NCBI RefSeq assembly: GCF_019649055.1
Contig: NW_026570225.1
Location: 868,001 to 932,000, forward strand
Length of the DNA: 64,000 nucleotides
From: Paramacrobiotus metropolitanus
Taxonomy: Eukaryota > Tardigrada > Eutardigrada > Parachela > Macrobiotidae
Direction: 5' to 3'
The notes below the pieces were generated by a model, which did not search any database, had not been told where the DNA came from, and saw only the letters and a program-made list of their open reading frames with translations. The position numbers and the translations under genes are program-made. Below are positions 1 to 64,000 of the stretch, piece by piece (position 1 is the stretch's first letter; each line of letters opens with the position of its first letter).

Positions 1-382
1 GATTCATATACGTAGCCAGTAGCCATATCTTCTTTGTATATATAATTAAGCCAGCAGTCGATCTCAACTTTGCCAAAACCGGTATTTTATATCGAAAAAA
101 TTTAAATCTTGAAACTTTTATTAGACAGACCCATGTTCCTAACTACTACTTTGTCAACAATGTTGTCATGAGACGTATTCAAAGCGGATCTCCTATTCAA
201 CGAGATTCGTGGAGAACAGTTGCGCGTTACGGCGTACGTACTAGTTTGACCGATCTATTAAGCGAGTTTTACTGTCAGTAATACAGTTTTCAAAAACTGC
301 TAATGCAAAAAATGCCTATAATTTTTACGACGTGCTGGGATCTTGATGATAATATTATACTATTGTTTTACGTTGACTGCAG
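1..382 (+). other. Intron (or upstream sequence) 5' of the first visible SARM1 exon
   Basis: AT-rich sequence with no open frame I can support. It ends in a splice acceptor (ctgcag, AG at 381-382) directly before coding sequence that continues the SARM1 frame, so it is most simply the intron preceding the first visible exon. The 5' exons of the gene lie outside the window. Confidence 0.6.
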
Positions 383-3300
383 AATCCAGATGGCACAGTA
401 CAGAGCATCACGTACAGCAATGCCGGTGGAGGAAATCCTCTTCCCAGTCAGAAGCGTTCCATTAGCGGTCTGATGGAGGAATTACGCGGCACACCCAGTG
501 CTCTGGAGAATCAGGTGCGCAGCACACTGAAGCAGATGGTAGAAATGATGGAGGAGCAGACCACAATCACTCCGATGCTAAAGAATAAACTGGAGAACGA
601 CGGCGTCGTTGACCTTCTCATTGAGAACGTCGATTCCCAAGACCAGGAAGTCAGCATGCTGTCTGCCAAAATGTTGGACAAATGCATGAATACCGATGCC
701 AGAGAAAGATTGTTGAAACGGGGGATCGACGGCATTGTCAGAGTAGGTCCTTTTTATTTCCATTAATTTATAATTATGGAAAAAATATTGCATTGTGACT
801 TGTAATGGTGATTTAAATTCGTTAAATACTTTACAAAAGGCTTTATTAAGCTGATTTTTTAAGTAGTTCATTTCTGAGAAACAATATAGTCATTTCTTTG
901 AATTGCAAAGTAACAGAACCTTTCCATCGTCATATGGTTTTAATTAATAAACTAACATAAAACGTGGGTTTTCCTCTTTTTTTTGTGGTGTGAGTCTTTG
1001 AGCTCGTCATGTCGAGTTTAGATTTGTTTCGTAAATACTCGGCCTATTTGCCTGCTTCAACTTGTGTGACTGTTAAATTGCTAATACTTATGTAAATGAG
1101 CAGTGGTGCTGTTCTACGGTGCGACAAGGTTTACTATAAATATAGGTTGCTACGATCAAAGGAAATCCCGAATCGCGGCGAGCCGGTGCTGGATTGCTTG
1201 AAAAGATTTTGAACAATTCAGAAGCAGCATGCACGGAAGTGGTCAATCACGGGGGTCTGGACGCCGTATTGGAGGCGTGCAAGAGTACCGATGTGGAAAC
1301 ACAGCGTTCTTCCGCGTTGGCACTGCTAAACCTCTCTCTGTACGGTGGTCAATTCAATCAGCACCGGATGATCAAGCAACGCGCTCAAGGTGGGTAAATT
1401 CAATGTTTTGTTGAGTCTGTATTCAGTACTTTGAACAACAGGAAATGTTTTTGGCAGATTGGCTGTTCCCACTGGCATTTGGCCAGCAAGATCAGACAAC
1501 AAAATATTTCGCCTGCTTATGCGTGGGATCATTAATCGCCAATAAAGAACTGGAAGCCGCCGTAATTAAATCTGGCACACTGGACCTGGTGAATGACTTT
1601 GTGACGGAGAATAGTCCCGAGGAATTCGCCAGTAAGTATGCCGAGCAGCTAGATGCTAAACAGTCGCGGGATATCATCATCCGTTTGATGCCGATTTTGG
1701 AAAGCCGCATCGCCGAAGCCCAGCAGCTGGCGGCGTTTCATTTCGCTACGGAGGCCTACGCGCGCAAGAAGAGAAATGAGCTTAAGGTAAACCTTTTCTC
1801 CATTTTCAAGAAATTTATTTAAGGTATGAAAGTGTGAAACCTAACTTGCTGTGTCCAATACAGATCTTCCGTGAAGTGGGAGCCGTAGAACATTTGAAAA
1901 ATTGCGCCAGTTCGCCAAATGACGTTGCCAGTAGATTAGCCGGCGAAGCATTGGCTGTGCTGGGCGAAATGATACCTCATCGGCTATCGCAACAAGTTCC
2001 TCTTTGGACAGTGCCGGACGTGAAACAATGGTTGCAGCAGGTAGCCGATAACGATACTGACCGTTATACATGAATTAACCATGACTAAGTAAATTAGTTT
2101 TTTTCAGGTTGGTTATTCGTCCGTCGCGAAGACCTTTGTTGAGAAAGAAGTGGACGGTGACCTTCTTCTGCAACTGACCGAACAGACCTTACGGGATGAT
2201 CTTAATATGCACAGCCGAATATTGCGTCAGCGATTTTTGCGTGACCTGTTACAACTGAAACGCATATCGGATTACACAAGTTGTGATCCGTTTAATATTC
2301 ACTCGCTGCTCCTGCAAATCGGACCTGAGTATGCACAGTATACTTACAATCTGTTGAAAGCCGGTGTTGATCCCTCTGTGTTTCCCTTTGTCAATGATGA
2401 TCATCTGAAAAATGACGCCTGGATCGAAAATGGCGTACACCGTGCCAAAATTCTGGATGCCATTGGCAAGCGACGTAGTTTAGAAAAAGGGGCGGTGATG
2501 GAAGTCAGATCGGAGAATGATGTGTTCATAAGCTATCGACGCGCAACTGGATCTCAGCTAGCGAGGTAGACATCCGATTTGCGGAAACCAAATTCAGGAA
2601 ATCGGTTCTGTTTTTTATAGAATAGGCGTTTTTGTTGCTTGTAGCCTTCTAAAAGTGCATCTGCAGCTGCGTGGTTTCTCCGTTTTTATCGATATTGACA
2701 AGCTGGATGCCGGCGCGTTCGACCAAAAATTAATTGACAGTGTGCGTTTGGCAAAACATTTCGTTCTCATTCTCTCACCAAATGCTTTGGACCGATGTAT
2801 CAATGACGCAGAACGAAAAGATTGGATACATCGAGTAAGACGATTACAAGTTTTGTAGCAGCAATGGGAAGTACACAGACCGGTAGTAAATTATAGTTCT
2901 ATATTATGAAAACAGTTCAAGTTAGTGACTTTTAAAGGGCGTATAGTATTGACCAGTTTGTCGTCGTTGATACGCGGCGTAGTACGGTAGTTACTTGCGG
3001 ATTGCGTAGTTGCATTACTTCTGTTTACGAGAACTTATTTCAGTCACCCTTGGTGGCAGAGTAGTGAACTTTTTAAGGGTCTAATTAAAACGAAGGCGAA
3101 CAAAAAAAGTAAACTGAAATGGCTATTACGGACGTTAGAGTAAACTGCAGGACAATTCAGACATAATTGTTAAAGCTTGTGTGAGGAGTGATGACATCTT
3201 ACTTTTTCGTAGGAAATTTCAGCTGCATTGTCGTATAAATGCAATATCGTCCCGATAACTGACCCCTCATTCATCTGGCCCAATCCGGATGCTCTCCCGG

Positions 3301-3542
3301 AAGACATGCGGTCTGTATGCAAATTCAACGGTATTCGTTGGATACACGATTATCAGGATGCTTGTGTCGATAAGCTGGAGCGCTTCCTCCGCGGTGACCT
3401 TAACCTGAAAGCGGGTCACTCGCCAGTGGCCACCAGTCAAACGGGTGCGGGAACTGCCGGCCAGATCTCCTCTTCCTCCGCTCAATCCCCGCTGCCCTCC
3501 TCTGGCACCCCGGCGCTTTCCTACCATGGCTCTGCATTCTGA
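383..3542 (+). CDS. SARM1: SARM1 (ARM-SAM-SAM-TIR NAD+ hydrolase), 5' end outside window
   Basis: Exons 383-742, 1146-1389, 1458-1786, 1864-2040, 2108-2565, 2645-2834 and 3213-3542 give 695 residues ending in a stop; the N-terminus is missing. In order: armadillo repeats (about 1-350, with WLFPLAF and a KSGTLDLV-type repeat), two SAM domains (about 355-425, containing [10 protein letters not shown], and about 432-494, containing [10 protein letters not shown]), and a TIR domain from about 510 ([15 protein letters not shown], then [14 protein letters not shown], then [11 protein letters not shown]). The WxxxE motif carrying the catalytic glutamate of SARM1-type TIR NADases is present: WIHR ends exon 6 and E opens exon 7. 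The family cleaves NAD+ in injured axons and is the TIR-1/dSarm innate-immune adaptor in invertebrates. A Ser/Pro-rich tail of about 50 residues follows the TIR domain. Identification is very secure; exon edges were set by frame and GT/AG. Confidence 0.95.
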
Positions 3543-4116
3543 GCATGCTATATAAGTGCCCTAGTTTGCTATTTCGACTGCTGCACGGTCCGATCCTGTT
3601 TGTCTTTTTGCTCGATACAAACATTCACACTTGTCGACGTCATTGTTGAACGTATTTCTGGTATAATCAATGTAGTTGATCATGAGCTATTAGCAGAAAA
3701 CGTTAACGCTACTGCAGAGCACGGTAAAAAATTAAATATTAATTTAATACGTGTCAAGCATACTGTACAAGTCACCCAAATTCAGCTTCAAACTTTCAAT
3801 CTTCAGTACAAAAAAATAAGGGTAAACCGGTAAAGGAACCGGAACTAGAAGCTTCAGGCTACTGAAAGAAAGATGCTCATAACAAATACAGTAACGAATT
3901 AAAATCACCTAATTTGTATTTATGTATAGTATACGGTAAAGGCGTCAATTACAAGATTTAATCTAAACAATTGTAAATCATGTACATATAACTCAACCAC
4001 AGACAACATTTGGTTAAAACACGGAACGCAATAAAAAAGAGTACACAATCAGATCGTCACTCCAGGTATCGACCAATCTATACAATCACCGACGACCAGC
4101 ACCCCAACACCCTGCA
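3543..4116. other. Intergenic, convergent 3' ends of SARM1 and BORCS8
   Basis: AT-rich sequence between two genes that face each other. It should hold both 3' UTRs. An ATTAAA variant poly(A) signal can be read near 3730 on the + strand, but I saw no clean AATAAA for either gene. There is no supported coding sequence. Confidence 0.5.
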
Positions 4117-4692
4117 CTACGGTGCGGGAGACACTTTGAGATCGTGGGAAACACTGCGCGACACCGATGATCCAGGTGATGTCCCACCACCGGACGCGGT
4201 TTCCGCTTGGAGACCGTGAAGAGTTCGACTTGCCTTGATGGCGGCTGGTGAGCGCGGCAAGCGACTGCTGCGATCCGCGATATCCACCGACATCGATCCG
4301 GGCGTCAATTTGCTTCCGCCCGCGCGTCCCCGTTGCTGGATTTCCGCGTTCATGCTGCGTGTCTTCTCGTACTGGATTTGCTGTGCATGGAAAATGGAAT
4401 TTTTCATCATGTCGTGCACGGAGGCGAAGTGTTTGCGACTGTCCAGGAGGCCCTTCGTCGCGTTCAGCGTCAGCTCCATATCGTAGCAGGCGCCCTGCAG
4501 TTGCTGTAGCTGCTGGGACGCTTCCATCTTCTTGGAGACCAGAAGAGGCATGGATTTGCGAACATGTTCTTGTATTCGGTATAAACCGAGGGATGGTTCG
4601 TTAAGAATGTTGTGCACGTTCTCCGATATCTTCTCCGCAACTTTACGCACTTTTCGGTCGAAATTGGGATCAAATTCTCCACCCGCTTGCAT
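4117..4692 (-). CDS. BORCS8: BORC complex subunit 8 (BORCS8/MEF2BNB homologue)
   Basis: A single uninterrupted frame of 191 residues on the minus strand. Residues 20-130 match the BORCS8 fold: the block reading LNEPSLGLYRIQEHVRKSMP is close to the human NEPSVALYRLQEHVRRSLP segment, followed by helical sequence including LLDSRKHF. In animals BORCS8 is one of eight subunits of BORC, the cytosolic complex that recruits Arl8 to lysosomes and drives their kinesin-dependent movement to the cell periphery. The human protein is about 119 residues; here a basic, Ser/Gly-rich tail of about 60 residues is added. It is intronless, unlike every other gene here. It is convergent with SARM1 and head-to-head with UTX, 1.2 kb away. 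Confidence 0.88.
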   Translation of the reverse strand: MQAGGEFDPNFDRKVRKVAEKISENVHNILNEPSLGLYRIQEHVRKSMPLLVSKKMEASQQLQQLQGACYDMELTLNATKGLLDSRKHFASVHDMMKNSIFHAQQIQYEKTRSMNAEIQQRGRAGGSKLTPGSMSVDIADRSSRLPRSPAAIKASRTLHGLQAETASGGGTSPGSSVSRSVSHDLKVSPAP

Positions 4693-5902
4693 GTTACGGC
4701 ATTAAACAATAATATGAATATCAGAATATCAAATTCAAAACTCAAAAACCCAAGTGATAAGTGAAGCTGTCACGTTTTAATAAATCCAGATTGGTTTTAT
4801 ACCGTAAAGACGTAAAACCACATGATTGTGTTATCAGACTACCAGGACAAGTTTATAACACGTTCATTGCTACCGTAAAGATACAGCGTGATTGGACAGT
4901 ACAAAACTGACTCAGAAGATCCACTAAAAAACTCAGAATTGCTGGATGACATCAACCGTTAGAGTAGGCTCTAGCCTCTAGGTGCAAATCTTGAAAGAAT
5001 GTAACTTGTTAACCTAACACTGCACAAAAATCCTGAAAAAAACTTCGATCGCCGCTGCGCGAACGAAAGGAGTTGAGCAGAGTAAGTACAGAGAAAGGTT
5101 CAAAAAACGAAGAATATGTTGTCGATTAATATGGCATTAGAAACCATATATTTCCTGCTCAGTTTCCTGTTCCAAATACAGAGCATGTACAACATGTGTT
5201 GTTGGTTTTTGTTTCCGCTTGACTGCTTGAGCTCTTTTCGAACGTTCTTGTAGTCTCCAGTAGAGCCCCCAAACAGTATACTGTACTGCCGTATACGGCA
5301 TACTGTACGGCACAACAGTACGTAACCGTAGTGAAAATTGGTACTGTAACGAAAGTGCCGTACGTAACCGTAAGTCAAAAACACGGTTTTACAATGGGCT
5401 TGCCGTATACGGTACTGCCGTATACGGTATACCGTACGGTCAATCCAGTTATTTCTGCCGTAACCGTACCGTAGCCGTAGGAGCCGTAAGGGGAAACCGT
5501 ACGTAGCCGTACAAAAATTTGTTACTGTTTGGGGGCTCTAGTCTCCAGATAAAAATTCCTTTTGCGACCTTTGCAGCTGCTTTTGGAACAGTCTGTTTTC
5601 GTTTGTTCCAGAACTTTTTTGCACCGTATAATGTTTATTACTTGTTATCTTGATTAATTGGACCTCTGGTTATAATTTCGTCTGTTATGCCAGTGGAATT
5701 CGAAAGCAGTCTGCAGTGGGTCGTTCATTGTTTTATTCTTCTTTATCCTGTGTGATTCTCCCTAGATTGCCATGCTAAGGCATGCTTTAATGTTTAGCAG
5801 ATAAGGCCCGGGAATCCATGTAAAAATTTAGCACGACTGTGTGCGCGAGCAAAGGATTTGGAAAACGTCGCTTACGAATTTCGGAATACTTATCGTTAGA
5901 GA
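4693..5902. other. Head-to-head intergenic region BORCS8/UTX, holding a MITE
   Basis: The 1.2 kb between the BORCS8 start (4692, minus) and the UTX start (5903, plus) must contain both promoters. Its main feature is the inserted transposable element at 5261-5540. I saw no reliable core promoter motif. An in-frame TAG at 5897-5899, just upstream of the UTX ATG, fixes the UTX start. Confidence 0.6.
5253..5548. mobile_element. hAT-type MITE, 280 bp, with 18 bp inverted ends and 8 bp target duplication
   Basis: The element proper is 5261-5540. Its ends are a perfect 18 bp terminal inverted repeat: tagagcccccaaacagta at 5261-5278 and its reverse complement at 5523-5540. It is flanked by an exact 8 bp direct repeat, gtctccag (5253-5260 and 5541-5548), read as the target-site duplication. 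That duplication fits the hAT preference nTnnnnAn. The interior has no open frame; it consists of reiterated palindromic cgtatacggta/ccgtac units. This makes it a non-autonomous element needing a transposase supplied from elsewhere. The undamaged ends suggest a recent insertion. Confidence 0.88.
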
Positions 5903-8900
5903 ATGTCTGTTGATCCGAGTTCGTGGATGGATCTGGTTCCTGGTGTCTCCGCAGACGATCAGCGACAGATTTCTCAGCTCGACAGGTACACAGGGACATT
6001 GTAAGGATCATAGCGAATTTATTGTATTTCTTGGCATTGTTTTATGTAGTCGACTGTACGATACTATCGACTGGACTAGCAAGGAAGGAGCCCACACTTT
6101 GGATCTAATCGGAAAGGTAGGATTGCACTCGAGTCTCGAGCCCTGCGCAAATTACAATGTTTCAATGTGAAACGTTACTTTGTTATTTTTTAATGGTAGT
6201 AATGGGCCGAACATTAGCCTTTTGTGAATCGACTCAGTTGTCTGTAATTCGGGTGGCTGTGATAATCGAATCATATTGATTTTATACCTTAGTTAGCTGG
6301 ATCCTTGTATTTTATTTTTATGCTGCCGTTTTTTAGGCGATTGCCCATTATAATAATATCCTTCTTCAAGAAGTCGAAAAAGCCAAAGCAGGAGGTTCTA
6401 GTCTGAGCGCAGCAACTCCGAGTGTGGATAATGAACGACGATTCAGTGCAAAAATCTTTTGCCGATTGGGTCATATGTATCTTCTGGTCCTGGAATGGGA
6501 GAAAGGTACAGGCACTACTCTAGAATCTAGAACGTGGTTCGAACGGTTGCTCCGAGGACCTGAGTTGCAGTTGTCGGCGGTCGTGCATTTTTAGTTTACT
6601 CAATTCCTGTATCGTATCGCATTTGTGTTTTTTTTTAATTGTAGGAGTAGCTTTGAATTGTAAGAGTTTCATCAAAGCAGTAGCATTGTTGATTGACTGG
6701 ACCGACTGGCCTTCACTGCTTTTCGCTTTTCAGTTTTCGCTAATAAAGTGTCCATTTGCAGCTTTGGCAGCGTATCAGACGTATTACGTGAGCAGCTGTC
6801 TATCTCGTACCGTAAGTTTCTTCGCAAGTTGGCAGGCTTCCCATCGGACTGGAGATTATTTCGATTTATCTGTAAAACGGTGAACCGGTGCTGTATGAAT
6901 CTCGTCTTCCTCGTTACAGGATACATATTTTTATTATGGATTGGGTCTCGTATATCAGCAACTGGAGTGCTATGTAGGGTAAGTGAAAACGGACAACTAG
7001 GGTAGTATTTGATTTACACCGTTAGGTGTGATTTGGAATTAACCAATGCAATGCAATTTTAATTTCGGTGTTCGTGACATGTCGTCTACGAATGCGTCAA
7101 GTTTGATCTGATACCGCACCGAAACTGGGCGATTGATGATTTTTCTGCATCTGCCATCCGGTGCATCGAGTGAAGTCCTGCGCTACAGATTAATAACTTC
7201 GGGCGAGCCGGTTGTGTTAATTTTTTACGGTTCTGTTAATAAAAAGCCATTCAATCAAGCTTATTTGCTTTTCTGAAGTTATCCGAAAAACGTAAAAAGA
7301 ACTTGTCTGGTTTATAATTTTACTTTTCTAAACCAAAAGGTTCAAGTTTCCGCGTGAATTGTGTTCGAAAGTGCAAAGCGTTTGTATACGGGTAATGCGC
7401 GAAGCGGTTACCTGAACTTTCCTCTGCATGGCTGACAGCCTTATAATAGTCTATCCGCTAATGAGTCGATAGATAGTATAGAAAAATCCGACCTTGGTTT
7501 CGATAACCATGTGTGGTCGCGTGGTGAACTGTAAATTCAGGAACGGCCTTTTTTAACGCTGAACCAAACAGTATACTTGTGCTCAGGTGGTGGCGTTTTT
7601 CCGGGTGTGTTTTTGTGTAAATGGAATTTTACAGTAATGCGTCGAATTAAGGGGCGCGTTTGCTCTCTGTTTTGAAAACGCTAATTCTATCTTTGACGCA
7701 ATGAAAAGCCGTCAAAAGAAAGAAATAGGATTGCTTCTTGAACATGAGCCTTGTGATTTGATTGGCGCGTAGGAATTGGTAAAAACGCTTTTCCGGGCAT
7801 CAAAATGACGTCTTGATCAGGTGGAGATGAGCGGAAATACCGTTTGGCTATCTTGGGAAATTAATTCATACAAAATCCACATTGGCGAGGAAAATGGATT
7901 GTACATAATTTGATTGAGCCAGTGGAAAATTGCGTAGGCTGCTTGCGACGAAAACAGTTGAGCGATACAGTGCGGGGGATGTGGGATAGTGATCGTGATC
8001 GCATGTGAACCGGTTTGCTGGTATATTTGAAGATACCTTGAATTCAGTCAAAAGATGCTCTCGCTGCGGCGCATGCCTCTGCCATGCTGTTTATGTGAAT
8101 GGTTGGCACATGTTGCAACTGCAGTCGCCTCCTATAACATGCAATGTGCTCGACTAATAACCGAGGCATCGGGGTTGTAGAAATCGACTGATAGGACTGC
8201 CTTGTTGTTGCTGCGGCTGCTTGCGGCCTGATTATCTGTACGCTTGGCGTTTGTAGTTCTTGACAGTCTTCCGCCTAAAACTCGGCATGGCCTGGTTAAG
8301 TTTCTTGCCCCGGAAACAGTACCTAGAGTACGTTACCATTTCGATTGCGCTCTAAATCTTATTGTTTTGATATGGGAGATTATTATCTTTTGTGGGAATT
8401 TATTGTGTTTTGAGGATTAACTGAAATTTTGCAAGGTAAACATAGCCGTTCCGTCGGATGGCATGAGGATAGTTTCCCTAAAATTTTGATATTTGAAATG
8501 TGTTTTGGTTGTGCCTTCTGCGTAGCTTGCTTCGTTATTCACAACTTTGTTAATGAATCATGATGGCAGACTGGCAGTAAATGAACTCTTACGTAATTGT
8601 GTGTGCTCTTTGTTTTTATGGAAATTTTGGAATGGTTACAGTTTGCAAGAATGGCTTATCAGAACTGCCTTGCGGAATTACACTTCGCTAGATTAAATGC
8701 TTCTTTGTGGGCTACTTGTTAAGTGTTACTGGATTCGGACGCATATATTTGTATATGTGGCCATATGCTGCAAAAATATTTTTGGGGTCCACTGGCGACT
8801 GTCTAGCGAGTCGCTAGAAGCGGTTACTTTTTATGCAGACTGTTTTTTTTTATGTCCTTAATTTTACACTCATCCCCTGAGTCGATTTTCAGTGAGGTAT

Positions 8901-11900
8901 TATTAATTTTGTAATTTCGTCCTAAACAGCTAATGTTGACAATATACATTGCGCTTATATCATATAAGGAGCATTTTATTGGCTTTCTGGCCAAATTAGT
9001 CTCATAAATAGAAGTTCGTATTGTTATTGTGTATCATTACGTTCATAAAAAACACCAAGCTTGGGTATTAGAAGTTTTATGAACGACTAGGTTTGGGACT
9101 TGGGAGTAGAAAAATCAGCTGCCGAATAAAACCCTCTACGGCATATGGTCACGAAGGTTGAAGAAAATTGGAGTCTTTTTTTCTCTCGTAAAACCGATTG
9201 CTTACAGTTTGTATTGCGTGGCCTAGTTTCGTCGTTATTTTTCACCGGCTAGCTGCGTGGCAAAAGTGCCGTTGCAGAACATTAAGGTATCGATTGAAAC
9301 TTGAGTATGTTTGCTGTTTTCTACATTTGGTCGGTATCATTCTGTGATTTTTTATACTCTGTTGTTGAGAATTATCAGGCCGCTGCGCTGTCAGCTTGCG
9401 ACTTCAAGTGTCGGGTTGGTCCAATTATTTATCTTATGGTTAGTTCGATAGTAGTTATGACATGAAGCAGTAATTGTAGCGATAAGTGTAAAAACTGTGA
9501 ATGTTATTTGGTTGCGGTATGCGTGACCGGTTTATCAGTTGAGGAATTTGAATCTTCGTAATAAGTTCCGTCCGAACAGATCAGCATTAAGCCTACTGTT
9601 ATTTTGTTGGTCATAAAGGAAGATGTGTCGAAAGTAAAATGCGTCGAAAGTAAAAGTCGAAAGTAGCATCCTTAGAAGTCATAAAAATATTAATTTAATA
9701 CTGATCTGTTCTGTGTGGCGATTAGTTATAGGATAAAAATGTAAAATATTCTGAGTGTTACAGGCTTTTGGAATTAAAAGTATGCTGAATAAAAACGTTT
9801 CAGCTACGTTTTTGTTTCAGTCAGTTTCGGTTTGCCGTTGAGAATTTGTTCGTTATTTCAGTAATGTTACCCTGACTGCATTATTGTTCTCATTGAAAAT
9901 AATATTATGATTAAACTGGATGGCACTGACCTCCAAATGTGTGCATTGTATATCGTTAAATAAGAAGCAGGTAGATATTGCCTAACATTGAAACAAGAAC
10001 TAAAACTTACGCACAAGACGTGGTAAAATATTTCTGGATGCATGTGATTGTGGACTAATACCGTGTGGTATTTCGCTGGCCGGCAGTATTACAGCTGTTT
10101 TTCAAGACCGCGATGTGGTTAATGAAAAGAGCGATGCACAATGCTGCTGCTGTCCCTACTTGTGTTGGATAAGACATGGAAAGTTGAAGCGCACGCTACT
10201 GAAAAGTGAATGAACTGTATTTGTATTTTTGTGCAAGTTGATAACGTGCTTATGTGAACCTCGATTACTCCAACATAAGCACACACATGTTACGGCGACC
10301 GTCCGAGGAAGGTGCGCCATATGCCTTTCGTAACCGTTTGTGATTCATGTCTATTATTTTTAATAATTGAATGATTGTAAACAAAGAGGTGTGGACAAAT
10401 TTGGCATTAAAAATTAGTCGACCTCACAGCACCTTTGAGCATTTGTAGCGTAGTCGCGATCGGCCTCACCTTGGTCGTCCGTCTGATTGGCCAGAGGGTT
10501 CGTCATCGTGACCACAGTCGCTGATAAGAAGCGTTTAAGCAAGCGACATAACATCCGCTGTGTTCCACCCGGGTTTTTATCCGATTTGTAGTGTGAAACC
10601 ACAATCGCCGAGCGTATGCACAGTTGCACACTAAGGGTTTTGGTATACTTGGGTGGTGATTTGTTTTATTGGACGAAGATAGTCGGTTGCCGGTAAAACG
10701 TTCCCGCGATGACGCGTTTAGTCGTTCTTTAGGAGCCGGTGTTTGCATTCTTCCGGTTTAGTTGTGACGTTTCTAGACGCCTACTCCAGTTCCGGAATGT
10801 GTTGTTTTACGTTTGTTTGTTAATTATATAAAATTTATCCTGGGATTGTTTTTCGACATCTTTCTGATGGAAAATTTGGGAATGGCTGCTTTTTGTTCTT
10901 CGTAAGTTAGTAGGAAGTCGGGTTCGCATGTTAATAGAGAGTTAGACACTAGAATTTGTAGGATTTGTAGTATTTAATTTTGTTACATGATTTAGAAGAT
11001 TGGCTTTAGATACGCAGTTTTAGGGATGGATTGTTGGCGTAAATTGGAAAAATGTGAACTTCTGCAGAATTTTACTTACGTTGGCGAAATGATTTGATTT
11101 GATTTACTAGATATCGATTTATTTACTATTTTTTATCAGTACTGGAGTACCTTGCTGGACACTGTCGTAGCAAAAATAGCCGGAATTTTATGGCATATGT
11201 ACTCAGTGACCGGGATAGTTACTGGGGCGTGAGAAATCAAAGGTGCACGTTCCGCGTTTTTTGCTTTGTAAAGTTGTGCTCTTCCGAAACTGCCTTTGAG
11301 AAATTAGGATGTGACACTAGTGTCCTCTCCATATCAAACAGCGTTATCAGTCCGTGCTTTCCTGCTGATTTCGCAATGGAATTGTCGTAGCAAAAATACT
11401 CACGTTACTACGAAAACTAGTGCTTGCACTTAAGAGTGCTTGCAGTTTTTTGTTTTGTCGCTAATTAAATTTTAATCGTAAAGTGTATCCATTGTTTTGG
11501 TTTTCCCAATGTGAATAATTTCTTAAAAAACGTATCTGTACGAGTAATTACGGCTGACGTTGCCCACGGATGTATTACAAGCAATGAGTACAAATTTGAC
11601 TATGTACTTGCACAGGTGTAGACTCCGTATAATTTGTTTTGCATGGAATTTGAACTGTAATTGTGTGTCTAGTTGCGTTCGTGTAGATAACCGTATCCAT
11701 GTGGAAAAGTGCATCTTCTATTTTGATAGAATAGCCCTGATCACGATCGGTGTTCACACATCTCTTCGTGTTTAGCGTTTCGGCAGTAATTATAATATTT
11801 AACCAGAGGCTCGGCTGAGCGTGGCGCATTGAGCATAGTATGATTTGACCTGAATTATGGTTGTAAATATATGCCGGAAAAGTGAATGTATAGACGCTGA

Positions 11901-14900
11901 CGAAATATTGGGCTGCTGAAAATACGAGCGCTGTAGCCGGACAAAATCGCCCAGTGCATTGTTGCTCAAATGGTAGCCTCTCTCGAGTATAACATTTTGT
12001 CCATGCGCTGGCTGTAGAGAATTTGGTGTCCTATGATCTATCCCTCGGTGTTTGTTTCTTTTCTGTCTGCCGCGTCAGGCATGCTGTTTGTCAGACAGAA
12101 GTGATACCGACTTCCGAACAGTGAACTTGATGTGCTTCACCATCAGCGGTGAACCTGCTAGCAAGCTAACATGATTACAGGGCTTGGAGTTAACATTGTT
12201 CTTTTATTTTTGCTCTTTTATGGGCTTAATTTGATTAGTTTACAGGATTCGGTTGAAACCTTTCCAACACATGTACAATAATAACGACTTTGTTAAACTG
12301 GGTTTAATGAATACTAATTTATGGTGTATACTTAAGACTGTAGTGCGACTGAATTTTCAGCTTGATTGCAAGAGGTATGCTTCGGTTCGAGGAACACCTT
12401 TTTATTATTGGTGTTATTATCGTTTTACTATTGGTACTGCAACGGACTACCATCGCAGTCAGCGAAGGATAACATAATTAATGGTTGTATAAAAATTATC
12501 AGCAACTGTTAATTCATGCAACAGTGTTTCCGTAAGGAAGCTGTTATAAACTTGTAGTATAGTAAGTACAGAAATGTCGAAATCGTCTGATTAGGCACAA
12601 CAAAACTAAGTACGTAGTGAGAATGGTGCTGCTACTCTGTAGAATGTGCATGCTTTTATCCGAAAGAATATAACGAATTTCTCGTTTGTATCGCTGGGTA
12701 TTTCTGTTCTCGAAATGTGCTTACAGTTGTTAGTTGTGTTTGTTAAAACTGTATATTATTGTTGATTAAGTAATATTTTTCAGGGCCACGTACGCTTTCC
12801 AACACGCCTTGTATCTGGACGCCGCCATAGCGCCGAGCAATGAGATCTTTTTCCGTTTGGGCATCATCTTCAAATATCTGCAAAATTATGACGTAGCTCT
12901 GCGCTATTTCAAACGAACCATGAGCGATCCTCATCCCTTCAGCGAGAGCAAAGAGATGGGTCAGTGCAGTTTTCAGTGGTTTTGATTTTGCTGAATAGCA
13001 CCTTGGCTCCGACAAAATAATGATGCAAAAGAAAAATACGAAATTGATGTTTCAATATTTATTTTTCAGTTAATTTTCATATTGGCCACATCTACGAATT
13101 GCAAGGCCGATATGAAACAGCCAAAAAGTATTACGAACAAGTCCTCCAGTCGCCTAACTGTGATGACAAACTCAGGGCCGATGTGTTGCGCCAGCTTGGC
13201 TGGATGTTCCACACGGTAGAGGAGTTTGGTGAACGGAACACACGGGAGAATTTAGCTATAAAGTGCCTTCAGAAATCCTTGGAACATGATCCGAATAACG
13301 GACAGACATGGTATTTTATGGGTCGTTGCTACGCCGCTATGTGCCGCGTTCACGATGCCTTTGCCGCTTACCGGTCTTCCATTGATAAATCCGAAGCCAA
13401 TGCTGATACCTGGTGTTCCATAGGGTAATTACAAAGTAAAGTTTATCAATGTCGCGAGTTGTGTGTTTACAGTAAATGTTGCGCATAAAATGGTCTTAAA
13501 AAATTTGCAACGAAACCAACGACCCGGGCCATACATTTGCTGGTTGTTCGTTACTATTGTAGATATTATCGCTCTTCTATAGTCTATCTTGCATTCTTTG
13601 TTAACTATATATAACCTGAAGTCCTGCACGGAATTAATCGAGTATTGTTTGATATTGTTGTTTTATACTGTTGTATACAGATAATACTCGTAATTGCAAA
13701 CGACTTAACGACCCAATGAGATTGTTTGCTGCAGAACATTGTATCAGCAGCAAAACCAACCGATGGATGCCTTGCAAGCTTATGTTTGCGCAGTCCAGCT
13801 TGATAAGAGCCATAGTCCGGCTTGGTTCGATTTAGGGATGTTGTACGAAAGCCTCAAACAATTTCCCGATGCGTTTCATTGCTATCAAAACGGGATCAAG
13901 CATGGAAAGGCCGCCGCTACCCCTTCCATCATACAGCGAGCTGGTATTTTGGAAACGGCTATTAAGACTTCTGCTGCAGCTTTTGATTCCATGTGAGACC
14001 ATCCTTTCGCATTTATCGGAGTGATAATTCTAACACTGTTGGATTGCAGACCAAAGACCCTACCGTCCTTGGAAGAGGCTCTTTCCTTGCCTATTGCGGC
14101 GGAACTGACCGCTGGTCATCGGCCACCGCAGCCCGCCAAAAAGACTTCCTTACTGCCAGATTTGGCGGACTCTCCTGCTGTCACTGCACAACAACTGCAG
14201 ATTATGAATTTCTTACAACAGAATGAGGTACGGATCAGTGTCCTTGTATCCATGGTAATAGCAATCGGGTCGGCTTGTTGGTGTTGATTTTGGTTCGGAT
14301 ACTGTGAGTGATTTCCTTGGTTACGACTGTCTTTCTTGTTGATTAGCAATTGGTATGAGATACTCGATAGACGAGCTTCAGTAGTCGTACGAGTTCCGAT
14401 TAGGAAAGTTCTTTTGTCGGCCTGCTGCGGCTATTATTGATGGCGTGATGGGTTAACCAATAGCTACAGAGTTTTTAATCTGATTGCGAGGGCAGCTTCT
14501 CAAAAAGGAACAAACGCTTCGAACGTTTTAACGGTTAATGATTGATTACATGGAAGGTGTGCACCGTGCAGTTCAGGAAGAACTTCAGCGACTTCGATTA
14601 TAAACAGTTAAAGTCGTTTTTCTTTTCTTTTGATCAGTGTTAGTAGACGTGAGCATGAAAGTCAGTATCTGACAACGATTCGTTTCTGATTGTTTGCACT
14701 GATTTGACTGAATTATGACTGGAAAGCGTAAGTTGGAAAGTGTGGTTGAGAAAGATGATTATTCACCAGAAAAAGTGGAGGAGGTAAAGTTGAAGCTCTG
14801 TTGTAAACCACAATAAGGACGAAAACCTGTAAACTTGGTCTTAGTTGTCTTATGGTTTCGATGGGTTATAGGGCCAGTTGCAACCGAATCAGCAGATATA

Positions 14901-17327
14901 CCTCGCTCAGATGCAACAACAGTATTTTGCTCAACAACAACTACAAACCAAACCCAAAGCAGCGGCTGTGCAGGCCTTACGCGACCAGCCCTTTCCTATG
15001 CCTCCTTTTTCCCCGGAATTATATACTGGTCTGAGTGAGCGTCTGGAGCAGATTGATACGTTGATCCGGAAAAGTGCCTCGGAGATCTTGGTGGAGTGCG
15101 ACAACAAAGAAGGAGCCAGTCCCCCTTTGAAACTCAATCTCTTGAACGAGTCCGCCACACCTCCCGTCCCCCCGGCGGCCCCCACAACTCCCCTCCCCAA
15201 AACGGCACTCAATCCCACAACCCCCAGTATTTTCGTATGTGAAATTATTGCTTAGTGCTTACCATCTGTTGCAGATTAAGTTCAGTTAACCGCAGTAATT
15301 GCGTATCCCTTTTTACGGTATTACTTGTGGAGTTACAGTCGACTTTAGTTCGACTGTTTCTACCAAGTCCGGTATCAGTGTGTGTTTGTTAGAAACTTAG
15401 AGTTGCAAAAATTGTACTTTTAAATTATGCTAAGTTCAGGTTACTTTCATCTCTTTGTTTTCACTCCTTCAGGTGGAGACCAAAAAGGAAGCCATGTCCA
15501 AGGATTTCGAAGAGTTTTTATTAAAGCAGCCATGTGCCATCGTGAAGAACCTCAGTAATGTGCTCAAGCTGGACTTGAGTCTGTTCTCCACGAAGAATCT
15601 TGTGGAAACCGCCCCGGATCACCAGATCGAAGTACGCACACAGAAGAAACAGAATCCGGAAGATAATTTTGCGGATAACAATCAACAAGAGCGCGTGTGG
15701 AAGTGCGAGAGTGTACGCACCTATACGACAGTGTATAAGTACGGGATATACCAGGCACAAGAGTTTCAGAAAGCCCTTCAGGTAATTGAATGAGATTATG
15801 TGATTGCTGAGAATTGTATTACCTCTGAGTACTGCGATGTATAGGAAGAGTCCGAAGGGAGCAAATCGATATCAGACTCGGATTCGAATAACTCGAATCA
15901 AATGAAGAAAGCACGCCGGCAAACTACAATTCGATTTGGGACCAATCTGGACCTGTCCGACAACACGGTGTGGAGAAATCAGCTGGTAGAACTTGATAAA
16001 CTGCCCTCACTGGTGAAAGTACGTGCTGCGAAGAATATGCTCAGCTACCTGGATCATACGATTTTGGGGATGAACAGTGTACAGTTGTATATGAAGGTGC
16101 CGGGTTGTCGAACGCCCGGACACCAAGAAAATCTCAACTTCTGCTCGGTTAATATCAATATCGGACCGGGAGACTGTGAATGGTTTTGTGTGTCCCATGA
16201 GTACTGGGGAGTGATACAACAGCTTTGCGACAAGTACGTTGCGTAATGTTTTCTTCAGATTGTTTTGCTTGTTTCAGCAGATTTACAACTACCAGTACTT
16301 ATATATTTCGGGCTCATTTGTATTTTTTCAATGGTTTTATTTGCACCTTTCATAAACTGTTGGGCATTGTTTTTAATTTTCAAAATTATTCTTTAAAATC
16401 ATAATTGGTTTAAATTAATACGTTCTGGACGCTGCGTTTTTTTCAGGAACGATGTGCACTTTTTGCATGGATCATGGTGGCCGAATTTAGCTGATCTGCG
16501 AGCCGCCAACGTGCCGGTGTATCGATTCACCCAAAGACCCGGCGATTTGGTGTGGGTCAATGCGGGAACCGTGCACTGGGTGCAGGCTAATGGATGGTGC
16601 AATAATATTGCTTGGAATGTGGGTCCTTTCACTACGGAACAGTATTATCTGGCCACGGAGCGCTATGAGTGGAATAAACTGCAGGCCTTCAAGTCCATTG
16701 TGCCGATTCTGCATTTAACGTGGGCGGTGGCGGTGCATGTTGTATTCGAAAAAAAGGACGAACGCTTGTGGAAGTTGATCCGGTTAACATTACGCCGGTC
16801 GATTAAGTATTGCCACCTCATGCTGGAGCACCTGAAGAGCGTGGGGAAGAGTGTTAAACACCAGGCCCGGGATAAGAATGAACATGCGCATTACTGTGAA
16901 GACTGCGAGGTAAATTACGTATTACTGTCAGTTATTATGCAGTATAAGTTGGAAGTGATCGATAGTTGCAGTTAACGCATTCTCAGCGGCTTTATTTGTT
17001 GGAATTCTGATTGTTTCTTGGTTTTGACTATGCGAAATCTTTTATGGTCATGCGTTTTTCTCGTGCGAGCATTAGCAGTTTAGAATAAATACTTCTGAAC
17101 TTTATTAGATTTCATAGTCTCATGATTTTCTGTTTTGTTAGCTGGAGGTATTCAACATCTTATTTATCAAAGAAAAGGAAAAGGATTCTGCGGAGTACGT
17201 TGTGCGCTGTTACGATTGCGCTAAGAAGATGGATCGTGATTTAAAGATGTTCTACGTTCTCCAGCAGTACAAACTCAAAGAATTAATGGAAACGTATGAT
17301 CGATGTCGTATGGTGGAGGATAAGTGA
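5903..17327 (+). CDS. KDM6A: UTX/KDM6A-type histone H3K27 demethylase (TPR + JmjC)
   Basis: Fourteen exons: 5903-5985, 6050-6116, 6337-6505, 6762-6811, 6920-6978, 12784-12959, 13070-13424, 13735-13992, 14050-14227, 14872-15234, 15473-15781, 15845-16233, 16447-16909, 17142-17327. Frame is kept throughout, giving 1034 residues. The ATG follows an in-frame stop at 5897. Residues 1-430 are TPR repeats (for example [23 protein letters not shown]). A Gln/Pro-rich linker follows, much shorter than in vertebrates. The JmjC domain holds the Fe(II) ligands: H and E in TPGHQEN (about 782, 784) and H in GTVHWVQ (about 862). The C-terminal zinc-binding GATA-like region has HYCEDCE and CYDC. The enzyme removes methyl groups from H3K27 using Fe(II) and 2-oxoglutarate, in the nucleus within COMPASS-like complexes. 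The vertebrate paralogues UTX, UTY and JMJD3 cannot be told apart from one invertebrate gene. Confidence 0.96.
6979..12783 (+). other. 5.8 kb intron 5 of the UTX gene
   Basis: It runs from gtaagtg at 6979 to a cag acceptor at 12781-12783. It is far longer than the other introns of this gene (57-644 bp). I found no coding sequence with family resemblance or good splice partners on either strand. Minor repeats: gtcgtagcaaaaata occurs near 11165 and again near 11384, and gtcgaaagta units recur near 9627-9665. In compact genomes a long 5' intron often holds enhancers or an alternative promoter; that is inference. Confidence 0.8.
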
Positions 17328-18549
17328 ACCCCTTTGTACTCCGCATGGATCGTGGTCCGATGGGACGCTGAGTAGGATAGGCGGGGACGCGTTGATATTC
17401 TACTGCATTTGTACGATCTCTCAGGCCTATTTATACTGCCCTTGGTATTAAAATGGTGCTCTTAACTCAGTTTGCAGCTGTTAATTTGTTGTTTTGTATC
17501 GTTGTGTACTGATGTGAGGGTGCGTTGATGATGCGTTTGAAACTTTTGATCTTATAATGGAGAAATATTTTGTTTTTGTGGTACGCCTTTTTCTTGTTGT
17601 TTTTTGTGCGCCTGATTTATTCAGAATGGTTGTGCAATTGTGTTTTAACCCGATGCTGCAACTTGCGAGCCTATCACCAGTTTTACCAAATTTTATCGTT
17701 GAATAAAATGACAAAATAAATAAGTTCAACTAGCATCTGCATCTAAATTTTGGTGCAAAACAAATTGGTGTTTTCGTTTACGCGAACGAGATATTTACAT
17801 CAAATTTAATGGCGGCGTCGACGTTCGATGGTTTCACATTCGGTAGTCTGTACTGCGCCAGTATACGCAGGGATAGACATAGTGTGAAGACGCAGCTTGG
17901 TAGATAACAAATTATTGTACTCGTATCAATTACAAAAGCTCTAAATCGAAACAATTTCGGCTCCTCCTGTGTAATGAAATTTCTCATTTTTAAAGTGGCG
18001 CTTATTTGTAGGTGGCCAGATTATATGTCAAAGTAAGGAAAAGTGACATCTGAATGAATCATGTCGAACTTATCCTTTAAGTTTGGTTGCATTAACATCT
18101 GCCATATATAGTTACTATAGCGTATGAAAAATGAACAAATTTTGTGTCTGCGCTCATTTAATTTTAGGATCGTATTGGAGAAGAGAACATCGACTGAACC
18201 CTAAACCGGTGTTAAATTTTAATTAGCATTTCTAACGACCTGCGAATTTTTCGGGAAGCAGAATGCATATGAGTATTTTTACTTGGATTCTTCTGCATTG
18301 GAACCTTGCAGCGTTATCAACTAAATGTCAAGTTCAACTAATTGTAAATGTTCGGGATTACTTAACTGCACTTGGTAGGAGATGTTGCCGCTCAGTGTTC
18401 GCACTGGTAATTAGACAGTCACCGTAAGACCCATGCTTACTATACAAACAAGTACTTCCACAGTTCCACAGTAGTATAATCTTTCACCAAAATAATATAT
18501 GAATGCATTGGCATATTGAATTCTGACATCAGCCTCATTAAAAAGGGTT
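17328..18549. other. UTX 3' UTR and intergenic sequence
   Basis: This follows the UTX stop codon. The first part should be the UTX 3' UTR. Beyond the poly(A) signal at 17702 I see no supported gene. The receptor pseudogene begins near 18550; I looked here for its missing 5' exons (TM1-TM3) and did not find them. Confidence 0.6.
17702..17707 (+). terminator. Poly(A) signal AATAAA, probably for UTX
   Basis: A canonical AATAAA about 375 bp after the UTX stop, with a second AATAAA-like stretch about 10 bp further on. Use of this site is inferred. Confidence 0.5.
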
Positions 18550-19700
18550 CTAATTCTTTCAGTCTGAGTCGATTTTTAATTGTCATGATTCCATTCCGCT
18601 GCAACACATAGTTTACCGTATGCCGTGTGCGAATACAGTACTGATCTGTAGTTTTCTCCCATTTGCTGTTGGCGCCAATCTGTATGAAGCGGCTGCCTTT
18701 GCAGCCCGCGTTGACGCCGACGCCAGGAACACGTGGGGTTCACCGTTGGCGCAATGTTCAAGGTGTTGGTGCAATAAAACCAACCAGTGTCAAGTTAATT
18801 AGCGCCGAATGAGGCCACCTGAGCGTAAGCTCAATATGATGACTTTGATTGTGATTGTACTAAACGGAGCATAAGGTCGATAGTAAAATTTTATTTGTTT
18901 GACTTTTGACTAAAAACGGTAAAACGAATATGAAATACATAACGTGTTGTACGTAATATTCGTGGTGCAACATATCGTCTACTGCCGGATGTTGGTTTAA
19001 AGCAACGAAGCTCCAGGAACGTATTACCCGAGCGCCTACTTTTCGGGAGTAGCTGCGTGCTAAATATTTTGTAAAGGTCACGCCAGTGCTAAATATTTCG
19101 CAAAGGCGTCACCCGCTGTGACCGCCCCTTGGCTAACATCACTATCGACACATAGAATCATGGTTCTCGCTCTTGGATAACAGCCCTTGATCATGAAGTC
19201 TTTGACGACGACTGTCTGGTGGTGGCCAACGGCGTTGTACTCCTGTTGTCAGCACAGCGGCATTATGTGCGAAAACTGTGCAGAAAAATGGACAGTCCCC
19301 TTCTTAATAACGCTACAACTTTCCACCCATCTCCGATTAAAATAAACCTCGACCCGCACCACGGCCCATTCAGAGCGCACGGCATCTTTAAACAGGAAGC
19401 TACGACCATTCGTCTGCTGGTGTCTTCCATCGCTGTGTATCTGTTATCCCGAATTCCATTCTTGATCTGGCATATCTGAGTCGAGTTAGGGAAGAATTGT
19501 CTGGCACATTTCACAGATGACCAAAGTACCATCGTGTGGACATTGTACTTTCCAGGTTTATACGCCAACTATACTCCATAAAGTTTTGGTCTATTGTGGC
19601 GCAAGTCACGACTATTTCGCACGGGTCATCAGCACACCAGAGTCTTTGCCGGTTGTCCAAATCGAAGTACTTGGAAATCAATCGCTTGTTTCCCGGGAGT
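18550..19700 (+). pseudogene. Broken seven-transmembrane receptor, relative of the 33-42 kb cluster
   Basis: Two blocks match the receptor exons at 33-42 kb. Block 1 (about 18555-18775) corresponds to the exon spanning the end of TM3 to TM4: it opens like ttcagtctg of the intact genes and carries an IPF in place of IDPF. It then hits a TAG at 18609-18611 and a frameshift before continuing as VLICSFLPFAVGANLY and NTW. Block 2 (about 19200-19690) corresponds to TM5-TM7: ANGVVLLLSAQRH, then LLSRIPFLIWHI, a TGA at 19477-19479, then FTDDQST, LYANYT, another stop, and LVYCGASHDYFARVI. The 5' exons (TM1-TM3) are absent. Stops, frame changes and truncation make it non-functional. A 48 bp peroxidase fragment lies between the blocks. 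Confidence 0.85.
19057..19153 (-). repeat. Stray peroxidase-exon fragment plus a 29 bp tandem repeat
   Basis: Positions 19106-19153 are nearly identical (about five differences in 48) to 20345-20392, which lies in the last coding exon of peroxidase A; both copies have the same orientation in the window. Just before it, gtgctaaatattt followed by aaagg and a gtcac-like end occurs twice, 29 bp apart (from 19057 and from 19086). This looks like a small partial duplication that landed in the intron of the receptor pseudogene. Confidence 0.75.
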
Positions 19701-20132
19701 ACCGTATCAAGGACTGATATTGTGACTCACGCGAGGGCCGGAAATCAAAATTTCAGCTTTACGTTCGACAAAATTTAATATTAACTGTATTTTTGGAGAA
19801 AAAAAAATTTTCCAGATTGTGTTCAATGTTACTGAATAAACTGATCAGCATACACTGTTCCTGTGCGCTGTGCTCTCCTACAAACACAATTTTAATCGCT
19901 TTTGGGATAAATACAGAATAAGTGATGGGATGCACAGACTGTAAAGTGACGACTGCATCGCGAGTGACGTCAAAGGTCAATTTATGTTCGCGAGAAAAGC
20001 GACGTGGTTGAAATGGTCTAATTAGTTCCAAGTTTTTCGTATAATTTTTTTTCAATGTATGGAAAAATAATATATGTATTTATATATTTTATCAATTGTA
20101 AAACAAGAACATCAGACCCTTCCTCCACCAGT
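19701..20132. other. Intergenic between receptor pseudogene and peroxidase A 3' end
   Basis: AT-rich, with no supported gene. It should hold the 3' UTR of peroxidase A (minus strand). I saw no clear minus-strand AATAAA close to the stop. Confidence 0.45.
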
Positions 20133-23100
20133 TCAAAAAAATGCAGCAAAAAGGTCAGTGGCTGCTAAAACATTGCCATTGTCTTTGGTAATTGTTTCTC
20201 TGAAAACGCTCGCACACTGCGTCTTGCAAACGCTGTCACTCAAAATATCATTGACCGGGAAGGTTAACAACAGACTTCGACAGTTCTTGATCAACATCGA
20301 CTGGCAGAACAGGCCTTCACTGGTGCAGGTGCAACTGCTGCAAGGGGTCACCCGCTGTGACCGGCCCTTGGCTAACATCACTCCCGACACATTGCACGCG
20401 GGCACATCCGCCCATAGATTAAGATTCAGTCCGCTGATCTGTTCACAAGCCACAATGGGATTGATGTAGGGATCGGAGAGATCGAAAACTGAGCGTTGAA
20501 TGTGGGAGACGGTGTCGGAGGTGTCGCAGATCACTTTGGCCAGCGTCATTTTGCGGAGGCTGGCAAGTTGAGCTGTGTGGGGAAAAAACGCTTTTATCTT
20601 ATCGTCAGTTGGAGGGAACACTAAGGCAAAAAATTCGCCAACCTTCCGAGAAGCGTAATAAAGGGTCGCCCGTTTCGTACCAGAACCGGTCACATCGGCG
20701 CGTTCGATGCAGCTGTTCCGCGATCATACACCCAAATGTAGGTCCAACCTTGAGAGAACTTTTATTACACATGACACAAACTAAAAATACGTGCCGCTTT
20801 AAAGGACGCAGTCACAACTTACAACACCACCATAAACGCTGTATTCGGAAATTCCCCCAATGTACAGATCAATGTCGTCCACATGCTTGTAGACTTTTTT
20901 CAGCGCCTCAACAATTTCGTCCGGAATATATGCAGTCAAATCATTGAAATCGGCTGCACGCGTCAAATTACAGTATTCGCGAAATTCATTGTATCCCGGG
21001 AGACCGTGATCCCGACCGCGCATTATGTTGATGGCTACCAGATCCTGTCCACTGAATTTTCTACTGCGATCTTCGAACAAATGATCCGTCAGAGCTTTCG
21101 TCACAATAGAGTCCATGTTCTGCATCGGCTCCACAATTAAACCAATGAGCAACTGATCGATTCCCAAATCCTCGTACAGAATGTCCCCGCGGGCAAAGTG
21201 CTCCATTAATTTCACCCGGCTGCGGTTACCGGCGATAAAATTGTTGTCATACCGGCCAAATTCTCCTTGCACCAGCGTGTGTCCGAAACGGAACGCCGCG
21301 GCGGAAAATTCATTGACCAGCGTTGCGTCACAGTTTGGATCGTAGTTCGTGTAATAACTGGAACGTCGGGATCTCAGATCAACTGCTTGAGTCAATGCTT
21401 CGCCTAATATTCGTGGGAAATACTCATTGAAGCTGATATGCTGGAGCACGGCAATCAGGATTCGACGCGATTCTTGAAACAATTGTTCGTCTTTCCAGTG
21501 ACTATTGACCCTTTTCAGCTCGATTGCGATTTGGTTATGCAAACGCATCTGAAAACATTTCATTTTATGGTAGAATACTAGAAACGCTAAAGAACACATA
21601 AGAAGCAAAATATTCGCTAAATCGGATCGCTGTGTATAATCAGAGACAGTGAAATGGGTTGGGAACGAACTTTTCCTGTTTTTCAGGGCAGAGCCCCTGA
21701 CTCTCACTTCAGAGAACTAGAGTAGATATACACTATACATACATAAACCACACTATTACCCACTAGGTCCCACCCGAAACAGTCGAGAACAGTTATGAAT
21801 TTCTCGCGCACAAAATAGCTCCTGTTTGCTGAACATTTAACATCAGCGAGACAATCATGCATTTTTCGTCTGACTGAATTTTGTTAGACAGATGGGGATT
21901 TTATGGAACACCGCTGATCAGAGCAACACATGCAACTTCCTCGGATTGTAGCATATGGTAGCTGCCACAGGTCTAACGTAATATTTATCCACAAAAAACA
22001 CCTGCAGATGACCTTCGCTTCGTTGTGTCGAATGTGACACAAACCCAATTTCACGCTTTTGTCCACGAATTTCCTTTCCACCTACCCATATGGTATGAGA
22101 AACAGTCAACCCAGGACTTTCGTTCTCGCGCGTATCTCCAGCCAAGAAGCAGAGATTTCCAGGAACCGAATTAAGACATTCGAGGAATTCCACATCGTTT
22201 GAGTCGATGGTGGTTGGCAGAAGATCCTTCAGACCGGCATTTGGGTTCTTCGTAGAATTCAGTTTGCCTGTATTACCGAATTACAGCTAGAAAGCGTGAA
22301 TGTTGCAGTTCCGAAAATAAATGTGCAGATTACCGTCAACAAACGTCCGCAAACGTTGGGTCTTGCAGAGAGTGCTGCCGTACACCATACTGGCGTCCAC
22401 ATACGCCGTGTTCTGGTTCACCTGCTCCCGCGCTCCAAACGAAGTGCGTCCGGTTGCGGAGCGGATAAAAGCCAAACAGCGTCGCTCCGTAGTATTGCTG
22501 ATAAAAGGGGTCATACTTGAATCCGCCAGTGGGATCGGGATCGGCCGACAATTCGCACTGGTCACCTCCTGTGCGTTGCACGATCGGCAATTAAAATTGA
22601 ACCCATTCAAAGCAGTTGCGATGGGCGTTAGTGTCATATCGTGATCCACAAACTGGCCATACTGCATGAGCATGTGCTGAAATAAAAAACAAAAAGCGGT
22701 AACGGTGGCGGTACCTCTATTGTACCGTGCACGCATAATGCAATCCTATTCCTGCCCTAAGCATCTTACTTCTGTTACAGAAAAATAGAGTCGAGTGTGT
22801 GGTTTACTTGAATTTCGACTTAGATAAGAATTGGCTCTTTTTGTAAGAAAGGTGATTGTTCAGTTTATACTTCACTCTGTTGTGTAAATTCCTATCAATT
22901 CTTCTACAAGACTTCAACTCATCATGAACTGCCTTAACTTTGCGCCAGATTGACGAATGATAAAACGCGCGTAGGTAATTGTGCGCTGGCAGAAGCCGAA
23001 TTAATTGTTTATTACCGTGTAACGAGGATGCGGCCGATCCACATCTACTACGACTCCCAGTTGGACCTCCCGGGTGGACGGCAGAGGCACGCCTGTGACG

Positions 23101-23791
23101 CTCATATTGCGAGGTTCATCGACACCGTCAGCAAATGCTGGATCGAGCAGACGGCCGAATATCCTCTCCGATGATCCTCTTTCGGGGTGCTGCAGATTGT
23201 TACACCAACCCGAAATGCTGCGGTATTTGCTGGTGTGATCGCACGGGACGAACCGCTCGGCGCATGTTATGTTTTCCGTTGGTCCATCCAGTTTGGACTT
23301 AATCAGTCCGTCAAAGCGCTTCAGCTTGGACATGACACTGGATATATTGGAAGGTGTCCGGTTGACGAATTGGCGTTTAAGAATATGTTTGGTGCCCTGG
23401 ATGAAGGCGTTGGACTCGAGATTCATGGCTCGGACGGCGGCCGTCGGGCTGTTGAATGCGGTACGAATGCGGCCGGATTGGCTGCCTTGGGCCTGTGCTC
23501 GGGCAAGATCCGCTAAGGCAGTCACTGTCACTTCTTCGCGGGCCTTTTCCAAAATGTTCATCAGGATATCGGGGGAGATTTCGGGATCCGCAGGTATTTC
23601 TATATCAGGAAAATTTGAAACTGATTACACTTGTTTGGATCACATTTTTTAATATTTTTGAAATCTCGAAACTGACCTTCTTTCCACAAGCTGAGATCCA
23701 GGGAGGCAGAAAACGGCGACCGACAAGGCATTGCCGCGTTCCTATGCAGCAATACAATGAATACATTAATACTGCATTTAGGTAATGGCAT
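20133..23791 (-). CDS. Peroxidase A: secreted animal heme peroxidase, peroxidasin-like C-terminus
   Basis: Minus-strand exons in reading order: 23791-23677, 23599-23016, 22676-22334, 22267-22086, 21548-20823, 20748-20643, 20572-20133; 831 residues. The N-terminus has a short hydrophobic stretch (INVFIVLL) that may be a secretion signal. The animal peroxidase fold follows. Distal His is about 245 (QFVDHDM), catalytic Arg about 394 and heme-linking Glu about 397 (AGDTRENE), proximal His about 498 (FRFGHTL). The Asn that supports the proximal His is kept (AINIMRGRDHGLPGYN). All catalytic residues of the MPO/peroxidasin family are therefore present, so it should use H2O2 to oxidise halides, tyrosines or similar substrates outside the cell. 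The last exon ends in a CSSCTC...C stretch resembling the second half of a VWC domain, as found at the end of peroxidasin. No Ig or LRR domains are encoded. It lies 266 bp downstream of peroxidase B in the same orientation. Confidence 0.9.
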
Positions 23792-23952
23792 CGCAATGTA
23801 TGTTGACTAAGCATCAAGTTCAATGGTATCTCGTAACTCTAGTACGGATTAGCTGTATAGGGTTAGCGCCGCTTAGTTTAGTTTTATTACAGAAACAATC
23901 ATGCAGATTGCAGAACTTAGTTCATTGCACATAAGCTTTACTCAAAAGCATT

Positions 23953-23958
23953 TTTATT
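23953..23958 (-). terminator. Poly(A) signal AATAAA for peroxidase B
   Basis: Read on the minus strand, AATAAA about 100 bp after the peroxidase B stop and upstream of the peroxidase A start. It supports transcription of B ending in the short gap between the genes, and a protein that stops at 24058. Confidence 0.55.
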
Positions 23959-24057
23959 AGAAGTCGTTTAATCACAATGTAAATTATCGTGATATGCCTG
24001 CCACTTTCTACAGAAAAATTGAAGAAATTACGAGTTTCGGTGGGTTCCCAATTTCAC

Positions 24058-27000
24058 TTACAGCAACGAATCTGGCAGCAGCATAACGTGAGGTTGAATA
24101 GACGGAATATTGTCGCCATTCTCACAGATAATTCTTGCCAAGGTTGTAGTTCGTATCTCCGTCAATTGTTCTGTCAACAAAGAATACGTAATTAATGTCG
24201 AAACCCTCGATCGGTGTACATCGTATGCATGTGCTGTATGTGCAACAAGTGAACATACCTGGCGTAAACCGGGTTTCCGGAAGATCATTTTCATACCAAT
24301 AGCGATCGCCCACCCTCAGATTACGATACTGTTTTGCAATAATACAGGAAAACACCGGCCCGACTAATGCCCCTGGCTCATGAATTTCGGATAGTCCTCC
24401 AGTGAATAGATCAATATCATGGACGGTACTAAGTAAACGAATAGAATTCATGAATTAATGATAGTAGTGCTCTAGTTATGAAATTATCAATGTCCAGAAC
24501 AAACAAGCATCAATGGTTGATCATACTCATCACAGCGACTTTTGATCAGTTTTCAGTCCAAAGGAAACGAGCTTGTTCATGGTATAGCGTGTTACGGCTG
24601 AAAACGAGTGTATAACTGTACGCGGGACGATTCCCTTAAACTGAAAGTGTTCGAAATTGGATGCGGTCAGCTAAATAGTGATTTGGCAGAATGCTAAAAG
24701 CCCAACGCATATTCGACTCACTTGGTGTCAGAGCATTGCCGAATATTGAAAAAATTAAATAACCAGTTTTTAAAATGAGAACGGAAATCGCTGGAATCTT
24801 GACTGTTCTTAATTATAATTATTACAGGCGTCGTAATCGCATTTGCGAATCAAATTACTTGGGTTTGCGCTGGTCAATCGAAGCTGTAAGTTGTATATAA
24901 GAACGAAGGAAACAAAATTATTTAGAAAGCGAATCATGAACCACTATAAAACATGCGCCAAGTATATAAACTATTGAAATTAATATGTAGAGTTACAATA
25001 CCTGTAAACAGCCGACAATATTTTAATATTGCTTTCGCTGACGGAGTCTCTGAGATCGTCGAATGAAGTGGCCATCTTCAGACCGCACACACTCCGCCAG
25101 AAATTGTAGCTAGATAATCCATGATCCCGACCACGCTGAAATTGTGTACAATAATACAGTTTTTATGTCGTTTTCAGTTTTCCTTTTGTATGCTACAATC
25201 GAGATACCTGAATGGTGAGAGCCGCCAAATCCAGCTTTTGTCCAACGTTGGCTGCCGGATCATCCGCAATTCGCAGCCATCCGCTGTTCGTCAGCGCAGA
25301 GGTTACTGATTGGTCTCCCGGTCTAGCTGGTTGGTCTGCAATGCCCCGAATAGTTCCATCCAGTACGCCAGAAAAATACAGCTGTGATAGCAAAAGGTCA
25401 TTATCTGACCGTTTAAGGGCGCATATTTCGAAGCAAAAGCACATTGTGGTGCTGGCATAATACTTTGCAGCAAGATAAATGGCGTACGCAATAATGTATA
25501 ACTCTTACATCATAAGGTTGAAACCATTGGGTGTTAAACGGCTTGAAGTTAACACGCCCTCGTCTGTCGATAAACTGGGTACCATTTGCCATTAATGAAT
25601 ACCAGAACTTGGAAGCTGCAGTGGCGAATTCGTTCGTAATCCCAGGGTTCACGGCCGCGGAATAACCTAAAAATGCTCAGTTCTTGCACCATGTTTATGT
25701 AATTTATGTTTATGTATGTAAATGTTTACATAATTATGTACTCAATAACTTCGGCGTTTTAAATTTTGCTTCACCAGAACCAGTATGGACTCTATCTTTT
25801 TCGAACATTTTTTGTTAATTTTTACGCAGAGTTATCGTAAATGGTTTGCACTTTGCAGTTTGTGGGGCAGTTGCTCCAGTTTTGTTACTTGCGTCAGAGA
25901 CATAAGTAGATCACCAGCAAAAAATGCAGCTGCCGCGTCACCTCTGTGAGTAGGACTAGCTCTCATATTATTTTACCCATTTTCGGGAGGGCTGCTGACG
26001 AACGAAGATAAGCTTTGAGGGTGCTTTTAAAATGTTCACCTTGCGGATTTTATGAAAAATCATCGGTAGTGATAACTTTTCAAATCTCGAAACTGATAAA
26101 TAATTAAAATTTTATAAAAGTATTGCTGCGTTTTGGTTTCTATGGGATGCGCCAGCAAGAGTCTACAAAATAGTACAAACGGTACGAGTAGTCAGATCGA
26201 GGGAGAACCGGTTTGTCAGAAAATACTGTGCTTTCTGTATTTAACAGATTTACCACCGCGAATTCTGTGGACTGTTTATTAAGAAACTCCGGTCGTCAAA
26301 TTAGGATTTCCGATCGTTAATTTTGGTGGTTTTTAGACATAAATTTTGCTGTTTTTAAGTTTTATGCTCACTAGTAACTATTGTGATGCCTCGGTGTACA
26401 TACAATTATATTATATCTATAGAGACATTCGTTTTAAAATTTTCTTCGGAACTTCAGCGAAAAGTAAAATCTAAAACTTTGGTCTTACAGTTAATTATTA
26501 ATCTGCTGTAACAATAGACTTCAACAAGACCACTAAAGAAAAAGAAACCGCTGATCTCTACTCTGATTAATACACTAAAATAATATTGTTGTGAACTGAA
26601 TACACTAGTGCAAGGAGGGAGGAAGATGAACTACGAGTTTAGAACGTAATTTCCTTGTGACTGCACTTACTGTGGATTGCATAACTGCTTAGCGTTGAAT
26701 ATTACGCCCAAAAAAGAGCAACATCAAAATCACTTTTGCATTTGTTAATGAATTACCGGCAATCGCCGTGACATGTTGCTAACAAAGCGAAAGTGTCACC
26801 TACCGCAACTGCTGTCATTAGCACAGTCGTTAATCACATACCTCGGAAGTAGCCCTCGGCCACGAGTTCGATGCCGTTACGTGCCAATCCATTACGGCCC
26901 AGCAACAGCGGAAGAAATTCGTTAAAAGTGATGTGCTGGAGCTGAGCGATCAGAATCTTCCGAGCGCTTTGATACAGTTGTTCGTCGTCCCAGTGCGCGT

Positions 27001-29791
27001 TAACCTTCGCCAGTTTCTCAGCTAGACTGTTGTGTTCACGGGCTAGTCTGCCAAGAAACGGAAGCACTGGTTAGAAGATGCGGAAGTAGCACTTGTTCGT
27101 CGCAGCGGGCCCCCGTTTGTAGATCTACTTACAAAGTGTACAACGAGGCAATGGGCAGATTTTCGTTGACACGACGGTCACCGGCATCAAAACAGTTTGT
27201 GTCAGCATCTTTGGCTGGGCGGCAGTCGCTGCTGTTGAGGGCTTCCGATAGTAAACTCTTCCCATTCTCAAAATCAGTCATCCATAAGCGACCTTAAAAT
27301 CGCATGCAGTACACACGTTAAAACATATATGTTTATCAAGTAAAAACTATGGCACTTACAAATTACTGAATTTTTTATCTGTAACTTTACACAGTTCACA
27401 CACACAGTTTACACAGATCACAGTTTGAGATTTAACTCAATGCGAATAATTTCAGTAAGTTTTTTTAAGGTAAGCAGTTGATAATTAACGTTGCAGCTTT
27501 TATGCAAACAGCTAGTCTAGCTACGGCTTGCCTCCAGCGCCTTCTCGAAGTCGTTGGGCATCCTGAGGATTGTTGCCGTACAGAGCCGACGCATCCAGAA
27601 AGTGCGAAGCTTGATTAACTTGGTCGCGCGGGCCCATCGCGCAAAGTGTTTTGGGGGCTATAGCCGAGCGCACATAGTTTATGCAGGCATCCACACTGTC
27701 GTCATCGTACGAATCGTTAGGGTCAACTTCGATCGGCAGACATTCAGGGTGATTTTTTAGTTTGTCGCTGCAGCAGTTCAGGGATTGCAAATTGGAATCT
27801 GTACACATGTAGGCATGTTAAACAGTATTTAAGTGGTGAAACAGCAGCCAGACAAAGCAGATTCGGTCTTCTGTACAATGTTCTACGGTGAATGGTTAAT
27901 AATGATTGTACCCGCGTAAGCAGCAGTTTGTGAAAGGTCATGATCCAGAAACTGTGCAAAAGTGACCAGCATCTGCGATACATGTGGATGGTTTCCTGTG
28001 AGCGGCCAGTGCACGGACGAGCTGATGAAGCGCGGATTTGGCAGACTGCCACCCCGACTGTCCGTTCTAACCGCCCGAATGGCATCCGAGTAATTGTGTG
28101 GCAAGAAGCGAGAGTAAGGCGTATTTGTAGCGCCCCAGAAGGGATTCAGCATGTTGTTGCAGACTCCCTGTATGCTGCGGAATTCCGTCATATTGCAGGT
28201 AATCGGCACATTGTACGGACAGCGACGAGTGATGGTCGTATGGTCGGTTGGTGTTTGCGGCAAGCCGAAGATGATCTGCTCGCGCCGCAGACTTGACCTG
28301 TGCACAATACTGACATGCCGCTCTTGTCGTGTCAAAAACACGTTGCATAATGATTACATGCTACGACAGTCCATTATTATTGTCGCCTCGTCATGAAATG
28401 GAAAGTGATTTAGCACGTGGACGTTGTTCTGCAAATCATCCGCTTTTGCTCACGCTAGCTGTTGGTAATAATTATATGCATTTATTCTGCTGCGGGGTCT
28501 AAGTCACCCAGAATGATGAGATGCAAGTTACATAAAGAAAATCTAGAAAATGTGTGGCAGAATTTTTGATCGAATTCCAACACAAAGCGCATGACGCCAA
28601 TAACGTCTAACTCGATCCACGCCGCACAAAACCATGTAATTTGCTCTGGTTTAATTTACCGGTTGGAAATGAAGACCAGCATTCCTTCCAGAATGTAGGC
28701 TAGCTGGGATTCGCGTTTGGCATCAGCTGTCAGACGGGATTCGACGTTGGCCAGCTCAACAGGTGTCCGAGGAAGACTTCCTGTAATGATAAATGGAGTG
28801 ACTGTTTGATACTTTCTACCGCGGTATAACACAAACGTCGCACAAGAACCATAATATGTAAACTGAACAATAACCATGTACCGCACGTACAAAATTGTCG
28901 ACTGATCGCTACTTTATGCTACCCGTGGTGCCTTCGAATTTTTACGTTTATTTTACCGTATTAAATGTGTTTTTTGTACACTGACTGCAGGGAAACTTTA
29001 ATGTTTAAGCTTATACAGATATATTAAGTATTCAGTATCGCTGATGCAGTAGAAGTACTCGTACCTAGAGTATATATAAATATGTAAATAATTTGAAATT
29101 CAGCTCGTTGTCAGCTATTGTTACCCTATAACATACAGAAGAAGGAATAATAATATATTGTACCGAATAATTACTACCACAAGTTTCTTCTAGCCATTTA
29201 CATATTCACAATGTACTATTCCAAAGGTAAACGCGCCTAACAGCGCACTTCAAATAATTATTTTCCGAAAAAAGCTGTAATAGTATGGTTATGTGAGGAT
29301 TTGTCCTTTTGCGCTGAGCGAAGGTGTTCTTTAGAACTAAAACGTTCACGAACGTTCTTGTTCGGCACCTTTTGATCATGAATATTAACGTTAATAATTA
29401 TTCATTGGGAGAATTGTGTCTTACGTGAGCTGGTTGAGATCAGTGTTTCGACTGACTGAAAATCAATAGTCCGTCGTTGAGCGCTTTTGAAAGACAGATC
29501 AATCAGATCGGCCTCCACTTTCGGGGGTGGAATATTGGGAAAGTGCGGTCCTTTTATCGGCTGCGCGCTTTCTTTGCGATTGTTGCCTCGGCCATCGGTG
29601 GCGCTTGGTGCGACGGTGGAGGAAGGAGTGACCGAGGAGGTCGTAGTGGACACCGTAGCCGTGGCGGTGTTCAGCGTTGACGGCGGGATAGACCGACCCG
29701 TGGCACTGCTCGGTCGCTGACAAAGGCATCCATTGGGAAACGATATCAATAATATCAGAACAGCAGGAATTATTGCAGTTTTCCATGGCAT
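24058..29791 (-). CDS. Peroxidase B: heme peroxidase homologue with altered proximal heme pocket
   Basis: Eleven minus-strand exons in reading order: 29791-29425, 28780-28660, 28309-27912, 27798-27532, 27292-27133, 27047-26842, 25666-25509, 25381-25208, 25135-25002, 24428-24259, 24170-24058; 755 residues. A clear signal peptide opens it ([17 protein letters not shown]...CLCQ), then a Thr/Ser-rich stretch and propeptide-like sequence. Distal His (about 286, QFLDHDL), catalytic Arg (about 425) and Glu (about 428, AGDRRVNE) are present. At the proximal heme ligand the usual FGH reads FWY (Tyr about 529), and the supporting Asn of the ALN-Q-R motif is Thr (about 615, AALTIQ). One intron uses a GC donor. 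The protein ends early, just after [14 protein letters not shown], without the Cys-rich tail of peroxidase A; a GTAAGT overlaps the stop, so a further exon cannot be excluded. A 5' UTR exon may end at the AAAG/GTGAGT site near 29842. Confidence 0.85.
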
Positions 29792-32700
29792 ATTCCAAGA
29801 TGAACTGTAGGCATACAGTAAAGTCAAAATTCGCGCACTCACCTTTGATAATACGAACGATTAAAGTTTTTATGCCGCGCTAATAGACCTTAAAGTATGT
29901 TGTTTTATGGACACGTATAGAGCATAAACATACACAACTACTCATTTTCTTAGAGTTGAGTTAATGTGGCAACATTCCTAATGACATTACAAAGTTTGTA
30001 ATTACAGCGAAACTACGAACACGCTTAAAAGAGACAAGACACGATAGTAATTATAAAACTGGCAGTTCAATCTTAGGCCTCTTGGTGCGGCCAAAAGGGC
30101 ATCGCGTACGTACCGGTTCAGTGTTGGCACCGGCAATCGTGTAAACTTCCGGTCACAACATGGAACCATGGTAGTGGGAAAACGATTCACAGAATGCGGA
30201 GGATGTCACCATCTTCACCAGAATTTTCACTAGCTTAAATCTACAGCAAGCGGAAATGAGCCTAGTCTTAATCAGTTGCATCCAGGAGAGGATAATGAAG
30301 TTTTCGCATATATCCCAACGTTTCCCTTTCAAGCGCTCAGCGACGACACTTTGAGGCGCCAAACTATCGGTAATAAGTTGATTTGTTAATCGTTGCAGTC
30401 AACTAATATTAAGCCGGAAATACCAAAGCTTATGTTGTTGATGAATGACACGGCAACCATGACCAGCTCGTTCTGCAAAAATTAATATGCCTAGAGATTC
30501 TTGCATCCATAATGGTATGAACTATGAACACAGCTCATTAGTAAGTTCTGACCAAGAACGACCAGTACGTACTGTACAATGAAAATTAATCAAACAAGGT
30601 AGTGCCAGTACTGAAGTCCAAGTACAAGCTGGGGTACCATATCACACCGTTCGATACACGAGAATTCATAAAAATTTTGCGGTTCTGTTGTGCATTCACG
30701 TCAGCCCGCTTAATAATTATGCAATTATCCAATGAACATGTGCAGAAACACGAAAAAATACCTAATATCGCTAAAATAGTACCTGTTACAGTAGATGTAT
30801 TTACCCGTATTCTGTAAGTACGTAGTTTTCGTTTTCTGCTAAGTACATCAAATGGTTGCGAATTTATTGAATCCCAGTACGCAGTGCACAGAAGTATGCA
30901 TACATCATTAAATGTTAGTGCAGTATTGTATGAAAATAACAGAATGATAGAACGGTTCTGGGGTTGCTTCATTCTGTTCTTTTAAATCACAACTGTCTGC
31001 AATGTCCAAGTATACAAGTACTACAGTAGCCTGTATTGTACAACACGATTGTATAAGTAATTCATAACTACATACACCCAGTACTACGAGTAGCCGGTGG
31101 ATTGCAAATACATGCAACAAGTATTGACTATTTAATGTTATGTATGTAAGTACTAGTAGGTACAGCTATAGATATAAATTATACAATATTTTGTACAGCG
31201 TACAGTGTGTACGATACACGGTTGATTACTATTAAAAATTGTGCAGAACATGCTGCTCTCTCGTAAACATTGCTCAATATAATTAGCGTCGGCGACGCGA
31301 GCTACCTGTCATATACTCGAAAAGCAAGCCACCATAAACATTGCGCAGATGTTACGAGGATCGAAGCGCAAGCAATCCCACCCGAACGTCAATCACGAAA
31401 AAGTAGTCAGCTTTGTGGTCAATTTGCTTTAGTACCTTGACTAATAATGCGATGGTTGGCGTCTGCGCTAGCAACCTTTTTCAGGTACAAATCGAACAAC
31501 ACTCGCACTACTTTCGTTTTTATGAACCACTTTTACCCTTCTATTTTATTGTGTGGAGATATTTCTGTGGCACTGCAATAATATACGGCATCGTACCGAT
31601 AGTAAAGTGTATGGAATCTGACGAAACCAAATCAAGTGGTCAGTGACTGACTCTGGGAGGGCGTTGCTCAGTATTCCGAAACTAAATCAAATTTAATAAT
31701 ATTAGTTGACAAAAAAACTGCAGTACCAGATACATGAGTACCACAATGCAGTTTTCGTTTTCGAATCATTGTCATCAGTGTCTTAAGCATATAATAACAC
31801 TTTTTTCGCTTCTAGTCATAAAAAAGGGTTTAATAGAGGGCAAGGCGAAATGGTTGCTCCCAAAAACCTAAATAAGCGAAACAGCATTCACCCGAAAAAA
31901 TAAAAACTTGATAATAAATGAACAAATACAACATTAAGACTTACTAAAATAAGCTAAGCTCGCGAATGCTGTTCTGTTCATATAATACAGCAATGCCTCA
32001 TCAAATCGTGATCCTTGTGCGGCATAAGGTGCTTGATTGGATTGGTTATGTCCGATCTGGTAAAATCGCCGGGAGCATTTCTAAAAACACAACACGGCAG
32101 TGATTTCGCGAATATTTGTCAGTTTCCGTTTTCCCCAACAATAATGCAAGAAAAACAAGAAGATTTTGAGTTGACCAATACTACTCTGTATCAACGACGA
32201 AACGTGTTATTAACCGGCACGTGCATGAAAGTTCAATACATATGCGGCTTTACTTGTACACAGAAATTGGGTTAAAAGTATTTTGCGCTAAGTGACAGCA
32301 ATTTACCATTTATTTCAATGTTGAGTAGTACACCTATCTGGTATAACGTTTCTAAGAGAACTCAATTCACGGAATAAATTATCATTTTGATGCTTTGGGA
32401 GATGCCGGCTCGATTTATGGATGTCACAATGGTTATACGGCTGCCGCACAATTATTACTACAGGAATGTTGTAATAATCTGCATAAGGACTAATCAGTTC
32501 ACACGTCCATCGAGCAACATGCCATCCAGTTTTTAGCGATGCGCCCTTTTAGAGAAATTTTATCCGCAAAAAACATATTATTATATCATTTGCACTTGTT
32601 AATGTTATCCTTTCCTGTTTGCTTAGCCTTTGTTTAACCTGGCTGTATGCGAAAAAAAGGCTGACAAGACAACATCTTGGAAGCTGGTCTGCAGAAACGC

Positions 32701-33062
32701 ATATGACAGGTCGTGTATCTATATTATAATTATTATTTTTCTCATCTGACGACAAGATGTTCTCTCCTGTACTGTAAGTTATTGTACTCGTATGACGCAA
32801 TACAACGAGTTCACATCGAACATGCTCGTACTTTAATCTCTGCAACTGAGCGGATCTGTCACATTAAACCGCGTGGCTACTGGCTAGTCAACAAATACGC
32901 CGCTTACTTTTCTGCCATCTTGAATTTTGTTGTTGCTCGAAAGTTGGATGATGACGCGCATTATTAATCTGGCGGACATTCTTGTGAAATATTAAATTTT
33001 TCCACTGTATTAGTATTGTTCATAAGCGTTTGCATAAGTTAAGGAATCCGCATGGGAACAAA
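29792..33062. other. Gene-poor divergent intergenic region
   Basis: It lies between the start of peroxidase B (minus) and the start of receptor 1 (plus). No frame here resembles a known family or joins to a neighbour by good splice sites. The part from about 30550 to 31250 is rich in gtac and agtac words (for example cagtacgtactgtaca). Both upstream control regions should lie here, but I cannot point to specific sites. Confidence 0.6.
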
Positions 33063-35335
33063 ATGGTTAACGAAACAGTGAAAAACGTAACAAATTGTGG
33101 ATGGCCGGAAAGGAATTTCCAGTACATATGGGATCAACCCGGATACAAATACACTGACATCATTCTACGTCCAATTTGGCTGTTTATCTGTACGGTCGGG
33201 AATGTCACCAATATACTGCTACTGCGTCGTATTAAGACATTCCAAGCAACATTTTTGGTGTCCGTTGCATTCTTTGATCTAATTTATATGTAAGTACCGA
33301 AATAAGCGTTTCCAGTATTAAAAACACAAGCAATAAACGTTAAAGTACGTTAAACAGGTTAAACTTAACAAGCCATATGAACATATTAATTTGCTAAAAT
33401 TCTGTATGCTTGAAGTAAATACTTTACTAAACCCAAGACCTTTTTCAGGTGGTCATGGTTTGCCTTGTACATAAGGGTAAGTTGAAAACACCGCTAATTT
33501 TAGTACAGAAAAATATGCACAACACTTTGTACACCAAAGCAACAGGTACTATGTGGCGTGAATAAAAAAAGTGATCGTGGACTCAGTGGACTGTTTTATA
33601 CAGGATCGAGTAGGAGCCGCTAATATCGAAAACCCATCCATCTGGGCATTTTTGGTAACATGCGAGTTTTTTGGTGAGTAATTTTCAACAATGTTTCATT
33701 TGTAGTCTTTGACTTAATTACGTACAAAATTGTATTGTTTCGGTTTTGTAGGGAATGTTGCTACACAGTGCTCCGACTGGTACGGATCTCTCAAAACGAA
33801 ATCTTCCATGCGCCTACCTACATGCTGTTGTTTTGCAGGGTCCTTGTAGCTTTCAGCATAACACGCTTGCTTAGCATAATTGATCCATTCGGAGTGGCGA
33901 CGCGTTTTACGAAATGCCGGATGCGGATCGTGATTCTGTGTTTTATCCCTTTTGCGGCTGCCAGCAACATGTTCTCTGTAGCGGAATACGCCACTCAAGA
34001 TAACAAAGTGGCCACGGACACTTGGATAAAGAACTGGCGCCACGTGCAAGATGCCGGCAGCGTTAGTGACCTTTGTCAAAATTGCACGCCCTGTCAATGT
34101 GGAAGGGTCTCTTGACAAAATGTTACTTGTAGATAGCCGCACCGTTATCAACGTTCATCGCTATGCTCCTGATCAACGCCATTGTCATTGGAATTCTAAT
34201 TAAGCGGCGAATGTTAAAAACATCCGAAACAGGGCAGCGTGTGGGTGTTATCAACTCCCGCAAATGGGCACTAAACATACAGAACAAGAAAGGCAACGTG
34301 GCGGTGCGATCACATGGACGAGATAAGCGGACGGCCGCTGCCGTGCATTTGTTGACGGCCTCCGTCATCATGTACCTCATATCGCGAATCCCCTTCGTCA
34401 CGTGGTATGTTATTGGGCAAGCAGAGAAGAACTGCTTGGGCCACTTGACCGATGACCAAAGTGTGATATTCCTGCCGTTTTACTACCAGTTTCTCTACGC
34501 AAACTATTCCATTAATTTTCTGATATATTGCGGCGTGAGTCGGGAGTTTTTCGCGCGAGCGCTTTGGATGATCCGCCATTGTCGACGCCCGCAGACATCT
34601 CGCTTGGATAGGCACTCCGAGCACTCGAAGTCCAAGGATACGGAGATGACCACTGCACCGGTCATTAGCGCGGAGTTGGAAAGGGCACTGGAGATACAGG
34701 CGCGACGGGAATCGGAGAGGCCGATCATCTATGATGACACATTGTCCGTTTCCGATCAGAGTGATGCGGCGTCGGTTGATCATATAAAACAACCGAAAAC
34801 GCCCGTTAAACGGCGAGATAGTGCAGAGAGCAATCAAGATGCGAAAAGGAAAGTGAAGCGAGACCTCGAAAAGGGAGAAATACAGGAGCATGAGAAGGAA
34901 ACAGTTTCCGACTGGAGCGACGAAGAAAGCATTGAGCGCGACGATCAAGCGAAAAAACAATCTCAGCCACGAGAAAGTGGAACAAACAAGGAAGGTTTTG
35001 AAAAGAACAATGCAAAACCGAAAAAGGGCGATGGGGATTTGCGAAAAGGGACGAAGCAGGAATCTCTAAATCAAATCGCTTCGAACAGGAACGACGAACA
35101 ATCTGCCAATCGGTCAAAACGAAATGTTGATGAAAAGCCTCGGAAGCAAAAAGAAGACGACGATAAATCCCAACAACAATCCTCAACAGATAGAGCGGAA
35201 AATCGAAATACTAACAATGATGTCAGGGACGGACAGCGCGAAGACGGAATAGCTCCTCAGAACAGCAGTGAACCACCACGAAGCAGGGCCCAACATCCCA
35301 ATACAGTGTCCAAAGAAGATCATCGAAGACGCTAA
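33063..35335 (+). CDS. Orphan rhodopsin-family receptor 1, with long charged C-terminal tail
   Basis: Exons 33063-33289, 33449-33476, 33604-33673, 33752-33779, 33839-34061 and 34133-35335; 592 residues. The extracellular N-terminus has N-glycosylation sites (NET, NVT) and CGWPERN. Seven hydrophobic segments follow. The TM3 end reads ITRLLSIIDPF in place of the DRY motif, TM6 has SRIPF where CWxP is usual, and TM7 has NFLIYCGVSREFF (NPxxY variant). This is a class A pattern nearest, from memory, to FMRFamide/peptide receptors; the ligand is unknown. I see no Cys in the second extracellular loop. The last exon adds a cytosolic tail of about 240 residues extremely rich in Lys, Arg, Glu, Asp, Gln and Asn. 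It is first of three tandem paralogues and has one more intron than the others (between EFFG and NVA). Confidence 0.85.
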
Positions 35336-36426
35336 GGCCATGCAAAAGCGGACAGTCTACCTGTTGAATAATGAATAATTAGCAGCAGTTTGCAGATGCA
35401 CGCGTGGGGGCACGGCAGTGTGACTACTGCGGTATATAAGCCATGATGCGGATCTCCATTTTGCAACCATTCCATATTTACCGATACTGGAGGACAAAAT
35501 TTGTTTATTGTTTCCGTGGTGCAGCAGCTGCAATCTTTGTTTCTGTTTTGCATATTTCTGCCTGATAGAAAATCAATTATTGCGTAATATGTTAAATGGA
35601 TTTTGTCTGTTAATTTTAGTAACCAAAGAGCACACTTTTGGGTCCTTGCAGACTATTAATTTGTTAATATGCACTAAATAAGCTTACATAAAACCCACTT
35701 ACGACCTTTCTAGCTATTCGTAATATGACTACTGTACACGGTTGTTAGGATAATACTATTAGATTTAACTGCAGTAATTAAGCTAACAATGGGTTGTAAT
35801 GCACGTAATTGTACGCATAATCGTAAAAAATACATTAACGGGGAAATTGCCGTCGATTGTTTTGTAAAATCTTCGACTGTTGACAGAAGGGTAGCTTTCG
35901 TGCTTGGAAATAATTAACTCCTATTGGTAAACACGATTATTTGGTTGTTTCCTTCGGTCACTGCATTCCGCAAATATCATCAACCGGGGCCGCGAGATAT
36001 TTTGGTTCGCGTCATTCCGTTCTGAGCCATGTACTTGTACAATAACCAACGAAAAATTGAATCTGTAACCGAGACATGTGAACGCTAACGTATATTGGTT
36101 CATTTGTTTAAGCTTACCGGTAATTAGCTTACAAAATACTTTTCAAATCTCCAACTAAATTAATTGTAAAGACAACCAGTTCTTAAATACAGCTCAAGCC
36201 GCAACTCCGTAAAAAACGTTGGGCGAATAAGAATTCGCAGTCTTCATGTTGAATCGTTGATGGCGTCCTTAACTACGATTCTACATGCAATTGCAATTAC
36301 AAGTAACATTTAGAATATTTGACAATATGATTAGCAAGGTTAATTTATCGAACTTTTTCGCATTATTATACGGAAATATGTCGGCGTGATGACCTCTACT
36401 TCCTGCCGGAATCAAAAAAGGTCGAC
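35336..36426. other. Intergenic between receptors 1 and 2
   Basis: AT-rich; no supported gene or RNA. It must contain the 3' UTR of receptor 1 and the promoter of receptor 2 if the copies are transcribed separately. Confidence 0.5.
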
Positions 36427-38196
36427 ATGGGAGCAGATTCCAACGGGACTCATTGTGGTTGGCCGGAAAGAGATTTCCATTACATATGGGATCAACCTGG
36501 TTTCAAGTACACCGACATCGTTTTGCGCCCAATCTGGTTGATCATTTGCACTGCGGGGAATATCATTAACATAATTCTCTTGAGAAAGCTTCGCACATTT
36601 CAGGCAACGTTTTTAGTGGCCGTAGCTGTTTTTGATCTGGTGTTTATGTGAGTACAATAAACTAAAAACTTAATAATATGATGTTTGTGGTGCTGCGAGT
36701 GCAATATCTGCTGAACTTGACAGTTATTTCTGTTATAGGTGGTCATGGTCAGTGTATTACATCCGAGTAAGGAAAAATAATAATAATTAATAATAACATA
36801 CATTATAATACTTATGTACGTAACATACAGATGTTGTCGCTACAGTAAATCGTTAGCATATATAATACTGGAAGATTTTGTCCTTGTGTTTTTACAGGAA
36901 GATTTGTCCTTGTGTTTTTACAGGATAGGATTGGAGCCAAAAATATCCAGAACCACTCGGTTTGGGGATTTCTTACCACATGCGAATATTTTGGAAATGT
37001 GGCGGGCCTCTGTTCAGACTGGTGCGTTAATAAACTAGCTTCGCTCAGACGTATAAATCTTGGTAATGGCCTGTAAGTGAAAGTGAAAAAAGTCAGTAAG
37101 TGAAAAAAGAATAGATAAAACGCAACCGCACTCTGCGAACTACGTATTGGGTTTGCAGCTTGTTTTGTTCAACTTTCAATTGTCCCTACTTTACTGCACA
37201 TTATATTACATTAAGTTGTTTGTGTTTGTAGGGTTTTGTTGACATTCAGTCTGGTACGGCTATTGACAGTGATCGATCCATTTTCATCGTTCCTTTATAC
37301 AAAACGGGGAATCCGGATGGTTATCACCGCTTTCGTTCCACTGGCCGGTATCACCAAAATTTACCCTGTTGTGGAATTTATCGTAAAGGACACGCCAGGG
37401 GAAAATGCTACATGGTTCAAACAGTGGCAACAGGTGGAAGATATTGGCACTGTATGTATGCCGCTAAGTCCCTTACCCTGTTCTATTATACAATAATGTA
37501 GGTTGATTGTTATATTGTTGTGACCTTTTGTAGTTAGCCATTCCCGCTGGAGTGTTTCTAGCAATGTTCATAATCAACGCGATGGTTGTGGCTGTGTTGA
37601 TAAAACGACGGATGTTGGTTTCCGGTTCAGCCAGCGAAAATGTAGGAGTGGAAAATGCCAAGAAATTCGCCTTAAAACTGGAGCACACGAAGAAAAAAGT
37701 CTACGTGAAATCACATAAAAAAGAATCTCGAGCATCGGCCACTGTTCGGTTATTAAGCGCTTCCGTGGTGCTATTTTTGATCTGCCGCATTCCCTTTGTG
37801 TTATGGTATGTTCTGATTGAGGCAGAACGACACTGTTTGGTCCATTTGACGGACGATCAGAGCGCAGTATTCTTACCATTTTATTATCAGTTTCTGTATA
37901 TGAACTATTCTGTTAATTTTTTAATTTATTGTGGTGTTAGCCGCGCATATTTTTCGCGGTTCCTCTATTTAATTACGCATTGCCGTCCACGTCCCAAACC
38001 ACCGGTGTATAATTCGCGAGCAACTACGGAAACCATCGTTTCGGACAACCCCTTTTTCGAAACTGATAGTCAAGCATCGGGCCAGGCGAATCTCGACAAC
38101 GATGGCGTTGCATATGGGGCGATTGATAAGACAATTACACTGAATGAGAACGGATCGGTGATTGCTGTGGATGCTGCAGCAAGCAAAGATAGTTAA
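36427..38196 (+). CDS. Orphan rhodopsin-family receptor 2
   Basis: Exons 36427-36647, 36739-36766, 36924-37021, 37232-37451 and 37534-38196; 409 residues. It aligns throughout with receptors 1 and 3: an N-terminus with NGT and CGWPERDF, TM1 beginning LRPIWLIICTAGN, the TM3 end SLVRLLTVIDPF, TM5 with GVFLAMFIINAMV, then IKRRM, TM6 with CRIPFVLWY, and TM7 with SVNFLIYCGVSRAYF. Intron positions and phases match its neighbours, including one splitting the Met codon at the end of TM2. The cytosolic tail is about 70 residues, far shorter than in receptor 1. The acceptor of exon 3 sits in a 26/27 bp tandem duplication that creates a second, frame-shifting AG upstream. Confidence 0.88.
36870..36922 (+). 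repeat. Tandem duplication of a 3' splice site in receptor 2
   Basis: A 27 bp unit starting ggaagattttgtccttgtg (36870-36896) is followed by a 26 bp near-copy (36897-36922). Each ends in a pyrimidine tract and ttttacag. The two AG acceptors end at 36897 and 36923. Only the second keeps the reading frame into the conserved DRIGAKN segment; the first would add 26 nt and shift frame. Confidence 0.9.
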
Positions 38197-39983
38197 CGAC
38201 TTTTAATCGACATCGTGTATGCCATACCTGATCGGTGGCTAGTGACGGACATTCGAAATACTCGAATCCGGAAGGTATTGTTTCTGGTGTCCAGCTCGGT
38301 TGCACACACTTGTTATGTTCTACATACTACAGTAATTGTAAGTAGTTTCCCTACGTGCAGAACATGGAATCGCATGGTGTATGTAATCATTTATAAATTG
38401 CCGTGAGAATTCTTTACAAAAATATCGCAAGGTCATTCCCATGCTCAGTTGCAAGCAACGCAGCGTTGGTGTACCATCTTGGAATCCAATCGGCATGACA
38501 AAACAGTGCACGAAGATATGATACTCTTTTAATTGATTATTCAGTGATACTTCAAGCGCATGATATTAATTTTAGTATGTGCACAAGTTCTTGTGTGATA
38601 TTAATTTTGTTGTTCCTGTTTTAATGCGCTTATATCCCTATGTATTCGTATATTGTTACAAATCCGAGTAAACATTTTAACTTCATTGTAACCTCAGTGC
38701 TGTTTGTAATTTGGATCTTCATCTGTGCACTTTGTTTCTCAAAATTTCGCTTAATGCAGTAGATGCCACGTAATTCGGCTACCCCTGTCGTTGCAAATCG
38801 CTATCGCCGCTATCGTTGGCTATCGTTGCAAACCTTGTGTTAAGGGAAGTGTGCCGGTACAAGTACGTGGTACCATTCGTGTGCATGTGCAAAAACTTTT
38901 GCTTTGCGCACTCCCAAACTCTTTTTTGCATGGTTCTAGAACATTCCTTAGCCAAATGATTTGTTTACACCGGCGTGAAAACATTTTGCGCACGCAACGT
39001 CTGGTTGGATAGATATCAATGAAACAAAATTCCAAAAGTTGCAACGCATCGAGTTGAACCGAAAGTCTCATTACGAAACGATCCTCTTCAAATTTTACAT
39101 GAAAACGCACATTACGATGACGATCGTAGCACCACGGAATCCATGATATCGTGGTAGCTCCACTGGATTTCAACGAATGACGTTGATACTCCGCTGCTTT
39201 ATTCAGTTAACGAAAGTGGTCAGTTTAATAAATGAATAACATAATTTAATAGGCAATAGCCAATCGAGTAATAAAAAGCAGGCGCGATAATATTATGTAA
39301 CATTCATGTAATCAATAATATGATAATAATACGCTATAATGTTTAAGCATACTAGTTCTTGCTCACATTGAATCCTGCGCAAATCGCGCCGTCATTCGCC
39401 GTAAGCTTCACCGTAATTTTTGCAAAACCGCTACTTACCTGGAAACAATAAACCTAACCGTTAGAACAATATTTGGTGATTTTCCTTCGTTTATTTACGC
39501 AGTCATATCCCCGCGGCTAGAATGCTATTTGTGAATTAGGCAATACCGTGAAACGTCTCGTACCGGGCCATGTTTTCGTTTTCTAATCCAAACGGACGGC
39601 TTCGATATTACAGTTTACTCGTGAGCAACTGTTTAGTTTTTTTCTATTTCAGGCTAAGAAAAATTTTGCGCTGTCGTATTACTGCAATAATCATGTCAAA
39701 TTTGGGTTTCTATCGCGCCGTCATTCGCCGCTTACATTTTGCGCTGTACGCTTACATTGATTTTCGTCTTTTACAAATACGCAGTTGGCCAAATACAAAT
39801 GGGTGATAGATACTCTTCTACGCTAGAACTACTGTTTCGAACGTACGCAAGTCAGATTCAGATTTAGCGGACCCAAACTGCGTTCTTCGGTAACATTTCT
39901 TGTTACAGTGAATTTGACGCAAAAGCATTTTTATTGGGTAAAATTATTGTTTATATTTATTTGATTTCTTTAATACGGCAGCA
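38197..39983. other. Intergenic between receptors 2 and 3
   Basis: 1.8 kb without a supported gene. It holds gctatcg-type short repeats near 38800 and a direct repeat, tcgcgccgtcattcgccg, near 39387 and again near 39713. Confidence 0.5.
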
Positions 39984-41792
39984 ATGAGCCAAAACGCAAC
40001 TCATTGTGGCTGGCCGGAGCGGAACTTTATTTATATATATAGCCAGCCCGGCTTCAAATATACTGATAGTGTCCTGCGTCCAATTTGGCTGTTAATCTGC
40101 ACAACCGGCAATATCATCAACATAATTCTCCTGAGAAAAATCACCACGTTCCAGGCAACATTTCTGGTTTCAGTGGCTGCTTTTGATATGATATTCATGT
40201 ATACCAGCAACACTATACAATCAAATTTGAATTCGTAGTTCCTTTGTTACTGACGTACTGTGAATTTGTACATATTTGTATTTGTACTCGCATAATCATA
40301 TCCTGCGAGCTTAATGATGCATGTTATACGCATACTGTACGCATGACATTAACAGTGAATTTTTCGTCCTTTTCAGGTGGTCCTGGTTTTTTGCAATGTA
40401 CATCCGGGTAAGCTGTACTTACGAGTTAATCTTAACTGTGCGGAACGACAGTGTAGGAAACGTGCTACGTACATACCAATTCTAATTAGCAGAGGCCAAT
40501 CTATGCACAGTATAAGGAATTTTACGGAATAATTGCAAGTTTACAAAGTGAGGCCTTGGTAAGGCCTATCGGGTATAATAGACTGGTATACTGTACAACT
40601 TGGCTACGTCATTTAATTTGACTTGCATCAGTTTCCGCTTATTTCTAAATTTCTGGTAATTATAACTTTCCAGGATCGGGTAGGGGAATACAACATTGCC
40701 GGTCAAGCAGCCTGGGCGACACTGACGAGCATCGAGTACTTCGGCAACGTTGCAGCGCTTTGTTCGGATTGGTATGCCTTTACGTTTACGCTTCAGGTAG
40801 CGATGATAGTCATCATAAAAATTAAGGAACAAATTCTGAAATTTCTAGGACACTTTTGATATTCAGTCTGATACGGCTGCTAACCGTCATTGATCCATTC
40901 TCATCCATCTGGTACACCAAAACAAAAATTCGAATACTGATCACCTGCATAATACCGTTGGCCGGCATTGCCAAAATTTACCAAATGGTCGATTACGGTA
41001 CGCAGGACAAGCCAGCGCAGAACTCTACATGGCTTAAGCAATGGCGCGATGTTGAGGATATCGGAACTGTAAGTCCGCCCTCGCATTAGACAAGGGCATT
41101 CTGATCAATTTAAATTTTGTTCGTTATTTTAATGTATTCTACAATTATGCCCGTATTAGTTGGCGATTCCCGTGGGGGTGTTCCTGGCAATGTTGATTAT
41201 CAACGTTCTGGTGTTGTTAATCCTGATCAAGCGCCGCATGCTGCAGCCATCAGCCACCGGCGGAAACGTTGACCTGGATAAATTCACAAAATTCTGCCTC
41301 CAGCTGGAACGCAAAAAAGGAGAAGTTGTCGTAAATTTTCAGCAAAAGGAAACCCGCGCTGCCACAACCGTGCGCCTTCTGACCGCCTCGGTGGTGTTGT
41401 TTCTTATCTGCCGAATTCCCTTTATATCCTGGTATATTCTGCTGATACTGGAACGGCACTGCTTAGCGCATATATCGGACAATGACAGTGTGATATTTCT
41501 GATATTTTACTACCAGTTCTTGTACATCAATTTTTCCGTCAATTTCTTAATCTACTGCGGCGTCAGTCGGATATATCTGATGCGCTTTCTGAAATTAACC
41601 GCCAGTTGTCGGCATCCGAAAGCGCCGGAATTCCGGTCCCGAAGTACTCTGGAAACAACCCTTTCTGAGAACTCCCCGAATGCTGCGGAAAACATTGAAC
41701 GGTTCGACGCAGGAAATACTGAAAAAACAATCAGACTGGGAAGAAACGGTACGGTTTTGGCTGCGGAGAAACGTCCTAACAAGCAGGGATGA
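39984..41792 (+). CDS. Orphan rhodopsin-family receptor 3
   Basis: Exons 39984-40198, 40377-40407, 40674-40771, 40849-41068 and 41160-41792; 398 residues. Same architecture and intron phases as receptor 2. The N-terminus has NAT and CGWPERNF; TM1 contains LRPIWLLICTTGNI; the TM3 end is SLIRLLTVIDPF, with Arg kept but no acidic residue before it; TM5 has GVFLAMLIINVLV, then IKRRM; TM6 has CRIPFISWY; TM7 has SVNFLIYCGVSRIYL. Exon 2 is one codon longer than in its paralogues. The tail is short, with a few Ser/Thr. It is followed by a poly(A) signal at 42117 and is convergent with methylsterol monooxygenase. Confidence 0.88.
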
Positions 41793-42116
41793 AAGCGTGA
41801 AATACGCGCACACCGGACGTTGCTGTTTTGAGTTATTGAGATATCGCTGGTCTCGACCAGGCTATGAATGTCCAACGCTGGCAATGCTGATACACTATCG
41901 TTATAAGAAGTGATACTGTAATCTTTTCATTATAAAGGTTGGCAGTAGCTGACCGCTCCGTTTACAGGAACTGGAAGTAAACTGCATATCGGTTTTCCAG
42001 CCTACAGGGACAGAATTTATTTATCAAAGCAGTGCTAATGCGGTTGTGATTTGCAACAGTACTAAAACTAATGTTTGTTCAGCAACATTTGGTGTATCGC
42101 ATCAGCATGTAAAGTC

Positions 42117-42122
42117 AATAAA
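42117..42122 (+). terminator. Poly(A) signal AATAAA, probably for receptor 3
   Basis: A canonical hexamer 325 bp downstream of the receptor 3 stop codon. Use is inferred from position. Confidence 0.5.
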
Positions 42123-42174
42123 GGGCAAACTACAGTCAAAAATGGCGTATTCAAATGCAGAGACTACTGGCAAG

Positions 42175-42180
42175 TTTATT
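42175..42180 (-). terminator. Poly(A) signal AATAAA, probably for methylsterol monooxygenase
   Basis: Minus-strand AATAAA about 305 bp after the stop at 42485. Another minus-strand copy lies near 42016. Confidence 0.45.
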
Positions 42181-42484
42181 TTGGCTGGATAACAATGTCA
42201 ATACATACTCGTACGAATAATTAAAACATAAAAGTTCAGACGAAATTTCAGAATGCTAAGCGCAACCCAAATTCATATCACAGAATGTCACTTATGTTCG
42301 TAATAAAATTCACGGATAAATCAAACGATTTTATCGATATAAAAAATTCCAACAGTCCAACAAAAACGTGTTTTTCCTACAAAATTCCATGAACAATCAT
42401 CAGTGCGCCACTATGGGAGCAGTCTGACACCCACAAGGATCACACGCGTTTCAATTTCAAGGTTCTGCAATTCGTCGCATAGTA

Positions 42485-44054
42485 TTACTGGCCTTTCTTA
42501 TCATCGGTACCCTTTGCGGCGAGAAATTCGTTATACTGCCGATCGGTTCCAAACAATTTATCCCACCAAGTAAATGTTGATGCATAATTGCCAGTAAAGT
42601 TCTGATGATGAAAGTCATGGTAGCGGGCTCCTAAACGAAAAACAACATCTAAAAACCAGCCTGTGTGGACCCCAAGTTCATAACTACAGAGTACCTGCAT
42701 AACCCGGAACCAAATGAAACGGATTAATCCACGGAATGTCATAACCACTATGCACGTCAATCGTTTCCAGCAGCCGGAAAGTGACCCACACCCACAGCAA
42801 GATAATGTGTGTGCAAAATGTCATAATGCCGATGAAGAATCCCGCTCCCAAGATTAACGTTTCCGCCGGATGGGCATACTCAGCCACCATACCGAACGGC
42901 GCCTGTCAACACAAAACACAGCGAATCACCGCTTGTAACACCAAGAACAACAGACTTTCAATTTATCATTCATAAAATCAGATGAATTAGAAAGACAGTC
43001 AAAAACTTGCTGTTATCGACCTTAATAAATCATCATCAGGCACAGACCGAATGCTTGCCTGATAATTGTGGTGAATTTTGTGGATATGTTTGTAGATGCT
43101 GCGATGGTGCAGTGCGCGATGAAGAAAATAATGCCATGTGTCTTCAATTACCGCGCAGCCCAGTACTTGCCCCGTTAAGACATACCAGCGCGGCATGGAA
43201 TCCCAAGCGTAGGGAATATCGAAGTACTCGGTAAATGTAAAGGTCCCGCAGATCAGCGGGAACTGAAAACATACAAAAAAATAAGTAGGCTTATAAAAGA
43301 TGCACAAGCGAAACAGGCGTGGATGATGTGGAATCAAACTGAATAAGCATCAATATCCACGGGCTCATACCTGAATGCAGAAATGGCTAAACATTAATTT
43401 TTTAAAGCATTTCCACTGCTGTTCAAATGTTTCAGGTTTATTCCTTTGGATTTTAAAGCGCTGCATAAAGGGAATGAACTGGAACATAAACGCCGGCAGG
43501 CATGCTCCGAAGTAAACAATCTACAACATTGCAAAACGGGCAAAAGGACATCACCACATGGTACACATAATGTATGTATTTATCTCAACTAAAGGTTTAT
43601 TACTATTCTAGCGGAATCTAGATTCTAGCCATGAAATAGATGGGCCTAATGTAACATTTCCCCGATACACAAAATTCGAAAACTGAACTATGAAATAATT
43701 CTCACGGCTATGACCAGCCACTACTCAGTGACTACTGCTTTAAACTTTGTTTTGTAAAGTAAATAGTATAGATATTACTAAAACATCCGACTATGAAAAC
43801 TATGAAATACCCCACACTTGTATGCCCAAAGTAACTGCCGCATAAAAGCTACATTAGAAGAGAATGCTGTCACTCACTTCGTGTACTAGGACAGATCCAA
43901 AAACAGAGATCTGGAATTTCGTGTAGCGACTTAACATGCTTTCCCAGATAAATCTAAAGGGCTCCCGTAAGAAGTCATCCGCAATGATTCTTGGCAGAAT
44001 ACCGAAATCATCCGAAAGAGAAGTAGTATTATTAACCATTCCGAGATTTGCCAT
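42485..44054 (-). CDS. MSMO1: Methylsterol monooxygenase (C-4 methyl sterol oxidase), MSMO1/ERG25 family
   Basis: Minus-strand exons in reading order: 44054-43878, 43520-43371, 43262-43059, 42902-42695, 42630-42485; 294 residues, against about 293 in human MSMO1. It is an integral ER membrane di-iron enzyme with the three histidine boxes: HYFLHR (about 153-158), HKIHH (about 170) and HDFHHQN (about 250). Other family signatures are [38 protein letters not shown] and [10 protein letters not shown]. The family oxidises C-4 methyl groups of sterols using O2 and cytochrome b5. The intron between exons 3 and 4 uses a GC donor (CAG/GCAAGC), because only that join restores the conserved QAPFGM. In an animal that cannot make sterols the substrate would be diet-derived; that is inference. 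Confidence 0.95.
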
Positions 44055-45518
44055 TTTCCTACAAGAGCTCCAGAACAGCAATCCGTACTATGGAAGACGT
44101 GTTCTTTTTCTAATGGAATTCAACAGGAACTGACAAGCCGTGGCAAGCAAAGATTCTGGGAGCTGGAAACCGCTAATATTGTGGAGCACTTTCTGCATGC
44201 TCCTTCCGCACAACTGGTCCGAAAAGAAACCCGGTCACTACTGCGCAGTACTCGACACGGAATTCCGAACAGCAGATGAGCAAAATCCAGAACAGCGACT
44301 GGTAACTGGCTAGAAAAGTGGTTCCACTACGCTGAAGCGAATGATCGGATCAGCTGATTGGGACGATAAACAAGCGGAAACGAGAAACTTGGACTGATTG
44401 GATCTGCTGAATGGAGATGCACTGCCGTCATGGCTCTCACCATACAAATATCGGATCGCTATGGCATCCGCCCAGAGACATCGCATGGGTGCAGATTTGC
44501 ACCGTGCAATAGTATTTTTGTCCCTGGCCAGGACGCCGAAACTTTTTAGAAGAGGAATTGTTGAAATTGTACTATGTTAGCAATTTATATCTCGCGATAA
44601 GAACCAGAAACGAGAGATCCGAGTTCACACAGAAATGATCTAGGGATTTCCTTCGTATAAGGTACCGGTATGTGAGAAAAAAACTGTTTAAAGAGCTAAT
44701 GAGTGGTAACCGCATACGGCCCATACTACTACTCTAGTACGTATCCAAAGCTTAAAATCCGTGTTGAGTCTGTTGACCACTGCAACAAATTAACTCGTAA
44801 CAAAGAAGCTATAATTAGTCAATGCATTTTGGAAATCGTGCAGCACGTTCTGGACTGTTCCAGAAACCAAACTGCATTTTAAAAGAAATTTCCAGTCAAC
44901 ATTTAAATCCATTGTTTAATTGGTTTCGGCCGGTAATAACTATCATCAAGATTTTTTTTTCACGGCCGAACCTTAGCGATCTGTTGTGCCGGCTAGACAA
45001 ACTCCGTTCAAAAGCATCACAGGGACATGTCAAAAATAAAAGCAGAATCAAGCTGAAGGTACGTTATATTCAGTTAACCGTCAGACTTGAACAAAGCGAC
45101 ACTGGGTCTGATGCTGTCAACAAAAATAAAATGGAGACTTATAAGTACTGTACATCAACCGATACTTGTGAACCGTGAACAAGTTTCGCGCAGAAATCAA
45201 AAGTGCGTATGAGGGAAACCAAACTCGGATGATGGCAGATAATGCCGCACGCATACAGAGTACTGCGGAAAAAAACAGCGTCACGGACACGCAGCACCAT
45301 GCTACTCAACAATTTAGCCCACTCTTTACAGACGATCCATACTTTTATCGGCCGGTCTAAGTGATCACATTCACGGGATCATAGGCAAATTCCAGGACGA
45401 TCAGATCAAACCAGAGGAACTTAAAGATTAAACGCAAGTTCTTGAATGCTGCGCTCTGTGACAGGAGCCAACGCATTTAAGCGAAAAGGAAATAAATAAT
45501 GATGATGATCAGTGGGAA
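44055..45518. other. Intergenic, MSMO1 promoter side and 3' side of the PXK-like gene
   Basis: 1.46 kb with only short, unconvincing open frames. It should contain the MSMO1 promoter (minus strand) and the 3' UTR of the PXK-like gene. I saw no specific site. Confidence 0.5.
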
Positions 45519-48500
45519 TCAAACACTGGGAACGGCAGCGTGACTGACATCTTGAGAAGGGGAGACTGGCACCACGAGGGCCGCGGATTTGTGCGCATGC
45601 ATGTCCAAACTGCGACTGCGTGTCTGTTTGGCTCGCAAGGCCAGCGCCTGGGCATCTTCCACGTCCGAAGCTGACTCGGATCCGGTATCCTGTGCACTAG
45701 CGGATGCTAAAGCAAAGCAGCCCATCGAAGGACTCCGGTGTTTCTTATGGGAGGGAGAGAAAAATCTACGTATCACCTAAAACGCAACAAATATTTACGC
45801 TTAAGCATGTTCAAGTCCCAAACCAATTCAATTCGCGCCTTGAATTTCAACGCTGGAATTAAATACAGCAAAAACAACTGATGAAACCGTTTACTACATA
45901 TATAATCCATAACCATTTACTGTCCGACTATAGTGTTTATAAATCCTATACAAACCTGTATGCTTCCACTTTTTCTCACGCGTCCCAAAACTGGACTAAT
46001 TGGCCGGAAAAAGGGACCGTCTTTCACAACCGTATTATGGAATGTCTGCCAAATATTAACATCAGTTGACACCCATGAGAAAAAACTACATACCACTGCC
46101 TGCTTTAAAACACCTAATGTTTAATCAGATACCCTGAAAACACAAAACCATATGATTCGAATAAAGAAACAACCGAAGATTATTGCAGAAACCAAGCAGA
46201 GCTTGCAGAAACGAGCCGGAACACCGAACACAAATCAAACGCGTCATGGAATAACGAAACAACAAAAGCATACTTTTTCGCCTTCACTCAGACGCTTTTC
46301 AATGCGTTCGGCCAGCCCACGACAGAATCCGACCACTTTGCTTGTTAGCCGAATGGGCGGACATTCCACTTGCATGGTCACCGAGCTGAAGAACCTTTGC
46401 AGACAAAACATAATGCAAACCACATTTCCGTTTCTGAAGACTTTTTACTTACGGAATTGAGAGGAGAAATTTTACAGTTGGCATGCCCTTAACAAAGCAC
46501 GCCTCGGTAGTGATCAAAAGATTGAGAATGGACTGAACATCGGACGGACACTCAGGCGGCAGAGATTCAATGCACGGTGCATCCAGACCTTCTCCAAAGG
46601 TCATTTCATATAAAATCCTCCCAAAACAGTACACATCAATAGACGGAAACATCTAAAAGGTATCTACGGTCAGGATAAAATAAACAAAAGCCGCAACAAT
46701 CTCCTACCGAGATTTTTGGAAGTTGTACAAGATACGGGCGATAATAGGCAGGAAGGCCAATAATGGAGTTGTGAAGACCGGCCAGACGACATGTGCCCCT
46801 TTCCAGCATTACATTACGAGCGTGCAGATTTCCTGAAAAAAAAACCCTTCCGTTTAAAGTATACACAGTCCACAGAAGGCCCTTTTGTCCAAGAGCAACT
46901 CAGAACCTTACAAAAATTTTCGGTAATCTAGTCCATATTAAACGCACAAAAACAGAAGAAATAACGGTTTTTATCCATCTAATAATGTCCAGTCAGCTAT
47001 AGTAAAGTAACCAAAGCACAGTATACGTAAATCACGCAAAAAGGTAACCATTAAAGATCTTATTACCATAAGGTATGCCGGCTTCGTGGATAACATTCAA
47101 AGCCTCCAAAATCTGTCGACCATATGTACGCACTTCATCCAAACTAAACGGCCGGCGTTCGTGGCAACGTATATACTTTTTGTGAAAATGTTTGGTAAAC
47201 CGAGATTTATAAATGCGATCCTTCAGCGAACCACCGGAGCAGATGGGTTCCATAATCAGGCACCCCGCTTCATGAAAACTTTCATAAACGATAGGAAATA
47301 TCAATGGATGCTGCAAATAACAAAAAAATTTCCCCAATTATTCCCTGTTTAGGCGTTTTGTAAACAACAACAACAAGTGACCTGTAGGTGTAAAACCTGC
47401 AGCTGCTTCAACGCTTCCTGGCGCTCTTTCACTTCCACGTGCGAGTATTTCCGGTTCACGAAGGTCTACATCAGCAATTAAAACAGTTGCCTCCAAGAAT
47501 ATTATCACGATGAATCGATTTTTTTGCAACCTTACCCAGCTCATCATCAGTTTGGAATCCCGGTTCAGGCTTTCTCTGACAATAGCGTAATGTTTGGCAA
47601 ACCGCCAGCCAATGCATGGCAATCGCTCATCGATCTCCCATATTCCTTCGCTGTTTAGTACCATCTTCGCATGTTGCATAGCTAAACCTACAAGAAAATT
47701 ATCAAGTTAAACTATCGCGATAAACAAATAGTACGACAAAACTTACCATGCCAATCGGTCAAACCCAACTTCGGAAATAAGAGATAGCGCAGGGAGGGGT
47801 TGGTACAAGCCAAAAGGCTAGTGCAGATCGACTGCAGAAATTCCTAAATGCAATCATTCTTACTGTTAGTTGAAGTATTGCAAAATTTATAATCAACAAG
47901 CAGCTACACTGCATAAAGAAACTGTCCAACATAGACAAGAGGGTCTATTCATCTTCTAAAGCAAAAGCAACAAGCGAACTATTTTCAAATTCTTGGGATA
48001 ATTCGGCACTCTGTTAATGTGCATCACAGAATGAGAATCAGATAGCAAGAAACTAGAATTAACTGTAAAGCAGGATAATTCCCATGATTACCAACCTGCC
48101 AATAGGTGCGCCTAGCATTGATGGCCGGCTTTGTCGAAGCCATTGTTGCCATATTGGTCGGCAGTGCTGTCAGCACATCCAGTTCCCCGGCGACACTGGA
48201 CGCGGACGACTGATCACTGGCCAAACTAGGCACCGGAGATGGACAGGGTGAAGCGGTCGGTTCAACGGTCTCGTGATGGTATTCTTCGCGCTCTCTTCCG
48301 CTGGTTTTGCGAGTTCGAGAATGTCCCGGAGTACATCCCGGCGCATAGCCTTCGCGTTTGAGATCAGCGGCCAGCTGGTGCAGGGCATCACAGGAAATTT
48401 CCACCATAAAATCCTTGTAGGCAGCGTCACTGAACGGGCCTGTTCGTACACGAACGGTGTACATCTAAAAATCAACAAACACTGGGAAACCGTGAACACT

Positions 48501-49694
48501 GCGGAAATGAAAATACGCACAGCCGACTAAACAGCTGCATCATCTTTCTGCATAAATACACTTGTTAAGTATGTGTCTCATGTGTCTGTGCCGAAAGAGC
48601 ACATATCCATATTGCAAATATTTGTGCTTGCTGACAGCTCTTTTGCCGAGTGCATCCATCTCCATCTATCAGATGTTTTTAATGGCAATCGTAAAAATGT
48701 TATAGCGGTCCAAGACGGACCATCCCAAGAAGAAACAGTTAGTTTCATTCACACAGAGCGTCAGAGCTGCTACATTAAAATTCTTCTATTTCTTCTAATT
48801 TACAAAGCAACTAGCTGAAACTGAAATCGGACAAAAAAAATTACCAAAATCAAATGTCCACATTTATCATACATTAAAGTCATGGCAGACCTTGAAAGCA
48901 GGGTACCCCACATGTGGTTGCGCTTTCACGCATCAGAAACCTCGCATTTTAATTATGCACCCCCGAAGGCCACTTGATCTGCTATGCAGACGAAATGGAA
49001 GCGTGACGATGCTATTATCACAGTTCACCGTGCATGTTAATTTATTCCGCGAGACAGACGCAGAAATCGAAAACTGACATTCTTCATTATTTTTGGCAGC
49101 GCACCAAATCAGGAAGACAACTGCAGGCAGATATTAAAATTAACTCACGCAGAAGTTCTAGGTAAATAAAACATACTTCCGGTAGCGTTAGTCACAGTGC
49201 AATAACCGAATCAGAACTCCACGACTCGCATTTCCGCATGCGCCTTCCAGATTAACTTCTAGTTAACTGTTAACTGATTAAAATAATTCAGTTACTTATT
49301 ACTGTCCGTAATATGACCAGCACGTCTGCACAACCAAACAAAGGGCAGTCTAAAAAGTTTTATAACTGACCATCCGAGAGCGAAAAAGAAAACTTACCAC
49401 CGTTCGTTTGCCCTTTTCTTTACGCTCGTCCACGATATCGAGGCAGAGCGGCAGGAGATCGTCGTAGCGATGCGAATTGAAGAACTCTTCGCTGGCTGGA
49501 TCGCGATGATGATGGCGGTGCGACTGCTGACTGCCACGATCTGCCCAACGCTCCGGCTGCTCTGGTCCACTGTAGCTTCCGTTGGAGCTGGCCGTGTCCA
49601 AGGAAGGGGACATTTCATGGTTGAGATCGGCCAGAGGAGCGCCGTTTTGCGAGACCGAGTGCGCTGCAAAGTTCGTCGTCCACTTGGTGGCCAT
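45519..49694 (-). CDS. PXK: PXK-like PX-domain pseudokinase
   Basis: Ten minus-strand exons in reading order: 49694-49398, 48464-48096, 47843-47747, 47687-47536, 47465-47382, 47310-47067, 46832-46708, 46652-46453, 46394-46274, 45776-45519; 648 residues. Residues 1-95 are low-complexity, with His/Arg/Ser runs. About 95-250 looks like a PX domain split by a Ser/Pro-rich insert (MYTVRVRTG at one end, RRTYWQEFLQSI and NPSLRYLLFPKL at the other). The kinase-like part matches human PXK: GWRFAKHYA, LIMEPICSGGSLKDRIYK, EVRTYGRQILEALNVIHEAG, NLHARNVMLE, IDVYCFGRILYEMTFG. The catalytic loop is LHARN, with no HRD, and the DFG position reads AGL, so phosphotransfer is unlikely. PXK proteins act at endosomes and the plasma membrane in receptor and ion-pump trafficking. 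Family assignment is strong for the kinase part and weaker for the PX part. Confidence 0.88.
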
Positions 49695-52403
49695 GGTGTC
49701 ATTGGACTTAGCAAGTCTGTGAGCACTTCTTCGTCAGTCAAAGAAGAGGCGTTAAAAACAACATGTCGGAGCTAAATTTCCGGTAATAACCAGCTAAGGA
49801 ATATCAGATGCAGCCGATCAGCAACGTCGATTTGATACGATTGCGGCATTGCCGATTAGAGATTCCAGACATCTGCCGTTAATTTTGGCGTTCAACGCAC
49901 AAATATATTATTTTAAGCACACTGAAATTCTGGAAGAGATTTGCGTGTTTGCACATTCAGACCATTTCAAGAAATGAATGACAACACAGTTTTTAGGATA
50001 ATTCCGTCGCTGCGAGATGTGAAATCCTAGACAGATAGTTCGATAGCAGCGCAAATGTTTCAGACGAGCAGGAACTACGTACAATGGCTATGCCAGCCTC
50101 AAGGCTCATGTACGAGTAGCTCCAAGCCATCAAGGTAACAACATACCGAGCGTTTGTAAACACATTACAAATCAGCCATAAAGAAACAATCGAGTCGAGA
50201 AGATAAACTAATGCCTGCTTGTTTACATTCAATCGGCTGAGGCACAGAGTTTAACGGAAACTAAAAATTCCAAATAACCGATGAGTCAGCGACTAAAGTC
50301 TAAAAGGGAAGACATTTCCCGACCATCTGACGACTGACGTGACGATTTATTAGATGTGTGCGTCTGTGAGATATCGGGACCGATTGCATGGGGCTGCACG
50401 GTATGTACATAGCAGGTACGTACTACTACTACGTACTTTGCTGCGACGAGCTGCGTCACAGTAATGTGTATGTGTAAGTACTTACTAACCATAAGTGCCA
50501 AACGCATAACATGTAACTGCCCCACAGGGCGAATGCGTAATGTGCAGATGACCGGAAGCTTGTACGTCTAGCTGTGTCAGCTGGAATTCCCAGCTAACAG
50601 CTGGACTACCACGTGTACCGGGTAAGTGTTCTTCTTTTATAAGCCTTTCAATCTTTGAAGTTTTTAAAATAATGAAAAATCCACCAGGTGCTGAAGAGAC
50701 AATCGCTACTGTATGTCGGGCTTACATACACATTCAGTGCCAGCAAAGTACAAATAAATTATCCCTAGAGTAGACAATAACTATCACTACTTGGACTCAG
50801 GTAAACGTGACCTTCACTGTTCTTACTTGATAAACAAAATATTAATATAGCTATATTACAGTATATTAGTACATATGCCCGTTTACCATTTTGCGTGTGC
50901 TCAGTATGCGAAGTTACCGGTACCTACCCACATTTACTGTAACATTACAATAATAACTTGGATATTGAAGTATGGGATATTTGGCAACCGTTCGATCGAG
51001 CTGTATGCAGTATTACATAAATATACCGAATTTCAAAATTAAATTGAAAAATTTCACGCGAAATAACTATCTATTACTTTTCCAGTATCGTATTGTAAGT
51101 TTAATATCAGGTGTCCTTAGTTCCAAGATTCACTTTAAAAAATCAGTCGTGTCCATTTTCTTGTAACATCCAACACCCCTTTCGGCGGCTTTCGCGATAT
51201 TAATCTTATGCATTAACATTTCTAGAGTAGGTTTGAGGGAAACGTGCCGTTTGTGCGTACAATTCATAGCGCATGTATTCTATAGTATGCGCTATGCAAT
51301 ATCTGCATGCATAACGTATTCACGATCTGCAGGCAATCTTTTGTAGAATGCAAACAGTTAGTTAAAGCCGAACATTTGAACGTTTAAAAGCGCACGAACG
51401 ATCCGTTGTTAATTTCCATTAAGAGCTTCTTATCAACTGTGCAGCAAAGTTCATTGCAGCGCATTAATTGCCTTAAGGGGTACTTAGAAAAATAGTATAA
51501 TGTTTTGTCAAGTTCATATACATGCAACCGCGCGCTCGCGCCGGCATCAGTCATGGCCGCCTGCCGCATTTTCTCCATTATACCATTATTCACAATGAAT
51601 ATCATTTTGCAATGATGTCTTAGTATTTTTATGCTTCGCATAGCCATAGTTAAGTGAAGACTCGCGACCATTACGCGTACAGGTATATATTACGGCTGAC
51701 AACAGTTGTTCGGATAAATGCACTGGCGGATGTTTTTTTGCGCCTGTTTGCAACTTTTCTACTGACTATCCTTTTTTTATGTGTTTCACGATGTCTTAGT
51801 CCTATCACCACAGCCTCCCCGGGAACACCACCATCTTTGCACACCAAAGTCCAGTTTTTTTTACTAAGTGTTCCACTCTGCATATGCTCATTATTTGGCT
51901 GTACTAAAGCTGGACGGGAAAAGATAATAAGACAGTGTCGTCCTGATAACAATATGTAAACCACATAAAAAATTTCTTGATCACTCCTTCCTGAAATTAC
52001 GCGTTAACTACACTGGAAGCCAAATTTTTGTATCTGCCATCCATCGATCTTATGTTGGAATACAAAGGACGCTGAAACAGCACTAGTATTTTCCCTCAAA
52101 TAATTATATTCATTGTGGAAAATCTCAGCTTCCGGTACAGTACCTTTCGTGATTTCCACATTGGCGTCATTGTTGGATTGTCGTTCTAGTGGTAAGTGAG
52201 ACTTGGTCTGCTTATAAGCGCGCCAGCAGTACGTACAGATAAATTGTTGATCCCATGTTCGCATAATATCTAACAATATATGCATAAGCAGTATATTGAA
52301 ATGTTATGTATATATTGAAATGACGCTTATTACAGCGCTTATAATTATGAAGTTTTTTTTTCAAACTGAAAGTTATTTCCGGTGCGAACACCTAATTATG
52401 CGA

Positions 52404-52493
52404 ACCAAAAAAGGGGTCGCCCTTAAAAAATGATATGAGATGGGCAGTACTGCCCATCTCATATCATTTTTTAAGGGCGACCCCTATTTTGGT
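52404..52493. repeat. 90 bp spacer-less palindrome (one mismatch)
   Basis: The centre is between 52448 and 52449 (gggcagt/actgccc). The two 45 bp arms pair with a single mismatch (52411 against 52486). There is no loop, no open frame and no obvious target-site duplication in the flanks. Confidence 0.93.
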
Positions 52494-52495
52494 CC

Positions 52496-53235
52496 CCGTA
52501 TTCCACGTATAGTCGTATACCTCTATATTCTGTCTGTAGTAAGGTCAACGGTGTATTCTCCATTATTTTGCTTTTGTATATAGATGACAGTCTTCCTGTA
52601 GTGTATACCGTATTCCCACGTATTCTACCTATACGCTGTATTCTACTTTTATGCTGTCGGTATTCACCATGTACATCGCGAATACGTGGGAAACTGTTAA
52701 AAACTGCATGTACCTGACGTTATAATTAGTCACGACCCACACAAGCAAGGTGGATTGTGCCTGCAGAGTGCGCCCGGCTATTCCCACTTATATAACTACT
52801 TACTTGTATTCCCAAAGTGTTCTCCAGATTCTTTTGCCTCGCTTCAATGATTGCGGTCTACCGGCATCACCTTACCGTATTACCAGGTACTCTGCTCGTA
52901 TTGTGCACAGTGCCCCATGCATTCTTCGGTTTATTAACTAAAGAATTTATAATACGCTCTGAATTCGGGCAAAATACGTGTGCAATACATAATAAATAAT
53001 AATATAGCGATACACTAAAAAAGACTGCAGCCTTGCTTAAAAATCACTCTACTAGATAGTAGATAATGGTAAACACACCGGAAATACATTGGGAATGCAA
53101 GCAGAATACGCAGGAATATATACCGGCTCATTGGCAGAGAATACTGAAATTATACATGCAAAGTGGAGAATGGAGCAGGAACACAAGAGGAATACAAGCA
53201 GATTATCGTAGAAATACGTGGAATACGGTGGCAAA
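52496..53235. repeat. Degenerate GTATTC / GAATAC repeat tract in inverted halves
   Basis: From 52498 to about 52810, words such as cgtattccac, tgtattctac and cgtattccc recur at irregular 15-60 bp spacing. From about 53095 to 53230 the complementary word recurs: gaatacgcag, gaatacaagc, gtggaatacgg. The outermost copies, cgtattccacgtat (52498) and atacgtggaatacg (53212), are near-perfect inverted copies. This may be an old, decayed inverted repeat or satellite. Confidence 0.5.
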
Positions 53236-53608
53236 AAAAATTGGGTTGCTTTTATAGAGTGGTACGAAATGGGAAATATCAGCATTGTACGCTACGTACG
53301 GATATATAAATATATGCACGCATATAAGTTTAGTTTCTGTTGTTCACTTCTTGTGCTGCAACAAATATTGGACGTTATTACAATTTCTAACTTTTTGAAA
53401 ATGCGTGTACTAGTACTTAAAATACTTACTGTGCAGACTATGCAGTATTAAGTATCTTTTAGAACCGTGAAATGCAAACCATTTTATTGTACAAAAAATG
53501 CGCTTGAGAGTAAACTATGACTGGTTAAAATTCGTAAAATTGGTTTATCGCAACTCTTTTCTTATATTACAAGGCGAGTGAAAATATCGATTGAAATCGA
53601 GTGTGTCT

Positions 53609-54964
53609 ATGTTACAGGTGTTATCCCACTGGATCAGAAATATTTTTCAAGCAAGAATGTATAAGCAGTCTGTAATACGTTCCCTATCCTCTCCCCCACC
53701 GACTCCATCGGGAATTACCGTGGTGACCGGCAACCATGCAACTACAACACACCCTGATTCCTCATCGGGTTCCCATTTCGACGAGGCCCCGCGTATCTTT
53801 GATCACCGCTTTCCCAGCCGTTTTCGGCCGTCCGCCCTGCAGCCGCCGCGGTCGGCTCGCGGTCATCAGACGGAACCGGCTGTACGGCGCGAGAGCAGCG
53901 TGACGCGCAATAATGAGGTACAGATCCAACGACTGAAAAATCTCACCAGCGAACTACAGGCCAAACTCCAGATAAAAAATCAGGAAAATAACCAACTGAA
54001 ACTAGAACTCTCCCGACTGAAAACTGACCACGAGAGGGCACTTCGTCAAGCCATGCTGCAGCAGAAGACCGCCACGGAACAGATGGTCCGCACACTAAAA
54101 CATGCGGAGGATATCATTAAGGAAAAAGAAAAGGTCATTCGGCGTCAGGAGGAAGTTATTCGGAAATCCTCTATGCTACCGATGAAAACGCCAGTTTTTG
54201 GTAATGCGTACGTTGCCCCCGCTGCCAGTAGTCGGCAGGCAGTACGCACACCACCGACTCGCCACAGATCATTCCACGGTCCGACGCGAAGTGGAGAAGT
54301 CTCAGCCAGCAGTCCCACCTCCTTTCGAAGGACCACTTCGTTGCGTGCAAAACCTGCTGAAAATGATCAAAATGTTAACCCGTTGAGTGGAAAAATTTAC
54401 CACCGGGAAATCATCCCGTCAACAAAAGTGAACAGCACACATAATGCGCATATCGCGGTATGTTACGCATATAATAAATTGTTGTGAAAGTCTTTCCAAG
54501 TACAACACGATAACATTGGGGTGTTTGCTTGCTAAACTAGAAATATTAAAAGTTCTAACGTGGAATTCGTCAGATTTTGGAAAAAATATCCCCAAAGTTG
54601 CGCTCAGTTTATTCATTTATGTATAAAAAGGTCAAGCAATTGCAGGAATCTGGCCAGCTAAATAGCAACAACTTTGCCACTTCTTTCCCAGCAGCCAGCA
54701 CTAATGAGAACGTCATCGATTCTAGACCCGTTAACAGCAGCAACGTTAACATACTGGACTTGTCTGAGAAGAGTTTGTGGTTACGCCAAAGATCACGACC
54801 GGCAGCAGAATACAACGATCTCAAGGCAAATCGTCAAGTGCAACGAAAGGTACACGCACTCGCTTTCTCTATAACCATTTTGCGTTTGAATAAATTCAGT
54901 TTACGTCATAAACACGTGTTTTCAGTTTGTGCAGTGGTTTTCTCCAGCATTCAATGCTGAATAA
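53609..54964 (+). CDS. Coiled-coil protein of unknown function
   Basis: Exons 53609-54457, 54574-54849 and 54926-54964; 387 residues. I do not recognise the family. Residues 1-100 are Pro/Ser/Arg-rich and probably disordered. Residues about 102-187 form a strong coiled coil (NNEVQIQRLKNLTSELQAKL, then heptads to EEVIRKSS). A basic Ser/Thr/Pro segment follows, then a second helical piece (ILEKISPKLRSVYSFMYKKV) and a short last exon (FVQWFSPAFNAE). The stop overlaps an AATAAA. The 5' end is uncertain: the ATG at 53609 is followed at once by a possible acceptor (gttacag at 53610-53616), so the true first exon may lie upstream. A non-spliced reading to a stop at 54960 is an alternative 3' end. 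The composition suggests a cytoskeletal or centrosomal protein, but that is a guess. Confidence 0.6.
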
Positions 54965-54965
54965 A
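54960..54965 (+). terminator. Poly(A) signal AATAAA overlapping the stop of the coiled-coil gene
   Basis: AATAAA overlaps the proposed TAA stop codon (54962-54964). If used, the 3' UTR would be only a few tens of bases. Confidence 0.4.
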
Positions 54966-55227
54966 TGACTCCAGCGAGTTAAGTTGCTTATTGGCATGCA
55001 TTTATTAAGCAGAATTTTATCGTAGAATAACTAGAAGGATAGTGCGTAGACGCCCAAATTACCTGCTGATATTTACTCTGTATATATTGACATCTCTCTA
55101 TTCCAGTAACCTTTAGGAGAAAAAGGAAATATACTACTGCTAAACTGCAATACTAATATTTTAGTATTATTATCTCAAATCGTGTTAGGTGATACAACAT
55201 GGAGATTGAACAAGGCCAGGACCGCTT

Positions 55228-55288
55228 TTTGGGAGTACAGATTACGAATGGTTGAACAAGGAATGTTCATTCATTCTGTACTCCAAGT
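55228..55288 (+). ncRNA. Pre-miRNA-like hairpin (candidate only)
   Basis: The arm tgggagtacagattacgaat pairs with cattcattctgtactcca across a loop of about 16 nt, with one or two small bulges. Length and stem are within the range of animal pre-miRNAs. I do not recognise a known mature miRNA, and random inverted repeats of this size do occur. Confidence 0.25.
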
Positions 55289-58022
55289 GCGCGGACCTGA
55301 TATATATATATACGTACACTTTAGCTAAATTGTGTTTCAAAACAAAAAAGAAGTTTTTCACTGCATGAACCGCTGAAACAGTGTACGGTATGTGCCTAAC
55401 ATGTACAAAGTGCAGTTATGCAACATTAATGGCTAATCTTGGATAGTAGCGGCGCGTAAGGTGGAAAAGTCAAAAGCCGATGGATCACACAAACCAAGCT
55501 TCAATTTGGGATTATTGACTTTACTAATTATGCAAATTCATTCAGTAGAAAAATTAAAAGAAGCCCAGAGAGCTGTTACACAGCCTCCTGCATGATCTGT
55601 AGCTAATATGCGTTGCAGGGATCAGCAACTATATACGTAGAATCGCATCTGACGGCCATGCTTCAATCTTCCTGCCACTATTTGTGCCATGATAATATCG
55701 TTTCCGAGAGCATACAACGAAAAGCGTCTTTCAGACATTCTACGATTGACACGAAAGCGAAGAATCTCGTTTCTGTACAAACGATCCATACATGTGCTTT
55801 TTTCCAACATACACTTATTTATATTACGCGTGCCCTTTATAACAACACGAAATTGCCCGTATAACGTGGCACTTATAGTAAAGTGGCCATTACGGCCGTT
55901 CACATTTTACCGTTGATAATTGTTTATTTTGTTACCAAAGATGGAATCATATACAGCTGTGCATTCAAAATATAGTTGTTTCTGTGTACATGGAAGCCGG
56001 CTCTGTGAATTTGATTTGTAAAATGACTGCATTTGATGTAAAAAAAGTCATCTTATCCGATTACTATTACACCACGAGCGATAATCGTCAAAAATCGTTT
56101 TTTTGTGCGACGTCAGAGGAATGGTTTGTTAATTCATTGTGAGGGCTGTATGGAGACATTTCATTTTGCAAGTATCAAATGTTCCCCTAGTGTCATTTTG
56201 TATGCGTTGCTAATAATCTTTTACACCAGCTTCAAAAATTTGATGCTTCAGGGGGATCATTATGGCTATTACGCGACCTCCTACATATATGGCTATGCAT
56301 AAATTCGACCTAAATACAATATTAGTTAACGTCATATTTTAATGTTTTATTTTGTCTGTATGTTGAATAGTAATAACTATTTTAAATGGTAATATCTCCT
56401 TATCTATATGTTTGTCGCCTTTGCAGAACAATATGTTGCAATTAATTAACACTGGTTGAAATTTGGATGAATTATGGTCAACTCTAAGTATTCTTTTTCT
56501 TGATTTCAGTTGACCACCTTACCTGATACCGACGGTTATCGAAGCCATTTGGAAATGGTGCTTTAATTAATCTGGATGTCATGGTTTGATTCCGCGCCAC
56601 TCCGCGTCAAACTTCCGTAACCGCATTTTGTGATACCTGTATTTTAGCTGTATATAATTATTAATCATACTTTGGTTGGATTTCCTTTATCTAATGCATG
56701 TTTGTGCAAAGAGCAACATTGTTTATCGTGAAATTTGGTGGTGGCCACTTGATATGCTTTTGCAACAGTGCAAATTAGGTGCTCGATCACATTTTCAAAT
56801 GCAATATGAGTATTTCATTGTATTTGTATTTTGTAGCATTTTGTAGGAACCCAAAATTGTACATGTTGGTTGGCTGTAGACACAGATGACCTAGGTACCG
56901 GCTTGATGGTTGTTTCAGTTCATATTAGTTAAAGAATCATAATTAAGCGTTTAAAAGCAATAACATTATTATTATGATAATATAACGCGGTGGCAGCATG
57001 CTGAAGTTAATAATGAGCGATTTGAAACCGCTCGGAAACGATATGTTGGATGGGAAATCGAGAGTCGACAACGCTTTTAAGCAACAAGTGACCAGTCGGG
57101 AAAACAGTGCACGGGTACGCGAAAACCTGTAATATGAGAAGTATGTATTGTACATAATTATATTGCACAATGTCTTACCCATTGCTGGTGACTTTTCAAC
57201 ATTTAGTTTAGTTTAGTTTTATATCGGTGACACTTAGTTTTATATCTGGTGTAAATAGTATTGATTGATCACCGAAATAAATTTTTGTGCTCACAGAAAC
57301 TTTCACACGAAGTATTCAACGACATTGCTAGCTAGCAGTTTATAATTTCAGTGAAATATACTTACCAGGTTGTGTAGCTAATCACACTATTATATTTGCG
57401 CAGTTTAATTAACACTTCATCATTATACATAACTCCAAAAACGCTAAGTATGTTGACCTAGAGTGGGACCGTATGTTCGCTTACAAGTGCCTGTGCTGAG
57501 GACTGTGGAGCGTCCACCATGAAGCTTTGCTTTTCTGTCCTTTCAGAGGTAACTTTACAGCCTGTGCAAAACTGGTACTACAAAAGTTTAAAAATTAAAA
57601 AAAATTTAAGTGAGAATGCCGGTGTTTTCCGGTAGTCCGATACCATGGTTTAAATGATATGCTTGACATTTTTTACCGTAGCCAGACTTTCGAGGATTTA
57701 TAGTAAGTTAATCGCAAGCCAAAGGAGGGAAAAAGTATTGGTTTTCGTAACTATATTCAGTACTTCGATGGGGAACCGTATCGCTTACTTGACAATCGAC
57801 GCCACAAAAATATTCTGAGTGCATTTTGCACCGTACTATATTAATATGCAACCAGTTCCAACAAAGACTACTGTATTTCGTACATCCAAATCTGAATAAA
57901 CAAAATTTAGACAGAAGTTTGTAATCTCCTGACAGTAATTTGTTTGAAATACAAATTTGAAAAATAATCGGTACAGTGCATTAGCATAATTAGGCGCTGG
58001 CGTTGCCGGTGGCTGTTTAATT

Positions 58023-58070
58023 TGGTCACGGTGACCCCTTGCAGTATACTGCAAGGGGTCACCGTGACCA
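58023..58070. repeat. 48 bp perfect palindrome without spacer
   Basis: Two 24 bp arms, perfectly complementary, with the centre between 58046 and 58047 (gcagta/tactgc). The arms contain ggtcacggtgacccc, itself an imperfect palindrome. There is no open frame and no clear flanking duplication. Confidence 0.93.
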
Positions 58071-59674
58071 TAACTGTACGTGCAGGACTGCGCGAGAACT
58101 CGTATAGGTATTATACAATAATATAAATTAGGTGCTTACGTATTGTACGACTATTTTCTACGGTACGTACCCGTTAAAGCAACAAAGAACGCAACAAATC
58201 AGTGACACATGCAGAGTGCAGACTGATCTAGACAGACACATCCAGAAAAATTACATTTTGATTATTCGGGGCATATAGATAGCTAAGTGTTAAACAATAC
58301 GGTATAATTTTATTTACTTTAAATATAAAATTCTATCGCCCATCCATTCACGTCACCAATTTCTGTGGTTTGGCCATGAAATGATTTGCAGTTTATTTGT
58401 GTGTAAATTACATGCCACACCCAGAGCGTTGCTCATTTGTTCAACGCATGTTTCCGTGGCTGGCCGCGGCGATAACAAAATTAGAGTGTTTGTGGAGGCC
58501 TATCGAGACCCACACCTCTAGGATGGTGTGCTGGCTTGCTTAAAGTGTTGCTTCCGGTTCGGGCTATGTCCCTGATGCCGCTGTTGCCCGACATTATAAT
58601 TATATACATCTATATTACGGGAGCCGATCGCGGGAATTAAGCCCATCATTTAGTTTGCCAGGCCAACACACACATAACTCAGTGACAGGACAACTGATCT
58701 CAAACACTGCCATGTGCCCAAGCGAAACGCGCGGCGCTGTTCATGCGGGCCAATGTAAATGTAATAGAACGGCATGCAAGGGAGATAAGGTGGGCGGGAA
58801 CGGGAATGGCGTATATTTTCATTCATTAAAACTTACATGAAAACTATCCGATCGGTTCTGGGCTGCGCGCTTAATCCCGTACGCAACAAAGGAAACGACA
58901 GAGAGAGAGGGACCAGATATTCGGCATCGATTCATTTGTTGTGCATGTACGTCATCCTGCAAATGCGATGGAAGAAGCGCACACACGCGCACTAGCCAAG
59001 AAAAGCAGCATGGCATGTGTAGAAAATTACGGAACAAAAAACCAGTGTACGTGATACGTCTGCTACGGGATCGGCTGGCGCCCGGCTCGGTCGCGTACGG
59101 GTTATGCAGGAGCGGGTTTTTACAGTGCCATTACTTAACGCTGCGACGCCGGGTTTAATATTATATCGATTAAACGAGGTGTATTGGGGAATATGGCAGA
59201 GTGTTGTGTTTGGTGTGTACTTCTACTGTTCAGTCGCCCGGATTGGCCACCACACTGACTGACTAGTGACTGGCTGCACTACTAGTGCATTGTGCCACCC
59301 AAGGAACAATATCGATCCACGAGTCCTCCAGTCGCCGCGCACAACAGTGGGAACTGTTAGCCAGCAAAATCCAGCTGCTACGAACCAGACGCTGCAATCC
59401 GGAAACGATGAGAATCCTGTCTTGTATCGCTGGCCTAGCTTACGGTGCATCCACAGTAATCCCGCACAGGCCGATTACAGGGAACTGCCCGTCACGGCCG
59501 CTCCGCATGGTCCAGTAAAATCGATACAAATGTGAGTATTCTGCTTATCATCCCCAATGAAAAATTCTAAACAAATCACATTTATAAATGTCAAATTATC
59601 GCACAACAAAAAATCAGATTTCAGGGGAGAATAGAAGAGGCTTCTTTACACATATGCGGACTAGTGCGCCTAGA

Positions 59675-59692
59675 GTGTGTGTGTGTGTGTGG
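59675..59692 (+). repeat. GT dinucleotide microsatellite
   Basis: About nine uninterrupted GT units. It is short and likely polymorphic, with no other role visible. Confidence 0.85.
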
Positions 59693-62600
59693 TGGGCAGG
59701 GATTTATGAAAACGGGAGAGCGGTGATGGCGATGCGATGCGTGTGCCTGTGTACGGCGCCGCAGTTGATCCAACGTTGATAGGGTTCATCGTGGGTTGGT
59801 ACGTGCAAAATCCCTACCGCCACACATACTGTTATGCTGTGAGCAGACGGCATTAACCTATCTGGCGTTGAGTTAGGTGGAAAACGCTGGTCTACCTGGT
59901 TCCTATGTTGTTTTTTCTTCCTGGCCAAAGTAGCCGCCTATTCTGTCGACATCTCGTCATCATCTCTCTACCTCGCAGTTTTCTTCTTTCGTTTTAACAA
60001 AGCCCTGCTAACCGGAAATCATCGCTAAAGGATGTTCTGTGAGGCGCTTTATATCGCGGCATGCTGGATTGTGCCCGTTTAACGGTTGGGATTAGTTGGG
60101 AAGTTGCAGCACACACAGCGGTATAGCCAGATTTTCCTCTGCTCACTTTAGTACCTGCCTGCATCCCGTTGGTTTCCTCTCGGTCTGTGTTGTATTTTGC
60201 GTCTGAACGTGTAAATGTGTGCCTATATGTGTGAGTGATGCATGTGGTTCGGCAGTCCACTGCAGACGGGAGCATATTTGCCATGATGGGTGCGAGAGCT
60301 GTTAATTTGATGATTTGCCGTGGATATTAAAATCGCAACACTGCCAAACGGGGTGCTGGCAACAAAAGACATCCATTTCCCTATTACGCAGATATATACG
60401 CTGGAGAGGCCAATCGGTCGCTGCTTAACACCTTCACACTGTCAGCCGCCGTGCACAAAAACGCGCTTATACGGCTGCAACGTGTGGCCGGATTTTGTGA
60501 GACAGAAAGGGGAAGAGAGAGAGTGAACGGGAAAATTGTGATTAGCCGTCGTTATCAAGGTGATAAATTCACCCATGGATGTTGTGCCTGTTTGTTTGAT
60601 CCCGGCGTATTGGCTCTTCTGATTCCGTATACGTAGTGTGTTTTTTGTGAGCATACTAAATGGATAAATGTTCAGCGATGGCGTAACGCTGCAGCTCCTA
60701 GCTGTCGGATTACATGCAACGACTCTTGTGCTGTGTGCATGCAGAGCCTATAGGCTACGGTGAAGTGTTCCTTAATGCAGAATATATCTTCCTACCGGAA
60801 TAATTGACCCAGCAGATCCGTGCTTTCCTCTACCTTGGTGCGGATTTCATCCTTCAGATTGTCAGAGGATGAAATATGCATTAAAAATAGTTAATAAGTA
60901 ACCTGTCTTCCCTGATCAGCGGATTATACATGTACACGCGTCAAACGGATTAATTATCTTACTCACGGTGCTGTGCCGGGTTGATTAGTTATTATCTTTG
61001 CTAACGGGATCCCTCTCTCACTTGCAGATTACGGATTGTGTAAGTACAGCACGAGATGGCCTTTCCATTTAATTTTATAGAAGTAAATAGCTTCTTCAGG
61101 TTACAGTAGACGTACTGCTTCCATTTTTCCTGTATGGCAATGATATTTCGGTTCGCTATTGTCCAGAACATTTCACTTCCTTCATATCAAACGCTGAAAT
61201 AGCGCACGTACTTTGTACGTCTTCAGATTGCAAAGTGTAGTGGAATTGTTTAGGGAACAGGTGGACAGGTGTGAACATTTTTGTCAAAATCGGTTACCGA
61301 CATTACCGTCTACCCGGGCACTATCGACGTCAGTTCTTACTTCTTAATGGTGGGAATGTAATAATTAAGTTAGGCATGTGCGTGATATCCTTATAGGGAA
61401 AGTCAGTCCGAGTACGACGTATTAGTTCAATCACGGAAATTTGTTTTTTCGGGAACTGCCCTAATTATTTTGTTGCATCGATTAATCATCAACAGATCGT
61501 TATGCGAAGTGGTTCCGGATCAATACTGCATATGCAGTTTTGCTGCTGCAATAAAATAGCGTCAAGCGTTATACTGTTGCTTACTAGCGTCCGTCTCCAT
61601 CAGTTGTAGTTATTATGAAAAAAGAACAAACACTTAACAAATTATTGAATATCCGCGTTTGCATGAGGCACTTTTTCTGAATAGATTGCATATTGGCGTA
61701 TTTAGAATAATAATTCTCCGTTGGATCAACAGCATGTGTAAGATGTGGTTTTTCCCAACATTCAGCTTTAATGTACCGGTGTGCCGTGTGCCCTTCACAC
61801 ACAGAACTTAAATAAGTAGATGTGCGTACATATCTGACCACGTGAAGCTAACTGAAAATTCGGCATTGAGAACACCTTTTCTCCGCACGTGTGAACGTGC
61901 ATTAATACGTTTCTCCCAGCCTAACTGGACTTCAAAATAATTATCAAGATCAGATTAGAAACTAATGGTGACACGGCAGATTGTTTGCTTATTGTGTTAA
62001 CTTCGATGTTAATAAAATGTTTTATCTATTTTTGCTACTAAATAGTGATGTAAGCTCTCGCGAAAGCTTAACGCGATAGTGTAACGAAACATGTGCAGTT
62101 GTGCACAGCTTGCGCATCTTTTGAGGGGGCCCTAAACAAAACAAGCCGCATATTTGACGTGATTAATTGTTAGACAACTTTTTTAACTGCGGTGCATGAT
62201 ACTTCCATTTAAGAAAACGTTTCATGTGGCGCCTTTAAGTAGATTAAAAAGAAGAGGGCAAATTTGAAAGGCGGTATGGCAAATTGCTGCGCAAATTCGG
62301 TTGGATAAGCACACAGTACGCTGTCCCTCTCAGTCTAATTACTGCAGTGTCTTGGAAGAAAAACGCCGGGAGCCAACTGATGGCTCCTTAAGTACTTCCC
62401 TTTGACTTCTCCTTTATTGCTGCTGCACAATGAATGTGCAATGTATTAAAAAATGCGTTTTCTAGCACCTTTTAAAAAGAAAAGTAATTTGGCCTTAATA
62501 TTGGCTGACAGACAGGCAGATGTCAGTCACTTAACTGATTTGCATGTGCTTGCTTGACAACATTTTACGGAAAGAATTGGGCTCACGTAAAGGTAATTTG

Positions 62601-62833
62601 TTCGGCATCCGTATTAGGAAGTTATTTAATGTGCATATCAAAAATTAATTTTATGCACAAGGTACAAGATATACTTGTAAAATCATAATTATAGTAGTTG
62701 AACGTGTACTGTAGCTGAAGCCGTTTGCAGTGGATTAGGTTTTGTGGAAAACATCGTGTATTGTATTCTTAGCAGTTACGTGCACAAGTAGGTATGTACC
62801 GTCGACCACTCATCCACCTTTCGCGTTTTGCAG

Positions 62834-63585
62834 ATTTCAAAACATCCGGAGCAGTCGCAAATTTGGCACAACGAGAATATTTATTGGGTAAATTAATTGA
62901 TTACGCAAGGCGTTTTTTCAATAAATACAAGCAGCATCTGCTCTTAATTAACTATAACCTATTCTAGGTATTCTGCAGTAATTTTGTATGAAAAGTTAAT
63001 AGCCGCGTAGCGTCCCAGTAAAGATATGTTCAAAATTGAAAAAAACTTATTAAAGCCATATGGCTGACTACGGGTAATCGAAGGAACTTCATGCTATGAA
63101 AGTGTATAACTTGAGTACCTTATTTGTCATATATCATACAATGTGCGTTTATAGGAAATTGATTAAAATTTTCCAGTTTTCGTGTATGTTACTGTTAAGC
63201 GTCTTCTCGGCTTCTTCGAAATTATATTTCAACTCTGCAGGAAGGCTGCAGTTAAGTATCCAAGTTCAACTAATGCAATAATGATTTGCTGATTAATAAA
63301 ATTAATAAATTAAGTATACGGTGTAACTTATGATTTTATAAGGGCGCTTGTGCCTTTGCGACGAAAAAACTAGACTGTTGTAATTACAACTGTAATTAAA
63401 CCAGAAATGTTAAAACTGAAGAAATCCAAAGCTATGGAGGCAGTGGAATTAAAGAAACACAACACTTGTACACTAGCCTCGTCTTTTATTGACAGAAATC
63501 CGAGTACTTCAGACTTTTCAACGAGAAAAGGGAATTGGAAAAGGAAGCCGACGAACTACGGGAATATCTGCGCGAATTCCGAGAA
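62834..63585 (+). CDS. Two coiled-coil exons of a gene continuing past the right edge
   Basis: Exons 62834-62887 (18 codons) and 63496-63585 (30 codons), both phase 0 at each end with good acceptors (ttttgcag, attgacag) and donors (GTAAAT, GTAAGC). They read ISKHPEQSQIWHNENIYW and then a strongly charged helix with FNEKRELEKEADELREYL. The matching phases and heptad pattern make them credible, but I do not recognise the protein. Its 5' exon is probably in the GC-richer block near 59.3 kb or farther left, and the rest lies beyond 64000. Confidence 0.5.
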
Positions 63586-64000
63586 GTAAGCAATAACACT
63601 GACGCAGTACATAATATTATAGATACGTCGATGTAGTGCGGTTAAAGCATGCACTGCATTAGTCCTGGACTGATTTCATGCTCGGGATGCACTGCCGTTT
63701 TCCGCTAGGCTTCCATAACGATACGTGATGACTAATTCACCCATAAAGTACGCACTGCATGTACTCTTCCTGTACCTGCGTTATAAGGGGTCCGCATTTT
63801 CGGAAGCTGGGCTGTCATTCGCTCAATCTCAAAAGGTTTTTTTATCACTTGGTATATCTGTATATATCACCTACTTTTAACGGTGTACTCAATTCAGTGT
63901 CTGATTAAATGGTAAACCGCAAAAAGTATAACTTTTATGTAACAAATCTATTTTCATCTTTATCTGTGTAACAAGTCTGTCACAATGAAATCTATCTTTA
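63586..64000 (+). other. Intron sequence at right edge
   Basis: It follows the GTAAGC donor at 63586. No coding sequence is visible; it is read as the intron of the gene above. Confidence 0.4.

Follow-up and report, generated by a model that had tools for sequence, protein, structure and literature searches.

The window analysed here, a stretch of 64,000 nt from the genome of Paramacrobiotus metropolitanus (contig NW_026570225.1, positions 868,001 to 932,000), carries on its minus strand a predicted gene for an animal heme peroxidase with two domains (Table 1). Its 18 exons, read from position 29791 to position 20133, join into a single open frame of 1565 residues with no internal stop. Sixteen of the 17 introns have GT-AG borders and one, following exon 4, has GC-AG borders. 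The GC donor of this intron (window 27532/27531, GAG/GCAAGC) was chosen so that the frame stays open, and the donor of exon 17 is weak (GTTGGC). A Pfam scan of the model revealed two An_peroxidase (PF03098) stretches scoring 1199.8 bits together against a cut-off of 25, and no other Pfam family in the 1565 residues at E 0.001. Exons 3 to 12, ten in all, encode the first peroxidase domain (D1), and a linker of about 125 residues leads from its end to the Pfam start of the second domain (D2) at residue 898. The sequence-only reading of this stretch had described peroxidase B and a neighbouring gene, peroxidase A. In our model, both join in frame as two domains of one predicted protein; B thus does not look like a gene of its own, nor A like its neighbour, and the paired comparison that had been proposed becomes a comparison of two domains within one predicted protein. 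On the predicted gene model, the chain has the two peroxidase domains of a double peroxidase, the first noncanonical and the second canonical, and the same holds for a paralogue on contig C42 that is described below.

Table 1. Features of the predicted double-peroxidase gene, in window coordinates.
Feature	Position	Strand	Basis
Whole double-peroxidase gene model	20133..29791	(-)	18 exons, 1565 aa; two PF03098 stretches
Exon 1: start codon, signal-like hydrophobic N-terminus, Ser/Thr-rich stretch	29425..29791	(-)	Signal peptide judged by eye
Exon 3: distal Gln278, Asp281 and His282 of domain 1; His codon 27942-27940	27912..28297	(-)	Model and alignment
Exon 5: distal Arg421 and Glu424 of domain 1	27133..27292	(-)	Model and alignment
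Intron 6: no credible alternative FGH exon	25667..26841	(-)	Three-frame translation and tblastn
Exon 7: proximal helix of domain 1, SKFWY, Tyr525 for proximal His	25509..25666	(-)	AG and GT borders; myeloperoxidase (MPO) alignment
Exon 8: ALTIQ, Thr611 in place of Asn partner	25208..25381	(-)	MPO alignment
Exon 12: C-terminal end of domain 1 (PCRSPFSASLDLSLWKE)	23677..23741	(-)	Frame unbroken from exon 11 to exon 13
Exon 13: linker, then in frame into domain 2	23016..23599	(-)	Gene model and Pfam scan
Exon 14: distal His979 region of domain 2 (QFVDHDM)	22334..22676	(-)	Model and alignment
Exon 15: distal Arg1128 and Glu1131 of domain 2	22086..22267	(-)	Model and alignment
Exon 16: proximal His1232 (FRFGHT) and Asn1316 (AINIMR) of domain 2	20823..21548	(-)	Model and alignment
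Exon 18: end of domain 2 and Cys-rich tail	20133..20572	(-)	Tail without Pfam match at E 0.001

The two domains differ at the heme-ligating side of the active site. His336 and Asn421 of mammalian peroxidases are described as hydrogen-bonding partners (PMC3533774). The exon at 25509-25666 translates to ...ASKFWYSLM..., and in the alignment with myeloperoxidase its Tyr525 (codon 25601-25599) falls on the proximal His, just as the Thr of ALTIQR (Thr611, codon 25216-25214) falls on the Asn partner. Both substitutions had been proposed from the sequence alone, at about residues 529 and 615, and the alignment bore them out at residues 525 and 611 of the full model. The distal His, Arg and Glu ascribed to B are likewise present (H282, R421 and E424), and together with Q278 and D281 they make up a complete distal set. 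On the proximal side of D1, two additional changes are absent from the earlier account: the Gly beside the ligand is replaced by Trp524, and an Arg that is nearly invariant by Lys522. The five residues ahead of Tyr525 read A-S-K-F-W, with Lys at position −3 and no Arg. Examined as a working enzyme, D1 has the distal Gln, His and Arg and lacks the proximal His and its Asn partner. On its own, D1 finds matches in 70 distinct solved sequences (E values up to 0.001). Its best solved relatives, myeloperoxidase and lactoperoxidase (best E values of 3.5e-75 and 1.3e-71), share its distal Gln, Asp, His, Arg and Glu, and have His and Asn at the proximal positions where D1 has Tyr and Thr. Examined in the same way, D2 would qualify as a working enzyme by its residues H979, R1128, E1131, H1232 and N1316, so that the description of peroxidase A as canonical holds for the residues checked.

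Two ways in which the FWY motif could be misleading, an alternative exon supplying FGH and a sequencing error, were followed up. Neither three-frame reading of the intron at 25667-26841 nor a tblastn search with four proximal-helix exons revealed a credible FGH exon, all matches inside the intron being at an E value of 0.7 or worse. A second genomic copy of this region, on contig C329, carries the same FWY and ALTIQ, which makes a sequencing error unlikely. This locus (L013, G000:C329:23000-32999) is a third copy of the double peroxidase; it is rearranged and, as assembled, contains five indels that break the frame, for which assembly error is possible. Ten exons (7 to 16) align with those of the window gene at 92 to 98.5% identity, with a dS of 0.19 between the copies, and exons 12 and 13 adjoin there too. 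Downstream of the gene there is also a displaced piece of exon 5, 65 bases long; the rest of exons 1 to 6 was not found on C329, nor were exons 17 and 18 found in the C329 stretch taken.

Intron 6 was also considered as a mobile element, and this was rejected. A DNA search, which skips very common words, placed a 550-base piece of the intron at only two sites, the second of which lies inverted on C329, just upstream of exon 7. The piece therefore looks like a rearranged duplicate and not like a dispersed repeat.

The C329 copy also allowed us to estimate the selective constraint on the changed region. Between the C5 (window) and C329 copies, exons 7 to 12, which encode both changed residues, have a dN/dS of 0.057 (bootstrap 0.016-0.125), with 31.5 synonymous and 6.5 nonsynonymous differences in 264 codons, and are thus under purifying selection. 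The corresponding value for exons 13 to 16 is 0.073 (0.042-0.114; 592 codons); the changed proximal region is therefore about as constrained as the catalytic domain. These values bear on exons 7 to 16 and not on the distal exons, which C329 lacks save for the exon 5 piece. Six introns, in the parts that align, show 84 to 94% identity between the two copies, and this likeness, along with the low dN/dS, suggests that the C329 copy broke only lately. Collectively, the preserved FWY and ALTIQ and the dN/dS of 0.057 make random decay unlikely, in agreement with what the sequence-only reading had maintained for B.

To place D1 among its relatives, we surveyed the peroxidase family of this genome. 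At least 102 exon-level PF03098 matches are present in the 169.8-Mb assembly (81 of 122 candidates scored). Nineteen stretches were taken, yielding models of 17 single domains and of one further double gene, on contig C42, with L013 as the broken copy; 21 domains, namely the 17 single ones and two from each of the C42 and window genes, were aligned (L005, L007, L009 and L011 being uncertain models). The proximal His aligned in 19 of the 21 domains; the two exceptions were the first domains of the double genes. At the position of its Asn partner, the 19 His-bearing domains have Asn in 14 cases and Asp in five, which indicates that this position is not fixed in this genome; the five with Asp are L003, L005, L006, L007 and L008. 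A complete distal Gln-Asp-His-Arg-Glu set was found in window D1 and in only six of the 19 His-bearing domains. The remainder of D1 is well preserved. With 16 well-modelled domains of this genome that bear the proximal His as a reference set (which excludes L002, L009 and L011), 78 columns are conserved in 15 or more of them, and D1 retains 71 of these columns. The seven it has lost include the ligand His and, three residues earlier, the Arg, a pattern that is not one of chance.

Other members of the family have changed elsewhere. The single-domain models L002 (C20:426000-431000) and L007 (C13:988000-993500) keep the proximal His and have Phe and Ser, respectively, for the distal His, the mirror image of the residue loss in window D1; L002, scored on the same columns, keeps 57 of 78. 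Very similar peroxidase copies were seen on two contigs (L010/L011 on C299 and L014 on C109); of these, L011 gave a model that looks broken.

Like the window gene, the C42 gene comprises two domains in the same layout, and its second domain is canonical. The first model of its linker had stops, and a by-eye reading gives an open path with an in-frame GT-AG join. Its first domain reads SKLWL where window D1 reads SKFWY, with Leu at the ligand place and Val at the Asn position, and the five distal positions are occupied by Met, Glu, Asp, Pro and Gly, so that the distal set is lost. Ser-Lys-x-Trp ahead of the ligand place is common to both first domains, where Trp replaces the Gly beside the ligand, and occurs in none of the other 19 aligned domains. 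In a tree of 19 of the 21 domains (L009 and L011 were left out), the two first domains are sisters (98/99) and so are the two second domains (97/98); the C42 first domain forms a long branch whose placement was flagged as unsure by the tree program. The double layout is therefore probably older than the gene duplication. Ser-Lys-x-Trp was probably already present before the duplication. The residue at the ligand place would then have changed to Tyr in one lineage and to Leu in the second; alternatively, each lineage may have lost the His separately. Identity is 37.3% between the two first domains and 51.6% between the two second domains. The C42 first domain keeps 55 of the 78 conserved columns, and we judged it too far from window D1 for a dN/dS estimate.

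These observations lead us to propose that the gene probably encodes a secreted double peroxidase with a noncatalytic first and a catalytic second domain, both translated, as the join predicts, from one mRNA. D2, as a canonical animal heme peroxidase, would do the chemistry. D1 appears to have kept the fold and the distal pocket and to have lost the heme-ligating proximal side (His to Tyr, Asn to Thr, Gly to Trp and Arg to Lys), and would most likely contain no heme or hold it only loosely, with no activity of its own. It may instead act as a partner or scaffold that folds with D2, positions it or anchors it outside the cell. The sequence-only reading had left the choice between a Tyr-ligated heme and a heme-free domain under selection; our data favour the heme-free domain, and the Tyr-ligated heme is weakened by the Leu in C42, the Trp beside the ligand and the missing Arg. 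Against the noncatalytic reading of D1 stands the complete distal pocket, since all five residues, including both heme-ester acids, are kept in D1 whereas 13 of the 19 domains with an aligned proximal His lack the full set. A heme-less domain has no plain reason to keep distal residues.

This pocket speaks for a heme bound through Tyr525, assisted by the distal residues and by ester bonds of Asp and Glu, in which case the peroxidase would be fused to a module that resembles a catalase or stores heme. The Tyr lies exactly on the ligand position, the distal Gln, Asp, His, Arg and Glu are all kept, and a copy at a dS of 0.19 has FWY and ALTIQ unaltered. Nevertheless, we consider such a heme unlikely, as the sister first domain has Leu at the ligand place and both first domains have Trp for the Gly beside it. 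Moreover, heme ester bonds form from His-ligated heme, which also counts against a Tyr-ligated D1. Monofunctional heme catalases do have a Tyr as the proximal residue, as D1 would if Tyr525 ligates heme at all. They belong to another superfamily than the animal heme peroxidases and have another fold, whereas D1 matches PF03098. In catalases, an Arg stands just before the ligand Tyr; in D1 the five residues before the Tyr contain no Arg, with Lys at −3, and a Tyr with an Arg partner on the same helix, as in a catalase-like site, is not found. The catalase Tyr is described as sitting in a hydrogen-bond network with a conserved Arg (PMC9687031). Human DUOX domains without canonical residues have been reported to bind heme weakly (PMC6368334), which, taken with the complete distal pocket, leaves a Tyr-ligated heme in D1 some probability, if a lesser one. 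It is similarly improbable that D1 would represent a heme site of the peroxidase-cyclooxygenase superfamily with Tyr swapped for His and a complete distal pocket, joined to a His-ligated peroxidase; if true, it would be a natural ligand swap with an internal control in the same chain. A literature search, which covered titles and the starts of abstracts and did not work by residue, returned no animal peroxidase with Tyr at the proximal-His position.

The distal pocket might also be used without heme, D1 binding peroxide, a lipid or a halide and handing it over to D2. The completeness of the distal residues would fit such a role, as would the need for a mosquito double peroxidase in lipoxin A4 synthesis (PMC9754258). 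However, the C42 first domain has lost its distal set, and we regard the idea as doubtful, indeed improbable.

That B and A are two separate genes after all, B being an inactive secreted peroxidase, seems quite improbable to us. The join rests on a predicted model and would be compatible with separate transcripts, and the linker is long; yet the end of D1 in exon 12 runs in frame into exon 13 and D2, an unsystematic look by eye revealed no separate signal-like start before D2, and both C42 and the remains on C329 show this layout again. Very improbable is the view of D1 as a decaying relic that hitch-hikes on a useful D2, for which one could cite the 55 of 78 columns kept by the C42 first domain, the lower identity between first than between second domains and the indels and missing exons of the C329 copy, but against which stand the 71 columns kept by window D1, the excess of synonymous over nonsynonymous differences in exons 7 to 12 and an 18-exon model without a stop.

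We return to the proposed noncatalytic D1 beside a catalytic D2 when comparing the gene with known systems. This gene offers a clean test case for what a damaged first domain does in double peroxidases: a D1 with a complete distal pocket and no proximal His stands beside a canonical D2, and the D1 of the paralogue has lost both sides. If D1 still binds heme, the ligand rule of the superfamily is broken; if it binds none, this would suggest a structural task for which the fold is retained.

The N-terminal animal-peroxidase domain of DUOX resembles D1 in lacking the proximal His, the loss of which is described for DUOX (PMC4420034, PMC4654585), and in being fused to a working enzyme. In DUOX, the fusion includes an NADPH-oxidase part, of which the window gene has none, PF03098 being its sole Pfam match. 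Mosquito DBLOX has two peroxidase domains, the first with a damaged active site. Like the window gene it is called a double peroxidase, a likeness drawn from its description and not from its sequence, and it is reported to be needed for lipoxin A4 synthesis in immune priming (PMC9754258, PMC13043729).

A double peroxidase with a noncanonical first domain is already in print, namely LsPxtl-1 of the salmon louse, the only one whose first-domain motifs were found described in the literature searched. According to the motif analysis reported for it, LsPxtl-1 resembles the window gene in having two animal-peroxidase domains per chain, of which only the second has the classical motifs, distal and proximal, while the InterPro result in the same paper runs opposite to the motif analysis (PMC10579435). 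The related crustacean proteins are likewise described as two-domain, and knock-down of LsPxtl-1 in nauplii is reported to lead to death shortly after moulting (PMC10579435). Compared by motif description, the two first domains are altered on different sides. The distal motifs given for LsPxtl-1 are GGxxAHD and RxxH, neither of which is found in window D1; the latter has AQFLDHD and RVNE (DHD and RxxE), a complete set. Unlike the first domain of LsPxtl-1 with its altered distal motifs, window D1 has thus suffered its loss on the proximal side.
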